Below the pieces are notes generated by a model. That model worked only from the letters and a program-made list of their open reading frames with translations. It had not been told where the DNA came from and did not search any database. From Phenylobacterium sp. (GTDB taxonomy: Bacteria; Pseudomonadota; Alphaproteobacteria; Caulobacterales; Caulobacteraceae): a stretch of DNA of 64,000 nt. The DNA is taken from NCBI RefSeq assembly GCF_016124325.1, contig NZ_WGNY01000007.1:1-64000 (forward strand). Direction: 5' to 3'. Below are positions 1 to 64,000 of this stretch, in pieces; position 1 is the stretch's first letter, and every line of letters starts with the position of its first letter. The translations under genes were made by a program, and so were the position numbers.

Positions 1-1031
<1,031 letters not shown>

Positions 1032-1048
1032 GCCGGAGCGCGACCCGC

Positions 1049-1720
1049 ATGCGGGGCTGGATCATCGGCGCGGCCGCTGCGGCGGCGCTGGCCGGCCCCG
1101 TCCGCGCCGAGGACATCGTCGGCGACTGGATCGGCAAGGTCACCGCGCCCGGCGACGTCGAGCTGACCATCGCCGTGCACGTGGCCCGTGACGGCAAGGG
1201 CGGCTACGGCGGCTATGCCGAAAGCCCGGACCAGGTGGTCATGAAGATCCCCATGACCGGCATCTCCGGGACGGACGACGCCTTCGCCTTCGAGGCCCCG
1301 GCGGCCCGGGCCGCCTTCTCCGGCAAGTGGGACGCGGGCGCCGCCGCCTGGGTCGGGACCTTCACGCAGAACGGCGTCGAACTGCCGCTCACCCTTGCCC
1401 GGGGCGTGGTTCCGCCGCGGCCGGTGGTGGCGGGCCTCGACGGCGACTGGGCGGGCGTGCTCGCCGCGCCGCAGGGCGACCTGCACCTGCTGCTGCGCGT
1501 GAAGACCGACGCCAAGGGCACGCTGGCCCTCTTCGAATCCCCCGACCAGAGCCCCATGCAGATGGTGGCGGCCCTGACCCACGTGGGCGACGAGGTGACC
1601 GTCACGCTGAAGGGGGTCGGCGGCTTCTCCGGCAGGCTCTCGGCCGACGGCCAGACGCTGGAAGGCCAATGGCGCCAGGCGGGCGGCTCCCTGCCCCTCA
1701 CCTTGAAGAAGGGCGGCTAG
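1049..1720 (+). CDS. secreted protein made of two tandem GDW/SPDQ beta domains
   Basis: Unknown function, 223 aa. The start is the ATG giving MRGWIIGAAAAAALAGPVRA, a clear signal peptide ending near residue 20; the ORF-track start lies inside ftsH in another frame. The mature protein is an internal duplication. Residues ~22-120 and ~127-222 each run GDW-x-G, a short beta-rich stretch, a central ESPDQ, an F-S-G segment, and a closing G-x-W/F-x-Q-x-G-x-x-LPLTL. From memory this resembles the N-terminal domain preceding some exported alpha/beta hydrolases, but no hydrolase domain is present here. It lies between ftsH and folP with 17 and 10 base gaps, so co-transcription is likely. Export to the periplasm is inferred from the signal peptide. 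Confidence 0.8.
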   Translation: MRGWIIGAAAAAALAGPVRAEDIVGDWIGKVTAPGDVELTIAVHVARDGKGGYGGYAESPDQVVMKIPMTGISGTDDAFAFEAPAARAAFSGKWDAGAAAWVGTFTQNGVELPLTLARGVVPPRPVVAGLDGDWAGVLAAPQGDLHLLLRVKTDAKGTLALFESPDQSPMQMVAALTHVGDEVTVTLKGVGGFSGRLSADGQTLEGQWRQAGGSLPLTLKKGG

Positions 1721-1730
1721 CCGAGATCCC

Positions 1731-2561
1731 GTGAGCGCTTCGCCGCCCGCCATCGCCCGCCCGCGCGTCATGGGGATCGTGAACGCAACCCCCGACAGCT
1801 TCTCCGACGGCGGACTCCACCTCGACCCGGCCGCGGCCCTGGCCCACGCCCGCCGGCTGATCGCCGAGGGCGCCGACATCCTGGACCTGGGCGCGGAGTC
1901 CACCCGTCCGGGCGCCGAGCCCGTGGCCGCCGAGACCGAGATCGAGCGGCTCGTCCCCCTGATCGAGGCCATCCGCGCGGAGAGCGGCGTCCCGATCTCG
2001 GTCGACACCATGAAGCCGCAGGCGGCCCGCGCGGCGATGGCCGCCGGCGCCTCGATCTGGAACGACGTCACCGCGCTCCGCCACGCGCCCGACAGCCTGG
2101 AGACGGCGGCGGAGCTGGGCTGCGAGGTGGTGCTGATGCACATGCAGGGCGAACCGCGCACCATGCAGGCCGAGCCCCGCTACGACGACGTGGTCGGCGA
2201 AGTCGGCGCGTTCCTGATCGAGCGCGCCGAAGCGGCCATCGCGGCCGGCGTGGCCCGGGACCGGATCTGGCTCGATCCCGGGATCGGCTTCGGCAAGCAC
2301 ATGATCCGCCATAACCTGCCCCTGCTGGCGGGCCTGCGCCGGATCACCGACCTGGGCTTTCCCGTCCTGCTGGGCGCCAGCCGCAAGAGCTTCATCGGCG
2401 CGCTCGACAACCGGGCCCCGGCCGACCGGCGGCTCGGCGGCTCGATCGCCGCGGCCCTGGCGGGCGCGGCCGCCGGCGTCGCCGCCGTCCGCGTCCACGA
2501 CGTCTTCGAGACGGTCCAGGCCCTGAAGGTCCGGGCGGCGATCGAAGGCGCGGCCGGCTAG
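1731..2561 (+). CDS. folP: dihydropteroate synthase
   Basis: Condenses 6-hydroxymethyl-7,8-dihydropterin diphosphate with p-aminobenzoate in folate synthesis; target of sulfonamides. It is 276 aa, normal for the family, with a GTG start. TIM-barrel signatures occur in order: MGIVNATPDSFSDGG near residue 14 (pterin/pyrophosphate loop), DLGAESTRPGA near residue 50, WLDPGIGFGK near residue 183 and LLGASRKSF near residue 210. The stop codon TAG shares a CTAG tetranucleotide with the stop of the convergent SRPBCC gene, so the two coding regions overlap by four bases. No glmM or other folate gene follows. Confidence 0.97.
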   Translation: MSASPPAIARPRVMGIVNATPDSFSDGGLHLDPAAALAHARRLIAEGADILDLGAESTRPGAEPVAAETEIERLVPLIEAIRAESGVPISVDTMKPQAARAAMAAGASIWNDVTALRHAPDSLETAAELGCEVVLMHMQGEPRTMQAEPRYDDVVGEVGAFLIERAEAAIAAGVARDRIWLDPGIGFGKHMIRHNLPLLAGLRRITDLGFPVLLGASRKSFIGALDNRAPADRRLGGSIAAALAGAAAGVAAVRVHDVFETVQALKVRAAIEGAAG

Positions 2562-3064
2562 CCGGGGAGGCGCGACCGATAGATCTCGTTCACGCCCTTC
2601 TCGACCTCGAGGATCTCGGCCCAGGTCATGCGGATTCCGTCGGCGGCGCGTTCCACGCCGGCCAGGTGAGCATGCCAGCCCGCCGCGACGCCCGCGCCGT
2701 CCTTGGGCGTGAGCCCGCCCTGCGTGAGCGTCAGCCGACAGCCGTCGCCGTCGGGCGTGAGCTCGAAGCGCACCTCGGAGGGTCGCCCGTCCTGCGGCCA
2801 GGTCCAGGCGAACAGCCGCGGCGGATCGCAGGCGGTGATCTGGCCGGCCACGCGATGGTCGACCTCCCGGAAGTAAAGGCGGATCGGCGCGCCCACGCGA
2901 AGCGCCTCCATCTCCACCTCGCAGAACCAGTCGGCGATCCGCTCGGGGACGGTGAGCGCGGCCCAGACCTTCTCGATCGGGCGTGCGTAGCGGCGATGGA
3001 ACACGACCTCGAAGGTGTCGCCGGTGCGGCGGACGTCCCCGAGGGCCGGGTCGGCGGGCGGCAT
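2558..3064 (-). CDS. SRPBCC (AHSA1-like) domain protein
   Basis: A 168-aa START/Bet v1-like fold protein. The start is the ATG two bases after the stop of the upstream SRPBCC gene; the longer ORF-track start reads into that gene. The family signature RPIEKVWAALTVPERIADWF lies near the N-terminus, with an F-x-W-x-W segment mid-protein and a final helix. Members bind small hydrophobic ligands or act as Aha1-like proteins; the ligand cannot be told from sequence. It is the last gene of an ArsR-SRPBCC-SRPBCC operon and a paralogue of the preceding gene. This architecture is widespread, the ArsR protein probably repressing its own operon. Confidence 0.85.
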   Translation of the reverse strand: MPPADPALGDVRRTGDTFEVVFHRRYARPIEKVWAALTVPERIADWFCEVEMEALRVGAPIRLYFREVDHRVAGQITACDPPRLFAWTWPQDGRPSEVRFELTPDGDGCRLTLTQGGLTPKDGAGVAAGWHAHLAGVERAADGIRMTWAEILEVEKGVNEIYRSRLPG

Positions 3065-3066
3065 GG

Positions 3067-3615
3067 TCACGACCCTTCCGGCGCGGGGAAGGCGGCGAGG
3101 AGATCGTGGTAGCGCTCGCCCACCTCGGTTTCGCGCTCCATGGTCCAAAGCGTGCGGATGCCTTCGCAGGCGCCGGGCAGGGCCTCGAAGAAGACGTGCC
3201 AGCCGGCGAGCGCGCCGAGGTACTTGCGATGCACCGCCGTCTGGGTCAGCCGCAGGCGGCAGCCGTCGCCGTCGGGCCAGAGTTCGTAGCGCACGTAGGC
3301 GTCGGCGTAGGCCGGATCCTCGGAGTCGGGCCAGGTGTGCGTGATGCGCTTCAACGGCTCCAGCTCGGTGATCACGCCCTCCACCGTGTAGTCGATGTCG
3401 GCGAAGAGGATGCGGTAGTGGCCGCCCACCCGCAGGTCGAGCTCTACCGGCGAGAACCAGTCGGCGAGGCGCTCGGGGATGGTGAGCGCGGCCCAGACCT
3501 TCTCGACCGGCTTCTTGATCCGCCGTTCGAAGATGAGATCGAAGCGGCCGTCGTCGCGCGCGACGGCCTGGCCGAGCTCGTCCGAGATCAGGCCGGCGAA
3601 GGGACCAGGCGTCAT
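3067..3615 (-). CDS. SRPBCC (AHSA1-like) domain protein
   Basis: A 182-aa protein of the activator of Hsp90 ATPase homologue 1-like group. The N-terminal strand and helix RRIKKPVEKVWAALTIPERL match the neighbouring paralogue almost residue for residue, followed by DWFSPVELDL. It starts with ATGA overlapping the stop of the ArsR-type regulator, implying translational coupling, and ends two bases before the next SRPBCC gene. The pair probably arose by tandem duplication. Function is unknown beyond a ligand-binding cavity expected from the fold. Confidence 0.88.
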   Translation of the reverse strand: MTPGPFAGLISDELGQAVARDDGRFDLIFERRIKKPVEKVWAALTIPERLADWFSPVELDLRVGGHYRILFADIDYTVEGVITELEPLKRITHTWPDSEDPAYADAYVRYELWPDGDGCRLRLTQTAVHRKYLGALAGWHVFFEALPGACEGIRTLWTMERETEVGERYHDLLAAFPAPEGS

Positions 3616-3914
3616 TGCTCGTGCTCCAGGTGCTGTTCCAGGCGCGACAGCCGGTCGGCCCAGAATTGACGGTACGGTCTGAGCCAGGCTTCGAGGCCCG
3701 CGAGGCCTTCGGGTTCGAGGCGGTAGAGCCGCCGCTGGCCGTCGGCGCGGACGCTGACCAGCCCCGCCTCCCGCAGCAGCTTCAGGTGTTTGGACACGCC
3801 GGGCTGGCTGATCGCCAGGGCCTCGACCAGATCGCCGGCCGGCCGCTCGCCCTCACGCAGGAGGTCGAGAATCCGGCGGCGGTTCGGTTCGGCCACGGCC
3901 TCGAAGGGGCTCAT
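3612..3914 (-). CDS. ArsR-family winged-helix transcriptional regulator
   Basis: A 100-aa HTH protein. The N-terminal EAVAEPNRRRILDLL and the recognition-helix region ISQPGVSKHLKLLREAGLV are typical of ArsR/SmtB-fold regulators. The beta wing VRADGQRRLYRLEPEGL follows. It lacks the Cys pairs of metal-sensing ArsR proteins, so it belongs to the non-metal group usually found with SRPBCC genes. It is first in its operon, and the AT-rich interval immediately upstream is the obvious operator region. Confidence 0.92.
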   Translation of the reverse strand: MSPFEAVAEPNRRRILDLLREGERPAGDLVEALAISQPGVSKHLKLLREAGLVSVRADGQRRLYRLEPEGLAGLEAWLRPYRQFWADRLSRLEQHLEHEQ

Positions 3915-3957
3915 GGCCTAAGATATGCTCTATTAGAAATATAACTGTCAAGCGATA
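3915..3957 (-). promoter_or_regulatory. promoter/operator region of the ArsR-SRPBCC operon
   Basis: A 43-base gap much more AT-rich than its surroundings. Read on the minus strand it holds TTGACA (3951-3946), a perfect sigma70 -35 hexamer. AT-rich steps including CATATC/TATCTT lie close to the ATG, so the transcript may have almost no leader. Short inverted ATAT pairs occur in the same stretch and could be the ArsR binding site. The exact -10 is uncertain because spacing to TATCTT is longer than ideal. Confidence 0.5.
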
Positions 3958-4194
3958 TTAAGTCTGGCCCGCCTTGACCCGCGGATGGTCCCGCCACGCC
4001 GGCAGGGTCGCCATGTAGGCGAGCGTGTCGCGCTCGGCGTCGGCGCGGCTGCCGCCCCGCTCGCGGAGCTGCCAGTCGACCATCCGCGAAAAGCGGGTGT
4101 CGAAGTCCTGCAGCGCGCCGGTCTCGTCGACGCAGTACTGGCAGTAGCGGCCGTTCTCGATCGGCATGCCGCAGCTTTCGCAGTTGTGGGTCAT
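3958..4194 (-). CDS. small zinc-ribbon protein
   Basis: A 78-aa protein with CESCG near residue 5 and CQYC near residue 18, a four-Cys zinc knuckle matching the putative zinc-ribbon family often seen as short stand-alone proteins. The rest is helical and charged. It starts with ATGA overlapping the stop of the MarR-type gene upstream, so the two are co-translated. Its role is unknown; pairing with a MarR regulator suggests it belongs to that regulator's stress-response unit. Confidence 0.82.
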   Translation of the reverse strand: MTHNCESCGMPIENGRYCQYCVDETGALQDFDTRFSRMVDWQLRERGGSRADAERDTLAYMATLPAWRDHPRVKAGQT

Positions 4195-4634
4195 GGGTCG
4201 GGCCTTTCGGTCTTGAGGGCGGAGATCAGTTCGGCGAGCGCTTCGGTCAGGCGGGCCCGCTGCTCGGGGCCCAGGCGGGCGGCGGCGCGGCTCAGGTGAT
4301 CGCGATCCAGGGCGTACATCTCCCGCGCCTGGACCTCTCGGCCATTGGCGGTGAGCCAGACCAGGGCGCGGCGCCCGTCCTCGGGATCAGGCTCGCGGCG
4401 GACCAGGTCCTTCGCCTCCAGATGATCGACCATCTCCGAGAGCGTCGAGGGCGCGCGGTTCAGGTGACGGGAAAGCTCGGTCAGGGTCATGGGGCCCGCC
4501 TCGGCGAGGTGCAGGAGGAAGGCGGCGGTTTCGCGGGTGAGCTGCTCGCGCTTGTCGCGCACGCGGCGCACGGCGTGCAGATAGATGTCCTGATGCGCCT
4601 GCGCGAAGCGCTCGGCGAAGGCGGCGGCGTCCAT
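4191..4634 (-). CDS. MarR-family transcriptional regulator
   Basis: A 147-aa winged-helix repressor. The core TLTELSRHLNRAPSTLSEMVDHLEAKDLV is the DNA-binding helix pair, and the wing REPDPEDGRRALVWLT carries the family D-x-R-x-x-x-x-x-LT pattern. N- and C-terminal helices supply the dimer interface. It is first of a two-gene unit with the zinc-ribbon protein and divergent from thiD across 75 bases. The effector is unknown. Confidence 0.9.
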   Translation of the reverse strand: MDAAAFAERFAQAHQDIYLHAVRRVRDKREQLTRETAAFLLHLAEAGPMTLTELSRHLNRAPSTLSEMVDHLEAKDLVRREPDPEDGRRALVWLTANGREVQAREMYALDRDHLSRAAARLGPEQRARLTEALAELISALKTERPDP

Positions 4635-4709
4635 GCCCGGACGTTGGCGGCGAAGCGATCCTTCGTAAATCCCGATGCAATTGCGGCCGGCCCGCGCTAT
4701 CGCACGGCC

Positions 4710-5510
4710 ATGTCAGCGCCGGGCCGAGTCCTGATCATCGCCGGATCCGACAGCGGCGGCGGCGCCGGTGTCCAGGCCGACATCAAGACCGTCACCGCGC
4801 TGGGCGGCTACGCCGCCACGGCGATCACCGCGATCACGGTGCAGAACACCCTGGGCGTCAGCGGCGTGCATCCGGTCCCGCTTGAGGTGATCGAGGCGCA
4901 GGCCCGCGCCGTCCTCTCCGACATCGGCGCCGACGCGATCAAGACCGGCATGCTGGGCGACGCAGCCACCGTCGACCTCGCCGCGCGGCTGATCGCCGAG
5001 GCCGGCGTTCCGGCCGTGGTCGATCCCGTGATGGTCGCCAAGGGCGGCGCGTCCCTGCTGGCGGAGGCCGCCGTCGCGGCCGTGCGCGACCGGCTGGTCC
5101 CCGTCGCGGCGCTGCTCACTCCCAACGCGCCCGAGGCCGAGGCCCTGACCGGGTTCACGGTCGCGAGCGTCGACGACCAGCGGCGCGCCGGCGAGGCGCT
5201 GCTGGCGGCGGGCGCCAAGGCGGTGCTGGTGAAAGGCGGCCACGTTCCGGGCGAGCGGGTGGTCGACGTGCTGATGACCCCGGACGGCGAGACACTCTTC
5301 GAAGGCGAACGCCTCGAGACGCGCCACACCCACGGCACGGGCTGCACGCTGGCTTCGGCCTGCGCCACCGGCGTCGCCCAGGGCCTGCCGCTCGACGCCG
5401 CCGTCGCGCGCGCCTGGGACTATGTGCACGAGGCCATGCTGCGCGCGCCGGGGCTGGGCGGCGGCCACGGCCCGCTGGATCACGGCTGGCCGCTGCGGGG
5501 TCGCGCATGA
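4710..5510 (+). CDS. thiD: hydroxymethylpyrimidine/phosphomethylpyrimidine kinase
   Basis: Phosphorylates HMP and HMP-P in thiamine synthesis (ribokinase fold). It is 266 aa from the ATG giving MSAPGRVLIIAGSDSGGG; the longer ORF-track start is not needed. Signatures are GSDSGGGAGVQADIKT at the N-terminus, KTGMLGD, VVDPVMVAKGG, LLTPNAPEAEALTG and the anion-hole/catalytic segment THGTGCTLASA near residue 209. The stop overlaps the start of the next gene (ATGA). No other thi gene or TPP riboswitch is visible nearby. Confidence 0.95.
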   Translation: MSAPGRVLIIAGSDSGGGAGVQADIKTVTALGGYAATAITAITVQNTLGVSGVHPVPLEVIEAQARAVLSDIGADAIKTGMLGDAATVDLAARLIAEAGVPAVVDPVMVAKGGASLLAEAAVAAVRDRLVPVAALLTPNAPEAEALTGFTVASVDDQRRAGEALLAAGAKAVLVKGGHVPGERVVDVLMTPDGETLFEGERLETRHTHGTGCTLASACATGVAQGLPLDAAVARAWDYVHEAMLRAPGLGGGHGPLDHGWPLRGRA

Positions 5511-6073
5511 ACCTGCAGACGGAGCTCGACGCCATCCTGCGCCGCTCGGCGCCGTTGATGCAGGTGCTGACGACGATGCGCGAGCTGGCGCCGCCGGACT
5601 GGATGGTCTTCTCCGGCGCCGTCTACCAGCGGGTGCTCAACCACCTGGGCGGCCGGCCGATCGACTACGGAATCCGCGACTACGACGTCGGCTATTTCGA
5701 CGCCTCCGACACGTCCTACGACGCCGAGGACATCGTGATCCGGCGCGTCGCCGCGGCCTTCGAGCCGCCGCTCCGCGAGCTGGTCGAGGTGCGCAACCAG
5801 GCGCGCGTGCACCTCTGGTTCGAAGGCAAGTTCGGCGAACACTATTCGCCGCTGTCCTGCACGGCGGAGGCGCTCACCCGCTTCGAGAGCCCGATGTTCG
5901 CGGTGGGGGTCCGGCTCGGGCCCGACGACGCCATCGCCGTGGAGGCCCCGTTCGGGCTGGAGGACCTGTTCGCCCGGCGCCTGCGCCCTAATCCGACCCG
6001 GCCCAGCATCAACTTCGCCCGCACGGTCGCACGTGCGACCGTGCGTTGGCCCGAGCTCGAGGTGGTCGGCTAG
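5507..6073 (+). CDS. nucleotidyltransferase family protein (DUF925/NTP_transf_6-like)
   Basis: A 188-aa protein translationally coupled to thiD by an ATGA overlap. The IRDYDVGYFD stretch, the VEVRNQARVHLWFEGKFG segment and the C-terminal GLEDLFARRLRPN match my recollection of the DUF925 predicted nucleotidyltransferases, in which Asp residues bind metal. The substrate is unknown. Its stop shares CTAG with the convergent GNAT gene. Confidence 0.8.
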   Translation: MNLQTELDAILRRSAPLMQVLTTMRELAPPDWMVFSGAVYQRVLNHLGGRPIDYGIRDYDVGYFDASDTSYDAEDIVIRRVAAAFEPPLRELVEVRNQARVHLWFEGKFGEHYSPLSCTAEALTRFESPMFAVGVRLGPDDAIAVEAPFGLEDLFARRLRPNPTRPSINFARTVARATVRWPELEVVG

Positions 6074-6516
6074 CTCGCGTAGGGGTCTCGGACGCGGATC
6101 TCCATCCAGCTCTCGACCTTGGTCAGGGGAACGAACCCGAACTGGGCGTAGAGGCCGTGGGCGTCGCGGGTGGCCAGGTGGAGCCGGCGGAAGCCCTGCA
6201 GGTCGGGGTGGCCCCTGAGGTAGGCCATCAGCCGCTTGCCCAGCCCCTGACCGCGGAACGCCTCGTCCACGAACACGTCGCAGATCCAGCCGAAGGTGGC
6301 CCGGTCGGTGACCACACGGGCCATCGCCGCCATGGCGCCGTCGGCGGCGTAGCCCCCGACGACCAGGCTGTTGGCGCAGGCCTTAGCGAAGGTGTCCAGG
6401 GGAATGCCGGCGGCCCAATAGCTCTCCTGCCCGATCCAGCGGTGGGCGCGGGCGAGGTCGAAACGCCCGGCGTCGTCGCTGAGCGTGAACCCGCCGTCGC
6501 TGATCTCATGGGCCAT
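6070..6516 (-). CDS. GNAT-family N-acetyltransferase
   Basis: A 148-aa acetyltransferase. I chose the ATG giving [15 protein letters not shown]; the ORF track extends 25 residues further into low-quality sequence. The acetyl-CoA binding motif A is [21 protein letters not shown] (R/Q-x-x-G-x-G/A type), and motif B is [18 protein letters not shown]. This layout is common among stand-alone GNATs of unknown substrate. It is convergent with the nucleotidyltransferase gene and divergent from the PhzF gene. Confidence 0.88.
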
Positions 6517-6620
6517 GGGCGTTCCCCGAATGCCGCCGGCAGGTCCGCCGGGCGGGAAGTGGCCCTTGCCGCCCGCGACGGCGGAACGCAAGTGAACGAT
6601 GCAATCTCGAGGATTTCGCC

Positions 6621-7439
6621 ATGCGCCAGTGGACCATCGACGCCTTTGCCGATCGCCCGTTCCGGGGCAATCCCGCCTGCGTGGTCGAGCCGTTCGACGC
6701 CTGGCCCGAGGCCGCCTGGATGCAAGCCCTGGCCGCCGAGAACAACCAGGCCGAGACGGCCTTCCTGCTCCGGACCCCCGATCCGGCTCGTTTCGGCCTG
6801 CGCTGGTTCACCCCGGCGCTGGAGGTTCCGCTTTGCGGGCACGCCACGCTCGCCTCCAGCCATGTGCTGTTCGCCGAACTGGGCCTGGGCGCCGCGGCGG
6901 CGACCTTCGACACCCAGTCGGGCCCGCTGATCGTCCGGCGCGACGGCGAACGCTACGAGATGGATTTTCCGGCCCAGCCGCCCGTCCGCACCGAGGTTCC
7001 CGCCGGATTGGCCGAGGCCCTGGGCGCGGCGCCCGCCGAGGTCTGGGCGGGCCCCTATCTGGTCGCGCTCTTCGACGACCCGGCCGTCGTGCGCGGCCTC
7101 GCCCCCGACCTCCCGATGCTCAAGTCGATCTCCGGCGCCGCGACCGGCGGCCGCGGCAACGTGGGGGTCGCCGCGCTGGCGGCCGAGGGCGCGGGCCATG
7201 ACGTTGTGGACCGGTTCTTCGCGCCCGGGTCGGGCATCCCCGAGGATCCGACCACGGGTTCGCTGCACTGCATCCTGGCGCCGCTCTTCGCCGACAAGCT
7301 GGGCCGCGCTTCGGTGAGCTTCCACCAGGCCTATCCGGGCCGGGGCGGCGACCTGGACTGCGAGGTCCGCGGCGACCGCGTCCTGATCCGCGGCCGGGCC
7401 GTCACGGTGGTCGAGAGCGTCTTACGTATCACGGCCTGA
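6621..7439 (+). CDS. PhzF-family isomerase/epimerase
   Basis: A 272-aa diaminopimelate-epimerase-fold protein. Features in order: [14 protein letters not shown] (N-terminal loop), NNQAETAFL with the catalytic Glu of the family, [18 protein letters not shown], and [15 protein letters not shown] near the C-terminus, which forms the second half of the active site. Family members isomerise small metabolites; there are no phenazine genes here, so the name reflects fold only. A strong hairpin follows its stop codon. Confidence 0.92.
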
Positions 7440-7445
7440 AGCGCT

Positions 7446-7475
7446 GCGCCCCCGCGGCGGAAACCGCGAGGGCGC
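7446..7475 (+). terminator. hairpin after the PhzF-family gene
   Basis: GCGCCCCCGCGG pairs with CCGCGAGGGCGC (12-base arms, one mismatch) around a 6-base loop, 7 bases after the stop. No T-run follows, so it is either an atypical terminator or an mRNA 3'-end stabiliser between this gene and the convergent small secreted-protein gene. Confidence 0.55.
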
Positions 7476-7497
7476 CCGGCGCGATCATGACCGGGGA

Positions 7498-7899
7498 TTA
7501 GCGGCGATAGCCGTACCCGTAGCCGTAGTCACGGTCATGGCTTTCGCGCGCGATGTTCCACTCCAGCCGGTCCAGACGCCGATCCAGTTCGGCGCGCTCG
7601 TTCCAGTTGAAGCCGCCGCGGCGGTAGCGCGCCTCGAGGCGGGCGATGTCGCGAGCCTCCTCACGCAGCCGGCGCGCCTCGCGAGCGGTCAGGGCGCCGG
7701 TTCGCAACCCGTGCTCGATGCGGCGTTCGGCCTGGGCCTGGCGGGCGTTGACGCCGGGGTCGCGGTGGGCGCGGTGGTCGCGGTAGTCCCGCTGGTCGAC
7801 GTAGCGGCCATGGTTGTAGCCGTCGGGATGGGCGGCGGCGGGGCCAGCCACGGCGGCGACGGCGGTCGCGGCGGCGAGGGCGGCGATAAGGGTCTTCAT
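7498..7899 (-). CDS. small exported Arg/Tyr-rich protein, unknown function
   Basis: A 133-aa protein with a clear signal peptide (MKTLIAALAAATAVAAVAGPAAA, cleavage near AHP). The mature part opens with a His/Asp/Tyr/Arg-rich stretch. It continues with two amphipathic helices rich in E-A-R (ARQAQAERRIEHGL, REARRLREEARDIARLEARY) and ends DRDYGYGYGYRR. The ATG has AGGAGG-type sequence a few bases upstream. No family assignment; such small periplasmic helical proteins are frequent in Caulobacterales. Confidence 0.75.
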   Translation of the reverse strand: MKTLIAALAAATAVAAVAGPAAAHPDGYNHGRYVDQRDYRDHRAHRDPGVNARQAQAERRIEHGLRTGALTAREARRLREEARDIARLEARYRRGGFNWNERAELDRRLDRLEWNIARESHDRDYGYGYGYRR

Positions 7900-8022
7900 G
7901 ACAGGTCCTCCTGTTCGCGGGCGGCCAAGGTCGGGCCGTCCATGACGCAGAGAAGACCATGGCGCGCCTGAAGCCCGGCTGAGGCGGGCCGTTGGCGGAG
8001 GTTCAGCTAGATGACGGCGCGT

Positions 8023-9936
8023 TCAGGCGGCCGACTGGGCGGCCGTCCGGCCCGGCGTCGCGCCCGTCGCCGCCGCGTTCAGCGTGGTGGCGATGGCGTC
8101 GTAGAGCTTGGCGATCTCGATCGGCTTGGCGACGTGGGCGTCCATGCCCGCGGCGAGGTATTCCTCGACCTGGTGGCTCATGGCGTTGGCGGTGAGCGCC
8201 ACGATCGGCGTGCGGCGGCGGCCGCTCTGCTTCTCGCCCTCGCGAATCTTGGTCGCGGCGGTGATGCCGTCCATCACCGGCATCTGGATATCCATGAGGA
8301 TCAGGTCGTAGACCCCGGTGCGCCAGGCCTCCACGGCCTCCTTGCCGTCGGGGACGATGTGGACGTCGATGCCCAGCGAGCCCAGCACGGCGGCCAGGAC
8401 CTGCTGGTTGGTCGGGTTGTCCTCGGCCGCGAGCAGGCGCAGGTCGCCCTCGTCCGACGCCACGGCCGTCTCCGGCGCATCGACCGAGGAGGGACCGCCG
8501 CGCCTCAGGGGCAGCTCGACCGTGAAGGTCGAACCATGGCCCTCGCGGCTTTCCACATTGATGGAGCCGCCCATCATCTGGGTCAGCTCGCGGCAGATCG
8601 CCAGGCCGAGGCCGGTGCCGCCGAAGCGGCGCGTCGCCGAATTGTCGGCCTGGGTGAATTTCTCGAACAGGCTGGGCAGCTTCTCGGGCGCGATGCCGAC
8701 GCCGGTGTCGCGCACCACCACCTTGAGGGCGCCCGACGGGGCGGCGTCGAACGAGGCGGTGACCGAGCCCTGAGGGGTGAACTTGACGGCGTTGGAAATC
8801 AGATTGCCCACGATCTGGCGCAGGCGGTCGGCGTCGCCGCGCCACCAGCCCCGAGCCTCGTCGGTCACGTCGACCGCGAACTCCAGGTTCTTGGCCTCGG
8901 CCATCACCGCGAAGCTGTCGCGCGCCTGGATGACCACCGACTCGAGGTCGAAGTCGTCCTCGAACAGCGTCAGCTTGCCCGCCTCGATCTTCGACAGGTC
9001 CAGCACGTCGTTCAGCACCGCCAGCAGCAGGCCGCCCGACCGGCGGATGACGTCGAGGCGGTCGCGCTGGACGTCGTCCAGCTGGCCCATCGACATGACC
9101 TCGGCCATCGCCAGCACGCCGTTCAGCGGGGTGCGGATCTCGTGGCTCATATTGGCCAGGAACTGGGTCTTCAGCACATTGGCCGCGTTGGCGGCGTCGC
9201 GGGCGAGTTCGAGCTCGCGCATGGCCCGCTTCAGGTCGTCCTCCCGCTCGGCCAGCTTGCCCAGCAAGTGGTTGAAGCTCTTGGTCAGGCTCTCGAACAG
9301 CTCGTCGCGGGCCTCGACCACCACCGGCGTGAAGCTGCCGCCCGCGGCCACGTCGTGCATCGCCTTCGACAGGGTCTGGACCGGCTGGATCACCCGGTGC
9401 GCGAGGCTGCGCGCCAGGAACAGGGCCACGCCCACGCCGCCGAACAGCAGGACGAAGGTCAGCGCGATGAACTGCGGCAGCATCGGCGCCAGCGACGGCT
9501 GGGCGACCACGACGCTGATCTTACCGGCCGGCTTGCCGGCGACCACGATCGGTTGCTCGATCGTCTCGACCTCGCCGGCGGCGGGCGCGTTGTTGCGCAT
9601 GGTCGCCAGCTCGCGCCCCGAGGCGTCGACGATCTGCGCCGAAATGACGTCGGGACTGGCCTGAATGGACGCGATCGCCTGGCCCAGCCGAATGCGCTCG
9701 CTGGGGGCCATCCCGGGCGAGGCCATCTGCGCCGCCGTGACCGCGAGGCTTTCGTGGAAGCGATGCGACTGGGTGCGCGCGACCGCCCACTGCTGCAGCA
9801 TGAAGGTGAGGCAGGCGGCCACCAGAACGACGACCGTGGTGATCAGCCCGACACTCGCGACGCGTGCATGAAACGTCGCAGTCGGCGCCGAACTCTTCGG
9901 CGGCCCGTCTTCCGTATTGGCGCCCCGCGCACTCAT
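8023..9936 (-). CDS. hybrid sensor histidine kinase/response regulator
   Basis: A 637-aa membrane sensor. TM1 lies near residues 28-48 and TM2 near 153-178, with a ~100-residue periplasmic sensor region between. HAMP covers ~180-235 and a coiled linker follows. The HisKA box NMSHEIRTPLNG has phospho-His at about residue 265, HATPase_c has DTGVGI and GGTGLGLAI, and the receiver domain has phospho-Asp in LMDIQMPVMDG near residue 549. The receiver acidic pair is AEDN. It ends in an Ala-rich tail. With no Hpt or partner regulator adjacent, it probably feeds a phosphorelay elsewhere. It is divergent from a small conserved-looking gene, with TTAACC motifs between them. Confidence 0.95.
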   Translation of the reverse strand: MSARGANTEDGPPKSSAPTATFHARVASVGLITTVVVLVAACLTFMLQQWAVARTQSHRFHESLAVTAAQMASPGMAPSERIRLGQAIASIQASPDVISAQIVDASGRELATMRNNAPAAGEVETIEQPIVVAGKPAGKISVVVAQPSLAPMLPQFIALTFVLLFGGVGVALFLARSLAHRVIQPVQTLSKAMHDVAAGGSFTPVVVEARDELFESLTKSFNHLLGKLAEREDDLKRAMRELELARDAANAANVLKTQFLANMSHEIRTPLNGVLAMAEVMSMGQLDDVQRDRLDVIRRSGGLLLAVLNDVLDLSKIEAGKLTLFEDDFDLESVVIQARDSFAVMAEAKNLEFAVDVTDEARGWWRGDADRLRQIVGNLISNAVKFTPQGSVTASFDAAPSGALKVVVRDTGVGIAPEKLPSLFEKFTQADNSATRRFGGTGLGLAICRELTQMMGGSINVESREGHGSTFTVELPLRRGGPSSVDAPETAVASDEGDLRLLAAEDNPTNQQVLAAVLGSLGIDVHIVPDGKEAVEAWRTGVYDLILMDIQMPVMDGITAATKIREGEKQSGRRRTPIVALTANAMSHQVEEYLAAGMDAHVAKPIEIAKLYDAIATTLNAAATGATPGRTAAQSAA

Positions 9937-10056
9937 AGGCCGGGTGATAGACCAGATAATCCTAACGCTTCGCTTCCGTGGCGCTACGACGACTTCGCGC
10001 GAAGCGGGCCCGGCTGTGGCTTTGGCGCCACGCTACAACTAGCCGCAGAAGAAAAC

Positions 10057-10112
10057 ATGGTTAACAACTCCTGAATCGGTTGCGTGCAGCTTAACCACTG
10101 CTTTACCTTAAC
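10057..10112. promoter_or_regulatory. cluster of CtrA-like half-sites and a GANTC site
   Basis: The 208-base divergent gap is AT-richer than its surroundings. It holds TTAACCAT on the minus strand (10064-10057) facing the histidine kinase, TTAACCAC on the plus strand (10091-10098), another TTAAC (10108-10112), and GAATC (10073-10077), which fits the CcrM methylation target GANTC. No complete TTAA-N7-TTAA CtrA box is present. In Caulobacter such half-sites and GANTC mark cell-cycle-regulated promoters; that use here is inferred. Confidence 0.45.
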
Positions 10113-10144
10113 GGGTGTCGGGTAACTTTAAGGGGTGTTCCCAC

Positions 10145-10480
10145 ATGGATAAGGCATTCGTGGCCCAGCGCGTGGCCAAGAAGCTGTTCACGACCGAAGC
10201 GGCCGTCGACAGCGCTCTCGTTGAAGCCGCTGAACTGATGGGCGAAATGCTCAAGGCCCGGCAAGACGTGAACGTCTCGCTCGTCTTCGCCGACGATGTG
10301 CAGGCGAAGATGATGGAAGCCATGAAGGCGCTGAGCGAAGCTCGCACCGCCATGGTCGGCGTCCACAACGAACTCAACGAGGCCAAGCTGCGCCTCGGCA
10401 TCCGGACCAAGATGGGCCTCGAAAAGCCCGTCGAAGCCTCCGCGAAGGCCGCCCCGGCGGTGATGCGCGAAGTCGTCTGA
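10145..10480 (+). CDS. small helical protein, unknown function
   Basis: A 111-aa protein, start chosen as the ATG preceded by AAGGGG nine bases upstream; the ORF track begins ten codons earlier. MDKAFVAQRVAKKLFTTEAAV leads into continuous amphipathic helix without transmembrane segments, Cys or a signal peptide, ending in an Ala/Lys-rich tail. The compact helical bundle suggests a cytoplasmic adaptor or regulator. I do not recognise a family. It sits behind the TTAACC/GANTC region, divergent from the hybrid kinase, so cell-cycle or kinase-linked expression is possible but unproven. Confidence 0.75.
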   Translation: MDKAFVAQRVAKKLFTTEAAVDSALVEAAELMGEMLKARQDVNVSLVFADDVQAKMMEAMKALSEARTAMVGVHNELNEAKLRLGIRTKMGLEKPVEASAKAAPAVMREVV

Positions 10481-10508
10481 CGCCTAAGCTTTCTAGACTT
10501 TAACTGTT

Positions 10509-10540
10509 GCTGCACCCCTTTGAGTTCTAAGGGGTGCAGC
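10509..10540 (+). promoter_or_regulatory. perfect 12-bp inverted repeat enclosing the ribosome binding site
   Basis: GCTGCACCCCTT and AAGGGGTGCAGC are perfect inverted repeats around an 8-base loop (TGAGTTCT), ending three bases before the ATG of the membrane-protein gene. The right arm contains AAGGGG, the likely Shine-Dalgarno, nine bases from the ATG. In RNA the hairpin would hide the ribosome binding site. No T-run follows, so a simple terminator for the upstream gene is less likely. Confidence 0.7.
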
Positions 10541-10543
10541 ACC

Positions 10544-10963
10544 ATGTCGGCCTATACGATATTCCTGATCGCCCTGGCGTTTTGTCTGGGGTCTTGCGTA
10601 TTCGCCCTGGTGAAGGGCGGAACGCCTGAGCGTATCGGCGCGCTCATCATCCTGGCCAACCTCATGGCCACCGCCGCCAACGAAAACCTCCTGCACGACC
10701 AGCGCATCCTCCTGGCGATCGATGGGCTCACCGCCGTGGCCCTGCTGCCGTTGACGCTGCGCTACGCCAGCGTCTGGCTGGGCGTCGTCATGCTGCTCTA
10801 CGGTCTCCAGTTCGGCTTGCACGCCTTCTACTTCGTGCTGGAACGGCCGAAGGACGCCCTGCACGTGACGATCAACAACGCCAACTTCTGCGCCATCATC
10901 CTGAGCCTCGGCTGGGGCACCATTCAGGCTTGGCGCCAGCGGAGCGTTCGCGCCGCGGCCTGA
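10544..10963 (+). CDS. small four-helix integral membrane protein
   Basis: A 139-aa protein; I chose the ATG giving MSAYTIFLIALAF rather than the TTG lying in the hairpin loop. About four hydrophobic segments are visible: residues ~3-22, ~31-46, ~55-95 (long enough for two passes) and ~115-131, with short charged loops. No enzymatic motif is seen. The preceding hairpin covers its ribosome binding site, suggesting control of translation. Function unknown. Confidence 0.75.
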   Translation: MSAYTIFLIALAFCLGSCVFALVKGGTPERIGALIILANLMATAANENLLHDQRILLAIDGLTAVALLPLTLRYASVWLGVVMLLYGLQFGLHAFYFVLERPKDALHVTINNANFCAIILSLGWGTIQAWRQRSVRAAA

Positions 10964-11049
10964 CGCGGAGCGCCTGCGCCATAGCGCCGCTGAGAGGTGC
11001 GTTCAGAAAACTTCCGCTTGCGCTGCGGCTCGAACCCTGGCTTTTGGCG

Positions 11050-11107
11050 CGCGGGCCACGCCCTCCCAACGGGGCGCTGCCCATCTGCAAGGATGGGAGA
11101 CATCGCT
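11050..11107 (+). ncRNA. candidate serC leader RNA motif
   Basis: Immediately before serC there are two consecutive hairpins. CGCCC/GGGCG occupies 11059-11063 and 11072-11076. The perfect CCCATC/GATGGG (11080-11085 and 11092-11097) has loop TGCAAG and runs into the ribosome binding site GGAGA. Position, gene order (serC-serA) and a terminal hairpin abutting the Shine-Dalgarno fit the serC cis-regulatory motif described for Alphaproteobacteria. I recognise it from context and structure, not from an alignment. The ligand or mechanism of the class is not established. Confidence 0.65.
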
Positions 11108-12277
11108 GTGACTGACCTACCGACGCCGGCCATGCGCCCGGCTCGTCCCGAGTTCTCTTCCGGCCCGTGCGCCAAGCGCCCCGGATGGACCCCTCAAAAC
11201 CTGACCGGCGCCGTCCTCGGCCGCTCGCACCGCTCCAAGCTCGGCAAGGGCCGGCTGAAGCAGGCCATCGACCGCACCCGCGAGGTGCTGGGCGTGCCCG
11301 ACGACTACCTCGTCGGCATCGTGCCTGGTTCCGACACCGGGGCCGTCGAGATGGCCATGTGGTCGATGCTGGGCCCCAAGCCGGTGCAGCTGCTCGCCTT
11401 CGAGAGCTTCGGCAAGGACTGGGTCACCGACGTGGTGAAGCAGCTCAAGCTGGACGCCGAGGTGCTGGACGCGCCCTACGGCCGGCTGCCCGATCTTTCG
11501 AAGGTCCGCCCCGACGCCGACCTGGTCTTCACCTGGAACGGCACCACCTCGGGCGTGCGCGTGCCGAACGGCGACTTCATCTCGGCCGACCGCGAAGGCG
11601 TGGTGATCTGCGACGCCACCTCGGCGGCGTTCGCCCAGCCGCTCGACTGGGCCAAGCTGGATGCCGTGACCTTCTCCTGGCAGAAGGCCCTGGGCGGCGA
11701 GGCCGCGCACGGCGTGCTGATCCTGTCGCCGCGGGCCGTCGCCCGGCTGGAGAGCTACGCGCCGCCGTGGCCCATGCCCAAGCTGTTCCGCATGACCAAG
11801 GGCGGCAAGGTCAACGCCGAGATCTTCGAGGGCGCGACGATCAACACCCCGTCGATGCTCTGCGTGGAAGACTATCTCGACGCCCTGGGCTGGGCCGCCA
11901 AGATCGGCGGGCTGGCCGAGCTGCAGCGGCGCGCCGACGCCAATCTGGCCGTGCTCGCCGACTGGGTCGCCAAGACGCCCTGGGTCGACTTCCTCGCGGA
12001 GGATCCGGCGACGCGGTCCAACACCTCCGTATGCCTGAAGGTGGTCGATCCGCGCGTGACCGGGCTGGCCCCCGACGTCCAGGCCGACTTCGCCAAGAAG
12101 CTGGCCTCGGCGCTGGAGAAGGAAGGCGTGGCCCTCGACATCGGCGGCTATCGCGACGCCCCGCCCGGCCTGCGCATCTGGTGCGGCACCACGGTGGACA
12201 CCGCCGACCTCGACGCGCTGACGCCCTGGCTCGACTGGGCCTTCGCGTCCGTCTCCGCCGACCTCCAAGCCGTCTGA
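11108..12277 (+). CDS. serC: phosphoserine aminotransferase
   Basis: PLP-dependent conversion of 3-phosphohydroxypyruvate to phosphoserine in serine synthesis. It is 389 aa from a GTG preceded by GGAGA with seven-base spacing. The in-frame ATG at 11093 lies inside the leader hairpin and has no proper ribosome binding site. Motifs are [15 protein letters not shown] at the N-terminus, [30 protein letters not shown], and the PLP Lys in [15 protein letters not shown] near residue 197. The closest type is the longer alphaproteobacterial SerC. serA follows after a palindromic repeat. Confidence 0.95.
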
Positions 12278-12286
12278 CGCATTCCT

Positions 12287-12383
12287 CCCTTCCCCCTTGC
12301 GGGGAAGGGCCGGGGATGGGGGTGCGAAACCCCCTCTCCAGTTCCACACCCCCACCCCAACCCCTCCCCGCAAGGGGGAGGGG
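12287..12383. repeat. GC-rich palindromic element between serC and serA
   Basis: Two hairpins flank a third pairing. CCCTTCCCC/GGGGAAGGG lies at 12287-12309 and CCCCTCCCC/GGGGAGGGG at 12361-12383, with GGGGGTG (12318-12324) able to pair with CACCCCC (12347-12353) between them. The pattern matches interspersed palindromic units common in Caulobacterales-like genomes. It lies in the intergenic space, so serC and serA may still be one transcript; it could attenuate or stabilise it. Confidence 0.8.
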
Positions 12384-12402
12384 CGTTGCGAGGAAACCCT
12401 CC

Positions 12403-13977
12403 ATGCCCCGCGTTCTCATCGCCGACAAACTGAGCCCCGCCGCCGTCGACATCTTCAAGCAGCGCGGCGTCGACGCCGACGTGAAGACCGGCCTGCCCAA
12501 GGAAGAGCTGCTCAAGATCATCGGCGACTACGACGGCCTCGCCATCCGCTCGGCCACCAAGGTCGACAAGGACGTCATCGCCGCCGCCAAGAACCTGAAA
12601 GTGGTCGGCCGCGCCGGCATCGGCGTCGACAACGTCGACATCCCGGCCGCCACCGCCGCCGGCGTGGTGGTGATGAACACCCCCTTCGGCAACTCGATCA
12701 CCACCGCCGAGCACGCCATCGCCATGATGTTCGCGCTGGCCCGCCAGCTCCCCGCCGCCGATGTCTCCACCCAGGCCGGCAAGTGGGAGAAGAACCGCTT
12801 CATGGGCGTCGAGCTCTACGCCAAGACCCTGGGCCTGATCGGCGCCGGCAACATCGGCTCGATCGTCGCCGACCGCGCCAACGGCCTGAAGATGAAGGTG
12901 GTGGCCTACGACCCGTTCCTGTCGCCCGAGCGCGCGGTGGAGATCGGCGTCGAGAAGGTCGAGCTGGACGAGCTGCTGGCGCGGGCCGACATCATCACCC
13001 TGCACACCCCGCTCACCGACAAGACGCGCAACATCCTGTCGGCCGAGAACCTGGCCAAGACCCGGAAGGGCGTGCTGATCGTCAACTGCGCCCGCGGCGG
13101 GCTGGTGGACGAGGCGGCCCTGCGCAAGGCGCTCGACGACGGCCATGTGGGCGGCGCGGCCTTCGACGTGTTCGTCGAGGAGCCGGCCAAGGCGAACGTG
13201 CTGTTCGGCGCGGAGAACTTCATCGCCACGCCGCACCTCGGCGCCTCGACCAACGAGGCCCAGGAGAACGTCGCCCTGCAGGTGGCCGAACAGATGAGCG
13301 ACTACCTCGTCAACGGCGCCGTCACCAACGCCCTCAACAGCCCCTCGGTCACCGCCGAGGAGGCGCCGCGCCTGAAGCCGTTCGTGGCCCTGGCCGAGAA
13401 GCTGGGCGCCCTGGCCGGCCAGATGGTCGACTTCGGCATCAAGGGCGTGGACATCGCCTTCGAGGGCGAGGTCTCCAAGCTCAACACCCGGCCCCTCAGC
13501 GCCGCGGCCTTGGCCGGCGTGCTGCGTCCCATGCTGGCCGAGGTGAACATGGTCTCGGCCCCGGCGGTCGCCAAGGAGCGCGGCGTGACCGTCTCGGAGA
13601 GCCGCCAGGAGGACTCGCCGATCTACGAAAGCCTCATGCGGATCACCGTGACCACCGAGAAGGGCAAGCGCTCGTTCGCCGGTTCGGTCATGGCGGGCGC
13701 GCCGCGCATCGTGGAGGTGAAGGGCATGGAGCTCGACGCGCCGTTCTCGCCGCGCATGCTCTATGTGAACAACCTCGACAAGCCGGGCTTCATCGGCTCG
13801 ATCGGCGCGCTCCTGGCCGACAGCGGCGTCAACATCGCGACCTTCAACCTGGGCCGCATCGACGCCGGCGAGGACGCCATCGCCCTGATCGGCATCGACC
13901 AGGATCCGAACGGCAAGCTGCTGGAGAAGATCCAGGCCCTGCCGCACGTCAAGGAAGCCCGCGTCCTCAGCTTCTGA
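12403..13977 (+). CDS. serA: D-3-phosphoglycerate dehydrogenase
   Basis: NAD-dependent oxidation of 3-phosphoglycerate, first step of serine synthesis. It is 524 aa, the long form. The start is the ATG of MPRVLIADKLSP with AGGA upstream; the 936-aa ORF-track entry is an artefact of reading through serC in another frame. Rossmann motif GLIGAGNIGSIVADR lies near residue 145, followed by ARGGLVDEAAL and the catalytic His in TPHLGASTNEAQ near residue 277. An intervening ASB domain (~320-450) and a C-terminal ACT domain (LYVNNLDKPGFIGSIGALLAD) complete it. The ACT domain suggests serine feedback. Confidence 0.96.
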   Translation: MPRVLIADKLSPAAVDIFKQRGVDADVKTGLPKEELLKIIGDYDGLAIRSATKVDKDVIAAAKNLKVVGRAGIGVDNVDIPAATAAGVVVMNTPFGNSITTAEHAIAMMFALARQLPAADVSTQAGKWEKNRFMGVELYAKTLGLIGAGNIGSIVADRANGLKMKVVAYDPFLSPERAVEIGVEKVELDELLARADIITLHTPLTDKTRNILSAENLAKTRKGVLIVNCARGGLVDEAALRKALDDGHVGGAAFDVFVEEPAKANVLFGAENFIATPHLGASTNEAQENVALQVAEQMSDYLVNGAVTNALNSPSVTAEEAPRLKPFVALAEKLGALAGQMVDFGIKGVDIAFEGEVSKLNTRPLSAAALAGVLRPMLAEVNMVSAPAVAKERGVTVSESRQEDSPIYESLMRITVTTEKGKRSFAGSVMAGAPRIVEVKGMELDAPFSPRMLYVNNLDKPGFIGSIGALLADSGVNIATFNLGRIDAGEDAIALIGIDQDPNGKLLEKIQALPHVKEARVLSF

Positions 13978-14053
13978 GCCACGCGCAGGCGACTGGCCCT
14001 TGCCGTTCCGGCCCCGGCGCCACACCTGAGGCGTCGGGTCCCGGGAGGCGCGC

Positions 14054-14791
14054 ATGAAGATCATCGGCAGCTATGTCAGCCCGTATGTCCGCAAGGTGCT
14101 GGCCTGCCTGAACCTCAAGGGCCTGGCCTACGAGATCGACCCGATCACGCCCTTCTTCGGCGACGACGCCTTCGAGGCCATGAGCCCGCTGCGCCGGATT
14201 CCCGTGCTGATCGACGGCGACCTGACCCTCTGCGACTCCTCGGTGATCTGCCAGTACCTGGAGGACGCCTATCCCGGGCGGCCGCTGCTGCCCGCCGACG
14301 TGAAGGACCGGGCCCGCGCCCGCTGGCTGGAGGAGTTCGCCGACACGCGCATGGGCGACGTGTTCATCTGGAGCCTGTTCTTCCAGAAATTCGTCCAGCC
14401 CGCCGTGTGGAAGACGCCGCCCGACGAGGCGCGGGTGCAGAGGGCCCTGACGCAGGACGCGCCCGCCGTGCTCGACTACCTCGAGGGCCAGGTTCCGGCC
14501 GGCGGGTTCCTGTTCGGCGACATCGGCCTCGCCGACATCTCGCTCGCCACCTTCTTCGTCAACGCCGGCTACGTGAGCTTCTCGATCGACGCGGCCCGCT
14601 GGCCGAGGACCGCCGCCTTCGTCGCCCGGGTGCTGGAGCACGACGCCCTGAGGCCCCTCCTGGCGTTCGAGAAGATCCAGACGTCGACCAGCATCGCCAG
14701 CCGCCGGCAGGCGCTCCTGGACGCCGGCGCGCCGCTCTGCGCCGACTCCGTCGGCGGCCGCGAGCCGCGGTCCAGCATCATGCTCGCCTGA
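14054..14791 (+). CDS. glutathione S-transferase family protein
   Basis: A 245-aa protein with an N-terminal thioredoxin-like GST domain (KIIGSYVSPYVRKVLACLNLKG, RRIPVLIDGDLTLCDSSVICQYLE) and a helical C-terminal domain from about residue 85. SPYVRKV suggests a Ser rather than Cys or Tyr near the usual activating position. GGGAGG lies seven bases before the ATG. Substrate unknown; it ends six bases before the convergent esterase gene. Confidence 0.9.
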   Translation: MKIIGSYVSPYVRKVLACLNLKGLAYEIDPITPFFGDDAFEAMSPLRRIPVLIDGDLTLCDSSVICQYLEDAYPGRPLLPADVKDRARARWLEEFADTRMGDVFIWSLFFQKFVQPAVWKTPPDEARVQRALTQDAPAVLDYLEGQVPAGGFLFGDIGLADISLATFFVNAGYVSFSIDAARWPRTAAFVARVLEHDALRPLLAFEKIQTSTSIASRRQALLDAGAPLCADSVGGREPRSSIMLA

Positions 14792-14797
14792 TCCCGG

Positions 14798-16330
14798 CTA
14801 CTTCCCGAGCTTCAGGTCGGGCAGCATCGACTCCTGCTGGGCGTCGAGCTGGACCTTGCGGAAGTGCGTGCGCACCCCGCTGTCCGATCCGAATTCCATG
14901 AGCTGGTCGGCCTTGGGATCGTAGGCCGGCCAAGCCGTCCCCCCGCACTTGGGCGCGCCCGCCTTGGCGAAGGCCACCCAGCAGGCGTGCATGAGGCTCG
15001 CCATGGCGCGGTCGTCGGCGCTCACCGTGCTCATCGGCGTGCGCCGGCCCCAGTATTCCCAGACGTACTGGATCTCGGCGGCGTGGGTGGCCCGCGTCAT
15101 CGCCGGGCGGAACCGGGCCCCGACATACGAGAAGTAATAGAGCCACGACGGCTTGCCCGCGTGCGCCTCGGCGGCCACCCAGCGCGCCGCGCCGCCCATG
15201 AAGCGGTCGGTGAACATGGCCCGCGCCAGGAGGTCGGGGTCGGCGTGGACCGGGTCGTCGGCGTAGGCGTCCTTCAGGCCGGCGGGGAAGCGGGCCAGCG
15301 CGGCTTCCGGCAGCTTCATGGGCCCCAGCAGGGAATCTTCCCCCGAGTTGGTGCCGATCATGAGGGGCACGTCGTCGAACCGGCCGTCGGCCAGCGCCTG
15401 GCTGGGCGTCTCGGTCATCAGCTGGCCGTCGACGAAGGGCCCGTAGTTGGCGTTGATCGGGACCAGCTTGTCCACGGGGATCGCCCGCAGGTCGGCGGCG
15501 CTGGCGTCGGCCGCCACCCCGATCTTCTCCAGCGCCTCGGCGCCCTGCTTCTCCTTGTCGGCGAGGGTCACGGGCGGGAACCAGCCGCCGCCGGACTCCA
15601 CGATGGCCTTCTCATAGAGGCCCCGGGCCGAGGGCGTGGCCAGCAGCGCCAGCGTGCTCATGCCGCCGGCCGACTCGCCGAAGACGGTGACGTTCTTCGG
15701 GTCGCCGCCGAACGCGCGGATATTGCGCTGCACCCACTTCAGCGCCGCGATCTGGTCCATCAGGCCGAAGTTGCCGGTGGGCTGGCCGCCGGCCGCCTTG
15801 GTCAGGGCCGGATGGGCGAAGTAGCCCAGGGCGCCCAGGCGGTAGTTGATCGTCACCACCACGACGCCGTCGCGGGCGAAATTCTGGCCGTCGTAGATCC
15901 AGCCGGCGCCGGTGCGGTGGCTGCCGCCATGGATCCACACCATCACCGGCGCGGCCTTCGCGCCCTTCGGCGCATAGACGTTGAGCTGCAGGCAGTCCTC
16001 CGACGTCGGCCCGTTGGCGCCGCCCGTGTTGGGCGTGCCGTCCTTGGTCATCGGCTGCGGACATGACGGACCGGGGAAGATGGTCTCGCGCGGCTTGGCC
16101 CAGGGTGTCACGGGCCGGGGCGGCGCCCAGCGCAGATCGCCGACCGGCGGAGCGGCGAAGGGGATGTTGCGGAAGACATTGGCGTGCTCGTGCGCCACGC
16201 CGATGATCGGTCCGGAATCGATCTTCGCCTTCACCCGCGGCAGCGGGCCATCGGCGGGCTCCTGGGCCTGGCCGACGCCCGACATCGCCAGCGCCGCAAC
16301 GCCCGCCAGGACCGCAATCATCCGCCGCAT
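14798..16330 (-). CDS. exported type-B carboxylesterase
   Basis: A 510-aa alpha/beta hydrolase of the cholinesterase/para-nitrobenzyl esterase family. A signal peptide (MRRMIAVLAGVAALAMSGVGQAQ) indicates export. Signatures are NIPFAAPPVGDLRW, SEDCLQLNVYAP, VMVWIHGG for the oxyanion hole, GESAGGMSTLAL with the nucleophile Ser near residue 220, and a C-terminal HAAEIQYVW with the likely catalytic His. It is one of three members of the family in this window. Substrate unknown; secondary-metabolite or xenobiotic esters are possible. Confidence 0.93.
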   Translation of the reverse strand: MRRMIAVLAGVAALAMSGVGQAQEPADGPLPRVKAKIDSGPIIGVAHEHANVFRNIPFAAPPVGDLRWAPPRPVTPWAKPRETIFPGPSCPQPMTKDGTPNTGGANGPTSEDCLQLNVYAPKGAKAAPVMVWIHGGSHRTGAGWIYDGQNFARDGVVVVTINYRLGALGYFAHPALTKAAGGQPTGNFGLMDQIAALKWVQRNIRAFGGDPKNVTVFGESAGGMSTLALLATPSARGLYEKAIVESGGGWFPPVTLADKEKQGAEALEKIGVAADASAADLRAIPVDKLVPINANYGPFVDGQLMTETPSQALADGRFDDVPLMIGTNSGEDSLLGPMKLPEAALARFPAGLKDAYADDPVHADPDLLARAMFTDRFMGGAARWVAAEAHAGKPSWLYYFSYVGARFRPAMTRATHAAEIQYVWEYWGRRTPMSTVSADDRAMASLMHACWVAFAKAGAPKCGGTAWPAYDPKADQLMEFGSDSGVRTHFRKVQLDAQQESMLPDLKLGK

Positions 16331-16453
16331 GTCGATATCCCCTCCGCGTTTTGGCCGGGATTAGCCCCGGTTTCTGTGACGCGGGCAACCGCGCTTGGCG
16401 GCAATCGCCAGGAATCGTCTAGAACAGGCGAAGCCGGAGCCCGGAAGGATCCC

Positions 16454-16828
16454 ATGAAGCGGCTCGTCTTCGATCTCGACGGAACGCTGGCGCTCGACGA
16501 GCCCGAGCGGCCCTATGCCGAACGCCGGCCCAACGCCGAACTGATCGCCCGCCTGCGCGAATACCGCGCCCAGGGCTTCGAGATCGTCATCTGCTCGGCC
16601 CGCAACATGCGCACCCACCAGGGCTCGATCGGCAAGATCAACGCCCTGACCCTGCCCGTCATCCTCGACTGGCTGGCGCGCCACGAGGTGCCCTACGACG
16701 AAATCCACGTGGGCAAGCCCTGGTGCGGGACCGAGGGCTTCTACATCGACGACAAAGCGGTGCGGCCCAGCGAGTTCGTCCGGCTGAGCCTCGACGAGAT
16801 CCGCGCCCTGCTGGCGAAGGAGGCCTGA
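16454..16828 (+). CDS. HAD-family phosphatase, capsule-biosynthesis (EcbF/BcbF) type
   Basis: A 124-aa short HAD phosphatase. Motif I is VFDLDGTLAL at the N-terminus, motif II ICSARNMRTHQGS, a Lys in HVGKPWCG, and motif IV FYIDDKAVRP. There is no cap domain. This compact type occurs in capsular polysaccharide loci. The longer ORF-track start is rejected because the conserved FDLDGT should lie at the N-terminus. The stop lies within the ribosome binding region of the next gene, and all three genes here form one operon. Confidence 0.88.
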   Translation: MKRLVFDLDGTLALDEPERPYAERRPNAELIARLREYRAQGFEIVICSARNMRTHQGSIGKINALTLPVILDWLARHEVPYDEIHVGKPWCGTEGFYIDDKAVRPSEFVRLSLDEIRALLAKEA

Positions 16829-16831
16829 GGC

Positions 16832-18430
16832 TTGGCGCCGTTGCGGCTGATCATGTCGGGCGCGGTCGTCGGCCAGGAGTTGGCCGCCGAGTTCGGCCCT
16901 CTGCCGCCCTCGTTCCTGCCGGTAGGGACGCGGCGGCTCTACGAACTCCAGCTCGATGCGCTGGAGGGCGGCGAACAGTTCCACATGGTGGTCCCCGAGA
17001 CCTTCCAGGTCCCTGCGCACGACGCCCGGCGCCTGGCCGAGCGCGGCGTCGAACTGCTGCCGATCCCGGAAGGCCTGCGCCTGGGCGAGGCCGTCGTCTA
17101 CGCCGTGAACTCCGTGGGCGCCGGCGAAGGGCCGATCCACATCCTGCACGGCGACACCCTGATCGGCGCCCCACCCCTCGATCGCGACGACGTCATCGTC
17201 GGCGGCCCGCGGATGAGCGAATACGCCTGGGCCGAGATGCGCCGGGGCGACGACGGGCGCGTGCTGTCGCTCGACACGACGCCGGCGGGCGAAGACGGCC
17301 ACGAGGGTCGCCCGATCGCGGCGGGCTATTTCAGCTTCTCGTCGTCGCTGGGGCTGGTCCGCGCGCTCTCCCGCATGCGCGGCGACTTCGTGGCCGGGGT
17401 GAACCGCTACCTGACCGAGCGCCCGGTCGAGATGGTCGAAACGCCCGAATGGCTGGATTTCGGCCACCTGCAGACGTTCTTCCAGTCGCGCCTGGCGGTG
17501 ACCACCGCGCGGGCCTTCAACACCGTGCGCATCGACGGCCTGACCGCGCGCAAGACCAGCGTCGATCGCGCCAAGATCCGCGCCGAGGCCCATTGGCTGA
17601 ACGCCATCCCCGCGCCGGTGCAGATCCACACCGCCCGCCTGCTGGCGCACGGCGTCGACGACGGCCGCGCGTTCTACGAGACCGAGTACGAGTTCCTGCC
17701 GGTGGTCTCGGAGCTGTTCGTCCACGGCCTGCTGGGCCGGCACTCCTGGATGCGCATCCTCGCGGCCTGCGAGGCGCTGCTGGCCGCCTGCGCCGCCGAC
17801 AGATCCGAGGACTCCGCCGACGCGGCGCTGCGGACGCTCTGCGTCGACAAGACCCTGGCCCGGCTGGAGCGACACGCGCGGGAGACGGGCTTTCCCATCG
17901 ATCGGCCGCTGCGTTTCGACGGCCAGCCGACGCCTTCGCTGGTGGAGATCGCCGAGCGGCTGGCCGCGGGCCTCGACCTGGAGTCCGGCCGCCGCGAATG
18001 CGTGATGCACGGCGACCTCTGCTTCTCGAACCTGCTCTACGACAGCCGGGTGCGCCGCGTGCGGGCGCTCGACCCGCGCGGGCTGGTGGGCGAACGGCCC
18101 GGCATCTACGGCGACCTGCGCTACGACCTCGCCAAACTCGCCCACTCGGCGGTCGGCCGCTACGACCAGATCATCGCCGGCCGCTACGAAGCCACAGAGC
18201 ACGACGGCGACTTCACCCTGGCCTTCGAGGAGATCGCCGCCCAGCCCTGGCTGGAAGCCGCGCTCGGCGAGACGACTATCGATGGCGAGCCCGCGCTGTC
18301 GCCCACGGTGCGGGCCGCCATGACGGGCCTGTTCCTTTCCATGCTGCCACTGCACGCCGACCGACCCGATCGCCAGCGCGCCTTCGTCGCCAACGCGCTG
18401 CGCCTGTTCCGGGACCTGGACGCCCGATGA
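16832..18430 (+). CDS. nucleotidyltransferase-like/kinase-like fusion protein
   Basis: A 532-aa two-domain protein with a TTG start preceded by AAGGAGG, eight bases away. Residues ~1-250 look like a sugar-nucleotide nucleotidyltransferase (PSFLPVGTRRLYELQ in place of a KPLLPV loop, then HILHGDTLIG), though the usual GGxGTR loop is absent. Residues ~280-530 look like an aminoglycoside/choline-kinase-type phosphotransferase, with CVMHGDLCFSNLLYD (catalytic HGDxxxxN) and ALDPRG then YDLAKLAHS. The combination suggests activation of a small phosphorylated head group or sugar for glycan decoration. The substrate is unknown. Confidence 0.75.
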   Translation: MAPLRLIMSGAVVGQELAAEFGPLPPSFLPVGTRRLYELQLDALEGGEQFHMVVPETFQVPAHDARRLAERGVELLPIPEGLRLGEAVVYAVNSVGAGEGPIHILHGDTLIGAPPLDRDDVIVGGPRMSEYAWAEMRRGDDGRVLSLDTTPAGEDGHEGRPIAAGYFSFSSSLGLVRALSRMRGDFVAGVNRYLTERPVEMVETPEWLDFGHLQTFFQSRLAVTTARAFNTVRIDGLTARKTSVDRAKIRAEAHWLNAIPAPVQIHTARLLAHGVDDGRAFYETEYEFLPVVSELFVHGLLGRHSWMRILAACEALLAACAADRSEDSADAALRTLCVDKTLARLERHARETGFPIDRPLRFDGQPTPSLVEIAERLAAGLDLESGRRECVMHGDLCFSNLLYDSRVRRVRALDPRGLVGERPGIYGDLRYDLAKLAHSAVGRYDQIIAGRYEATEHDGDFTLAFEEIAAQPWLEAALGETTIDGEPALSPTVRAAMTGLFLSMLPLHADRPDRQRAFVANALRLFRDLDAR

Positions 18431-19131
18431 TCGTGATCCCCATGGCCGGGGCCTCGCGGCGGTTCGCCGAGGCCGGCTACGCGGTCCCCAAGCACATGCT
18501 GCCGCTCCACGGCCGCAGCGTGTTCGCCCACGCGGTGGGGAGCTTCGAGGCCGAGTTCGCGCGCACGCCGTTCCTGATCATCGCCCGCAGCGAGGCGGCC
18601 GGCTTCGTACGGGCCGAGTGCGACGCCCTGGGGATCGCCGAGGTCACGCTCGCGCTCCTCGACCAGCCCACGGCCGGCCAGGCCGAGACGGTCGAGGTGG
18701 GGCTGGATCAGGCCGGCGTCGGCGCGGAGACCGCGCTCACCATCTTCAACATCGACACCTTCCGGCCAGGCTTCGCCTTTCCCGGTGGCGCGCTCGCCGT
18801 CATGGACGGCTGGCTGGAGGTCTTTCGCGGCGAGGGCGCCAACTGGTCGTACGTGAGGCCCGCGCCTGGGCCGGAGCCGCTGGCGCTGGAGACGGCGGAG
18901 AAGCGGCCGATCTCCGACCTCTGCTGCACGGGCCTCTACCACTTCGCCCGCGCCGGCGACTTCCGCGCCGCCCTGGCCGCGGAGCGCAACGCCCCGCAGG
19001 CGGCCGAGCTCTACGTCGCCCCGCTCTACAACCACCTGATCCGCCGGGGCGCGCGGATCGGCTACCGGCTGATCGAGACGGACGAGGTGGTCTTCTGCGG
19101 CACGCCGGCCGAGTACGAGGCGCTGCAATAG
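18427..19131 (+). CDS. sugar/head-group nucleotidyltransferase
   Basis: A 234-aa protein whose ATG overlaps the stop of the fusion gene (ATGA). The N-terminus IPMAGASRRFAEAGYAVPKHMLPLHGRSV matches the NTP-transferase loop (G-x-x-x-R-F then PK) of glucose-1-phosphate thymidylyltransferase-like proteins, and IFNIDTFRPG is the metal-binding Asp region. It probably makes an NDP-activated precursor for a surface glycan together with the preceding phosphatase and fusion kinase. It ends just before two palindromic repeats that separate it from the convergent glycosyltransferase. Confidence 0.82.
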   Translation: MIVIPMAGASRRFAEAGYAVPKHMLPLHGRSVFAHAVGSFEAEFARTPFLIIARSEAAGFVRAECDALGIAEVTLALLDQPTAGQAETVEVGLDQAGVGAETALTIFNIDTFRPGFAFPGGALAVMDGWLEVFRGEGANWSYVRPAPGPEPLALETAEKRPISDLCCTGLYHFARAGDFRAALAAERNAPQAAELYVAPLYNHLIRRGARIGYRLIETDEVVFCGTPAEYEALQ

Positions 19132-19137
19132 ATGAAC

Positions 19138-19250
19138 CGTCATCCCAGGCCTTGTGCCTGGGATCCCTCTCGACGCCGCGCGATCGGCGGTCGCCTGGCG
19201 CCGTCCGGGCCGCCGAGGGAGGGATCCTCGCCACAAGGGCGAGGATGACG
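19138..19250. repeat. cruciform repeat with CGTCATCC/GGATGACG ends
   Basis: The outer ends CGTCATCC and GGATGACG are inverted repeats. Inside are hairpins CCCAGGC/GCCTGGG and ATCCTCGCC/GGCGAGGAT, plus GATCCCTC facing GAGGGAGGGATC. The unit is non-coding and follows the glycan operon directly. It matches the style of TCATCC-type interspersed repeats known from several alphaproteobacteria. Confidence 0.75.
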
Positions 19251-19274
19251 GGTGTGAAGCCCGCCCGCCAAAGC

Positions 19275-19385
19275 TAGAGCACGATGGGGTCAGGTGGAAT
19301 CACCTGACCCCATCGTGCTCGAGATCCAAAAGCATAGAGCGCGTTCGAGCGGCGAAACCGCTCACACTTTCGCCTAACGTGCTCA
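19275..19385. repeat. bipartite palindromic repeat, copy 1
   Basis: Left hairpin: GAGCACGATGGGGTCAGGTG and its perfect 20-base complement around loop GAAT (19277-19320); the centre spells GAATC, a GANTC site. The linker GATCCAAAAGCATAGAGC follows. Right hairpin: AGAGCGCGTT/AACGTGCTC (one mismatch) enclosing GAGCGG/CCGCTC (19336-19384). The right end overlaps the stop codon of the convergent glycosyltransferase gene. It has the same architecture as the element after glk. Confidence 0.85.
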
Positions 19386-20555
19386 GCGCGCCTGCTTGAC
19401 CGCCTTGACGATCTTGGACGCGCGGTCCGACCAGCGGTGCTCGGCCATCGCCCGCTTGTGGCCGCCGCGCGCGATCCCCGCGAGCCGGGGCGTGTCGTCC
19501 ATCAGGGCCAGCAGCTGTTCGGGCGCGCCGGCCATTCGGCTCCACGGGAAGGTCACGATCTCGCGGCCCTCCTTGAACGCCTCCGCGTAGTATTTGCTGG
19601 CGTCGGAAAACACCGCGGCCCCGGCGCACATGGCGGTGAACACCCGCTCGTGCCCGCCCGCGACGAAGCCGTTGTTGGTGTTGAGCACCAGCCGCGTGCG
19701 CCTCAGGAGACGCATCGTCTCCTCGAAGCTGCCGACGCCGCCGTAGACGAAGCTGGGATAGAGCGCCGTCAACGCCTCCCAGCCGTTTCCGTATACGTGC
19801 ATGGGAACACCTGCCCGGCCCAGCGCGTGGAGCAGCGCGTCGCGATGATAGGCCTCGGCGAAGGCCTGGGCCGGCTGCAGCAGCGGCACGAACTGGTCGA
19901 ACAGCTCAGGCGTGAGCTGGCCGCCGCGGGAGGCCAGCGACGCCTTCAAGGCGTCCAGGATCGGCAGGGCCCCGTCGGCGGCCATGCGCCCGGCGATCTC
20001 GCCGACGACCTCCTTCGCCGGGCTCTCCTCCCACGCCGCCCAGCCGGGCTGGGGCGGGCCACGGTAGGTGCCGGTGAAGAGCAGCGGGATGTCGCGCCGG
20101 GCAAAGGCCTCGTCGGAGGCGTCGACCGGCTCGGGCAGCTCGTTGGCGCCGGGCGGCAGGAAGCTGCGGACGGCCAGCCCCCGCGCGCCCGGCCAGCCGG
20201 CCAGGAACTGTACGTGCGAGCGATCCAGGAAGAAGGCGACGTAGCGCCGAATGGACGCGGTGATCCGCGGCACGTGGTGCACGGGATGGTCGACGTAGAG
20301 CGTCGCATAGACGGCGCCCAGCTGGTCGTAGACCGAGCCCGAGGCGTTGCGCAGGTCGCTGCCCACGCCGCCGATGCCGAAGAAGCAGTCCGGCGGATCG
20401 GCGAGCGCGGCGTTGATCGCCGCCATCCGCTCGGGAGGCTCCAGATCGACGACGCGCACGTCGTGCTCCTGCTGGCGCAGCGCTTCGGCGAGCTGGTCGA
20501 TGTGCAGGCGCAGCGACCCGTACTGGGACTGGCCCTTGAACAGAACGAACCGCAT
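19383..20555 (-). CDS. CgeB-like glycosyltransferase (group 1 type C-terminus)
   Basis: A 390-aa cytoplasmic protein. The C-terminal half carries GGVGSFEETMRLLRRTRLVLNTN and HERVFTAMCAGAAVFSD, the donor-binding E-x(7) region pattern typical of CgeB/GT-B proteins that modify surface or spore glycans. The N-terminal half (QLAEALRQQEHDVRVVDL) fits a first Rossmann-like domain, though less clearly. It converges on the three-gene glycan-precursor operon, suggesting a shared role in decorating a surface polymer or flagellin; this link rests only on location. Confidence 0.78.
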   Translation of the reverse strand: MRFVLFKGQSQYGSLRLHIDQLAEALRQQEHDVRVVDLEPPERMAAINAALADPPDCFFGIGGVGSDLRNASGSVYDQLGAVYATLYVDHPVHHVPRITASIRRYVAFFLDRSHVQFLAGWPGARGLAVRSFLPPGANELPEPVDASDEAFARRDIPLLFTGTYRGPPQPGWAAWEESPAKEVVGEIAGRMAADGALPILDALKASLASRGGQLTPELFDQFVPLLQPAQAFAEAYHRDALLHALGRAGVPMHVYGNGWEALTALYPSFVYGGVGSFEETMRLLRRTRLVLNTNNGFVAGGHERVFTAMCAGAAVFSDASKYYAEAFKEGREIVTFPWSRMAGAPEQLLALMDDTPRLAGIARGGHKRAMAEHRWSDRASKIVKAVKQAR

Positions 20556-20709
20556 GCGCCCCTCGCCGTCTTCGATCCGGCTGGTCTAGCAAGAGTTGGC
20601 CGGAACACCGAACCCCGTACGGCCGGCGGGCTCGACACAAAGTCGCCGCGAGCCGATCCAACACTCTAGCTTGTGGAGCGTCTGGGGCGGCGCGGCGGGG
20701 GAGAGCGCA

Positions 20710-22920
20710 GTGAGTTGGTGTCCGTCCTGGCTCGCCCTCGCGGCGGCCTTGGCCGCGTCCGTCCCGGCGGTCGCCGAGCCCGACCCGGCGAAACCGATTC
20801 CCGCCGGCCCCGCTCCGGCCAGGCCGGACGCTAGCCAGCAGACCGTGAAGGGCGTCACCGTGACGGGCGAGCCGCCGCCCGTGCGCACCTCCATCGACCG
20901 GCGAAGCTACAGCGTGTCGGGCGACCTGCAGGCGACCACCGGTTCGATCAGCGACGCCCTGCGCAACGTGCCCTCGGTCGAGGTCGACGTGAACGGCAAC
21001 GTCAGCCTGCGCGGCGATCCCAACGTCACCATCATGGTCGACGGCAAGCCCTCGGGGATGTTCCGCGGCGAGGGCAAGGCCCAGGCGTTGCAGAGCCTTC
21101 CCGCCGACCAGATCGAGCGCGTGGAGGTGATCACCAACCCCTCGGCGGCGTTCAGTCCGGAAGGGTCCGCCGGGATCATCAACCTCGTCATGAAGAAGAC
21201 GGACAAGCCGGGGCTCAGCGGCGGCGCGCGCGCCAACCTCGGCTCGAGCGGCCGCCAGAACGGCGGGGCGAACGTGACCTACAAGGACGGCCGTTTCACC
21301 TGGAGCGGCTCCGCCTATGGCCGCCACGACTCGCTGAAGCAGGTCAGCGCGATGACCAAGTCCTTCGTGGCCTCGGGCGCGGGCCAGCCGACGGACGAGG
21401 CCCGCGACAATATCGGATCGGGCGACGTGCGGCTCGCCAACCTGCGGGGCGGTGTCGACTACGATCCCGACGCCAAGACGCGGTTCAGCGCCGAGGTGAA
21501 CTACCGGAGCCTGACCTATGACAGCCTCAGCGCCCTGGCCGTGCGTCAGGCGACGGCGGCCGGCGACGTGGTGCTGGCGGACGACACCGCCAACGCCCTG
21601 CGCGAGGACCGCGACACCCTCGAGACGACGCTCGGCTATCGCCGCAAGATGGGCGAGGACCACGAAGTCTCGCTGAGCTTCGTGCGTGAACTGAACGACG
21701 ACGACCGCAGCCGCGTGGCGCTGCGGCATGTCCGGATTCCGGCCGCCGCCGGCGCCTACGAGGACACCGAGCAGCGCGACCACGCCTGGCGCACCCAGCT
21801 CAAGGCTGACTATTCGCGGCCGTTGGCCGGCGGCGTGAAGCTCAAGCTGGGCTACGAGTTCGACGGCGACGACAACGACTATCGGGTCGTGTTCGGGCGT
21901 GGCCCGGAAGGCGGGCCGGCGGCGATCGATCCCGGCCGCTCGAACCTCTTCAAGTTCGACCAGCAGGTGCACGCCGCCTACGCCACCTACGAGCGGCCGT
22001 TCGGCCGGCTGACGACGCTCGCCGGCCTGCGCGCGGAGGTCACGCGGATCGATCTCAATCAGGTCACCGACGGCCTGAAGCAGGGCGACGACGATGTCCG
22101 GCTCTATCCCAGCCTGCATCTGAGCTGGCGGCTGGACGAGGGCCGCCAATTCAAGGCCAGCTACAGCCGCCGGGTCCAGCGGCCCAACCCGCAGGACTAC
22201 AACCCCTTCCGGATCTACTACGACCCGCAGACCTTCCGGGCGGGCAATCCCGACCTGAAGCCGCAGACGACCGACTCCTTCGAGCTGGGTTACGAGCAGC
22301 GCCAGCGCGGGACGATGTACCTGGCGACGCTGTACTATCGGTCGGGCCGCGACGCGGTGAACGACGTGACGCGCGACCTCGGCGGCGGCGTGCTGCTGCA
22401 GACCCGCGAGAACGTCGGCAGCTTCCAGGCCGCGGGGCTGGAGCTCACGGCGAACGGCCGCCTGCCGGGCCGCCTGACCTATTCGCTCAGCGGCAACGCC
22501 CTGTGGAGCGAGATCGACGCCGGCGACCTGGGCTTCGGCAGCACCCGCCGGTCTGGGGCGAGCGTCTTCGGCCGGGCCACCCTGAACTGGCAGGCGACCG
22601 CCAGGGACTTCCTCCAGGTCCAGGGGATCGTGAACGGCCGGCGGCTGACGCCGCAGGGCCACATCGAACCGATCGGATTCGTGAACCTCGGCTATCGGCA
22701 CAAGTTCAACGACAGGATTTCCGGTGTGGTGACGGTGCAGGACGCGTTCGCCTCGTTCCGCTTCCGCAGCGTGATCGACACGCCGTTGCTGCGGCAGACC
22801 GTGCGCGGCGATCCGCAGAACCGGGCCGTGTTCGTGGGCCTGTCCTACACCTTCGGCGGAGGACGCCCGCGCGATCCCGGCTTCGACTACGGACAGGGCG
22901 GCGCGGCCCCGGGAAACTAG
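20710..22920 (+). CDS. TonB-dependent outer-membrane receptor
   Basis: A 736-aa protein. I chose the GTG preceded by GGGGAGA, giving a hydrophobic signal sequence (WLALAAALAASVPAVAEP); the ORF-track start lies 38 codons upstream. The plug domain is GVTVTGEPPPVRTSIDRRSY, ALRNVPSVEVDVNGNVSLRG, MVDGKPSGM and IERVEVITNPSAAFSPEGSAGIIN. A 22-strand type barrel follows, with YNPFRIYYDPQTFRAGNPDLKPQTTDSFELGYE and a C-terminal barrel strand region ending VGLSYTFGGG. No N-terminal carboxypeptidase-like or signalling domain is visible. The ligand is unknown; no transport genes adjoin. Confidence 0.93.
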   Translation: MSWCPSWLALAAALAASVPAVAEPDPAKPIPAGPAPARPDASQQTVKGVTVTGEPPPVRTSIDRRSYSVSGDLQATTGSISDALRNVPSVEVDVNGNVSLRGDPNVTIMVDGKPSGMFRGEGKAQALQSLPADQIERVEVITNPSAAFSPEGSAGIINLVMKKTDKPGLSGGARANLGSSGRQNGGANVTYKDGRFTWSGSAYGRHDSLKQVSAMTKSFVASGAGQPTDEARDNIGSGDVRLANLRGGVDYDPDAKTRFSAEVNYRSLTYDSLSALAVRQATAAGDVVLADDTANALREDRDTLETTLGYRRKMGEDHEVSLSFVRELNDDDRSRVALRHVRIPAAAGAYEDTEQRDHAWRTQLKADYSRPLAGGVKLKLGYEFDGDDNDYRVVFGRGPEGGPAAIDPGRSNLFKFDQQVHAAYATYERPFGRLTTLAGLRAEVTRIDLNQVTDGLKQGDDDVRLYPSLHLSWRLDEGRQFKASYSRRVQRPNPQDYNPFRIYYDPQTFRAGNPDLKPQTTDSFELGYEQRQRGTMYLATLYYRSGRDAVNDVTRDLGGGVLLQTRENVGSFQAAGLELTANGRLPGRLTYSLSGNALWSEIDAGDLGFGSTRRSGASVFGRATLNWQATARDFLQVQGIVNGRRLTPQGHIEPIGFVNLGYRHKFNDRISGVVTVQDAFASFRFRSVIDTPLLRQTVRGDPQNRAVFVGLSYTFGGGRPRDPGFDYGQGGAAPGN

Positions 22921-22973
22921 AACCCCCGCCCGCCCTGGCGGCTTGCGTCTTGACTCCGACGCTCCAGGTTCTA

Positions 22974-22988
22974 GAACAAAGATGGAAC
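22974..22988 (+). promoter_or_regulatory. LexA box (SOS operator) of the imuA operon
   Basis: GAAC-AAAGATG-GAAC matches exactly the alphaproteobacterial LexA consensus GAAC-N7-GAAC (equivalently GTTC-N7-GTTC). It overlaps a plausible -10 (TAGAAC, 22972-22977) with TTGACT (22950-22955) 16 bases upstream, so LexA binding would block the promoter. It lies 18 bases before the imuA start. Confidence 0.9.
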
Positions 22989-23006
22989 AAAAGGAGTCCC
23001 AACGCC

Positions 23007-23792
23007 ATGTCCGATTTTCGCCGCAGGCGGCTCGCCGCCCTCGCCGCGAAGATCGCCGTCCTGGAGGCGGACGGGCGGGCGGATGCGGGCGTCCTGCCGT
23101 TCGGCGCGCCGTCGCTGGACGGCCGCCTCGCCGGCGGCGGGCTGCCGCTGGGGCGCTGGCACGAGATCACGGGCGAAGGGCTGGAGGCCGAGACGGGGGC
23201 CGCGCCGGCCGCCTTCGCGGCCCTGACGGCCACGCCCCTGGCCCGGCGTGGGGAGGCGGTCTGGGTGATGCGCCGCGACGACCTGTGGACGCCCGGGCTG
23301 ATGGGCCTGGGCTTCCCGCCGCAGCGGCTGATCCAGGTGTGCGCCCGCGACGAGGCCGAGGCGCTGGCGGTGATGGAGGACGCGCTCGCCACTGCGGGCG
23401 TCTCTGCGGTTATCGGCGAGGTCGAGGCCGTGGACCTGACCGCCGGACGCCGCCTGCAGCTGGCCTGCGAGAAGCACGGGGCCACGGGGTTCGTGATCAA
23501 GCGCCGTCCGTTCGGCGGAACGGGAAAGCTCGAGCCGGCCGGATCGACAGCCGCCACCCGCTGGCGCGTGGCCTCGGCGCCTTCCGAGCCGCCGGCGGGG
23601 GAGTTCGGCCTGGGCGCGCCGCGGCTTTCGGTGACGCTGGAACGCAGCCGGGGCGGTCGGCCCGGCGCATGGATCCTCGAGGCGGCCTCCGCCTATTCCT
23701 GGGAGACGGGCGATGCCGCGCATCCTCTGCGCCTGGTCGCCGAGCTGGGCGATCGCGAACTGGCGCCGGCGCAAGACCGCCGCGCGGCCTGA
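23007..23792 (+). CDS. imuA: ImuA, RecA-like mutasome accessory protein
   Basis: A 261-aa protein, first gene of the SOS mutagenesis cassette. It starts at the ATG of MSDFRRRRLAALAAKI with AAGGAG upstream. LPFGAPSLDGRLAGGGLPLGRWHEITG is the RecA/SulA-like N-terminal core, and AVWVMRRDDLWTPGLMGLGFPPQRLI is typical of ImuA. It helps recruit the error-prone replication complex after DNA damage. The last 80 bases overlap the imuB start in another frame. A palindromic repeat begins one base after its stop codon. Regulated by the LexA box upstream. Confidence 0.92.
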   Translation: MSDFRRRRLAALAAKIAVLEADGRADAGVLPFGAPSLDGRLAGGGLPLGRWHEITGEGLEAETGAAPAAFAALTATPLARRGEAVWVMRRDDLWTPGLMGLGFPPQRLIQVCARDEAEALAVMEDALATAGVSAVIGEVEAVDLTAGRRLQLACEKHGATGFVIKRRPFGGTGKLEPAGSTAATRWRVASAPSEPPAGEFGLGAPRLSVTLERSRGGRPGAWILEAASAYSWETGDAAHPLRLVAELGDRELAPAQDRRAA

Positions 23793-25365
23793 GGCCCCCT
23801 CCACCGCGTTCCGCGGTCCCCCTCCCCCGCTGACGCGAGGGAGGAGCGAAGCGCCGGACTCCCGCTCCTCCCCCGCATCGGCGGGGGAGGTGTCGCCCCG
23901 CACAGGGGCGACGGAGGGGGCGGTCTCGCCCCTGGCCCTGGTCGAGACGGTCCGCCAGATCCGCCGGCTCGTGGCGGTCAGCCCCGAGGCCGCCCGGCTG
24001 GGCCTGTTCCCCGGCCAGAAGGCCACCGACGGCAGGGCCCTGGTGCCCGAGCTGGAGCTGGCCGACGCCGAGCCGGACGCCGACGCGGCGGCGCTGACCG
24101 CCCTCGTCGACTGGTGCGTGCGCTTCTCGCCCGCCGTGGCGGCCGATCCGCCGGACGGCCTGTTCCTCGACATCGAGGGCGCCGACCATCTCTGGGGCGG
24201 CGAGGCGGCGATGCTGGCCGACTTCCGCGCGCGCCTGGCCGCCAACGGCCTGGTCTTCCGCCTCGCCGTCGCCGACACGCCGGGCGCGGCCTGGGCCCTG
24301 GCCCGCTTCGGCCCCGACGGCGTCATCGCCCCGCCCGGCGGCCAGGCCGCGCTGCTGGCGCCCCTGCCCCCCGCCGCCCTGCGGCTCGATCCCGAAGCCG
24401 CCGCCCAGATCGAGCGCCTGGGCCTGCGCCGGCTGGGACAGGTGATGGACATCCCCCGCGCGCCGTTCGGCCGCCGGTTCGGGGCCGCGGCGCTCACCCG
24501 CCTCGACCAGGCCCTGGGCCGCGCGCCCGAGGCGCTCCGCTTCCGCCGCCCGCCGACGCCCTGGGCCGCGCGGCTGGCCCTCGTGGAGCCGATCAGCGCC
24601 CCCGACGACATGGCTCGGGTCGCCGGCGACGTGACCGCCAAGCTCTGCGCGCGGCTGGAGGCCGAGGATCACGGCGCGCGCCGCTTCGAGATCGCCTTCC
24701 ACCGCGTGGACGGCAAGTCGCCCACCCTCGCCGTCGGCCTGTCGCGGGCCGGCCGCGACGCCGGCCGCATCGCGCGGCTGTTCCAGCCCAAGCTGGAGAC
24801 CGTCGACCCCGGCTTCGGCGTCGAGGCCGTGTCGATCTGGGCCTATGAGGTCGAGGCCCTCGGCGCCCGCCAGAGCCGCCTCGACGCCGGCGTGGAGGCC
24901 CGTGACAGCCTGGCGCCCCTGGTCGATCGCCTCGCCAACCGCCTGGGGCCCGAACGCGTCTGGCGCGCGGCCCCGGTCGAGAGCCATGTGCCTGAACGGT
25001 CCGTATCCCGCCGGCCTCCGCTCGCCGACGAGATGGTGGAGGCCTTCCCCTGGGACCCCGAGGCGCCGCGGCCGGTGCGCCTGTTCCGCCGGCCCGAGCC
25101 GCTGGAGGACGTGACCGCGCTGCTGCCCGACGATCCGCCGATCCAGTTCCGCTGGCGCGGCCGGCTGCACCGCGTGCGCCGCGCCGAGGGGCCCGAGCGG
25201 ATCGGCGCGGAATGGTGGACCCAGGACATCGAGGACGTCTCGACGGGCCACGTCCGCGACTACTACCGCGTGGAGGACGCCGGCGGCGCCCGCTTCTGGC
25301 TGTTCCGCGCCGGCCTCTATGGCGAGGCGCCGCCGAAGTGGTGGCTGCACGGCCTGTTCGGGTGA
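23713..25365 (+). CDS. imuB: ImuB, Y-family polymerase-like mutasome scaffold with in-frame repeat insertion
   Basis: A 550-aa Y-family polymerase relative considered catalytically inactive; it bridges the beta clamp, ImuA and DnaE2. The N-terminus MPRILCAWSPSWAIANWRRR is the family start. It should pass directly into LALVETVRQIRRLVAVSPEAARLGL, but about 45 residues (from APSTAFRGPPPP to ATEGAVSP) come in between, encoded by a palindromic repeat. Family features downstream are GLFLDIEGADHLWGG, LRLGQVMDIPRAPF-like helix-hairpin-helix, and the C-terminal WRGRLHRVRRAEGPERI with YYRVEDAGGARFWLFR. The protein is longer than usual for the family because of the insert. It overlaps imuA by 80 bases. 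Confidence 0.93.
   Translation: MPRILCAWSPSWAIANWRRRKTAARPEAPSTAFRGPPPPLTRGRSEAPDSRSSPASAGEVSPRTGATEGAVSPLALVETVRQIRRLVAVSPEAARLGLFPGQKATDGRALVPELELADAEPDADAAALTALVDWCVRFSPAVAADPPDGLFLDIEGADHLWGGEAAMLADFRARLAANGLVFRLAVADTPGAAWALARFGPDGVIAPPGGQAALLAPLPPAALRLDPEAAAQIERLGLRRLGQVMDIPRAPFGRRFGAAALTRLDQALGRAPEALRFRRPPTPWAARLALVEPISAPDDMARVAGDVTAKLCARLEAEDHGARRFEIAFHRVDGKSPTLAVGLSRAGRDAGRIARLFQPKLETVDPGFGVEAVSIWAYEVEALGARQSRLDAGVEARDSLAPLVDRLANRLGPERVWRAAPVESHVPERSVSRRPPLADEMVEAFPWDPEAPRPVRLFRRPEPLEDVTALLPDDPPIQFRWRGRLHRVRRAEGPERIGAEWWTQDIEDVSTGHVRDYYRVEDAGGARFWLFRAGLYGEAPPKWWLHGLFG
23794..23921. repeat. two-unit palindromic repeat inserted in imuB
   Basis: Unit A (23794-23847, GCCCCCTCCACCGC...GCGGTCCCCCTCCCCCG...GGGAGGAGC) faces an inverted unit B (23864-23921, GCTCCTCCCCCG...GGAGGTGTCGCCCC...GGGGCGACGGAGGGGGC). 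The outer ends GCCCCCTCC/GGAGGGGGC pair. The whole element is translated in the imuB frame and starts one base after the imuA stop. The same two unit types recur in dnaE2. Confidence 0.88.
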
Positions 25366-25374
25366 GGAGACCCC

Positions 25375-25779
25375 ATGAAACCCAAGATCAGCCTGATCAC
25401 CTTCGGCGCCCGCGACCTGGAGCGGATGGTCGCCTTCTATCGCGACGGCCTGGGCTTCCCGACCCACAACTACACGCCCGGCGACGACATGGTCATGTTC
25501 CGCCTGGAGGGGACCTGGCTGGGCCTGTTTCCACGGGAGGAAGCCGCCAAGGACGCGGGCGTTTCCTCGGAAGGCTCGGGCTTCACCGGCGTGACCCTCT
25601 CCCATAACGAGCCCTCGAAAGAGGGGGTCGACCGCGCCTTCGCCGAGGCTCTGGCCGCCGGGGCCACCGCCGTCAAACAGCCACAGGACGTCTTCTGGGG
25701 CGGCTACTCCGGCTACTTCGCCGACCCCGAGGGCAACCTCTGGGAGGTGGCCTGGAACCCCTTCACCGACCTCACATGA
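25375..25779 (+). CDS. VOC-family (glyoxalase-like) protein inside the mutasome operon
   Basis: A 134-aa vicinal-oxygen-chelate protein. [22 protein letters not shown] opens the first beta-alpha-beta-beta-beta module, and [17 protein letters not shown] closes the second with the metal-binding Glu typical of the fold. It starts nine bases after imuB and its stop overlaps the dnaE2 start (ATGA), so it is expressed with the SOS cassette. Function is unknown; damage detoxification or simple co-option are both possible. Confidence 0.88.
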
Positions 25780-28700
25780 CCCGCTACGCCGAGCTGCAGG
25801 CCACGACCAACTTCGCCTTCCTGCGCGGGGCCTCGCACCCGCACGAGCTGGTGGCGACGGCGGCGGCGCTGGGGATCGAGGCGATCGGGATCTGCGATCG
25901 CAACAGCCTGGCCGGGGTGGTGCGCGCCTGGTCCGAGATGCGTCGGCTGAACGAGGGCGGGCGCCCGATCCGCGCGCTCACCGGCTGCCGCCTCGACTTC
26001 GCCGACGGGACCCCCAGCCTGCTGGTCTATCCCTCCGACCGCGAGGCCTACGGCCGGCTCACCCGGCTGCTCACCGCCGGCCAGCTCCGCGCCGAGAAGG
26101 GCGCGTGCGAGCTGCATTGGGAGGACTTCCTGGCCCATGCCGAGGGCCAGCTCGCCCTGGTGGTTCCGCCCGAGCGGCTGGACGCGGCGTTCGAACACGA
26201 CCTGAAGCGGATCGTCGGCGACCTGCCCGACGCCTGGCTCGCGGCCTCGCGCGGCTATGGCGCGCGCGACCTGAAGCGGCTCTCGCATCTGGCCGCCCTG
26301 GCCGAGGCGGCCGGCGCGCCGATGGTCGCCACCGGCGACGTGCTCTACCACGGCCCCGAGCGGCGGCCCCTGCAGGACGTGCTGACCTGCATCCGCGAGG
26401 GCTGCACGATCCACGAGGCGGGCCTGCGGCTCGCCGCCAACGCCGAGCGGCACCTCAAGGGCCCCGACGAGATGGCCCGCCTGTTCGCCCGCTTTCCCGG
26501 AGCCGTGGAGCGCAGCGCCGAGATCGCCGGACGGATCGGCTTCGACCTCTCCCAGCTGCGCTACGAATATCCCGACGAGCCGGTGCCGCCGGGCAAGACC
26601 GCCATCCAGCACCTACGCGACCTGGCCTGGGCCGGCGCCGAGTGGCGCTATCCCGGCGGCGTCCCCGACAAGGTGAGGAAGCTGGTCCGGCACGAGCTGG
26701 ACCTGATCGAGAAGCTCGACTTCCCCAACTACTTCCTGACCGTCCACGACATCGTCCGCTGGGCGCGCGAGCAGGACATCCTCTGCCAGGGGCGCGGCTC
26801 GGCGGCCAATTCCTGCGTCTGCTTCTGCCTGGGGATCACCTCGGTCGACCCCACCAAGCCCGACCAGGACCTGCTGTTCTCGCGTTTCATCTCGGAGAAC
26901 CGGGGCGAGCCGCCCGATATCGACGTCGACTTCGAGCACGAGCGGCGCGAGGAGGTGATGCAGTACGTCTACCGCCGCTATGGCCGCCACCGCGCCGCCA
27001 TCGTGGCGACCGTCATCCACTACCGCCCGCGCATGGCGATCCGCCAGGTGGGCAAGGCGCTGGGCCTGACCGAGGACATCACCGCCGCCCTGGCCAACAC
27101 CGTCTGGGGCAGCTACGGCGACGGGGTCCCCGACGAGCATATCCGCCAGGCCGGGCTGGACCCCGACGCCCCCGAGATCCGCCGCGCCACGGCGCTGGCC
27201 CACCAGCTCCTGGGCTTCCCCCGCCACCTGTCGCAGCACGTGGGCGGCTATGTGCTGACCAAGCGGCGGCTGGACGAGACCGTGCCGATCGGCAACGCCG
27301 CGATGGAGGACCGCACCTTCATCGAATGGGACAAGGACGACATCGACGCCCTGTCGCTGATGAAGGTGGACGTGCTGGCGCTGGGCATGCTGACGGCGAT
27401 CCGCAAGGCGTTCGAGATGCTGCCGCCGCTGCCGGACGGCCGGCGCATCACCGACATCGCCCACATCCCGCAGGAGGACCCGGAGGTCTACGAGATGCTG
27501 TGCCACGCCGATTCTGTCGGCGTGTTCCAGGTGGAGAGCCGCGCGCAGATGTCGATGCTGCCAAGGCTGAAGCCCCGGAAGTTCTACGACCTGGTCATCG
27601 AGGTGGCGATCGTGCGGCCCGGGCCGATCCAGGGCGACATGGTCCACCCGTACCTCAAGCGCCGCGACGGGATCGAGCCGGTCTCCTTCCCCCGCCCGGC
27701 GCCCGAATACCCGCAGGACGAGATGGAATCGATCCTGGGGAAGACCATGGGGGTGCCGCTGTTCCAGGAGCAGGCCATGCGCGTGGCCATCGTCGGCGCC
27801 GAATTCTCCGACAACGACGCCGACGGCCTGCGCCGCTCGATGGCCACCTTCCGCAACATGGGCACGGTCGGCGAGTACGGCGTGAAGTTCGTCGAGGGCA
27901 TGATCCGGCGCGGCTACGATCGCGAATTCGCCGAGCGCTGCTTCAAGCAGATCGAGGGCTTCGGCTCGTACGGCTTCCCGGAGAGCCACGCGATCAGCTT
28001 CGCGCTGCTGGTCTACGCCTCGGCCTGGATCAAGCGCCACCACCCCGACGCCTTCTGCGCGGCGCTCCTCAACAGCCAGCCGATGGGCTTCTACCAGCCG
28101 GCCCAGCTGGTCCGCGACGCGCGCGAACACGGGGTGGAGGTGCGCCCGCCCGACGTCATGGCCAGCGACTGGGACTGCACGCTGGAGGAATGCTCCTCCC
28201 CCGAAGGGAACGCTTCGGGGGAGGGGGACCGCGAAGCGGTGGAGGGGGCGCAAGGCGATCTGCTTCCATCGGGCTCGATGCCCCCTCCGTCTCGTCGCGT
28301 GCCGCGCCGAGCCACCTCCCCCGTCGCCTCCGCGACGAGGGAGGAGCGAGCGCACCCTCTCCGCGCCGTCCGCCTGGGCCTGCGACAGGTGAAGGGGCTC
28401 AAGGAAGCCGACGGCGTGGCGCTGGCGAAGGCCCGCGAGGCCGGGGCGCGGACGGTGGAGGACTTCGCTCGTCGCAGCGGCGTGTCGCGCCGGGCGCTGG
28501 AGCTGCTGGCCGAGGCCGACGCCTTCCGCGGGATCGGGCTCGACCGCCGCGCGGCGCTGTGGGCGGTGAAGGGATTGGCCGGCGAATGGCGCGCCGAGCG
28601 CGACGCCCCGCTGCTGCTGCGCCAGAACCTCCAGGAGGTCCAGGTCGAGCTGCCGCTGATGAACCTGCCGCAGCATGTGGTGGAGGACTATCGCACCACC

Positions 28701-29129
28701 AGCCTGTCGCTGAAGGCCCACCCTGTCGGCTTCTTCCGCGAAGACCTGGCGCGGGCGAAGGTTTTCCCCTGCATGGCGCTGCGCACCGCGCGCGACCGCC
28801 GCCGGCTTTCGGTGGGCGGGCTGGTGCTGGTGCGCCAGCGGCCGGGCACCGCCAAGGGCGTGGTGTTCATGACCCTGGAGGACGAGACGGGCGTCGCCAA
28901 CATCGTCGTCTGGCGCGACGCCTTCGAAGCCAACCGCCGCCTCGTGATGACCTCGTCCTTCGTGGTGGTCCACGGCCAGGTCCAGCGCGAGGGCGAGGTG
29001 ATCCACCTGGTGGCCGAACGCTTCACCGACCTGTCCGGCCGGCTCTCCGAGCTGCGCGACGACGAAGGCGCGATCACCGCGCGCACCAAGGTCCAGGGCG
29101 GCCTGATCCGCAGCCGCGACTTCCACTGA
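25776..29129 (+). CDS. dnaE2: error-prone DNA polymerase DnaE2 with in-frame repeat insertion
   Basis: A C-family polymerase for translesion synthesis, 1117 aa. An N-terminal PHP domain ([37 protein letters not shown]) precedes the polymerase core, with [17 protein letters not shown] and catalytic Asp in [16 protein letters not shown] near residue 385, then [21 protein letters not shown]. After the palm and fingers come HhH repeats and an OB fold ([20 protein letters not shown]). About 50 residues between DWDCTLEE and [16 protein letters not shown] are encoded by a palindromic repeat and are absent from the normal family pattern. Coupled to the VOC gene; SOS-controlled with imuA-imuB. Confidence 0.95.
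28192..28347. repeat. two-unit palindromic repeat inserted in dnaE2
   Basis: Inverted unit A (28192-28249, GCTCCTCCCCCG...GGGGGAGGGGGACCGC-GAA-GCGGTGGAGGGGGC) is followed by unit B (28280-28347, GCCCCCTCCGTC...GCCACCTCCCCCG...GGGAGGAGC). The outer ends GCTCCTCCC/GGGAGGAGC pair. The element is 156 bases, exactly 52 codons, and is read through without a stop. The unit order is inside-out compared with the copy in imuB. Confidence 0.88.
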
Positions 29130-29232
29130 TTGACCGAAAAAGCGGTATGGTCCTAAGGTCCGCGCCAAGGGGAGCGGCGGGGCCAGACGCGCATCCCCAG
29201 CGTGCCGCAAGCCTGGCCTGGAGGACGTCGCC

Positions 29233-30879
29233 ATGGCCGAGAAGGGCTCCCTTTCCGCCGACCGCCGCACCGTGATCGCCGCCGCCGGCGCGCTGGCCGC
29301 CGCGGCAGCCGCCCCGAAGGCCCTGGCGCAGGAGCGCCCGGTCAGCGGGCTCGCCACCGGCGCCGGCGCCAGCAAGCTGTTCGCCGCCACCGAGATTGCG
29401 TCGGGCAAGGTGATGGGCATCGCCAACGGCCCGATCTGGGAGTTCCGCGGCATCCCCTACGGCGCGCCGACCGGCGGCAAGAACCGCTACATGCCGCCCA
29501 AGCCGCCGGCGCCGTGGCGGGGCGTGCGCGAATGTTTCGCCTTCGGCCAGGTCTGCCCTCAGGTGCAGGCCGACATCCGCGGCGAGTACGGCCAGCTGAT
29601 CCAGTGGGACCGGCAGGTCGGCGGCATGGGCGAGGACTGCCTGGTCCTGAACGTCTGGACGCCCAAGCTGGACCGCGGTGCGAAGAAGCCGGTGTTCGTC
29701 TCGTTCCACGGGGGTGGCTTTGCGACGGGATCGGGCAATGCGCCGGGCTTCGACGGCAAGAACCTCGCCTACTACGCCGACGCCGTGGTGGTGACGATCA
29801 ACCACCGCCTGGCCGCCTACGGCTATGCGGGCCTGCACGAGGCCGGCGCGCCGGACGCCTTCAGGTACGCCGGGGTGTGCGGCGCGCTCGACATGGTGGC
29901 CTCCCTGGAATGGGTGAAGGCCAATATCGAGGCGTTCGGGGGCGATCCAGGCGCGGTGATGATCTTCGGCCAATCGGGCGGCGGGGCGAAGACCTCGACC
30001 GTGCTGGCCATGCCGCCAGCCAAGGGCCTGTTCCACCGCGCGGGCGTTCAGTCGGGCTCGGCCGTTCGCCTGGCGACGCCGGAAGCCGGCGCGGCCATGG
30101 CCGAGAAGCTGCTCAAGCAGCTCGGCCTGACGCCGAAGACCGCCGGCGACATCCAGAAGAAGACCTGGCGGGAAATCCTCGAGGCCCAGACGGTCGCCGG
30201 CGCCAACTTCGCGCCGGTGATCGGGACCGACGCCCTGCCGCACCATCCCTTCGATCCGAAGGCGCCCGAAGAGTCGCACGACGTGCCCATGATCGTCTCG
30301 ACGACGCTGGAGGACGCCGCCCTGTCGCTGACCAACTTCGATCTCACCGAGGCGGGGCTGGTCGAGCTGCTCGACAAGCGGTTCAAGGGCCAGGGCAAGG
30401 AGATCGCCGCGCTCTACCGGCGCTACGATCCGATCGCTACGCCGTTCCTGATCCAGGCCCAGGTGTTCACCGACTCCGGCTTCCGGCGCGGCGCGTTCCT
30501 CCAGGCGACGCGCAAGGCGGCGGCCGGCGGGGCCCCCGTCTACATGTACCAGTGGAACTGGCGCACGCCGGCCTACGACGGCAAGTTCGGCGCGGTGCAC
30601 GGCATCGACGTCTCGGCCAGCTTCCACTCGTACCGCGACGCGTTCTTCGCCGGCTCGACGTCGGGCAAGCGGATGGCCGACCGGCTGGCCTCGGCCTGGA
30701 GCGCCTTCGTGCGGACCGGCGACCCCAACAATCCGCACCTGCCGCCGTGGAGCCCCTACGACGACGCCGGGCGGGCGGTGATGATCTTCGACGAGGACAC
30801 CCACCAGGAGCTCAGTCCGCGCGCCGAGATCCGCGCCTATTGGGACGCGCATGCGCCCTCCGGCGGGCCGTTCGGCTAG
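29233..30879 (+). CDS. type-B carboxylesterase with GQSGG nucleophile elbow, probable Tat substrate
   Basis: A 548-aa alpha/beta hydrolase. The N-terminus ADRRTVIAAAGALAAAAAAPKALA looks like a twin-arginine signal, suggesting folded export. Family blocks are FRGIPYGAPTGGKNRYMPP, GEDCLVLNVWTP, VFVSFHGGGFATGSG, and IFGQSGGGAKTSTVL, where the usual GESAG elbow is GQSGG. A likely catalytic His is in AVHGIDVSASFH. It starts with GGAGG upstream. Together with the neighbours at 14.8 and 32.3 kb it makes three paralogues of the family; sequence differences show it is not a recent duplicate. Substrate unknown. Confidence 0.92.
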   Translation: MAEKGSLSADRRTVIAAAGALAAAAAAPKALAQERPVSGLATGAGASKLFAATEIASGKVMGIANGPIWEFRGIPYGAPTGGKNRYMPPKPPAPWRGVRECFAFGQVCPQVQADIRGEYGQLIQWDRQVGGMGEDCLVLNVWTPKLDRGAKKPVFVSFHGGGFATGSGNAPGFDGKNLAYYADAVVVTINHRLAAYGYAGLHEAGAPDAFRYAGVCGALDMVASLEWVKANIEAFGGDPGAVMIFGQSGGGAKTSTVLAMPPAKGLFHRAGVQSGSAVRLATPEAGAAMAEKLLKQLGLTPKTAGDIQKKTWREILEAQTVAGANFAPVIGTDALPHHPFDPKAPEESHDVPMIVSTTLEDAALSLTNFDLTEAGLVELLDKRFKGQGKEIAALYRRYDPIATPFLIQAQVFTDSGFRRGAFLQATRKAAAGGAPVYMYQWNWRTPAYDGKFGAVHGIDVSASFHSYRDAFFAGSTSGKRMADRLASAWSAFVRTGDPNNPHLPPWSPYDDAGRAVMIFDEDTHQELSPRAEIRAYWDAHAPSGGPFG

Positions 30880-30965
30880 AACGCCGTTCCATCAACTTGA
30901 CGTCCTTGGCGTCTGATGTCGGAGTCCGCCCTCCCGGCGCGTCTTGAAGGGGGAGGAACCTCATC

Positions 30966-32084
30966 ATGTCAGACGCCATCAGACTGCTCGTTGGGACCCG
31001 AAAGGGCGCCTGGACCCTGGAAAGCGACGCGGCGCGGGCGAGCTGGCGTGTCGAGGGGCCCCTGTTCCTGGGCCAGATCATCAACCACTTCGTCCGCGAT
31101 CCGCGCGACGCCAGGACGCTGCTGATGGCGGCGTCGACGGGACACCTGGGTCCGACGATCCTGCGCTCGACCGACGACGGCAAGACCTGGGCCGAGGCGA
31201 GCCGGCCGCCGGCGTTTCCCAAGGGCGATCCCCATGGCCGCTCCGTCGACCACTCGTTCTGGCTGGAGCCCGGCCACCCCGACGAACCGGGCGTCTGGTG
31301 GGCGGGCGTCTCACCGCCGGCCCTGTTCCGCAGCGCCGACGGCGGCGACACCTGGGAGAGCGTAGAGGGCCTGAACCTGCATCCCAAGGCCATGGACTGG
31401 TTCCCGCCCGAAGGCGGCACGCCCGACGGCGCGATCCTCAATCAGGTGATCATCGACCCCCGCGACGCGCGCCACATGTATCTGGCCACCTGCTCGGCCG
31501 GCGTGCTCGAGACCACCGACCAGGGCGCGACCTGGCGGCCGCTGAACCAGAACGTCCGCTGCGACTTCTTCCCCGACCCCTATCCGGAATACGGCCAGGA
31601 CAGCCATTTCGTGGCGCTCGCCCCCACCGACCCCGACCGGCTCTGGCAGCAGAACCACTGCGGGATCTACCGGCTCGATCGGCCCGGCGAGCGGTGGGAA
31701 CGGATCGGCGAGGCCATGCCGAAGGAGGTCGGCGACATCGGCTTCACCATCGTGCCCCACGCGCGCGACCGCGACACCGCCTGGGTCTGGCCCATGGACG
31801 GCACGGAGGTCTGGCCGCGAGTGAGCCCGGGCGGGCGGCCCGCCGCCTACCGAACCCGCGACGGCGGCGCTTCGTGGGAGCGGCAGGACAAGGGCTTCCC
31901 CGCCGTGCAGGGCTGGTTCACCGTCAAGCGCCAGGCGTTCTGCGCCGATGCGCGCGACCCCATGGGCCTCTATATCGGCACCACCGGCGGCGAGGTGTGG
32001 ATGACCGGCGACGAAGGCGGGAACTGGCGGCAGATCTGCGCCCACCTGCCCGAGATCTATTCGGTGACGGCCACGCCCGCATGA
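30966..32084 (+). CDS. BNR/Asp-box beta-propeller protein
   Basis: A 372-aa sialidase-fold propeller. Five Asp-box motifs (S/T-x-D-x-G-x-x-W) are spaced along it: RSTDDGKTW, RSADGGDTW, ETTDQGATW, RTRDGGASW and MTGDEGGNW. There is no signal peptide, so it is probably cytoplasmic, and no sialidase catalytic arginine triad is evident. It opens LLVGTRKGAWTLESD. The stop overlaps the start of the MoaD-like gene (ATGA). Annotation as a glycosyl hydrolase would rest on fold only. Confidence 0.88.
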   Translation: MSDAIRLLVGTRKGAWTLESDAARASWRVEGPLFLGQIINHFVRDPRDARTLLMAASTGHLGPTILRSTDDGKTWAEASRPPAFPKGDPHGRSVDHSFWLEPGHPDEPGVWWAGVSPPALFRSADGGDTWESVEGLNLHPKAMDWFPPEGGTPDGAILNQVIIDPRDARHMYLATCSAGVLETTDQGATWRPLNQNVRCDFFPDPYPEYGQDSHFVALAPTDPDRLWQQNHCGIYRLDRPGERWERIGEAMPKEVGDIGFTIVPHARDRDTAWVWPMDGTEVWPRVSPGGRPAAYRTRDGGASWERQDKGFPAVQGWFTVKRQAFCADARDPMGLYIGTTGGEVWMTGDEGGNWRQICAHLPEIYSVTATPA

Positions 32085-32344
32085 TCCGCGTGTCGATCCC
32101 CTCGCAGCTGATCGCCTACACCGACGGCGCCACCCGGGTGGAAGCCGACGGCGCGACCGTGGCGGCCGTGCTCGACGACCTGGACCGGCGCTTTCCGGGC
32201 CTGAAGTTCCGCGTGATCGACGAGCAGGACCGCATCCGCCGCCACATGCGCATCTTCGTCGGCCAGGACGAAGCCAGGCGCGTGGACGTACCAGTCCGTA
32301 ACGGCGGCGAGGTCCTGATCTTCGGCGCGCTCAGCGGCGGCTGA
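32081..32344 (+). CDS. MoaD/ThiS-like ubiquitin-fold protein
   Basis: An 87-aa beta-grasp protein, start ATG overlapping the propeller stop. The fold pattern IRVSIPSQLIAYTDGATRVE, VAAVLDDLDRRFPGLKFRVID and VPVRNGGEVLIFGALSGG ends in the diglycine needed for adenylation and thiocarboxylation in MoaD, ThiS and similar sulfur carriers. No moaE, thiG or other partner enzyme is in this window. Tight pairing with a BNR propeller suggests a dedicated carrier role not covered by the standard MoaD name. Confidence 0.88.
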   Translation: MIRVSIPSQLIAYTDGATRVEADGATVAAVLDDLDRRFPGLKFRVIDEQDRIRRHMRIFVGQDEARRVDVPVRNGGEVLIFGALSGG

Positions 32345-32347
32345 CGC

Positions 32348-33880
<1,533 letters not shown>

Positions 33881-34025
33881 GACGTTTCCCCAGAGCCGAT
33901 TTTTCGAAGTTCCGGTCCAATTAGACAGCGGCTGTTTCGCCAATGTGTCCGGAATGCGCGACGGACCTTGCCCCCTGGCGCGGGGCGCGCCTAGCCTCCT
34001 CGCGCAACCTGGGAGAGGCGACACG

Positions 34026-34397
34026 ATGCGCAGACGGACAGCGATGATCGGAGCGGGCGTCGCGGCGCTCGCCCTGGCGGCGGGCGCAGCTTGGGCGGCC
34101 GATGCGCCCGCCTATGTGGTCAACGAGATCAACGTGACCGACGCGGCGAAGTTCGGGACTTACGTCGCCCAGGTGCCGGCCACCTTCGCGCCGTTCGGCG
34201 GCGAGTATGTGATCCGCGGCGGCGCGCCCGAGGCGGTGCACGGCGGGGAGCCGCCGCAGCGGCTGGTGGTGCTGAAGTTCCCCAGCCGGGAGAAGGCCCG
34301 CGCCTGGCGCGCCTCGCCCGCCTATCAGGCGATCCTGCCGATCCGGGAGGCCTCGTCCACCAGCCGGGTCTACATCGTCGACGGCTACGTCCCTTAG
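34026..34397 (+). CDS. exported DUF1330 protein
   Basis: A 123-aa protein. The signal peptide MRRRTAMIGAGVAALALAAGAAWA is preceded by GGGAGAGG. The mature domain is the ferredoxin-like DUF1330 fold: YVVNEINVTDAAKFGTYVAQVPAT, FGGEYVIRGG, QRLVVLKFPSREKARAWRASPAYQAI. DUF1330 proteins are dimeric alpha-beta barrels of unknown activity, usually cytoplasmic; the signal peptide is less usual. It overlaps the convergent small membrane gene by four bases (TTAG). Confidence 0.88.
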   Translation: MRRRTAMIGAGVAALALAAGAAWAADAPAYVVNEINVTDAAKFGTYVAQVPATFAPFGGEYVIRGGAPEAVHGGEPPQRLVVLKFPSREKARAWRASPAYQAILPIREASSTSRVYIVDGYVP

Positions 34398-34585
34398 GAG
34401 TGGGCGGCGGGGACGTGCGGCGCGGTGGCCATCTTCTGCGCGCCGGCCGCGTCGGCGGGCTGGCCGGATTCCACCGTGTGGATCACCCCGAACACCAGGG
34501 CGACGAAGATCGCGCAGGCCACGGTCACCGGCGGGACCAGGACGAGAATGCGACCGGGCGTGGCGAGACCCTTGGGCATGGGCAT
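34394..34585 (-). CDS. small single-pass membrane protein
   Basis: A 63-aa protein starting at the ATG of MPMPKGLATPGRILVLVPP, preceded by AGGAG six bases upstream; the ORF-track GTG further up has no ribosome binding site. One transmembrane helix (VLVPPVTVACAIFVALVFGVIHTV) is followed by a short Ala/His-containing tail. No known family. It lies downstream of ligD-pol on the same strand with a 49-base gap. Confidence 0.65.
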   Translation of the reverse strand: MPMPKGLATPGRILVLVPPVTVACAIFVALVFGVIHTVESGQPADAAGAQKMATAPHVPAAHS

Positions 34586-34634
34586 GGCGGACTCCTGACG
34601 AAACACCCTCTCGACGGACGTTCCGGGGGAGGGT

Positions 34635-35543
34635 TCAGCCGCGCTTGAACGCCGCGATCGCGTCGGAAAGAGGGCGCGCGGCCTCTTCGTAGCCGGCCCA
34701 GGCCTTGGTGCGCTTCAAGCGGGCAGGGGCCGTGCGGAGGGTGAACGCCAGGGGATCGAGCCCCTGGCGGACCTGGCCCCAGGTCAGCGGGAACGAGACC
34801 GGCGCCAGGGGCCGCGCACGTGGCGACAGCGGCGCCACAGCCGTCGCCATCCGGTCGTTGCGAAGATAGTCGAGGAAGATGCGCCCCTTGCGCTTCTCCT
34901 TGGCCATGGAGACCACGTAGCGGTCGGGGTCGTCGGCGGCGATGGCGTCGCAGACCGCGCGGGCGAACCGCTTCGCCGCCGCCCAGTCGCAACCGCCGGG
35001 CACGATCGGCGTCACCACATGCAGGCCCTTGCCGCCGGTGGTCTTGCAGAAGGCGACGAGGCCGGCCGCGTCCAGCCGCGCTTTCACGGCCCGGGCGGCT
35101 TCCGCCACGCGATCGAAGGGCAAGCCTTCGTCGGGATCGAGGTCGAACACCAGGCGACCGGGAACCTCCGGCTCGCCGGGCGCGCAATTCCAGGGATGCA
35201 GTTCCAGGACCCCGATCTGGGCCAGCGCCGCCAGGGCCTCCAGGCGATCCACCTGCAGGTAGGGTTCGTCGTCGCCGGCCACCTCCACCTGGGTAATCAG
35301 GCCCGGCACGCCCCGGCCCGCATGGCGCTGGAAGAAGCGGTCGCCGCCGAGGCCCTCCGGCGCGCGGATCATCGAGCAGGGCCGGCCTCGGATATGCTCC
35401 AGCATCCACGGCCCGACGGTCTCGAAATAGCGCGCGAGATCCAGCTTGGTGATCGGCCGGCCCTCGCCGTCGTCGGGCCACAGCGGCCGGTCGGCGTGGG
35501 TGAGGCTCACGCCCATCACGGTCGGATCGTCGGCCTCCGCCAC
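34635..35543 (-). CDS. LigD polymerase (primase-polymerase) domain protein
   Basis: A 302-aa AEP-type polymerase as found in LigD for non-homologous end joining. Motifs are [27 protein letters not shown] with the two metal-binding Asp, [16 protein letters not shown], and [18 protein letters not shown] with the third Asp. It adds nucleotides at breaks. It follows the phosphoesterase gene by six bases. The ATP-dependent ligase domain that normally lies between these modules is missing, and no ku gene is in the window. Confidence 0.92.
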
Positions 35544-35549
35544 CCTGCC

Positions 35550-36158
35550 CTACTCCGTCATGAACCGCGTGGGCGTCGGCCCTCCGCCCTCGGCGATGGC
35601 GGCCATGGTCCGGCCCGACGCCACCGAGGTCGTCTCCTCGTCCAGGATGGCCGCGCCGCCGTCGTCGACCGACCAGCCGTCATGGTGCTTGATCAGCAGC
35701 CAGTTGTCGCGTCGCTCGCCCTTGCGGCCCTTCATGCGCACCAGGACCCAGGACCCCTTCAGCCGTTCGCCGTCCAGGTCGAACTTGAGCTCGCCCGTCT
35801 TCAGCCCGTCCCGCGCGTCGCCTTCGGGCGTCCAGTAGCCGCGATCCCAGAGCATCACGGTCCCGCCGCCATATTCCCCCTGGGGGATGGTCCCTTCGAA
35901 ATCGCCGTAGTCCAGCGGATGATCCTCCACTTCGACCGCGAGACGCTTGTCGTGCGGATCGAGGGACGGGCCGCGGGTCACCGCCCAGGACTTGAAGACG
36001 CCGTCCAGTTCGAGACGCAGATCATAGTGGAGGCGGGTGGCGTCGTGCTTCTGAATCACGAACCTAAGGCGTTTCGACGCCTGCGTCTTGGCGGCGTCCT
36101 TCGGCTCGGTCGTCTTTGCGAAATCCCGCATGGACCGGTAGCGGGTGAGCGTGTCCAT
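35550..36158 (-). CDS. LigD 3'-phosphoesterase domain protein
   Basis: A 202-aa stand-alone PE domain that cleans 3' ends. The core FVIQKHDATRLHYDLRLELDGVFKSWAV has the catalytic His-Asp-His cluster, followed by RLAVEVEDHPLDYGDFEGTIPQGEYGGGTV. It ends SVASGRTMAAIAEGGGPTPTRFM, which resembles the linker that in full LigD leads into the ligase domain, and then stops. This suggests the ligase domain was lost and the ends rejoined as separate genes, or that the split form is stable in this lineage. It starts four bases after otsA. Confidence 0.92.
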   Translation of the reverse strand: MDTLTRYRSMRDFAKTTEPKDAAKTQASKRLRFVIQKHDATRLHYDLRLELDGVFKSWAVTRGPSLDPHDKRLAVEVEDHPLDYGDFEGTIPQGEYGGGTVMLWDRGYWTPEGDARDGLKTGELKFDLDGERLKGSWVLVRMKGRKGERRDNWLLIKHHDGWSVDDGGAAILDEETTSVASGRTMAAIAEGGGPTPTRFMTE

Positions 36159-36162
36159 GAGG

Positions 36163-37559
<1,397 letters not shown>

Positions 37560-37563
<4 letters not shown>

Positions 37564-37721
37564 CGCGCGGCCTCCAGCCAGTCCGGCAGTTCGTCGACGC
37601 TGGCGCCCTTCTTCCCGACGATCAACCCTTCGCCGGCCTGGGCCGGGCCTTTCGGGGCGAAGATTGCCAGCGAGCGGGCGACCGCAGGCGCTTCCAGCAA
37701 AATGAACCTCCCGGCAGGCAT
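37560..37721 (-). CDS. possible 53-aa ORF coupled to otsA
   Basis: A short ORF (MPAGRFILLEAPAVARSL...DELPDWLEAAR) whose stop TGA overlaps the otsA start. The longer ORF-track version extends antisense into zwf and is rejected. No clear ribosome binding site precedes this ATG and no family is recognised. The position is where otsB would be expected, but none of the phosphatase motifs (DxD, GDDxxD) is present. It may be a leader or a degenerate remnant. Confidence 0.35.
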
Positions 37722-37836
37722 GCCGACACAACGCAGAGGCGAGCCGTTCGATCCCCGCGCCGAAACGCGGCCCGCCCCTTGACCGCGAAGCCGCCGCGCG
37801 CTCGTCTCCCGCCTCCGCGTCGCAAGAGGAAAGCCC

Positions 37837-39297
37837 ATGCCCGCCAACGAAGCTGACGCCATCGTGCTGTTCGGCGCGACCGGCGACCTGGCGGGCCGGA
37901 TGCTGCTGCCGTCGCTGTATTTCCTGCACGCCGACCGGTTCCTGCCGGACGGGTTCCGCATCGTCTGCACGGCCCGGACCGAGCTCACCCGCGAGGCGTT
38001 CCTGGAGCAGGCCCACGCGACCGTCAGCGAGCGCAGTTCGGGCGTGGACGACGAGGTCTGGGCCGGGTTCGCCGAGCGCATCGACTATGTGGCGGCCGAC
38101 GCCACCACCGCCGAGGGCGCCGGCAAGCTTTGCGCGGCGCTGGAGGGCGCGCGGCGGCCGTTCTTCTACCTGGCCATCTCGCCCAGCCTCTACGAGAAGA
38201 TCGCCGTGGCGCTGGCCGGCGTGGGCCTGGCGAGCGAGGCGTCGCGGATCGTGCTGGAGAAGCCGATCGGCCGCGACCTCGACTCCTCGCGCCGCATCAA
38301 CCGCTCGCTGGGCGGCGTGTTCGACGAGAACCAGGTGTTCCGCATCGACCACTACCTGGGCAAGGAGACGGTCCAGAACCTGATCGCTCTGCGGTTCGCC
38401 AACACGCTGTTCGAACCGCTGTGGAACAGCCTGTCGATCGACCACGTCCAGATCACCGTGGCCGAGACCGAGGGCGTCGGCGACCGCTGGCCCTACTACG
38501 ACGAGTACGGCGCGCTGCGCGACATGCTGCAGAACCACATGCTGCAGCTCCTGTGCCTCGTGGCCATGGAGCCGCCGGCCGACATGGAGCCCGACTCGGT
38601 CCGCAACGAGAAGGTCAAGGTGCTGCGCTCGCTGCGCCGCTTCAGCCGGGTGGACGCCAACGAGAAGTCGGTGCGCGGCCAGTACACGCCGGGCGTCGTG
38701 CGGGGCGCTTCGGTTGACGGCTACGAGGCCGAGCGGGGCGAGAAGAGCGGCACCGAGACCTTCGTGGCGTTGCGGGCCGACATCGACAACTGGCGCTGGG
38801 CCGGCGTGCCGTTCTTCCTGCGCACCGGCAAGCGGATGCCGGAGAAACGCACCCAGGTCGCCATCCAGTTCAAGCCCGTGCCGCATTCGATCTTCGGCCA
38901 GGCCTCGATCCACGACCTCGTCGCCAACCGCCTGGTCATCGACCTGCAGCCGGACGAGGACATCAAGCTCACCCTGATGAACAAGGCGCCGGGCCTGAGC
39001 CAGGGCGGCATGCGCCTGCAGTCGCTGCCGCTGTCGCTGTCGCTGCTGCGCACCTACGAGGGCGTGGGCGGCCGGCGGCGCATCGCCTACGAGCGGCTGC
39101 TGCTCGACGTGATCCACGGCGACGCCACCCTCTTCGTCCGCCGCGACGAGGTGGAAGCGGCCTGGAGTTGGGTGGACTGCGTGGCCGACGCCTGGGCCGA
39201 GGCGAACCTGCAGCCCAAGCCCTACGCGGCCGGCAGCTGGGGCCCCTCCGGCGCCTTCGCCCTCATCGAACGCTTCGGCCGCGCCTGGACCGACTGA
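37837..39297 (+). CDS. zwf: glucose-6-phosphate 1-dehydrogenase
   Basis: First step of the Entner-Doudoroff and oxidative pentose phosphate routes. It is 486 aa, normal. The nucleotide-binding loop is LFGATGDLAGRMLLP near residue 11, followed by EKPIGRDLDSSR, the active-site RIDHYLGKETVQN with His near residue 172, and a C-terminal beta-sheet domain. AGAGGAA precedes the ATG. It is divergent from otsA and its small ORF, both using glucose-6-phosphate. It is convergent with the GH15 gene, four bases apart, which separates it from pgl-edd-glk. Confidence 0.97.
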   Translation: MPANEADAIVLFGATGDLAGRMLLPSLYFLHADRFLPDGFRIVCTARTELTREAFLEQAHATVSERSSGVDDEVWAGFAERIDYVAADATTAEGAGKLCAALEGARRPFFYLAISPSLYEKIAVALAGVGLASEASRIVLEKPIGRDLDSSRRINRSLGGVFDENQVFRIDHYLGKETVQNLIALRFANTLFEPLWNSLSIDHVQITVAETEGVGDRWPYYDEYGALRDMLQNHMLQLLCLVAMEPPADMEPDSVRNEKVKVLRSLRRFSRVDANEKSVRGQYTPGVVRGASVDGYEAERGEKSGTETFVALRADIDNWRWAGVPFFLRTGKRMPEKRTQVAIQFKPVPHSIFGQASIHDLVANRLVIDLQPDEDIKLTLMNKAPGLSQGGMRLQSLPLSLSLLRTYEGVGGRRRIAYERLLLDVIHGDATLFVRRDEVEAAWSWVDCVADAWAEANLQPKPYAAGSWGPSGAFALIERFGRAWTD

Positions 39298-39301
39298 GGC
39301 G

Positions 39302-41197
39302 CTACCGCACGCTCTGCCAGCTCTTGGAGAGCAGCGAGGCGCAGTTGATCAGGCCGACCAGCGAATAGGTCTGCGGGTAGTTGCCCCAGAGCTCGGCCCC
39401 GTCGAGAGCGATGTCCTCCGACAACAGGCCCGCGGCGGTGCGCCGGCCCAGCATCTCCTCGAACAGCGCCCGCGCCTCGTCGGTCCGGCCCGACAGGTGC
39501 AGGGCCTCGATGAGCCAGAAGGTGCAGACATTGAAGGCCGTCTTCGGCGGGCCGAAGTCGTCGGGGATCGCGTAGCGTAGCATGTAGGGCCCGCGCCGCA
39601 GGCCCGCCTCCACGGCGGCCATGGTGGCCTTCATGCGCGGATCGTCCGAGGCGGCGAAGCGCACGTCCACCATCTGCAGGAGCGAGGCGTCCAGTTCGTC
39701 GCCCCCGAAGGTGGCGGCGTAGCGGCCCTCCTCCGCGTTCCAGGCCCGCGTCTCGATGGTTTCGCGCACCTTGGCGGCCCGGTCGTTCCAATACTCGGCC
39801 CGGTCGGCGAGGCCCAGCTTCTCGGCCGCGTTGGCCAGGCGGTCGCAGGCGGCCCAGCACATGACCGACGAGTAGGTGTGGACCGCCTCGCGGCCGCGAA
39901 ACTCCCACAGGCTGGCGTCGGGCTGATCGTGCAACTCGAAGGCCCGCTCGCCGATCGGCTCCAGGGCGTGGAAATCGTCCTCCGTGGCCGGCCGCAGCAG
40001 GCGTTCGTCGAAGAACGCCTGGACGGTCGACAGGATGATCTGGCCGTAGACGTCGTGCTGCAGGTGCTCGTGGGCCTGGTTGCCGACCCGCACGGGCCCG
40101 ATGCCCCGGAAGCCGGCCAGATGCGGCGCGATCCATTCGGTCAGCACCGGCTCCAGCCCCACGCCGTAGACGGGCTGCACGTGACCCGCCTTGCCGTTGG
40201 CCGGGCGGGGCGGGGCCGGTTCGGACCGCTGCAGGCCCGAGTGCCAGGCCAGTTCGGCGGTTCTCTGGAACGGGCCGCGCGTCGCCTCGTCCACAAGGTT
40301 GCGCAGGTAGCCCAGGTAGTTCTCCAGCATGTCGGCCGCGCCCAGCCGGTTCAGGGCCTGGACCACGTAGTAGGCGTCGCGAAGCCAGCAATACCGGTAG
40401 TCCCAGTTGCGGCCGTCGCCGTCCTCGGCCTGGTGTTCCGGGATCGAGGTGGTCAGCGCCGCGACGATGGCGCCGGTCTCCTCGTAGGCGCAGAGCTTCA
40501 GCGTGATCGCCGCGCGGATCACCGCTTCCTGCCATTCCAGCGGAACCGAGAGCGTCCGGACCCAGCCGCGCCAGTAGCCCGTGGTTTCGCGCAGCATCTG
40601 GCCGGCGATGGTCGCCACGTCGGCGTCGAGCCCCTCGTCGGGCCCCAGGAACATGCCGATGGGTTCCTCCAGCCGGAACGCGCGCTCGTTCTGGATGTGG
40701 CTGACCGGCGCGTCGGTGGTGAGCCTCAGCGTCACGTCCTTGGCCATGTAGCGGATATGGTTCGAACCGGTGGTCTGGTAGCAGGCCTGCTCCCCGTAGT
40801 TCGTCGTTGGGCGCAGGCGGATGCGGATGCGCGGCGCTCCGGACAGCGGCGTGACCATCCGGACGAAGGCCAGCGGCCGGTAACGGCGGCCCCGCCGGGT
40901 GAAGCGCGGCGCGAAGTCCAGGATCTCGACGGCGGCGCCCTCGGCGGTGCGGATCTCGGTGCGCAGGATCGGCGTGTTGCGCAGATAGGCCTGCGAGGTC
41001 TCGACCGCGCCCTCCACCTCGATGGCCCAGACGCCCCGACCCGCCTCGTCGACGGAATCCTTGCCGCCCAGCAGGGTCGAGAAGAACGGATCGCCGTCGA
41101 CCCGCGGCACGCAAGCCCATACGAACCGTCCCGCCCGGTCGATCAGCGCGCTCGCGGTGCAATTGCCGATCGGGAACAGATCGAGGGACTGGGACAT
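39302..41197 (-). CDS. glycoside hydrolase family 15 (glucoamylase/trehalase-like)
   Basis: A 631-aa GH15 enzyme, start MSQSLDLFPIGNCTASALID; the ORF-track extension antisense to pgl is rejected. The N-terminal beta-sandwich (LIDRAGRFVWACVPRVDGDPFF) is followed by an (alpha/alpha)6 barrel with WDYRYCWLRDAYYVVQAL (general acid region) and ELWGNYPQTYSLVGLINCA (general base Glu). There is no signal peptide, so it acts in the cytoplasm. Next to otsA, a trehalase or maltooligosaccharide role is plausible; the specificity cannot be read from sequence. It is inverted between zwf and pgl. Confidence 0.93.
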   Translation of the reverse strand: MSQSLDLFPIGNCTASALIDRAGRFVWACVPRVDGDPFFSTLLGGKDSVDEAGRGVWAIEVEGAVETSQAYLRNTPILRTEIRTAEGAAVEILDFAPRFTRRGRRYRPLAFVRMVTPLSGAPRIRIRLRPTTNYGEQACYQTTGSNHIRYMAKDVTLRLTTDAPVSHIQNERAFRLEEPIGMFLGPDEGLDADVATIAGQMLRETTGYWRGWVRTLSVPLEWQEAVIRAAITLKLCAYEETGAIVAALTTSIPEHQAEDGDGRNWDYRYCWLRDAYYVVQALNRLGAADMLENYLGYLRNLVDEATRGPFQRTAELAWHSGLQRSEPAPPRPANGKAGHVQPVYGVGLEPVLTEWIAPHLAGFRGIGPVRVGNQAHEHLQHDVYGQIILSTVQAFFDERLLRPATEDDFHALEPIGERAFELHDQPDASLWEFRGREAVHTYSSVMCWAACDRLANAAEKLGLADRAEYWNDRAAKVRETIETRAWNAEEGRYAATFGGDELDASLLQMVDVRFAASDDPRMKATMAAVEAGLRRGPYMLRYAIPDDFGPPKTAFNVCTFWLIEALHLSGRTDEARALFEEMLGRRTAAGLLSEDIALDGAELWGNYPQTYSLVGLINCASLLSKSWQSVR

Positions 41198-41294
41198 CGG
41201 GGGCCTTCTCGCCGTTGCGCTCGCGACCAGTAGGGCGGCGACGCGCCGCCGCCGCAACCCCCAGAAACGCACGGCGGGCCCTGTGGCGCCTCGC

Positions 41295-41314
41295 AGCCCG
41301 CCACGAGGCGGGCT
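41295..41314. repeat. perfect 8-bp hairpin in the GH15/pgl divergent gap
   Basis: AGCCCGCC and GGCGGGCT are perfect inverted repeats around loop ACGA, 48 bases before the pgl start. It could be an operator or leader hairpin; nothing else stands out in the 165-base gap. Confidence 0.4.
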
Positions 41315-41362
41315 AGGCTTGCGCGGCGCGCGCCCGCAACCGGGCCGGACGCCGACGGATCG

Positions 41363-42037
41363 ATGCTGGAAACCTACGACGCTCCGCAGGCCCTCGAAGC
41401 CACTGCGGCCGAGGCTGTGATCGGCGCGCTCGGCGACGCCCTGTCCGCACGCGGCCGAGCGAGCCTGATCGGCACGGGCGGCCGGTCGCCCGGCCCTGTC
41501 TACGATCGCCTGGCTTCGGCGCCGCTGGCCTGGGCCGATGTGACGGTCTCGCTGTCCGACGACCGTTTCGTGCCGCCGGACGATCCGGCGTCGAACGCGC
41601 GCCTGGTCCGCGAGCGACTGCTGACCGGGCGCGCCGCCACGGCCAAATTCGAGCCGCTGCGCCACGACGTGGCGACGGCTGACGCCGCCGCCGACATCGC
41701 CGATCCGCGCCTCGCGGCCCTGGCCCCCTACGACGTGGTGATGCTGGGCATGGGCGAGGACGGCCACGTGGCCTCGCTGTTTCCGGGCGATCCGCGGCGC
41801 GACGCGGCGATGGATCCGAGCGGGGAGCGCTTCGTGATGGGGGTCCCGGCCGGCCTGGGCAGCCCGCCGGTGGCGCGGATCACGCTGACGCTGAGGGCCC
41901 TCCTCTCGGCGCGGCTGACCCTGATCCTTATCTCGGGCGTTCCAAAGCGGACGATCATCGAAGCCCGGGCGGGCCTGCCCGTGCACGCCCTGCTCGAACA
42001 CGCTAAAGCCCCGGTGCGCGTCCTCTGGACGCCGTGA
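41363..42037 (+). CDS. pgl: 6-phosphogluconolactonase
   Basis: Hydrolyses 6-phosphogluconolactone to 6-phosphogluconate. It is 224 aa with [40 protein letters not shown] and the catalytic-site [17 protein letters not shown] of the NagB/RpiA fold. First of the pgl-edd-glk unit, 37 bases before edd. Confidence 0.93.
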
Positions 42038-42074
42038 CGCCGGGCCCATCGCAATTGTCGCAAGGAGCGCAGCC

Positions 42075-43885
<1,811 letters not shown>

Positions 43886-43886
<1 letters not shown>

Positions 43887-44866
43887 TGAAGGTCCAGTGG
43901 ACCGGATTGGTCGGGGACGTGGGCGGCACCAACGCCCGCCTCGCCCTGGTGGACGAAGAGGGCCGCATCCGCAATCCGCGGTCGTTTCCCTGCCGCGAGT
44001 ACGCGAGCCTCGCCGACATCCTGGCCGAATACCTCGAGACGACCGCCGGCAAGCGTCGGCCGCCGCGCGCCGTGATCGCGGTCGCCGGCCCCGTGGTCGA
44101 GGGCGAGATCGAGTTCACCAACCTCGACTGGCGGGTCTCCGAAGTGGATCTCGTCGCCCAGTTCGAGTTCGAGGCGGTCGCCCTGATCAACGACTTCGCC
44201 GCCCAGGCGCTCGCCTGTCCGCGCCTGGAGGGCCAGGACGTCCGCGTCCTGGGCCCGGAGTTGGCCGGCGCCCACAACATGCCCCTGATCGCCCTGGGCG
44301 CGGGCACCGGCTTCGGCGTCGCCGGCCTGGCGCGCAGCGACCGCGGCGACATCGCCATCGCCACCGAGGGCGGCCACGCCGCCTTCGCGCCGACCGACGA
44401 GGTGGAGCTGGAAATCTGCCGTCGCCTGCAGGCCCGGCATGGCCGGGTGTCGATCGAGCGCCTGCTGTCGGGACCGGGTCTCTATGATCTCTATGCCGTC
44501 CTGGCCGACCTGGAGGGCCAGGCGCCCGCCCTGGCGGACGAGGCCGCCGTCACCACCGAGGGCCTGGTGGGCGACCCGCTGGCCGCCGCCACGCTCGACC
44601 GCTTCTGCCGCATCCTCGGCGCGGTGGCGGGCGACCTGGCGCTGACCTTCGGGGCGCGCGGCGGGGTCTACGTCTCCGGCGGGATCGCGCCCCGGATCGC
44701 CGAACGGCTGGCCGGGAGCGCCTTCCGGGCCCGCTTCGAGGACAAGGGGCGCCTGTCGGACTATGTCCGCGACATCCCGACCTTCCTCGTGCTGCACCCC
44801 TACCCGGCCATCGTCGGCGCGGCCCGGGCGCTGGAGCAGATGGAACGGACCCTCAGCACGCTGTAG
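43886..44866 (+). CDS. glk: glucokinase
   Basis: Phosphorylates glucose to feed zwf, 326 aa, Glk family (not ROK). Motifs are LVGDVGGTNARLALVDEE (phosphate 1), AVAGPVVEGEIEFTNLDW, ALINDFAAQALACP and LIALGAGTGFGVAGL (adenosine loop), plus VYVSGGIAPRIAERL near the C-terminus. Its TAG stop overlaps the left end of a bipartite palindromic repeat that probably terminates transcription. Confidence 0.95.
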
Positions 44867-44980
44867 AGCCTTCCCGGATCAAGTGGCATCACTTGATCCG
44901 GACAAGAAGGCTCGATCTTCAAAAGTGTAGAGCCCGTCCGGGCGGGTGAACCGGCATCCACTTCACCCTGACGGGCTCTA
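44864..44980. repeat. bipartite palindromic repeat, copy 2
   Basis: Left hairpin: AGAGCC...GGATCAAGTG-GCAT-CACTTGATCC...GGCTC (44865-44913). The linker GATCTTCAAAAGTGTAGAGC follows. Right hairpin: AGAGCCCGTC/GACGGGCTCT (44929-44979, one outer perfect 10-base arm) with GGGTGAA/TTCACCC inside. Both ends read TAGAGCC inward, giving the TAG stop codons of glk and of the convergent enoyl-CoA hydratase gene. A bidirectional terminator role fits. Confidence 0.88.
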
Positions 44981-45757
44981 GCGGCCGGCGAAGTTCCCCG
45001 GCCGGCGCTCGGCGACCGAGCGCACGCCTTCCTTGAAGTCTTCCGTGGCCCGCAGGATCGTCTGCTCGCGGTGCTCGACGTCGGTCCGGGCGCGGATCGC
45101 CGCCGCCAGGCCTTCGCGCAGCGTCTTGCGGGTGGAGACCACCGCCAGCGGCGCGTTCTCGGCGATCTCGGCGGCCAACTTCAGCGCCGCGGCGCGCAGC
45201 TCCTCGGCCGGGACCAGCTCGTCGGCCAGCCCCCAGGCCAGGGCTTCCTCGCCCTTGATCCGGCGGCCGGTCAGCATCATCAGCGCCGCCTTCTGCTCGC
45301 CCACGATGCGCGGCAGGGCGTAGGTGATGCCGAAGCCGGGGTGGAAGCCCAGCTTGACGAAGTTGGCCGCGAAGCGCGCCTCGGGGCTCACGACCCGGAA
45401 GTCGGCCACCAGCGCCAGGCCCAGGCCTGCGCCGACGGCGGCGCCCTGCACCGCCGCGACGATCGGCGTCTCCACGGAGTAGAGCCGCACCGCCTCGACG
45501 TAGAGGTCATTGATCCCTTCCATGCCCGACGAGACGCGGTCGGTGGGCGAAGAGAAGTCGGCGCCGGCCGAGAAGCTCTTGCCGTCCGACTGCAGCACGA
45601 TGGCCCGCGCCTGCGAACCGTCGACCGCCTCCATGGCGTCGGCCAGGTCGCGCATGAACTCGACCGAGACGAAATTGTGCGGCGGCCGGTCCAGCGTGAC
45701 CACCGCCACGTGCCCGTCCATCGCGACCTTCACGTGGTCGCCGTATTTGTCTTTCAT
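44978..45757 (-). CDS. enoyl-CoA hydratase/isomerase family protein
   Basis: A 259-aa crotonase-fold protein from the ATG overlapping the dehydrogenase stop (ATGA). Motifs are VVTLDRPPHNFVSVEFMRDLADAM, FSAGADFSSP (oxyanion hole), AVQGAAVGAGLGLALVADFRVVSPEARFAANFVKLGFHPGFG, and GLADELVPAEEL. It lacks a clear pair of catalytic Glu at the usual sites (ALVADF, GFHPGFG), so isomerase, hydratase or other crotonase activity is open. The terminal stop lies in the palindromic repeat. Confidence 0.9.
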   Translation of the reverse strand: MKDKYGDHVKVAMDGHVAVVTLDRPPHNFVSVEFMRDLADAMEAVDGSQARAIVLQSDGKSFSAGADFSSPTDRVSSGMEGINDLYVEAVRLYSVETPIVAAVQGAAVGAGLGLALVADFRVVSPEARFAANFVKLGFHPGFGITYALPRIVGEQKAALMMLTGRRIKGEEALAWGLADELVPAEELRAAALKLAAEIAENAPLAVVSTRKTLREGLAAAIRARTDVEHREQTILRATEDFKEGVRSVAERRPGNFAGR

Positions 45758-46920
45758 CGCCTGGTCCCCAGAAGATTCCTCGCCACCACCCACTTATGCA
45801 CTTCGGTGGGCCCGTCATAGATGCGCATGGTGCGCAGCTTCGCCTGCATGAGCTGCAGCGGTAGTTCCTTGGTCATACCCATGGCGCCGAACGCCTGCAT
45901 GGCACGGTCGACGACCTCGTAGGCCATCTCGGTGGCGAACCACTTGATCATGCTGATCTCGGAGCGGACGTCGCGGCCCTGGTCGATCTTCCAGGCGCAG
46001 TCGTAGGTCATCAGCCGGGTGGCGTGGATCTTGGTGGCGGCCTCGGCCACCCACCACTGGATCGCCTGCCGCTCCGACAGCGGCATGCCGAAGGTCTTCC
46101 GCTGCGGCGCGTACTCGACGATCATGTCCAGCGCGCGCTGGGCCATGCCCACCGACCAGGCCGCCATCTGGATGCGGCGCGTGCCGAGGCGGGTCTGCAT
46201 CGGCGCGAAGCCCGCGCCTTCCTGGCCCAGCAGCTTCCAGCCCTCGACCCGGCAATCCTCCAGCGCCACCTCGTAGGTGTAGGCGCCGGCGATCATCGGA
46301 ATCCGCCGCAGCACGTTGAAGCCCGGCGTCCCCTTGTCGACCAGGAAGGCCGAAATCCCGCCCCGCGCCTTCTTCTCGGGATCGGTCACCGCCATCAGGA
46401 TGGTGAAGTCGGCGTCGGCGGCCCGGCTGATCCAGATTTTCCGGCCGTTGATCACCCAGTCGTCGCCGTCACGCACAGCGCGGGTGGTCATACCGGCGGG
46501 GTCGGACCCGGCGCCGGGCTCGGAGATGCCGATGGCCGAGGTGGTCTTGCCCGCCACATAGGGCGCCAGATAGGCCGCGCGCTGCCGTTCGTTCACCGTC
46601 TGCATCAGCATGCGCAGGTTCGGGCTGTCCGGCGGCAGGGTGTAGGGCGTGACCGTGCGGCCGATCTCCTCCTCGACCCCCACCATGGCCACCATCGGCA
46701 GGTCGGAACCGCCCACGTCCTCCGGCGCGTCCAGGCCGAACAGGCCCAGTTCGCCCGCGATCTTGTCGAGGCGGGCATTCTCGGCCTCGCCGATGCCCAG
46801 GCCCTTGCCCTCGGCCTCGCGCAGCATGACGGCGGCTTCCAGGGGCATCAGCTGGTCGCGCACGAACTTGCCCACCAGGTCCTTGAGCATGCGATGCTCT
46901 TCGGGGAGCTCGAAGTCCAT
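45754..46920 (-). CDS. acyl-CoA dehydrogenase
   Basis: A 388-aa flavoprotein, start MDFELPEEHRMLKDLVGKFV. FAD- and substrate-binding blocks are SAIGISEPGAGSDPAGMTTRAVRDGDDWVINGRKIWIS, LGQEGAGFAPMQTRLGTRRIQMAAWSVGMAQRALD, and the C-terminal MQAFGAMGMTKELPLQLMQAKLRTMRIYDGPTEVHK. It oxidises an acyl-CoA thioester, passing electrons to ETF. Coupled to the enoyl-CoA hydratase gene and divergent from the IclR regulator across a palindromic operator. Confidence 0.94.
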   Translation of the reverse strand: MDFELPEEHRMLKDLVGKFVRDQLMPLEAAVMLREAEGKGLGIGEAENARLDKIAGELGLFGLDAPEDVGGSDLPMVAMVGVEEEIGRTVTPYTLPPDSPNLRMLMQTVNERQRAAYLAPYVAGKTTSAIGISEPGAGSDPAGMTTRAVRDGDDWVINGRKIWISRAADADFTILMAVTDPEKKARGGISAFLVDKGTPGFNVLRRIPMIAGAYTYEVALEDCRVEGWKLLGQEGAGFAPMQTRLGTRRIQMAAWSVGMAQRALDMIVEYAPQRKTFGMPLSERQAIQWWVAEAATKIHATRLMTYDCAWKIDQGRDVRSEISMIKWFATEMAYEVVDRAMQAFGAMGMTKELPLQLMQAKLRTMRIYDGPTEVHKWVVARNLLGTRR

Positions 46921-46993
46921 GGCGCTTCCTCGCGTGTTTTCCGACTGTTGAACCAGCCTCGGCGAACCGATACTAGGTCCCCTGGGAATTGCC

Positions 46994-47020
46994 CATATGT
47001 GGATCGCATTTCCACATATG
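46994..47020. promoter_or_regulatory. palindromic operator candidate for the IclR regulator
   Basis: CATATGTGGA and TCCACATATG are perfect 10-base inverted repeats separated by TCGCATT, in an AT-rich divergent gap. The core TGGA-N7-TCCA resembles IclR-family operators (TGGAAAT/ATTTCCA). It sits about 74 bases before the dehydrogenase ATG and 78 before the IclR start, so one dimer pair could control both directions. Confidence 0.75.
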
Positions 47021-47097
47021 TAGAAGATATGTCCTCTGATATGGACGAGCGCGCATACTTGTGGTGATTGGGTCCAGAATACGGGAGTCAGGCATCC

Positions 47098-47838
47098 GTG
47101 GCCGAGGGCGCGGTCAAATCGGCGAGGCGGGCGCTGGAGATCCTCGAGGTGTTCAGCCGCCATCGCCGCCCGCTGGCCCTCAAGGAGGTGCTGGACGAGC
47201 TCGGCTATCCCACCTCCTCGGGCTCAGCGCTGATGAAGTCGCTCGTGGCCCTAGGCTACCTCGACTACGACCGCGAGCGGCGCACCTACTTCCCGACCAT
47301 GCGCATCGCCGCCCTGGGCGACTGGGTGCAGAAGGCCCTGTTCGGCGACGGCCCGCTGCTGCCGGCGCTGCAGGAACTCCACGAAAGCACCGGGGAGACC
47401 GTCGTGCTGGCGGTGCAGAGCGACCTGCACGCCCAGTATGTCCACCTGATCCATTCGGCCGAGCCGCTGAAGATCGGCGCGCAGCCCGGCACGCGGCGGC
47501 CGCTGGCGCGCTCGGGACTCGGCCTTGTCCTGCTGTCGGCGAAGAGCGACGCCGAGATCGAGCGGCTGCGGCGGCGGATCAACGCCTCGGGCGACGACAA
47601 CCTCCAGTCTCGCGAAGAGCTGATGGGCCGGGTGAACACCGTCCGCTCCCGCGGCTACGCCTTTTCGAAGAACAGCATCTCGGCGGGCGTCGGCATCATC
47701 GGCGTGGCGTTGCCGAAGGGCCCGTTCGGGCGGACGTTCGCGGTGGGCGTCGCCGGCCAGGTGCCGCGCCTGGAAGACAAGCAGGATCAGATCGTGGGCG
47801 AGCTGCAGGCGATGGTCCACCGGCTCGAGCACAGTTGA
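47098..47838 (+). CDS. IclR-family transcriptional regulator
   Basis: A 246-aa regulator; I prefer the GTG giving VAEGAVKSARRALEILEVF, with GGGAG upstream, over the TTG ten codons earlier. The winged HTH is LALKEVLDELGYPTSSGSALMKSLVALGYL. The effector domain includes TVVLAVQSDLHAQYVHLIHS, RRPLARSGLGLVLLSA and RSRGYAFSKNSISAGVGIIGVAL. It probably senses an aromatic or acyl-CoA-related ligand and controls the divergent catabolic genes; coupled tightly with the CoA-transferase gene downstream. Confidence 0.93.
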   Translation: MAEGAVKSARRALEILEVFSRHRRPLALKEVLDELGYPTSSGSALMKSLVALGYLDYDRERRTYFPTMRIAALGDWVQKALFGDGPLLPALQELHESTGETVVLAVQSDLHAQYVHLIHSAEPLKIGAQPGTRRPLARSGLGLVLLSAKSDAEIERLRRRINASGDDNLQSREELMGRVNTVRSRGYAFSKNSISAGVGIIGVALPKGPFGRTFAVGVAGQVPRLEDKQDQIVGELQAMVHRLEHS

Positions 47839-47848
47839 GGGAGAACGC

Positions 47849-49057
47849 ATGACCAAGACCCTGGCCCCAAAGCCCACCGGGCCGCTGGCGGGAATCCGCA
47901 TCCTGGACCTGACCAGCGTGGTGAACGGGGCCTACGGCACCCAGATCCTCGCCGACCAGGGCGCTGACGTGATCAAGCTGGAGGATCCCGGCTCGGGCCG
48001 CGGCGACGGCGGTGACATCATGCGCTGGGCCGGCCATCTGCCCGAGGGCGCGCCCCGCGGCATGGGGCCGATCTTCCTCACCATCAATCGCAACAAGCGC
48101 TCGATCCTGGTCGACATGAAGTCCGAGGCCGGCAAGCGGACCCTGAGGCGCCTCATCAAGTCGTCCGACGTACTGGCCAGTTCGGTGCGCTACGAGGGCA
48201 TGAAGCGCCTGGGCCTGTCGTACGAGGAGGTGGCGGCCATCAAGTCCGACATCATCTTCGTGCATGCGGCGGGCTACGGGTCGGATGGGCCCTACGCGGG
48301 CGAACCGGCGTACGACGACCTGATCCAGTCCGCCTCCGGTATGGCCGACGTCCTACCGCGCACCGACGGCAATCCCGTTCCGCGCATCCTGCCCACCCTG
48401 GTGGCCGACAAGGTGTCCGGGCTGTTCCTCTCCCAGGCGGTGACCGCGGCCCTGCTCCACCGCGAACGGACCGGCGAGGGCCAGTTCGTGGAAGTGCCGA
48501 TGTTCGAATGCGTCACCAGCTTCCTGCTGGTCGAGCACCTCTACGACCACGCCTTCGACCCGCCGACCGGCCAGTGGGGCTATCAGCGGGTGGTCAACCC
48601 CAACCGCAAGCCGTTCAAGACGAAGGACGGCTACATCGGCCTGCTGCCCTACACCGACAAGCAGTGGGACCAGTTCTTCGACGCCGCAGGCTTCGGCGAG
48701 GCGGTGAAGTCCGACCCGCGCTTCGCCGACTACGCCATGCGCGCCAAGCACACCCGCGAGCTCTACGGCATGATCGAGGAGGCGGCGGCCACCAAGACCA
48801 CGCAGGAATGGCTGGACATCCTCAAGCCGCTGTCGATCCCGGTGGTGAAGACCAACAGCCTCGACGACCTCGACGACGACCCGCACCTGAAGGCCGTGGG
48901 CTTCTTCGAGACCTACCAGCACCCCGACGTGGGCCGCTACCGGCTGATGAAGCCGCCGGTGAAGTTCGCCAGGAGCCCCTCCAACATCCGCCGCCACCCG
49001 CCCAAGCTGGGCGAGCACACCGAGGAAGTGCTGGCGGAGATCCCCGAGGAGGCCTAG
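47849..49057 (+). CDS. CaiB/BaiF (class III) CoA-transferase
   Basis: A 402-aa family III CoA-transferase. The N-terminal block GPLAGIRILDLTSVVNGAYGTQILADQGADVIKLEDP and the catalytic Asp in GYGSDGPYAGEPAYDDLIQSASGM (the PAYD-type site) are clear. Further blocks include VSGLFLSQAVTAALLHRERTGEGQFVEVPM. It activates an organic acid by CoA exchange. It lies ten bases after the IclR gene, completing a likely catabolic unit. The stop shares CTAG with the convergent CHAT gene. Confidence 0.93.
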   Translation: MTKTLAPKPTGPLAGIRILDLTSVVNGAYGTQILADQGADVIKLEDPGSGRGDGGDIMRWAGHLPEGAPRGMGPIFLTINRNKRSILVDMKSEAGKRTLRRLIKSSDVLASSVRYEGMKRLGLSYEEVAAIKSDIIFVHAAGYGSDGPYAGEPAYDDLIQSASGMADVLPRTDGNPVPRILPTLVADKVSGLFLSQAVTAALLHRERTGEGQFVEVPMFECVTSFLLVEHLYDHAFDPPTGQWGYQRVVNPNRKPFKTKDGYIGLLPYTDKQWDQFFDAAGFGEAVKSDPRFADYAMRAKHTRELYGMIEEAAATKTTQEWLDILKPLSIPVVKTNSLDDLDDDPHLKAVGFFETYQHPDVGRYRLMKPPVKFARSPSNIRRHPPKLGEHTEEVLAEIPEEA

Positions 49058-51822
49058 GGCGGCCCCCCGCCGTCGCCGAGGACGATGAAGGGCGCCCAGA
49101 AGCGCGGGTGGAGGTTGGCGCGGGCCGGCGGCGCGGCGAGGTAGGCCCGCTGCGCCTGGGCCAGCGCCTCGGCGGGGCCCGGCGCCCCTGCGCCGGCCAG
49201 CCGCGCGAAGAGGTCCGAGACGATGGTCGCGCCGGCCTCGGAATTCACCGGCCAAAGCGTGCCCAGCACCCCGCGCGCGCCGGCCTGGGCGAAGGCCGAG
49301 CTCAACGCCGGCAGGTCCTGGGCGACGCGGGTGAAGTCGAGGTTCGCCGTGTTGCAGGCCGACAGGGCCACGAAGTCGGCGGGCAGGTCCAGATCGGCGA
49401 TCTCCGAGGCGGTCAGGAGGCCGTCGAAGGCGTCGCCGCCGGAGGGGGTGAGCACCAGGGCCGGCTCGGCCACGCCCTCGACCTCGCCGCGCATGAGGCC
49501 GTGTGTGGCGAAGGAGACGAACCGGGCCCCCGGCGCGAGCGCCTCGCGCACCCGCGCTTCGGTGGCGTCGGGCCCGGTCAGGATCTACGCCGTGCGGAAC
49601 GGCCGGGCCGACGCCGCCAGCTCGGCGGCGGTTTCCGGCAAGGGGCCGAGCCCGGCCTCGCGCAGGGCCTTGGCGCCCTCGCCGTCCAGCACCGGATCGC
49701 CGACGCCGAGGAAGTCGCGGGCCGGCGGGCGGAGCCGGGCCGAGCGGGCGGCCACCAGGGCGGCGGCCGAGCCGGCATAGCTCACCGCGTGGCTCCGCAC
49801 GAACCAGTCGGCAGCCGCCAGGTCGTAGCCTTCGCCCTGGCGCGGCGGCGCGCTTGGCAGCAGGGCCGCCAGCGGCAGGCCGCCGACACTGACCAGCGGC
49901 GAGAGCCAGGTCACACGGTCGCCCGGCTTCAGGCAGGGCTCGAAGGGTCTCAGGAAGACGTCGTAGAGCCGTGCCGCCGAGGCGGCCGGGAACTGGTTGT
50001 CGACCTCGTCGTCCGGCGCGTGGGTCGCCGACAGCGCCGCCTGCAGCAGCCGCACGTCGAGGACCACGCGGCTGGTGTCGGGGCGGGCGGTGGCGAGCGT
50101 CATCCCCTCTCGGCGGACACAGGCGTAGACCACCTCGCTCCCGATAGGCGCATAGGCCAGCGCGGCCTCGTCCGGGCCCAGCACGCCGCGCAGCCTTTGC
50201 AGGGTGACGAGATTGGCGCCCGAGACCGCGAGGCCGGCGTGGACGAGCGCCTGGTCCGACGCCGCCAGCGCCGCGTCGAGCTGGGCGAGTTGGGCCAGGC
50301 CGGCCGTGTCGTAGCCGAACGGGCGGGCCGGATCGGGCGCGGCGGCGCGACGGACCATGCCGCCGATAGCCGCCTGCTCCAGCCGGTCCCGCCGCGCTCG
50401 CAGGCGAAGGCCCTCGTGCGCCAGGCGGCGTGCGTCCGCGTCGCGCGCCGAGGCCAGCAGCGTCATGGCGTCGGCGTCGAAGCCCGGCCCGGCCCGGCTC
50501 GCCAGTTGGACGAGGGCGAAGGTCGTTTCCGGATCGCCCGACTGGCGCGTCGCCGGGATCAGCGACAACCCGATCAGCAGCCGGTCGAAGACTCCCGGGC
50601 GGTACCAGGCGCCGGGCGGGCCGTCCGCCTCCGCCATGGCCAGGACCCGGCCGCCGAGCTGGGCGAGAGCCTGGGCCTTGCCGGACCCTGGCGGCGCGGC
50701 CAGCGCCCGGCCCGCGAGCCTGTAGGCGTCCACGGCGGCCCGCGCGTCCGCATCGGGCTTGAAGCCAAGGGGGCCGCCCAGGGCGGCGGCGGCCACCGCG
50801 TCAGGCCGCCTCGCGCTCGCCGCAGCCAGGCCGCGGACGGTGAGGTAGGCGAGTTCGTCGACGTTCTGGGGCGCCCGGCCGGGGGCCGTGTAGAGCGGCG
50901 CCAGCGGGTGATCGGCCAGGACGCGGACGCCGCAATCCAGGGCGTCGCGGCAGAGCGCCGCCTTCATGTTCAAGGCCCAGCCGGCAAGCCAGGCGCGCAT
51001 GTCGGGATCGAGTTCGAGGGTCTCCAGGCCGGCCAGCACCGCATCGGTCTCGCGCGCCGCGCCCTCGCCGTCGTCGACGGCTGCGAGCAGTTCGGCGGCT
51101 GAGCGATGGAACAGCACCGCCTCCAGCGTCCGGGGCGGCAGGGCGGCGGCGATGAAGGGCTGGCTGGCCGCATACAGCCCATAGGCGCGTTCGTAGGCCC
51201 CGAGCTGAACGAGGCTCGCCATCGCGTCGGCCAGGACGCTGGCGACCTCGTAGGGCGCACGGCTCGGCGCGCCGACCGACCCGGCGATCGCCAGCACCTC
51301 GCTCGCGGCCCGTTCGGCCGCCTCGCGCGAGCCCGCGGCCAGGACGACGTTGGCCCGAAGCGCCCGGCGGCGAAGGTAGAGCAGCCCCTCGGCCGGCGCG
51401 TCCGCGTCCCAGGCCTTGTCGGCCAGGGCCTCGGCGAGGGCGGGCTTCGACCCGATCGCGAGCCGCGCGGCGTTCACGTAGTAGTCGACTTCCAGCGCCT
51501 GGCGCATCCGCTGCGCCGGATCGGCCGACAGCGAGGCGGTGACGGCGTCCACATAGGCCTGGGTCCGTTCGGCCAGGCAGGCGGCGGCCCGCATGCGGCG
51601 GCAGATCTCCAGGAGGGTGGCCAGCGCCTGGGCGCGCGCCGGCGCGTCGTCCCGGGCGGCCTCCGCCAGGGCGGCGAGCTGGTCCCGGGCCTTTAGGCCC
51701 TGTCCGTCCAGGAACAGGCGCCCCGCCGCGGCGATCCGGTCATCGGAAGTTTCCGCCGCCGCCGGCGCAACTCCGCCGAGAAATAGGCTTGCCGCGCATG
51801 CCAGCCCGGCTAGGCTTCGCAC
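49054..51822 (-). pseudogene. exported CHAT-domain protease interrupted by an in-frame TAG
   Basis: Read from GTG 51822 (signal peptide VRSLAGLACAASLFLGGVAPAAA; ATG 51852 is an alternative) the frame runs 745 codons, meets TAG at 49587-49585 and continues in the same frame for 176 residues to 49054. The N-terminal ~500 residues are helical and TPR-like. The CHAT domain begins near ALAYAPIGSEVVYACV. Its catalytic His (RFVSFATHGL) and Cys (VALSACNTANLDF) are both after the TAG, followed by the family GTLWPVNSEAGATIV. The broken upstream product therefore lacks the catalytic pair. No other frameshift or stop is seen, so the change is recent, recoded, or a sequencing error. Divergent from a trypsin-like protease gene. 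Confidence 0.85.
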
Positions 51823-51850
51823 GTGACGTCCGAAGGGGAGGCCTAAGCCC

Positions 51851-53056
51851 ATGAAATGGCTCCAGATCACCATGCTCTCAGCAAGCCTGGCGGCGCCATC
51901 ATATGCGCTGGCCGCGCCGCCGGAAGCCTACCTGGGGCGTCCGGCCGTCCAGGCGCAAGGCGCCCGAAAGCCCGCGGACGACGCCGTGGCGGCCTCGATT
52001 CCCGCAGGATCCGCCGCCCAGCGCTCGGGCGCCGCGGTCAAGCGGTACGGCGAGGCGCTGAACGGCCTGAAGCCCGAGCGCCACGCCGCCACCCGCGGCG
52101 CCGCGGAGACGCGGATCTACGAACAGGCTTCGCCTTCGGTGGTGCTGATCGTGACGCCGGCGGGCCTGGGCTCGGGCGTGGTCGTGGGCGCCGACGGCCG
52201 GATCGTCACCAACCTGCACGTGGCCGGGGACTTCGACACCGTCGGCGTCATCTACAAGCCGGCCGAGGAGGGCGCCTCGATCGAGGACGCCGTGCTTCAC
52301 AAGGCCCGGGTGCTGCGGCGAGACGAGAAGGCGGACCTTGCCCTCGTGCAGGTGGACGACCTGCCGACCACGATCAAGCCGCTGGCGATCGGCAACCTGG
52401 ACGCCGTACGGGTGGGCGCGGACGTCCACGCGATCGGCCACCCGACGGGCGAGGCCTGGAGCTACACGCGCGGCATCGTCAGCCAGGTGCGCCGCGACTA
52501 CGCCTGGACCGCGCGGGGCGACCGCTTCGAGCATGAGGCGACGGTCATCCAGACCCAGACCCCGATCAATCCCGGCAATTCGGGCGGGCCGCTGTTGAAC
52601 GACAAGCTGGAGGTCGTGGGCATCAACAGCTTCAAGGCCGGTGGCGAGGGGCTGAACTTCGCGGTGTCGGCGGACGACGTGAAGGCGCTCCTGGCGCGAA
52701 CGGAGGATCGGGCGGCCACCAAGCGCTCGAACGCCCCCGACGGCGTCTGCAAGGCGGCCGAGATCGACAGCCGGCCCTCCAAGGATCCCACCGGGGTGGA
52801 GTATCTGATCGACGCCGACTGCGACGACGAGGGCGACTATTCGGTGTTGATCCCCAAGAGCAGGCGCGATCCGATCCTGACCATGCTCGACACCGACGGG
52901 GATCGCGAAATCGACACCATCCTGGTCGACAAGAACCACGACGGGGAGCCGGAAACCGGACTCTACGACACGGACGGCGACGGCAAGGTCGACCTCGTGG
53001 GGGCGTTCCGCAAGGGCGAGGACGAGCCCTACAAGTGGGAGAAGATCAAGGACTGA
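51851..53056 (+). CDS. exported trypsin-like (S1C/HtrA-type) serine protease with Asp-rich C-terminus
   Basis: A 401-aa protein. A signal peptide (MKWLQITMLSASLAAPSYALA) is preceded by GGGGAGG. The protease domain shows the catalytic triad: His in IVTNLHVAGDF, Asp in KADLALVQVDDL and Ser in PGNSGGPLLNDKLEVVGINS. There is no PDZ domain. After residue ~300 the sequence becomes DTDGDREIDTILVDKNHDGEPETGLYDTDGDGKVDLV, Asp-rich repeats like calcium-binding EF/dockerin loops. Divergent from, and abutting, the CHAT protease gene; both are exported, so a periplasmic proteolytic partnership is possible. Confidence 0.93.
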   Translation: MKWLQITMLSASLAAPSYALAAPPEAYLGRPAVQAQGARKPADDAVAASIPAGSAAQRSGAAVKRYGEALNGLKPERHAATRGAAETRIYEQASPSVVLIVTPAGLGSGVVVGADGRIVTNLHVAGDFDTVGVIYKPAEEGASIEDAVLHKARVLRRDEKADLALVQVDDLPTTIKPLAIGNLDAVRVGADVHAIGHPTGEAWSYTRGIVSQVRRDYAWTARGDRFEHEATVIQTQTPINPGNSGGPLLNDKLEVVGINSFKAGGEGLNFAVSADDVKALLARTEDRAATKRSNAPDGVCKAAEIDSRPSKDPTGVEYLIDADCDDEGDYSVLIPKSRRDPILTMLDTDGDREIDTILVDKNHDGEPETGLYDTDGDGKVDLVGAFRKGEDEPYKWEKIKD

Positions 53057-53058
53057 GC

Positions 53059-53622
53059 ATGCGGGTGACGGTCAGCGGGACGTCGGGGTCGGGCAAGACC
53101 ACCTTCGCCGGAACGCTGGCGAAGGCCATCGGCGCGCGCCATATCGACCTCGACGCCATCAACTGGCAGGCCGACTGGCGCGACCTGAACACCCACGACC
53201 GGGAGGAATTCCGCCGCCGGGTGGCCGAGGCCGCCGCCGGCGACGCCTGGGTGGCCTGCGGCAACTACTCGACGGTGCGCTCGATCATCGTGGCGCGCGC
53301 CACGCACGCGGTCTGGCTCGACTATCCGAAATGGGTGGTGATGAGCCGCGTCCTGCGCCGCTCGTTCCATCGCTCATGGACCAGCGAGGAGCTGTGGCCC
53401 GGCACCGGCAACACCGAGACCTTCGCGCGGTGGTTCGACAAGGAGCATCCCGTCCGCTGGGCCTGGGACACCTACGACAACCGCCGGCGGCGGATCGACG
53501 CCGAGATCGCCGATCCGGCGCTGGCCCATCTTGAGGCGCACCGCCTGCGCCATCCCCGCGAGGCGGCCCCGTTGATCGCGGCGCTGACGGCCGCAGCCCA
53601 GGCCGAACGCGTCTCCGCCTGA
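53059..53622 (+). CDS. P-loop NTPase, adenylate-kinase-like
   Basis: A 187-aa protein starting two bases after the protease stop. Walker A is VSGTSGSGKTTFAGTLAKAIG at the N-terminus, followed by HIDLDAINW as in topology-modulation/shikimate-kinase-like P-loop proteins, a Walker B-like VWLDYPKWVV and Arg-rich lid RVLRRSFHRSW. It resembles stand-alone adenylate-kinase-related proteins often annotated FlaR. Substrate unknown; co-transcribed with the protease gene by spacing. Confidence 0.85.
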   Translation: MRVTVSGTSGSGKTTFAGTLAKAIGARHIDLDAINWQADWRDLNTHDREEFRRRVAEAAAGDAWVACGNYSTVRSIIVARATHAVWLDYPKWVVMSRVLRRSFHRSWTSEELWPGTGNTETFARWFDKEHPVRWAWDTYDNRRRRIDAEIADPALAHLEAHRLRHPREAAPLIAALTAAAQAERVSA

Positions 53623-53651
53623 AATCCGTCAGGCCTTTAAATCGAAAGACG

Positions 53652-53703
53652 CGAGCACGCTGATCCCGGATGGCTTGATTCAAGCCAGCCGAGACGTGCT
53701 CTA
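53652..53703. repeat. single-hairpin relative of the bipartite repeat
   Basis: GAGCACG (53653-53659) pairs with CGTGCTC (53695-53701) and TGGCTTG with CAAGCCA around ATT (53671-53687). The centre GATTC is a GANTC site. The right end GTGCTCTAG supplies the TAG stop codon of the convergent DUF35 gene. Confidence 0.75.
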
Positions 53704-54117
53704 GGCGGGCGCGAACACCGGCACGGGTGCGCCGCCTTCGGTGGGCTGGAACTTCACCTTCACCCGCATGCCGATCGACAGCCCGTCGGGCGCCACGTCG
53801 ACGAAGTTGGTCAGCATGGCCGGCCCCTCGTCGAGGGTGACGTAACCGATGGCGTAGGGGCCGCTCGGTGAGCGCCACATCACCGAGTAGGTGTAGATCA
53901 CGCCTCCGCCAGCGCTCTCCTCCCAGACGGTGCGGTCGGAATGGCAGAACGGGCAGATGGTGCGCGGGTACCAGTGGGCCTCGCCGCAGGCCTGGCAGCG
54001 CTTGATGAGGAACCTTCCCTCGGCGGCGGCGTCGAAGAACGGCTTGCTCTCCAGCGTCACGGCCGGCGCCGGGAGGGGCCGGCTCATCAGGGCGGGGCGT
54101 TCGGTGGTGTCGGACAT
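53701..54117 (-). CDS. DUF35 zinc-ribbon/OB-fold protein
   Basis: A 138-aa acyl-CoA-associated protein. The rubredoxin-like zinc ribbon is IKRCQACGEAHWYPRTICPFCHSDR (four Cys), followed by an OB fold (YTYSVMWRSPSGPYAIGYVTLDEG). Such proteins act as obligate partners of thiolase-like enzymes. Here it starts four bases after the thiolase-like gene, consistent with a two-subunit complex. Its stop codon is part of a palindromic repeat. Confidence 0.92.
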   Translation of the reverse strand: MSDTTERPALMSRPLPAPAVTLESKPFFDAAAEGRFLIKRCQACGEAHWYPRTICPFCHSDRTVWEESAGGGVIYTYSVMWRSPSGPYAIGYVTLDEGPAMLTNFVDVAPDGLSIGMRVKVKFQPTEGGAPVPVFAPA

Positions 54118-54121
54118 GGCC

Positions 54122-55315
54122 TTACGCCTCCCGTTCCATGATGACGGTCGCCGATCCGTGGCGGACGCCCAGCGAGCCGCCCGTGCCGTGGGCGATGACG
54201 AGGTCGCAGTTCGGGACCTGCACCTTGGGATGCGCCTCGCCGCGGGCCTGGCGGACCGCCTCGATGATCTTGGTGATGCCGCCGCGGTTGGTGGGGTGGT
54301 TGTTGCAGAGCCCGCCGCCGTCGGTGTTGAACGGCAGCTTGCCGACGCCCGAGATCAGGTTGCCGTCGGCGACGAACTTGCCGCCCTCGCCCTTCCGGCA
54401 GAAGCCCAGATCCTCGATCTGCATCAGGACCGTGATGGTGAAGCTGTCGTAGATCGAGGCGTACTTGATGTCGGCGGGCGTCACGCCGGCCTCCTCGAAC
54501 GCCTTGGGTCCCGACCAGACGGCGCCGGAATAGGTGAGATCGAGGCCCCGGCCGCCTTGCTGCACCTTGGGCGCCTCGCCGGCGCCCAGCACCCGCACCA
54601 GCGGCCGCTTCAGCGACCTGGCGATCTCGGGCGTCGTGACGACCACGGCGCCGCCGCCGTCGGTGACGACGCAGCAGTCCAGCAGGTGCAGCGGATCGGC
54701 GATCATCCGCGAGTTCACCACCTCCTCCACCGTCACGACGTTCTTGAGGAACGCGTGCTCGTTCCACTGGGCGTGGTGGCTGGCCGCCACCTTGATCCAG
54801 GCCAGCTGCTCCGAGGTGGTGCCGTACTCGTACATGTGGCGCATGGCGCACATGCCGTAGGTGTTGTGGGTCGAGCCGCCGTAGACGCTCTCGAAGCCCT
54901 GCTCGGGCGCGCCGTCCGAAAGGCCGCCTCCGCCACCCCCGCCGCGTCCGGGCCCGGGACGCCCGCCACCGTTGCGCGGACGGCCGGCGAGGGTGATCAG
55001 CGCCACCTGGCACTTGCCCTCGGCGATCGCCTGGGCGGCGTGGTTCAGATGGACGATGTAGGAGGATCCGCCGGTCTCGGTGGTGTCCATGTGGCGGATG
55101 TTCTTCAGGCCCATGTAGTCGATCATCGACATGGCCCCGAAGCCCGGCGCGTCGCCGGCGCAGAAGTAGGCGTCCACGTCGTCGAACGAGAGCCCCGCGT
55201 CGTCCAGCGCGCCCCTGGCGCACTCGGCGTGGAGTTGGGCGGTCGTCTTGTCGGGCGCGTCGCGCGTCGGATGCTCGAACACGCCGGCCACATAGGCCTT
55301 GCCTTTGATGCTCAT
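54122..55315 (-). CDS. thiolase-like protein without the usual nucleophile Cys
   Basis: A 397-aa thiolase-fold protein, start MSIKGKAYVAGVFEHPTRDA. At the N-terminal active site the expected Cys is replaced: TTETGGSSYIVHLNHAAQAIAEG. At the C-terminus it has NNHPTNRGGI and VIAHGTGGSLGVRHGS, where thiolases carry a Cys. Such thiolase relatives with a DUF35 partner include Ltp2-type retro-aldolases of steroid side-chain degradation, so C-C lyase activity is possible. A Gly-rich loop (GRPRNGGGRPGPGRGGGGGGG) lies near residue 115, in frame. Coupled to the DUF35 gene. Confidence 0.88.
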   Translation of the reverse strand: MSIKGKAYVAGVFEHPTRDAPDKTTAQLHAECARGALDDAGLSFDDVDAYFCAGDAPGFGAMSMIDYMGLKNIRHMDTTETGGSSYIVHLNHAAQAIAEGKCQVALITLAGRPRNGGGRPGPGRGGGGGGGLSDGAPEQGFESVYGGSTHNTYGMCAMRHMYEYGTTSEQLAWIKVAASHHAQWNEHAFLKNVVTVEEVVNSRMIADPLHLLDCCVVTDGGGAVVVTTPEIARSLKRPLVRVLGAGEAPKVQQGGRGLDLTYSGAVWSGPKAFEEAGVTPADIKYASIYDSFTITVLMQIEDLGFCRKGEGGKFVADGNLISGVGKLPFNTDGGGLCNNHPTNRGGITKIIEAVRQARGEAHPKVQVPNCDLVIAHGTGGSLGVRHGSATVIMEREA

Positions 55316-55397
55316 CGTCCTCCCCAAACCAGGGCGCCAAGAATGGCGTGGGCTTAGCCGCTGGCGCCGCCCCCTTCAATCGTCCGCAGGGTCACCC

Positions 55398-56873
55398 TCA
55401 GGCCGTCTGGGCCGTCTGGGCGATACGGGCGTCGCGCAGCGCCGTGCGGCGCACCTTGCCGGCGTCGTCGCGCACCGGCTCGTCGACGAACTCGTAGGAT
55501 CGGGGGCGCTTGTAGGTCACCAGCCGGTCGGCCAGATGCGCCTGCAGCGCCTCGGCGCTCACCTCGCCCTTGGCGTTGATGATGGCGTGGATGCGCGAAC
55601 CCATGTCCTCGTCGGGCAGGCCGATCACGGCGCACGACTCCACCGCCGGGTGCTCCTGCAGCGCCGATTCGATCTCGGCCGGATACACGTTGGAGCCGCC
55701 CACCAGGATCATGTCGGTGCGCCGGTCGGCCAGGTAGAGATAGCCGCCCGCGTCGAACCAGCCGATGTCGCCCAGGCTCTCCCAACCGTCGGGCAGCGTC
55801 CTGGCCTTGGCGCCGACGTACCGGTACGTTTCAGGCGCGCCAGGCGTGCGGCGCATGTAGATTTCGCCCACCTCGCCGGCGGGCAGCTCCTGGCCGTCGT
55901 CGCCGCAGACCTTCATCTCGCCGATCGCCACCTGGCCCACCGAGCCGCGATGCGCCAGCCACTCGGTTCCGGTGATGATCGTCACCGCCTGGGCCTCGGT
56001 GCCGGCGTAGAGCTCCATCACCTCGCCCGGCGCGATCCAGTGGATGAAGGCTTCCTTCAGCCAGGCGGGGCAGGGCGCCGCCATGTGCCAGAGCGTCTGG
56101 ACGCTGGAGAGGTCGTAGCGGCTCTTCACGTCGCCCGGCAGGTGCCAGATGCGGTTCATCATGGTGGGCACGAGATAGACCCAGCTGGCCCTGCGCCGTT
56201 CGATCTCGGCCAGCGTCCCCTCCGGGTCGAACCGGGGCGTCAGCACCACGTGGCAGCCCATGGCCGTGCCGGTCATCATCATGCCGAAGGGGGCGTTGTG
56301 GTAGAGCGGCGCCGGGATCAGCATCGTCTCGCCGGCGCAGATGCGGAAGCCGCCCACCTCGGGCGTCTCGCGCGGCGTCACGCCGGGCTGGCCCGCGAGG
56401 ATCAGCTTTGGCCGGCCGGTCGATCCGCCGCTGGTGGGCGCCTTGGAGATCGGGGGAATCGCGTCGGGCAGGTCGCTTTCGTCGTCGGACAGCGCCGCGA
56501 TCTCGGACACGCCCATCACGGGACGGTCCACCTCGTGCTCGAAGTCGGCGATCACCAGCGGCGACCCGGCCAGTTCGATGATCGCCTGCAGCTCTCCCCG
56601 GGGCAGGCGGAACGACACCGGCTGCGGCGTCGCCCCCAGCTTCCAGATCGCGTGGCAGGCCTCGACGAAGCCCACGCCGTTCTGCAGGCCCACGGTCACC
56701 AGATCGCCGGCCTTCACGCCCCGCGCGGCCAACCCGCGGGCCAGGCGGTTGGTGCGCCGGTGCAGCTCCGCATAAGTGAGGGTTTCGCCGCCGCAGCTCA
56801 CTGCCGGACGCTGGCCCTGCGTCGCCGCGTTCTGGGCCAGCTTGGCGCCGAAGGACATCATCTCGTCGGTCAT
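55398..56873 (-). CDS. acyl-CoA synthetase (AMP-binding)
   Basis: A 491-aa ANL-superfamily enzyme, start MTDEMMSFGAKLAQNAATQG. The P-loop APTSGGSTGRPKLILAG, motif YAGTEAQAVTII, GDIGWFDAGGYLYLADRRTDMILVGGSNVYPAEIESAL and a short C-terminal domain ending KVRRTALRDARI are clear. The final catalytic Lys appears as GKVRRTAL. It activates a carboxylic acid for the thiolase-like/DUF35 unit downstream. The 5' end faces a divergent hotdog thioesterase. Confidence 0.93.
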   Translation of the reverse strand: MTDEMMSFGAKLAQNAATQGQRPAVSCGGETLTYAELHRRTNRLARGLAARGVKAGDLVTVGLQNGVGFVEACHAIWKLGATPQPVSFRLPRGELQAIIELAGSPLVIADFEHEVDRPVMGVSEIAALSDDESDLPDAIPPISKAPTSGGSTGRPKLILAGQPGVTPRETPEVGGFRICAGETMLIPAPLYHNAPFGMMMTGTAMGCHVVLTPRFDPEGTLAEIERRRASWVYLVPTMMNRIWHLPGDVKSRYDLSSVQTLWHMAAPCPAWLKEAFIHWIAPGEVMELYAGTEAQAVTIITGTEWLAHRGSVGQVAIGEMKVCGDDGQELPAGEVGEIYMRRTPGAPETYRYVGAKARTLPDGWESLGDIGWFDAGGYLYLADRRTDMILVGGSNVYPAEIESALQEHPAVESCAVIGLPDEDMGSRIHAIINAKGEVSAEALQAHLADRLVTYKRPRSYEFVDEPVRDDAGKVRRTALRDARIAQTAQTA

Positions 56874-57032
56874 CGACCTGGGCCTCCCACAGCCTGGGGC
56901 CCGAAGCCCATCACGCCTTTTCGTCACCTTCGGGCCTCGGGGCGGGCCGCGCAAGGTTTCGAAAGTGCGGTGTGGCCCTTGGCTTCCCCGACGTCCGGCT
57001 CCCACCTGACCTGCAACGATGGAGACACGACG

Positions 57033-57455
57033 ATGCTCGAAGGCAACCAGGCGGCCGTATTCGCCGAGCGCCAGAAGGGGACCCTGCCCGGCGAACTGGG
57101 GATCGAATGGGAGGTGGTCGCCAACGGCCGCGCCAGCGGCCGCTTCACCGTCGCCCGCCGGCACATGGCCCCGAACGGCTTCATGCACGCCGCCTCGGTC
57201 GTGGCGCTGGTCGATTCAGCCTGCGGCTACGCCTGCGTGGCCTCGCTGCCCGACGGCGCGAGCGGCTTCACGACGATCGAGATCAAGACCAACTACCTGG
57301 GCACGGCCAAGGAGGGGGAGGTGGTCCGCTGCGAGGCGCGCCTCGTCCATGGCGGCCGCATGACCCAGGTCTGGGACGCCGAGGCCATCAACGAGACCAC
57401 GGGCAAGACGATCGCGCTGTTCCGTTGCACCCAGATGGTGCTCTGGCCGCGCTGA
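57033..57455 (+). CDS. PaaI-type hotdog-fold thioesterase
   Basis: A 140-aa protein, start MLEGNQAAVFAERQKGTLPG with GGAGA upstream. The hotdog helix GFMHAASVVALVDSACGYACVASL and TTIEIKTNYLGTAKEGEVVRCEARLVHGGRM match the PaaI/phenylacetyl-CoA thioesterase group, which releases CoA from dead-end acyl-CoAs. Divergent from the acyl-CoA synthetase, so likely part of the same catabolic locus. Confidence 0.92.
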   Translation: MLEGNQAAVFAERQKGTLPGELGIEWEVVANGRASGRFTVARRHMAPNGFMHAASVVALVDSACGYACVASLPDGASGFTTIEIKTNYLGTAKEGEVVRCEARLVHGGRMTQVWDAEAINETTGKTIALFRCTQMVLWPR

Positions 57456-57543
57456 ACCGCCGCCCTTGCGCAAGCGGGAGCGGATGAGTAGTAGTCGCCG
57501 CTCGCTCAGCCGGCGGCCTTCACGGGCCGCCGCGCAGCCCGTC

Positions 57544-57633
57544 GGAGAGGTGGCTGAGTGGTTGAAAGCACCGCACTCGAAATGCGGCATACTCGCAAGG
57601 GTATCGAGGGTTCGAATCCCTCCCTCTCCGCCA
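57544..57633 (+). tRNA. tRNA-Ser (CGA)
   Basis: Acceptor stem GGAGAGG pairs with CCTCTCC, discriminator G, and CCA is encoded. D-arm GGCTGAGTGGTTGAAAGCACC; anticodon stem CCGCA/TGCGG with loop CTCGAAA, giving anticodon CGA (codon UCG). The long variable arm ATACTCGCAAGGGTAT is typical of class II tRNA-Ser. T-loop TTCGAATC. Confidence 0.97.
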
Positions 57634-57658
57634 CAACGCCTCACGGCGCCGGATCGGC

Positions 57659-58135
57659 CTAGTCGCCCTGCGTCCCGTCGTTGGCCGCCTTGCGGCCACG
57701 CGCGGGCGGATGCGGCAGTTCGAGCTGCTCGAGCGCGGAAATGAGATCCGTGAAGATCGGCAGGGTGCTCTTGAGCTGACCGAGGTTGTTCCGCGAGATC
57801 GTTTCCAGGATCTCCGCGCCCGCATCCGTCAGGCTCAGCAGCACGCGGCGGCGATCGAGGGGCGACGGCGCCCGGCTCAACAGGCCCCGTTCGATCAGGC
57901 GGTCGACCAGCCCGAGCGCGCTGTGGTTCTTGATCATGAGGCAGTCGGCCAGCTCGCCCACGCTCATCGCCATCGGGCCCGGATGCGCGCGCACGGCGAG
58001 CAGCGCCTGGTGTTGCTGGGGTGTGAGCTTCAGCGCCCGCGCGCCGGCCTCGCTGAACGCATGGAAGCGCCGCAGCGCGTTTCGGAAGGCGCCGAGCGCC
58101 TGGTAGTCGAGGGTAGTGAGCTTCCGCCGCGACAT
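57659..58135 (-). CDS. MarR-family transcriptional regulator
   Basis: A 158-aa winged-helix protein, start MSRRKLTTLDYQALGAFRNAL; the ORF-track extension is less credible. The HTH is MSVGELADCLMIKNHSALGLVDRLIERGLL with the wing APSPLDRRRVLLSLTDAG. N-terminal helices LTPQQHQALLAV form the dimer region. The adjacent genes are the tRNA and a membrane-anchored unknown, so its target is not evident. Confidence 0.9.
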   Translation of the reverse strand: MSRRKLTTLDYQALGAFRNALRRFHAFSEAGARALKLTPQQHQALLAVRAHPGPMAMSVGELADCLMIKNHSALGLVDRLIERGLLSRAPSPLDRRRVLLSLTDAGAEILETISRNNLGQLKSTLPIFTDLISALEQLELPHPPARGRKAANDGTQGD

Positions 58136-58301
58136 GCCACGCGGCGAAGAGACACGGGTTGGCGCGTTCACGGGACTTCTGTTTCCGCCATTCGATCCGG
58201 GGCCAGGCGAAATTGCCTCGCGACCAGAGGTAGACCAAAAAGCGCGCCCGTCCGCCACCTGATCAAAAGATAGTACCGGGCGTCCGGCGGCGGCCCCCGC
58301 C

Positions 58302-59174
58302 TTAGTCCTTCCACTCCGAGATCAGCGCCCCGTCGTGGCCTTCGAAGGCCACGCGATCGAAGGTCACCGCGAACAGGCAGATGGGCCGGTGATCGGCCGA
58401 CTCACTCCAGCAGCGGATCGCCCGGCCGTCAGGGAAGCCGGTAATGCGCCCCTGGATCTCCAGCTCGAACCCCTCCGGAGGCGTCAGGACGACGCCGTCT
58501 TCGGCCTTGACCACGTAGTCGTAGGGGCGACTGCGGCGCTGGGCGACGCGCGAGGCCCCGGCGTCGAACAGGCGCGCGAGCCCGAGCGTGGGCCCCGCCG
58601 GCGGCGTCGGCGACGCCGGCGCGACCTGATCGCGAGGCGGCGGGCAGATGTCGGCCGACGTCCAGGGCCGCGGGATCCAGAAGCCTTCCACGTTCTCGGG
58701 CCGCTCTGCGGCGGGCAGGCCCTGGATCAACGGCAGCTGCGACCATGTCCCCGGGCGCGCGATCAGCCGGATGGACCGCCCCTTGGGATCGAGCTCGTAA
58801 TAGGCCTGGGCGCCACCCGGTTGGACCTGCGGGCCGTCGCAGCCGAAGGGGATGCGGAGGGCGAACGCGCGCCCGACGAGCGGATCCTTGGCCTCATCCG
58901 GGGCCTCGCCGGCGGCGTAGGCCGAGGCGGCGGCCTGCGAGGCCGCGATGATCTCGGCCCGGGTCAGAGTCGGCTCGGGTTCGACGATCTTGGGCGGCGG
59001 CTGGATCACCGCCGGCTCGGCCTTGGGCGGTGGGGCCGGCGGCGCAGGCGCGGGCGCCTTCTCCGTGGGCCGCAGGATCGCCCAGGCCAGGATCGCCGCG
59101 ACCACCAAGCCAATCGTCACGGGGGCGATAAGGTCCAGGTTGCGCCGAGGGCGCCCCGATCTATTGTCCGCCAT
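58302..59174 (-). CDS. membrane-anchored protein with Pro-rich linker, unknown function
   Basis: A 290-aa protein. A short basic N-terminus (MADNRSGRPRRN) precedes one transmembrane helix (LIAPVTIGLVVAAILAWAIL), then a Pro/Ala-rich linker (APAPAPPAPPPKAEPAVIQPPPKIVEPEP) and a periplasmic globular part with four Cys residues (FGCDGPQVQ, DICPPP, RCWSES, PICLFAV). I do not recognise the family. It is divergent from the SLC13-type permease gene. Confidence 0.75.
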   Translation of the reverse strand: MADNRSGRPRRNLDLIAPVTIGLVVAAILAWAILRPTEKAPAPAPPAPPPKAEPAVIQPPPKIVEPEPTLTRAEIIAASQAAASAYAAGEAPDEAKDPLVGRAFALRIPFGCDGPQVQPGGAQAYYELDPKGRSIRLIARPGTWSQLPLIQGLPAAERPENVEGFWIPRPWTSADICPPPRDQVAPASPTPPAGPTLGLARLFDAGASRVAQRRSRPYDYVVKAEDGVVLTPPEGFELEIQGRITGFPDGRAIRCWSESADHRPICLFAVTFDRVAFEGHDGALISEWKD

Positions 59175-59262
59175 GCCACCACCCTAGCAGATAGTCAGGC
59201 GGCGGATTCAAGATGTGCGGGAAATGTCCTAGCGAACGCGCGGCGTCCGAGACGCCGCCGGC

Positions 59263-60558
59263 ATGACGACGCCGCAGATCATCGCCCTGGGCGTGCTGGC
59301 GGCCGTCGTGGCCGCGCTGATCCAGGGCCGCGTCCGCGCCGACGTCGTGGCGCTCGCGGGCGCGGCGGTGCTGCTGGGCACCCGCACGGTCCGGCCGGTC
59401 GAAGCCCAGGCGGCGTTCGCGAGCCCGGCGATCATCGCACTCGCCTCGCTTTTCGTGATCGCCTACGCCATGGAGCTGTCGGGCCTTCTCGGCCTGATCA
59501 TCCGCATGGCCATCCGCCTTTGCGGACGCCTCGGGGCGATGGGCCTGTGGATCGTCATCGTGCTGGCGGGCGCCGCCTCGGCCTTCCTCAACAACACGCC
59601 CATCGTCGTGCTCGCCGCGCCGGTGGTGCGCGATACGGCCCAGTCGATGGGCCTGTCGCCCAAGCGGTTCCTGATCCCGCTCTCCTACGCCACCATCCTA
59701 GGCGGCGCCTGCACGCTGATCGGCACCTCGACCAACCTGCTGGTCAACGACATGGCGCGCAACGCCGGCCAGCCGGCCTTCGGCATGTTCGAGATCACGC
59801 CGGTGGCGCTGGTCGTCGCCGCCGCCGGCGGGGCCTATCTTTTCTTCTTCGGCGGCCGCCTCCTCGCCCATCCGGCCCCGGACGGCGGCGGCGAAGCGCC
59901 GAAGTTCGGCGGCATCAACGCTCCGGGCGACGACCCCAGCCTGTTCCCGACCGACCGGCCGCTGAAGCCCGGCGCCGCGGCGCTGTCGCTGCTGGTGTTC
60001 TTGGCCGTGCTCACCGTATCGGCCCTGGGCGTGGCGCCCATCGCCGCCAGCGCCTTCACCGGCGCGGTCCTGCTCGTGCTGCTGCGCGTGATCACCGCCG
60101 AGGAGGCCTATCGCGGGCTGCGGCCCGAGATCCTGTTCCTGATCGCCGGGATGGTGGTGGTCGGCATCTCGCTGGAGGTGACGGGGCTGGCCTCCACGGT
60201 GACCGACGCGCTCGTCGGCTGGGTGCAGGTCCTGGGTCCGATGGCGGCGCTGGCGCTGGTCTACGGCGCCACCCTGCTGCTGACCGAGGTGCTCTCCAAC
60301 GCCGCCGTGGCGGTGCTGTTCGCCCCGATCGTCGTGGCGCTCGCCGAAAGCCTGGGCGTCAGTCCGCGGCCGTTCCTGGTCGCCCTGATGATGTCGGCCA
60401 GCGCCGCCTTCGCCACGCCGTTCGGCTATCAGACCAACGTGCTCGTCTACCAGTTGGGCGGCTACGCCTACACCGACTTCATCCGCATCGGCGTGCCGCT
60501 GAATCTGGTGACGTGGGCGGTGGGCGTCGCGGTGATCCCCACCGTCTTCCCCTTCTGA
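59263..60558 (+). CDS. SLC13/DASS-type permease
   Basis: A 431-aa polytopic membrane protein with about ten to eleven hydrophobic segments. Family motifs are AFLNNTPIVVLAAPVV (SNT-like helix-hairpin 1) and LGGACTLIGTSTNLLVN, with a matching second half LLTEVLSNAAVAVLFAPIVVALAESLGVSPRPFLVALMMSASAAFATPFGYQTNVLVY. It is a predicted Na+ or H+-coupled anion symporter for dicarboxylates, sulfate or similar. Lacks the RCK/TrkA_C cytoplasmic insert found in some relatives. Confidence 0.9.
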   Translation: MTTPQIIALGVLAAVVAALIQGRVRADVVALAGAAVLLGTRTVRPVEAQAAFASPAIIALASLFVIAYAMELSGLLGLIIRMAIRLCGRLGAMGLWIVIVLAGAASAFLNNTPIVVLAAPVVRDTAQSMGLSPKRFLIPLSYATILGGACTLIGTSTNLLVNDMARNAGQPAFGMFEITPVALVVAAAGGAYLFFFGGRLLAHPAPDGGGEAPKFGGINAPGDDPSLFPTDRPLKPGAAALSLLVFLAVLTVSALGVAPIAASAFTGAVLLVLLRVITAEEAYRGLRPEILFLIAGMVVVGISLEVTGLASTVTDALVGWVQVLGPMAALALVYGATLLLTEVLSNAAVAVLFAPIVVALAESLGVSPRPFLVALMMSASAAFATPFGYQTNVLVYQLGGYAYTDFIRIGVPLNLVTWAVGVAVIPTVFPF

Positions 60559-60573
60559 GCCGGCCGGCGGCCG

Positions 60574-61332
60574 TCAGCAGATGAAGAGCGGCGTGCGCCA
60601 GCCCCAGAGGGCGCGGCGGCGCAGGCCCGCGCCGCTGGGCCCGGAGAACTTGGGGTCGAGCAGCATCTCCCGGGACATGACGATCAGGTCGACCTGATGG
60701 TCTTCCATGTATTGCGCCGAGGCCTCATCGGGCGTCTCGGCGTCCAGCGGGAAGATGTTGGCCTCGCAGGCGCCCACCGCCTCGCGCGCCCAGGCCAGCT
60801 TGGCGGCGGCGGGCTCGTCGTCGGCCGAGCCCATCAGGATGATGTCGAGGTCCAGGTCGGACAGCACAGGCAATCGCGAGACGGTCTCGACGGCGCGTCG
60901 ATGGCCAGGATCTGAATCGATAAGCACCAGGGCGCGGCTGATCGGCAGGTAGATCTGCGATACCAGGCAAAGCGACTTCGTCGTCCGGCGCAGCAGGGCC
61001 TCGGCCCGCGAGCCCAGCGTCATGCGCCGCCCATTGGTCCGTTCGCCGCGCTTGCCCAGGACGATCACTTCGGCGTCGCCGCCCGCCCCCTCCACGGCTT
61101 CGACGAAGTCGCCGGCGCTGCGCAGGATCCGCGCCGCTTCGACCCCGTGATGTTCCAGCCGCTCGCGAGCGGTGGTGAGGATGTCCTCGACCGCCTCGCC
61201 ATCGCCGTTCTGCGGCTCGGCGACCCGAAGAACCTCCACCGAAGCCCCGAGCGGCCCGGCCAGCCACGCGGCGTGGTCGCAGACGGAGGTCGCATAGGCC
61301 GAGCGGTCCAGGCAGGCGAGTACGGTCGACAT
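60574..61332 (-). CDS. universal stress protein, tandem-domain type
   Basis: A 252-aa protein. The first Usp domain starts STVLACLDRSAYATSVCDHAAWLA and ends VIVLGKRGERTNGRRMTLGSRAEALLRRT (G-x2-G-x9-G-S type ATP-binding loop). The second domain, ALVLIDSDPGHRRAVETVSRL to DLIVMSREMLLDPKFSGPSGAGLRRRALWGW, is more divergent. Convergent with the SLC13-type permease gene. Its stress signal is unknown. Confidence 0.9.
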   Translation of the reverse strand: MSTVLACLDRSAYATSVCDHAAWLAGPLGASVEVLRVAEPQNGDGEAVEDILTTARERLEHHGVEAARILRSAGDFVEAVEGAGGDAEVIVLGKRGERTNGRRMTLGSRAEALLRRTTKSLCLVSQIYLPISRALVLIDSDPGHRRAVETVSRLPVLSDLDLDIILMGSADDEPAAAKLAWAREAVGACEANIFPLDAETPDEASAQYMEDHQVDLIVMSREMLLDPKFSGPSGAGLRRRALWGWRTPLFIC

Positions 61333-61628
61333 CGGGCGGGAAGGTCTCCGGCAGATCGGCGGGAACCGTCGGTCGTTTCAGCAGGCCAGTCCAGAGACCA
61401 CCGGCGCGCGCCGTTCGCGGCCAGCGCCATCAACTGCGCAATGCGCGGAGGAGGATGCGCGACGCCGTCGGCCGGGGGGGCGCGTATACGGCGCCGCGCG
61501 CGGATCCTCAAACGACCCGTCGGTCTGTCTACACCAGATGGTATTTGATCGTAAGGCGATACTTCCTAAAAAGTGGGCGACACGCCCGCTGCCCAACCGC
61601 TGCGCAGACGAAGACGGAGAGACAGGCG
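61333..61628. other. intergenic region without a supported gene
   Basis: A 296-base gap upstream of the universal stress gene. No ORF here has a ribosome binding site or family resemblance. A run of seven G lies near 61474. An AT-richer stretch near 61535-61575 (TATTTGATCGTAAGGCGATACTTCCTAA) could hold a promoter for the small ORF that follows. Confidence 0.5.
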
Positions 61629-61817
61629 TTGCCCACGCCCGGGACGACATCGCGAAAGTTCCGCATCCTGCTGTTCGCCGTGGGGGCGGCCGCGGCCTGC
61701 GCGACCGGCGCCGCGGCGGGCCAGTACCTGCGCCTGGAAGAAGGGGCCCTGCTGATCAGCGGGCCGCCCAGGCTTCAGATCTCCGGGCCCGGGCGCGCGA
61801 GCCTGCCCAGGACGTAG
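61629..61817 (+). CDS. possible 62-aa single-pass membrane peptide
   Basis: A TTG start preceded by GGAGA, giving a basic N-terminus, one hydrophobic helix (ILLFAVGAAAACATGAAAG) and a short polar tail. The last 43 bases overlap the convergent MFS gene. No family known. The ribosome binding site and membrane helix favour a real gene, the overlap and TTG start weaken the case. Confidence 0.35.
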   Translation: MPTPGTTSRKFRILLFAVGAAAACATGAAAGQYLRLEEGALLISGPPRLQISGPGRASLPRT

Positions 61818-63004
61818 AGCGCCGCCGCGGCGGCCAGGGCGACCGGGGCCATGGCGGCGAACACCTCGCCCGGCGTGGCGCCCATGTCCCGCAATTCGCC
61901 CGCCACCAGGGGCCCGGCGATGGATCCCAGGCGCCCCATCGCCACCGCCGCGCCGGTCCCCGCCGCCCGCGCCTGGACCGGATAGAGCTCCGGAGCCACC
62001 GCGTAGAGCGCGAACTGCGCGCCCATCACCAGGAAGCCGGCGGCGGCGCATGACGCCAGTATGGCGCCCGTGGACGAGGCGGCGGCGAGGCCGGCCATCG
62101 CCGCGGCCAGGGCGAGATAGGCGAGCAGCAGCGGCCAGCGCCAGCCGATCCGGTCGGTCACGGCCCCCAGCGCCAGCGCCCCCAGGATGCCGGCGACGTT
62201 GAACACCATCGCCGCGGCGAACCCTTCCGCGGGCGGACGCCCGTTGGCGACGACCAGCGTCGGCAGCCAGTTCAGCGCGAGATAGAGCACCATCAGGGTC
62301 AGAACGAACGCCGCCCAGAGGGCGACGGAAGCGCCGGCGCGCCCTCCGCCGAACAGGGTGGAGGCCAACCGGCGATCGGTCGCCGGTTCGTGGGCCGGCC
62401 GCGTCTCGGGCAGCGCCCACGCGACGAGCGGGACGAGCACGAGCGGGACGATCCCGCCGGCGACGAAGATCATGCGCCAGTCGAGATCAGGGCCGGCCAG
62501 CCGCGCGATCAGCGCCGAGGTCGCCCCGCCCACCGGCATGCCGCAGAACATGGCCGTGACGGTCACGCCCCGGCGGTCGGGGCGGCTGATCTCATTGGCC
62601 ACGGCGATCAGGTTGGGCATCGCCCCGCCGAAGCCGAGGCCCGTGGCCAGGCGCGCGGCGAGCAGGGCCTCGTAGGACGGGCTCATCGCGGTCACGATGG
62701 AGAAGACGCCGAACGCGGCCACCGATCCGAGCAGCACCGGCTTGCGCCCGACGCGGTCGGCGAGCCAGCCGCCGATGAACGCCCCGATGACGAGGCCGAT
62801 CATCGCCGCGCCGCCGGCCCACCCCTGCTGGCTGGGATCGAGGCCCAGGGCCGGGACCATCGCCGGGGCCGCCACGCCGAAGGCCTGGATGTCGTAGCCC
62901 TCGACCGCGGCGACCAGGAAGCAGACCGACACCACCAGGCCGGAGCCGGCCCACTTCGACTGCTGCACCGGCTTGCCCCCGTCACCCGTTCCGGCGCGCA
63001 ACAT
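61775..63004 (-). CDS. MFS transporter, aromatic acid:H+ symporter-like
   Basis: A 409-aa twelve-helix transporter. GWLADRVGRKPVLLGSVAAFG is the loop 2-3 motif; EGYDIQAFGVAAPAM in helix 1 resembles the D-x-x-D/E-G-YD signature of the AAHS (benzoate/4-hydroxybenzoate) group. The repeat motif in the second half is GAVTDRIGWRWPLLL. Substrate is probably an aromatic or other organic acid, by family. No ribosome binding site is obvious before the ATG. Confidence 0.9.
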   Translation of the reverse strand: MLRAGTGDGGKPVQQSKWAGSGLVVSVCFLVAAVEGYDIQAFGVAAPAMVPALGLDPSQQGWAGGAAMIGLVIGAFIGGWLADRVGRKPVLLGSVAAFGVFSIVTAMSPSYEALLAARLATGLGFGGAMPNLIAVANEISRPDRRGVTVTAMFCGMPVGGATSALIARLAGPDLDWRMIFVAGGIVPLVLVPLVAWALPETRPAHEPATDRRLASTLFGGGRAGASVALWAAFVLTLMVLYLALNWLPTLVVANGRPPAEGFAAAMVFNVAGILGALALGAVTDRIGWRWPLLLAYLALAAAMAGLAAASSTGAILASCAAAGFLVMGAQFALYAVAPELYPVQARAAGTGAAVAMGRLGSIAGPLVAGELRDMGATPGEVFAAMAPVALAAAAALYVLGRLARPGPEI

Positions 63005-63042
63005 GCCGTGCGGCGGGCGGCGCTGTCATCCCCGCGCGGCGG

Positions 63043-64000
63043 TCAGGGCAGCTTCAGCGCCGCGCGGACGGCGGCCCAGGAGATCAGCTTGAAGTTCTGG
63101 TCCTCGGGGGCGTTGTCGCCGTCCTGGGCGATCAGCACGCCCTCCGGGAAGTCGGGCCCGAAGGCGCCGAGGGCGATCTCGATGCCGTCGGTCTCGCTGG
63201 TCCCGTCGACGCCGGTCGGGCCGGCGACGATCCGGAAGCGGCCCATGTAGCGGGCGTCGGGCAGGCGATACACCGCATAGGCCGAGTCGCCCTGGCTCGA
63301 GGCGACGAGATAGCCGCCGTCGGCGCCCTGCGGCGCGATCGCCACCCCCTCAGCATCGGCCACCAGCGTCGCGCCGTCGACCCGCGCGAAGACCCGGGGG
63401 ACGGGCGAGCCGGCGGGGTCGGCGTCGATGCGCCACAGACCCACGTCCTCCTCGGCGACATAGAGCTGGCCGGTGCGGTCGTCGGCGGCGCAGCCCTCGG
63501 CCTGGGTGGCAAGCTTCACCTGCCGGACCACCTCGGCCTTCGGCGCGGCCCCCGAAAGATCGAGCCGGGCCTGCACGACGCGGCCGTCCTTCATCACCAC
63601 GAAGGCGAAGACGGCGCGGTCGGCGGCGCGCCGCCACAGGCAGAACCCGTAGGCCTCGCCCTCCGCCACGGGAAGGGCGCCCAGGGCTGTGAGCCCGGCG
63701 GTCGCCGTATCGAGCCGGAAGAGGGCCACCTTGCCGTGCGCCAGGTCGGTCCGGTCGCTGGCGGCCACCAGCACGCCGGGCGTGCCGGCGATGTCGGCGC
63801 CGTCGCGCAGGTCGACGTTGTTCACCCGCCCGGCCGCCAGCTGGCTGCGGGTCCGGCCGTCCAGGCCATAGACGTAGAGTCCGGCCTGCTTGTCGGTGGC
63901 GACGATCAGGCTGGCGGCGGGGTCGGCGGGATTTCGCCAGATCGCGGGATCGTCGGCGGCGTCGCGCGCCGAGGCCACCGCCGTCGTCTCGCGCAGCGCC
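63043..64000 (-). CDS. beta-propeller phytase, 3' part (5' end beyond window)
   Basis: The open frame runs to the window edge. The visible part begins ETTAVASARDAADDPAIWRNPADPAASLIVATDKQAGLYVYGLDG, the calcium-binding first blade of BPP phytases. It continues with RVNNVDLRDG, EGEAYGFCLW, QAEGCAADDRTGQLYVAEEDVGLWRID and DGTSETDGIEIALG. The fold is six-bladed, and the enzyme releases phosphate from phytate outside the cytoplasm, so a signal peptide is expected beyond the window. The ORF-track GTG at 63978 is inside the conserved region and is not the true start. Confidence 0.9.
   Translation of the reverse strand, partial: ALRETTAVASARDAADDPAIWRNPADPAASLIVATDKQAGLYVYGLDGRTRSQLAAGRVNNVDLRDGADIAGTPGVLVAASDRTDLAHGKVALFRLDTATAGLTALGALPVAEGEAYGFCLWRRAADRAVFAFVVMKDGRVVQARLDLSGAAPKAEVVRQVKLATQAEGCAADDRTGQLYVAEEDVGLWRIDADPAGSPVPRVFARVDGATLVADAEGVAIAPQGADGGYLVASSQGDSAYAVYRLPDARYMGRFRIVAGPTGVDGTSETDGIEIALGAFGPDFPEGVLIAQDGDNAPEDQNFKLISWAAVRAALKLP

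Follow-up and report, generated by a model that had tools for sequence, protein, structure and literature searches.

What does a perfect RNA hairpin do when it lies across the translation start of a small membrane protein gene? The question arises in a 64,000-nucleotide stretch of Phenylobacterium DNA (the window), where such a hairpin stands directly before a gene that closely follows another. Judged by synteny, that is by gene order and the published description, the locus is hmrA-hmrB-hmrC (Table 1): a divergent hybrid kinase, a small HPT-like protein and a multi-transmembrane (multi-TM) protein without known family, in an arrangement confined to Caulobacteraceae. Neither the HmrB nor the HmrC orthologue of the window falls into a Pfam or NCBIfam family. 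In Caulobacter crescentus the three genes are CC_3219, CC_3218 and CC_3217 (hmrC is also listed as CCNA_03324), and according to the published account HmrC is a multi-TM protein, proposed to be a stress sensor acting upstream of HmrA, in a pathway that governs the motile/sessile switch of Caulobacter between swimming and surface attachment (PMC11481889). The same source describes the metal-responsive regulator UzcR as upregulating hmrC and interacting with the hmrC promoter, separately from hmrB; it also describes a rise of hmrC under copper, with no rise of the other hmr genes, and upregulation of hmrC in cold shock (PMC11481889). An RNA hairpin, a leader or a transcript start for hmrABC is absent from the available text of that paper. 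In other reported observations, hmrB is bound by GcrA and CC_3218 is part of a starvation CtrA regulon.

Several further elements surround the three genes. A TTTACCTTAAC-like stretch upstream of hmrB (10100-10144) recurs in relatives, and the same genome encodes a second HmrB-like protein (G000:C36:59370-59624, 35% identity), such paralogues being common in the family. Downstream of hmrC lie serC and then serA. Of the known RNA families the serC leader alone gives a match; it is the cis-acting RNA of the next gene and is independent of the hmrC hairpin. Between serC and serA, at 12283-12386, is a long imperfect palindrome (CCCTTGCGGGGAAGGG...CCCCTCCCCGCAAGGGGGAGGGG), probably a dispersed intergenic repeat, which sets off many spurious miRNA matches in Rfam.

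Table 1. Features of the hmr locus and its surroundings, in positions of the window
Feature	Position	Strand	Remarks
hmrA orthologue, hybrid histidine kinase (HisKA, HATPase_c, Response_reg)	8023..9936	-	divergent from hmrB
hmrB orthologue, 111 aa	10145..10480	+	its His74 agrees in number with the histidine reported for C. crescentus HmrB
Conserved box adjoining the stem on its 5' side, candidate activator site of the hmrC promoter	10488..10503	+	GCTTTC-TAGACT-TTAA here
5' arm of the 12-bp perfect stem	10509..10520	+	GCTGCACCCCTT
Loop, 8 bases	10521..10528	+	TGAGTTCT
3' arm	10529..10540	+	AAGGGGTGCAGC; holds the Shine-Dalgarno (SD) sequence AAGGGG at 10529-10534
ACC and the ATG start codon of hmrC	10541..10546	+	ATG at 10544
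hmrC orthologue, 139-aa membrane protein	10544..10963	+	gene directly behind the hairpin
serC leader RNA (RF00517)	11049..11101	+	47.7 bits, gathering 35; ahead of serC

Read directly, the sequence from 10509 to 10546 is GCTGCACCCCTT-TGAGTTCT-AAGGGGTGCAGC-ACC-ATG. An earlier note on this DNA, made from its letters alone, had described a perfect 12-base stem with an 8-base loop and, in the 3' arm, AAGGGG nine bases from the ATG; the arms (10509-10520/10529-10540), the AAGGGG (10529-10534) and the ATG (10544) are where that description puts them. In RNA folding the helix is lengthened by pairing of 10505-10508 with 10541-10544, whereby the A of the hmrC ATG pairs with 10505. Arms and loop together occur once in the 4.9-Mb genome. 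Perfect stems of 12 bp or longer, closing a loop of no more than 10 bases, are found in 4 places in the window, compared with 0-2 in Markov-shuffled 64-kb sequences; the window's longest perfect stem is a 20-bp inverted repeat with a 4-base loop at 19278-19321 (GAGCACGATGGGGTCAGGTG gaat CACCTGACCCCATCGTGCTC), which has no T-run after it. The hmrC hairpin is real and far above chance expectation, and the strongest evidence for this is comparative, namely that almost every orthologue retains the stem through compensatory changes.

HmrC turned up in 52 of a sample of 100 relatives (52 of the 60 in the genus, this genome included, and none of the 40 in the order's other families) and in 211 of 299 Caulobacteraceae genomes, representing 14 of 22 genera; HmrB was found in 119 of 149. 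A hairpin of 12-18 bp ending at the hmrC start codon lies upstream of about 145 orthologues in at least 11 Caulobacteraceae genera, and it is kept whether that codon is ATG, GTG or TTG. By automatic tally the start-abutting hairpin is present in 141 loci and missing from 14, several of which, on inspection, have a wrong start choice or a larger loop; L044, L060, L104, L127 and L149, negative in the first pass, turn out by eye to have a larger loop, mismatches within the stem or a start that was chosen wrongly. The gap from the end of the stem to the start codon is -3 to +8 in nearly all orthologues, whereas among relatives 49 to 132 nt separate the hmrB stop from the hmrC start. Thus, the stem is tied to the start of hmrC.

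The earlier note had suggested that relatives be compared for compensatory changes, and this comparison shows the pairing to be conserved through them. Among 38 aligned non-redundant sequences, 15 of the 18 pairs of the family-wide stem have changed on both sides, with 129 cells changed on both sides against 39 in shuffles and a covariation score of 0.605, compared with 0.230 when shuffled and at most 0.167 when slid; RNAalifold agrees with this result. With a stem finder that scores G-U and A-C alike, the cells that are not Watson-Crick pairs comprise 104 G-U and 8 A-C, and in a de-duplicated set of 80 distinct stems the counts are 85 G-U and 10 A-C. The G-U excess is present in both G-U orientations, although its nominal p-value makes the case look stronger than it is, because the sequences are related. 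Mismatches of the G-U and not the A-C kind point to selection on the + strand RNA, since a DNA operator would show no strand bias. On this comparative evidence, the paired form of the hmrC hairpin is selected as + strand RNA.

The same asymmetry decides against reading the inverted repeat as DNA bound by a dimeric protein that represses or activates hmrC. The repeat does adjoin a promoter-like box, and according to published work hmrC is transcriptionally controlled by UzcR (PMC11481889). However, an operator is expected to have a conserved sequence and strand-symmetric variation, and here complementarity alone is conserved, the sequence of the repeat is not, and G-U mismatches outnumber A-C mismatches by about 9 to 1, unlike a DNA site. 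We therefore reject the operator as highly improbable.

What the RNA structure would do to translation can be predicted from its energetics. In the window, opening the region from SD to AUG is predicted to cost 27.1 kcal/mol in read-through RNA, compared with 8.2 if the RNA starts at the loop; over 141 loci the predicted median cost for positions -15 to +3 is 22.6 kcal/mol in read-through RNA and 7.7 in RNA from the loop. The SD and the start codon are masked in every fold, and in the longer RNA one or both lie within a stable helix. At an opening cost of 27 kcal/mol, initiation on read-through RNA should be blocked, and the prediction thus supports the earlier note in its claim that the hairpin would block initiation. 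An SD is kept in the 3' arm: the best anti-SD duplex formed by the 25 nt upstream of hmrC has a median of -5.8 kcal/mol in 123 loci and reaches -4 kcal/mol or lower in 93% of loci.

The further suggestion, that heat, a small RNA or a protein opens the hairpin, fares less well, the stem being long, perfect and GC-rich, unlike a thermometer. An RNA thermometer was rejected on the grounds that the Rfam model search gave no family match at the hairpin and that the stability is too high for the marginal, physiologically meltable structure expected of one (27 kcal/mol to open, with a perfect 12-bp stem). A thermosensor role is, judged from the modelled stability, unlikely. A search for a trans-acting partner site for the hairpin found none.

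Could the structure instead belong to hmrB? The observation that the upstream gene has the same ribosome binding sequence without the hairpin, from which it had been argued that the structure was added for control, holds for TAAGGGGTG in this genome and its nearest kin and fails in most relatives, where the hmrB SD is unrelated to TAAGGGGTG (e.g. AGGAGGG or GGAGG). Since the hmrB SDs differ in most relatives, the shared sequence is a local coincidence, and the idea that the hmrB SD is a copy of the 3' arm, with the 5' arm able to pair with either, was rejected for the same reason. Translational coupling through ribosomes that finish hmrB is disfavoured: the stem begins 15-67 nt (median 28) downstream of the hmrB stop, at or beyond the limit of what a terminating ribosome would cover.

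The hairpin might also be an intrinsic terminator or 3'-end stabiliser of hmrB, with the masking of the hmrC ribosome binding site (RBS) a by-product of tight packing. Many relatives have a T-run after the stem (TTTTTCATG, CCCTTTTTTCATG), with at least 4 T in 8 nt in 34-42% of Phenylobacterium/Caulobacter loci and in most other genera. A GC-rich hairpin with a direct U-run is found in part of the relatives, among them L140, L151 and L152, of which L140 is a textbook terminator with the SD outside the stem, and in one clade a separate terminator takes the place of the hairpin. However, the stem in the window is followed by ACCATGTC and not by a T-run, no terminator-like site was found there, and a good T-run is absent from most loci. 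In addition, the stem abuts the start codon of hmrC, with the A of the ATG frequently taken into the pairing, whereas its distance from the hmrB stop varies. We consider this reading rather unlikely.

A second conserved element bears on how hmrC itself is transcribed. The bases directly before the stem are nearly invariant in Phenylobacterium and Caulobacter, (A/G)TTGC(A/G)ATAG(T/A)TTAA(C/T), and stand at a fixed distance from the start, while the sequence further upstream shows no conservation. In most loci of these genera the box takes the form (C/G)(A/G)TTGC-N6-TTAA; NNTTNC-N6-TTAA is present in 51 of 71 Phenylobacterium and 27 of 30 Caulobacter loci, compared with 0.3% in shuffles, and CATTGC-N6-TTAA in 34 loci of the two genera, with looser forms elsewhere. 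CtrA sites have the form TTAA-N7-TTAA, and a CtrA site was rejected for the TTAA box, its spacing being unlike this. In the urcA promoter the site of UzcR, CATTAC-N6-TTAA, precedes the transcript start by 43 or 53 bp (PMC8963506), and the near-match to this published consensus suggests that the box may be a UzcR site. The box departs from the consensus, reading CATTGC at best and, more weakly, GCTTTC in the window, and in the genomes searched it hardly occurs away from hmrC, which is odd for a global regulator's site. Copies with one mismatch (TTGCRAAAGTTTAAT) occur at G000:C36:48493-48507 and G022:C1:230109-230123, in two Phenylobacterium genomes, and may mark a further target of the regulator.

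Because the box adjoins the stem, an hmrC promoter there would start its RNA inside the stem, and if the box is the activator site of hmrC, the hairpin DNA must be the stretch that RNA polymerase occupies. Scores for a -10-like element peak within the 5' arm, 12-13 nt beyond the box, whether or not a locus has the hairpin. In the stem of the window no good -10 was seen at the expected place, and a sigma-70 scan gave no promoter-like site.

If the whole hairpin were instead carried in the working mRNA of hmrC, it would be a regulated translational switch, opened by a protein, a small RNA or temperature. The complete masking of SD and start codon would suit such a switch, retention of the SD would make no sense unless an RNA with a leader were translated, the adjoining box could belong to an RNA-binding site, and hmrC is reported to go up in cold shock (PMC11481889). 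We nevertheless regard a switch as unlikely. Known thermometers are unlike this stem, which has no mismatch and is very stable, at about 26 kcal/mol; the stem sequence drifts freely, so that no protein- or small-RNA-binding sequence is conserved beyond the loop-proximal part; and the reported induction of hmrC is transcriptional. The box, moreover, is still present where the start-abutting hairpin has been lost and thus works alone and looks like a DNA element. It is more doubtful still that box and hairpin form one unit, a new cis-regulatory RNA within the hmrC mRNA that a factor induced by stress (metal or cold) would open; if true, this would add a translational layer to the motile/sessile switch of the Caulobacteraceae.

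What the analysis shows is the structure and its conservation, selection on the sense-strand RNA, the masking of the SD as a prediction, and a constant placement of box and stem with respect to the start of hmrC. The best explanation, in which we place about half our confidence, is an insulating RNA hairpin of the T4 gene e type that abuts the start codon between hmrB and hmrC. In read-through RNA from hmrB, the stem would hide the SD and start codon of hmrC, and hmrB transcription would yield no HmrC; where a T-run follows the stem, as in some lineages, the hairpin could also end that transcription. HmrC would be expressed from a stress- and metal-responsive promoter of its own, with the activator box adjoining the 5' arm. 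RNA polymerase starting inside the stem or at its 3' side would omit the 5' arm and leave the SD exposed. We infer three steps here, namely that the box is a UzcR site, that the transcript starts inside the stem and that the hairpin insulates. The earlier note had itself counted a transcript start inside the stem against its proposal, and such a start is what is now predicted. One point against the insulating role is that measuring the UzcR distance from the centre of the motif would place the start close to the ATG; the message would then be leaderless, and the kept SD would have no explanation. Of the two less probable readings, a switch that is opened in trans and termination alone, neither fits all the facts as well as the insulating hairpin.

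Six Caulobacter loci (L105, L122, L177/L207, L190, L193 and L198) carry a GC-rich hairpin and T-run straight after hmrB; they have a longer gap to hmrC, an intact box and no start-abutting stem. In a seventh, L194, the end of hmrB is missing. The terminator-bearing loci form one clade (support 1.0), and the swap of terminator for hairpin is therefore a single evolutionary event. Gain of a terminator with loss of the hairpin is what an insulating role would predict. In L221, from Phenylobacterium, hmrC lies 62 nt behind hmrB (start near base 985, reverse strand) with neither box nor hairpin, a natural loss of both. Among tandem hmrC duplicates (L018, L028 and L168/L219), the second copies have neither hairpin nor box.

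An insulating hairpin would explain how hmrC and hmrB are controlled separately despite lying tens of bases apart, a matter of some importance given that hmrC is placed, in the published account, as the gene of the proposed stress sensor atop the swimming/attachment pathway in Caulobacter (PMC11481889). The absence of the structure from Rfam is probably an oversight, since the sequence of the stem is not conserved, only its pairing and position. A chromosomal, family-wide hairpin that masks an RBS with strong compensatory evolution represents a clear case, and we view the hmrC hairpin as a strongly supported new instance of a known control and not as a new kind.

How does it compare with known systems? 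The locus resembles hmrABC of C. crescentus, as far as the available part of its description goes, in gene order, in a 111-aa HmrB-like protein with His74, in a domainless membrane protein and in the divergent kinase; to that description the hairpin is an addition (PMC11481889). Like the RNA thermometers ROSE and fourU, it is an RBS-masking hairpin before a stress-related gene; unlike them, imperfect structures near melting at growth temperature, it is perfect and worth about 26 kcal/mol. RBS masking specific to RNA that enters from outside is also a feature of the IS10 and IS50 transposase mRNAs. With the insertion sequences IS10, IS50 and ISPpu9 the hmrC locus shares an RBS masked by 5' structure, which keeps expression low; unlike them, it has no mobile element, and what is masked is a sensor gene passed on vertically. 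An antisense small RNA opens the ISPpu9 structure (PMC8450116); there is no sign of one at hmrC. The closest parallel is found in phage T4, where gene e (lysozyme), soc and gene 49 have inhibitory RNA structures; in gene e, long early transcripts form such a structure and promoters just upstream of the RBS give a shorter, translatable RNA (PMC3014915). As in these three genes, the SD and/or AUG of hmrC would lie in a stable helix of long read-through transcripts (PMC3014915). In gene e the shorter RNA without the 5' part is translated, and at hmrC we infer its equivalent. The T4 genes are phage genes under temporal control, whereas hmrC belongs to a chromosomal two-component signalling locus, and its stem has persisted throughout a bacterial family by way of many compensatory changes.
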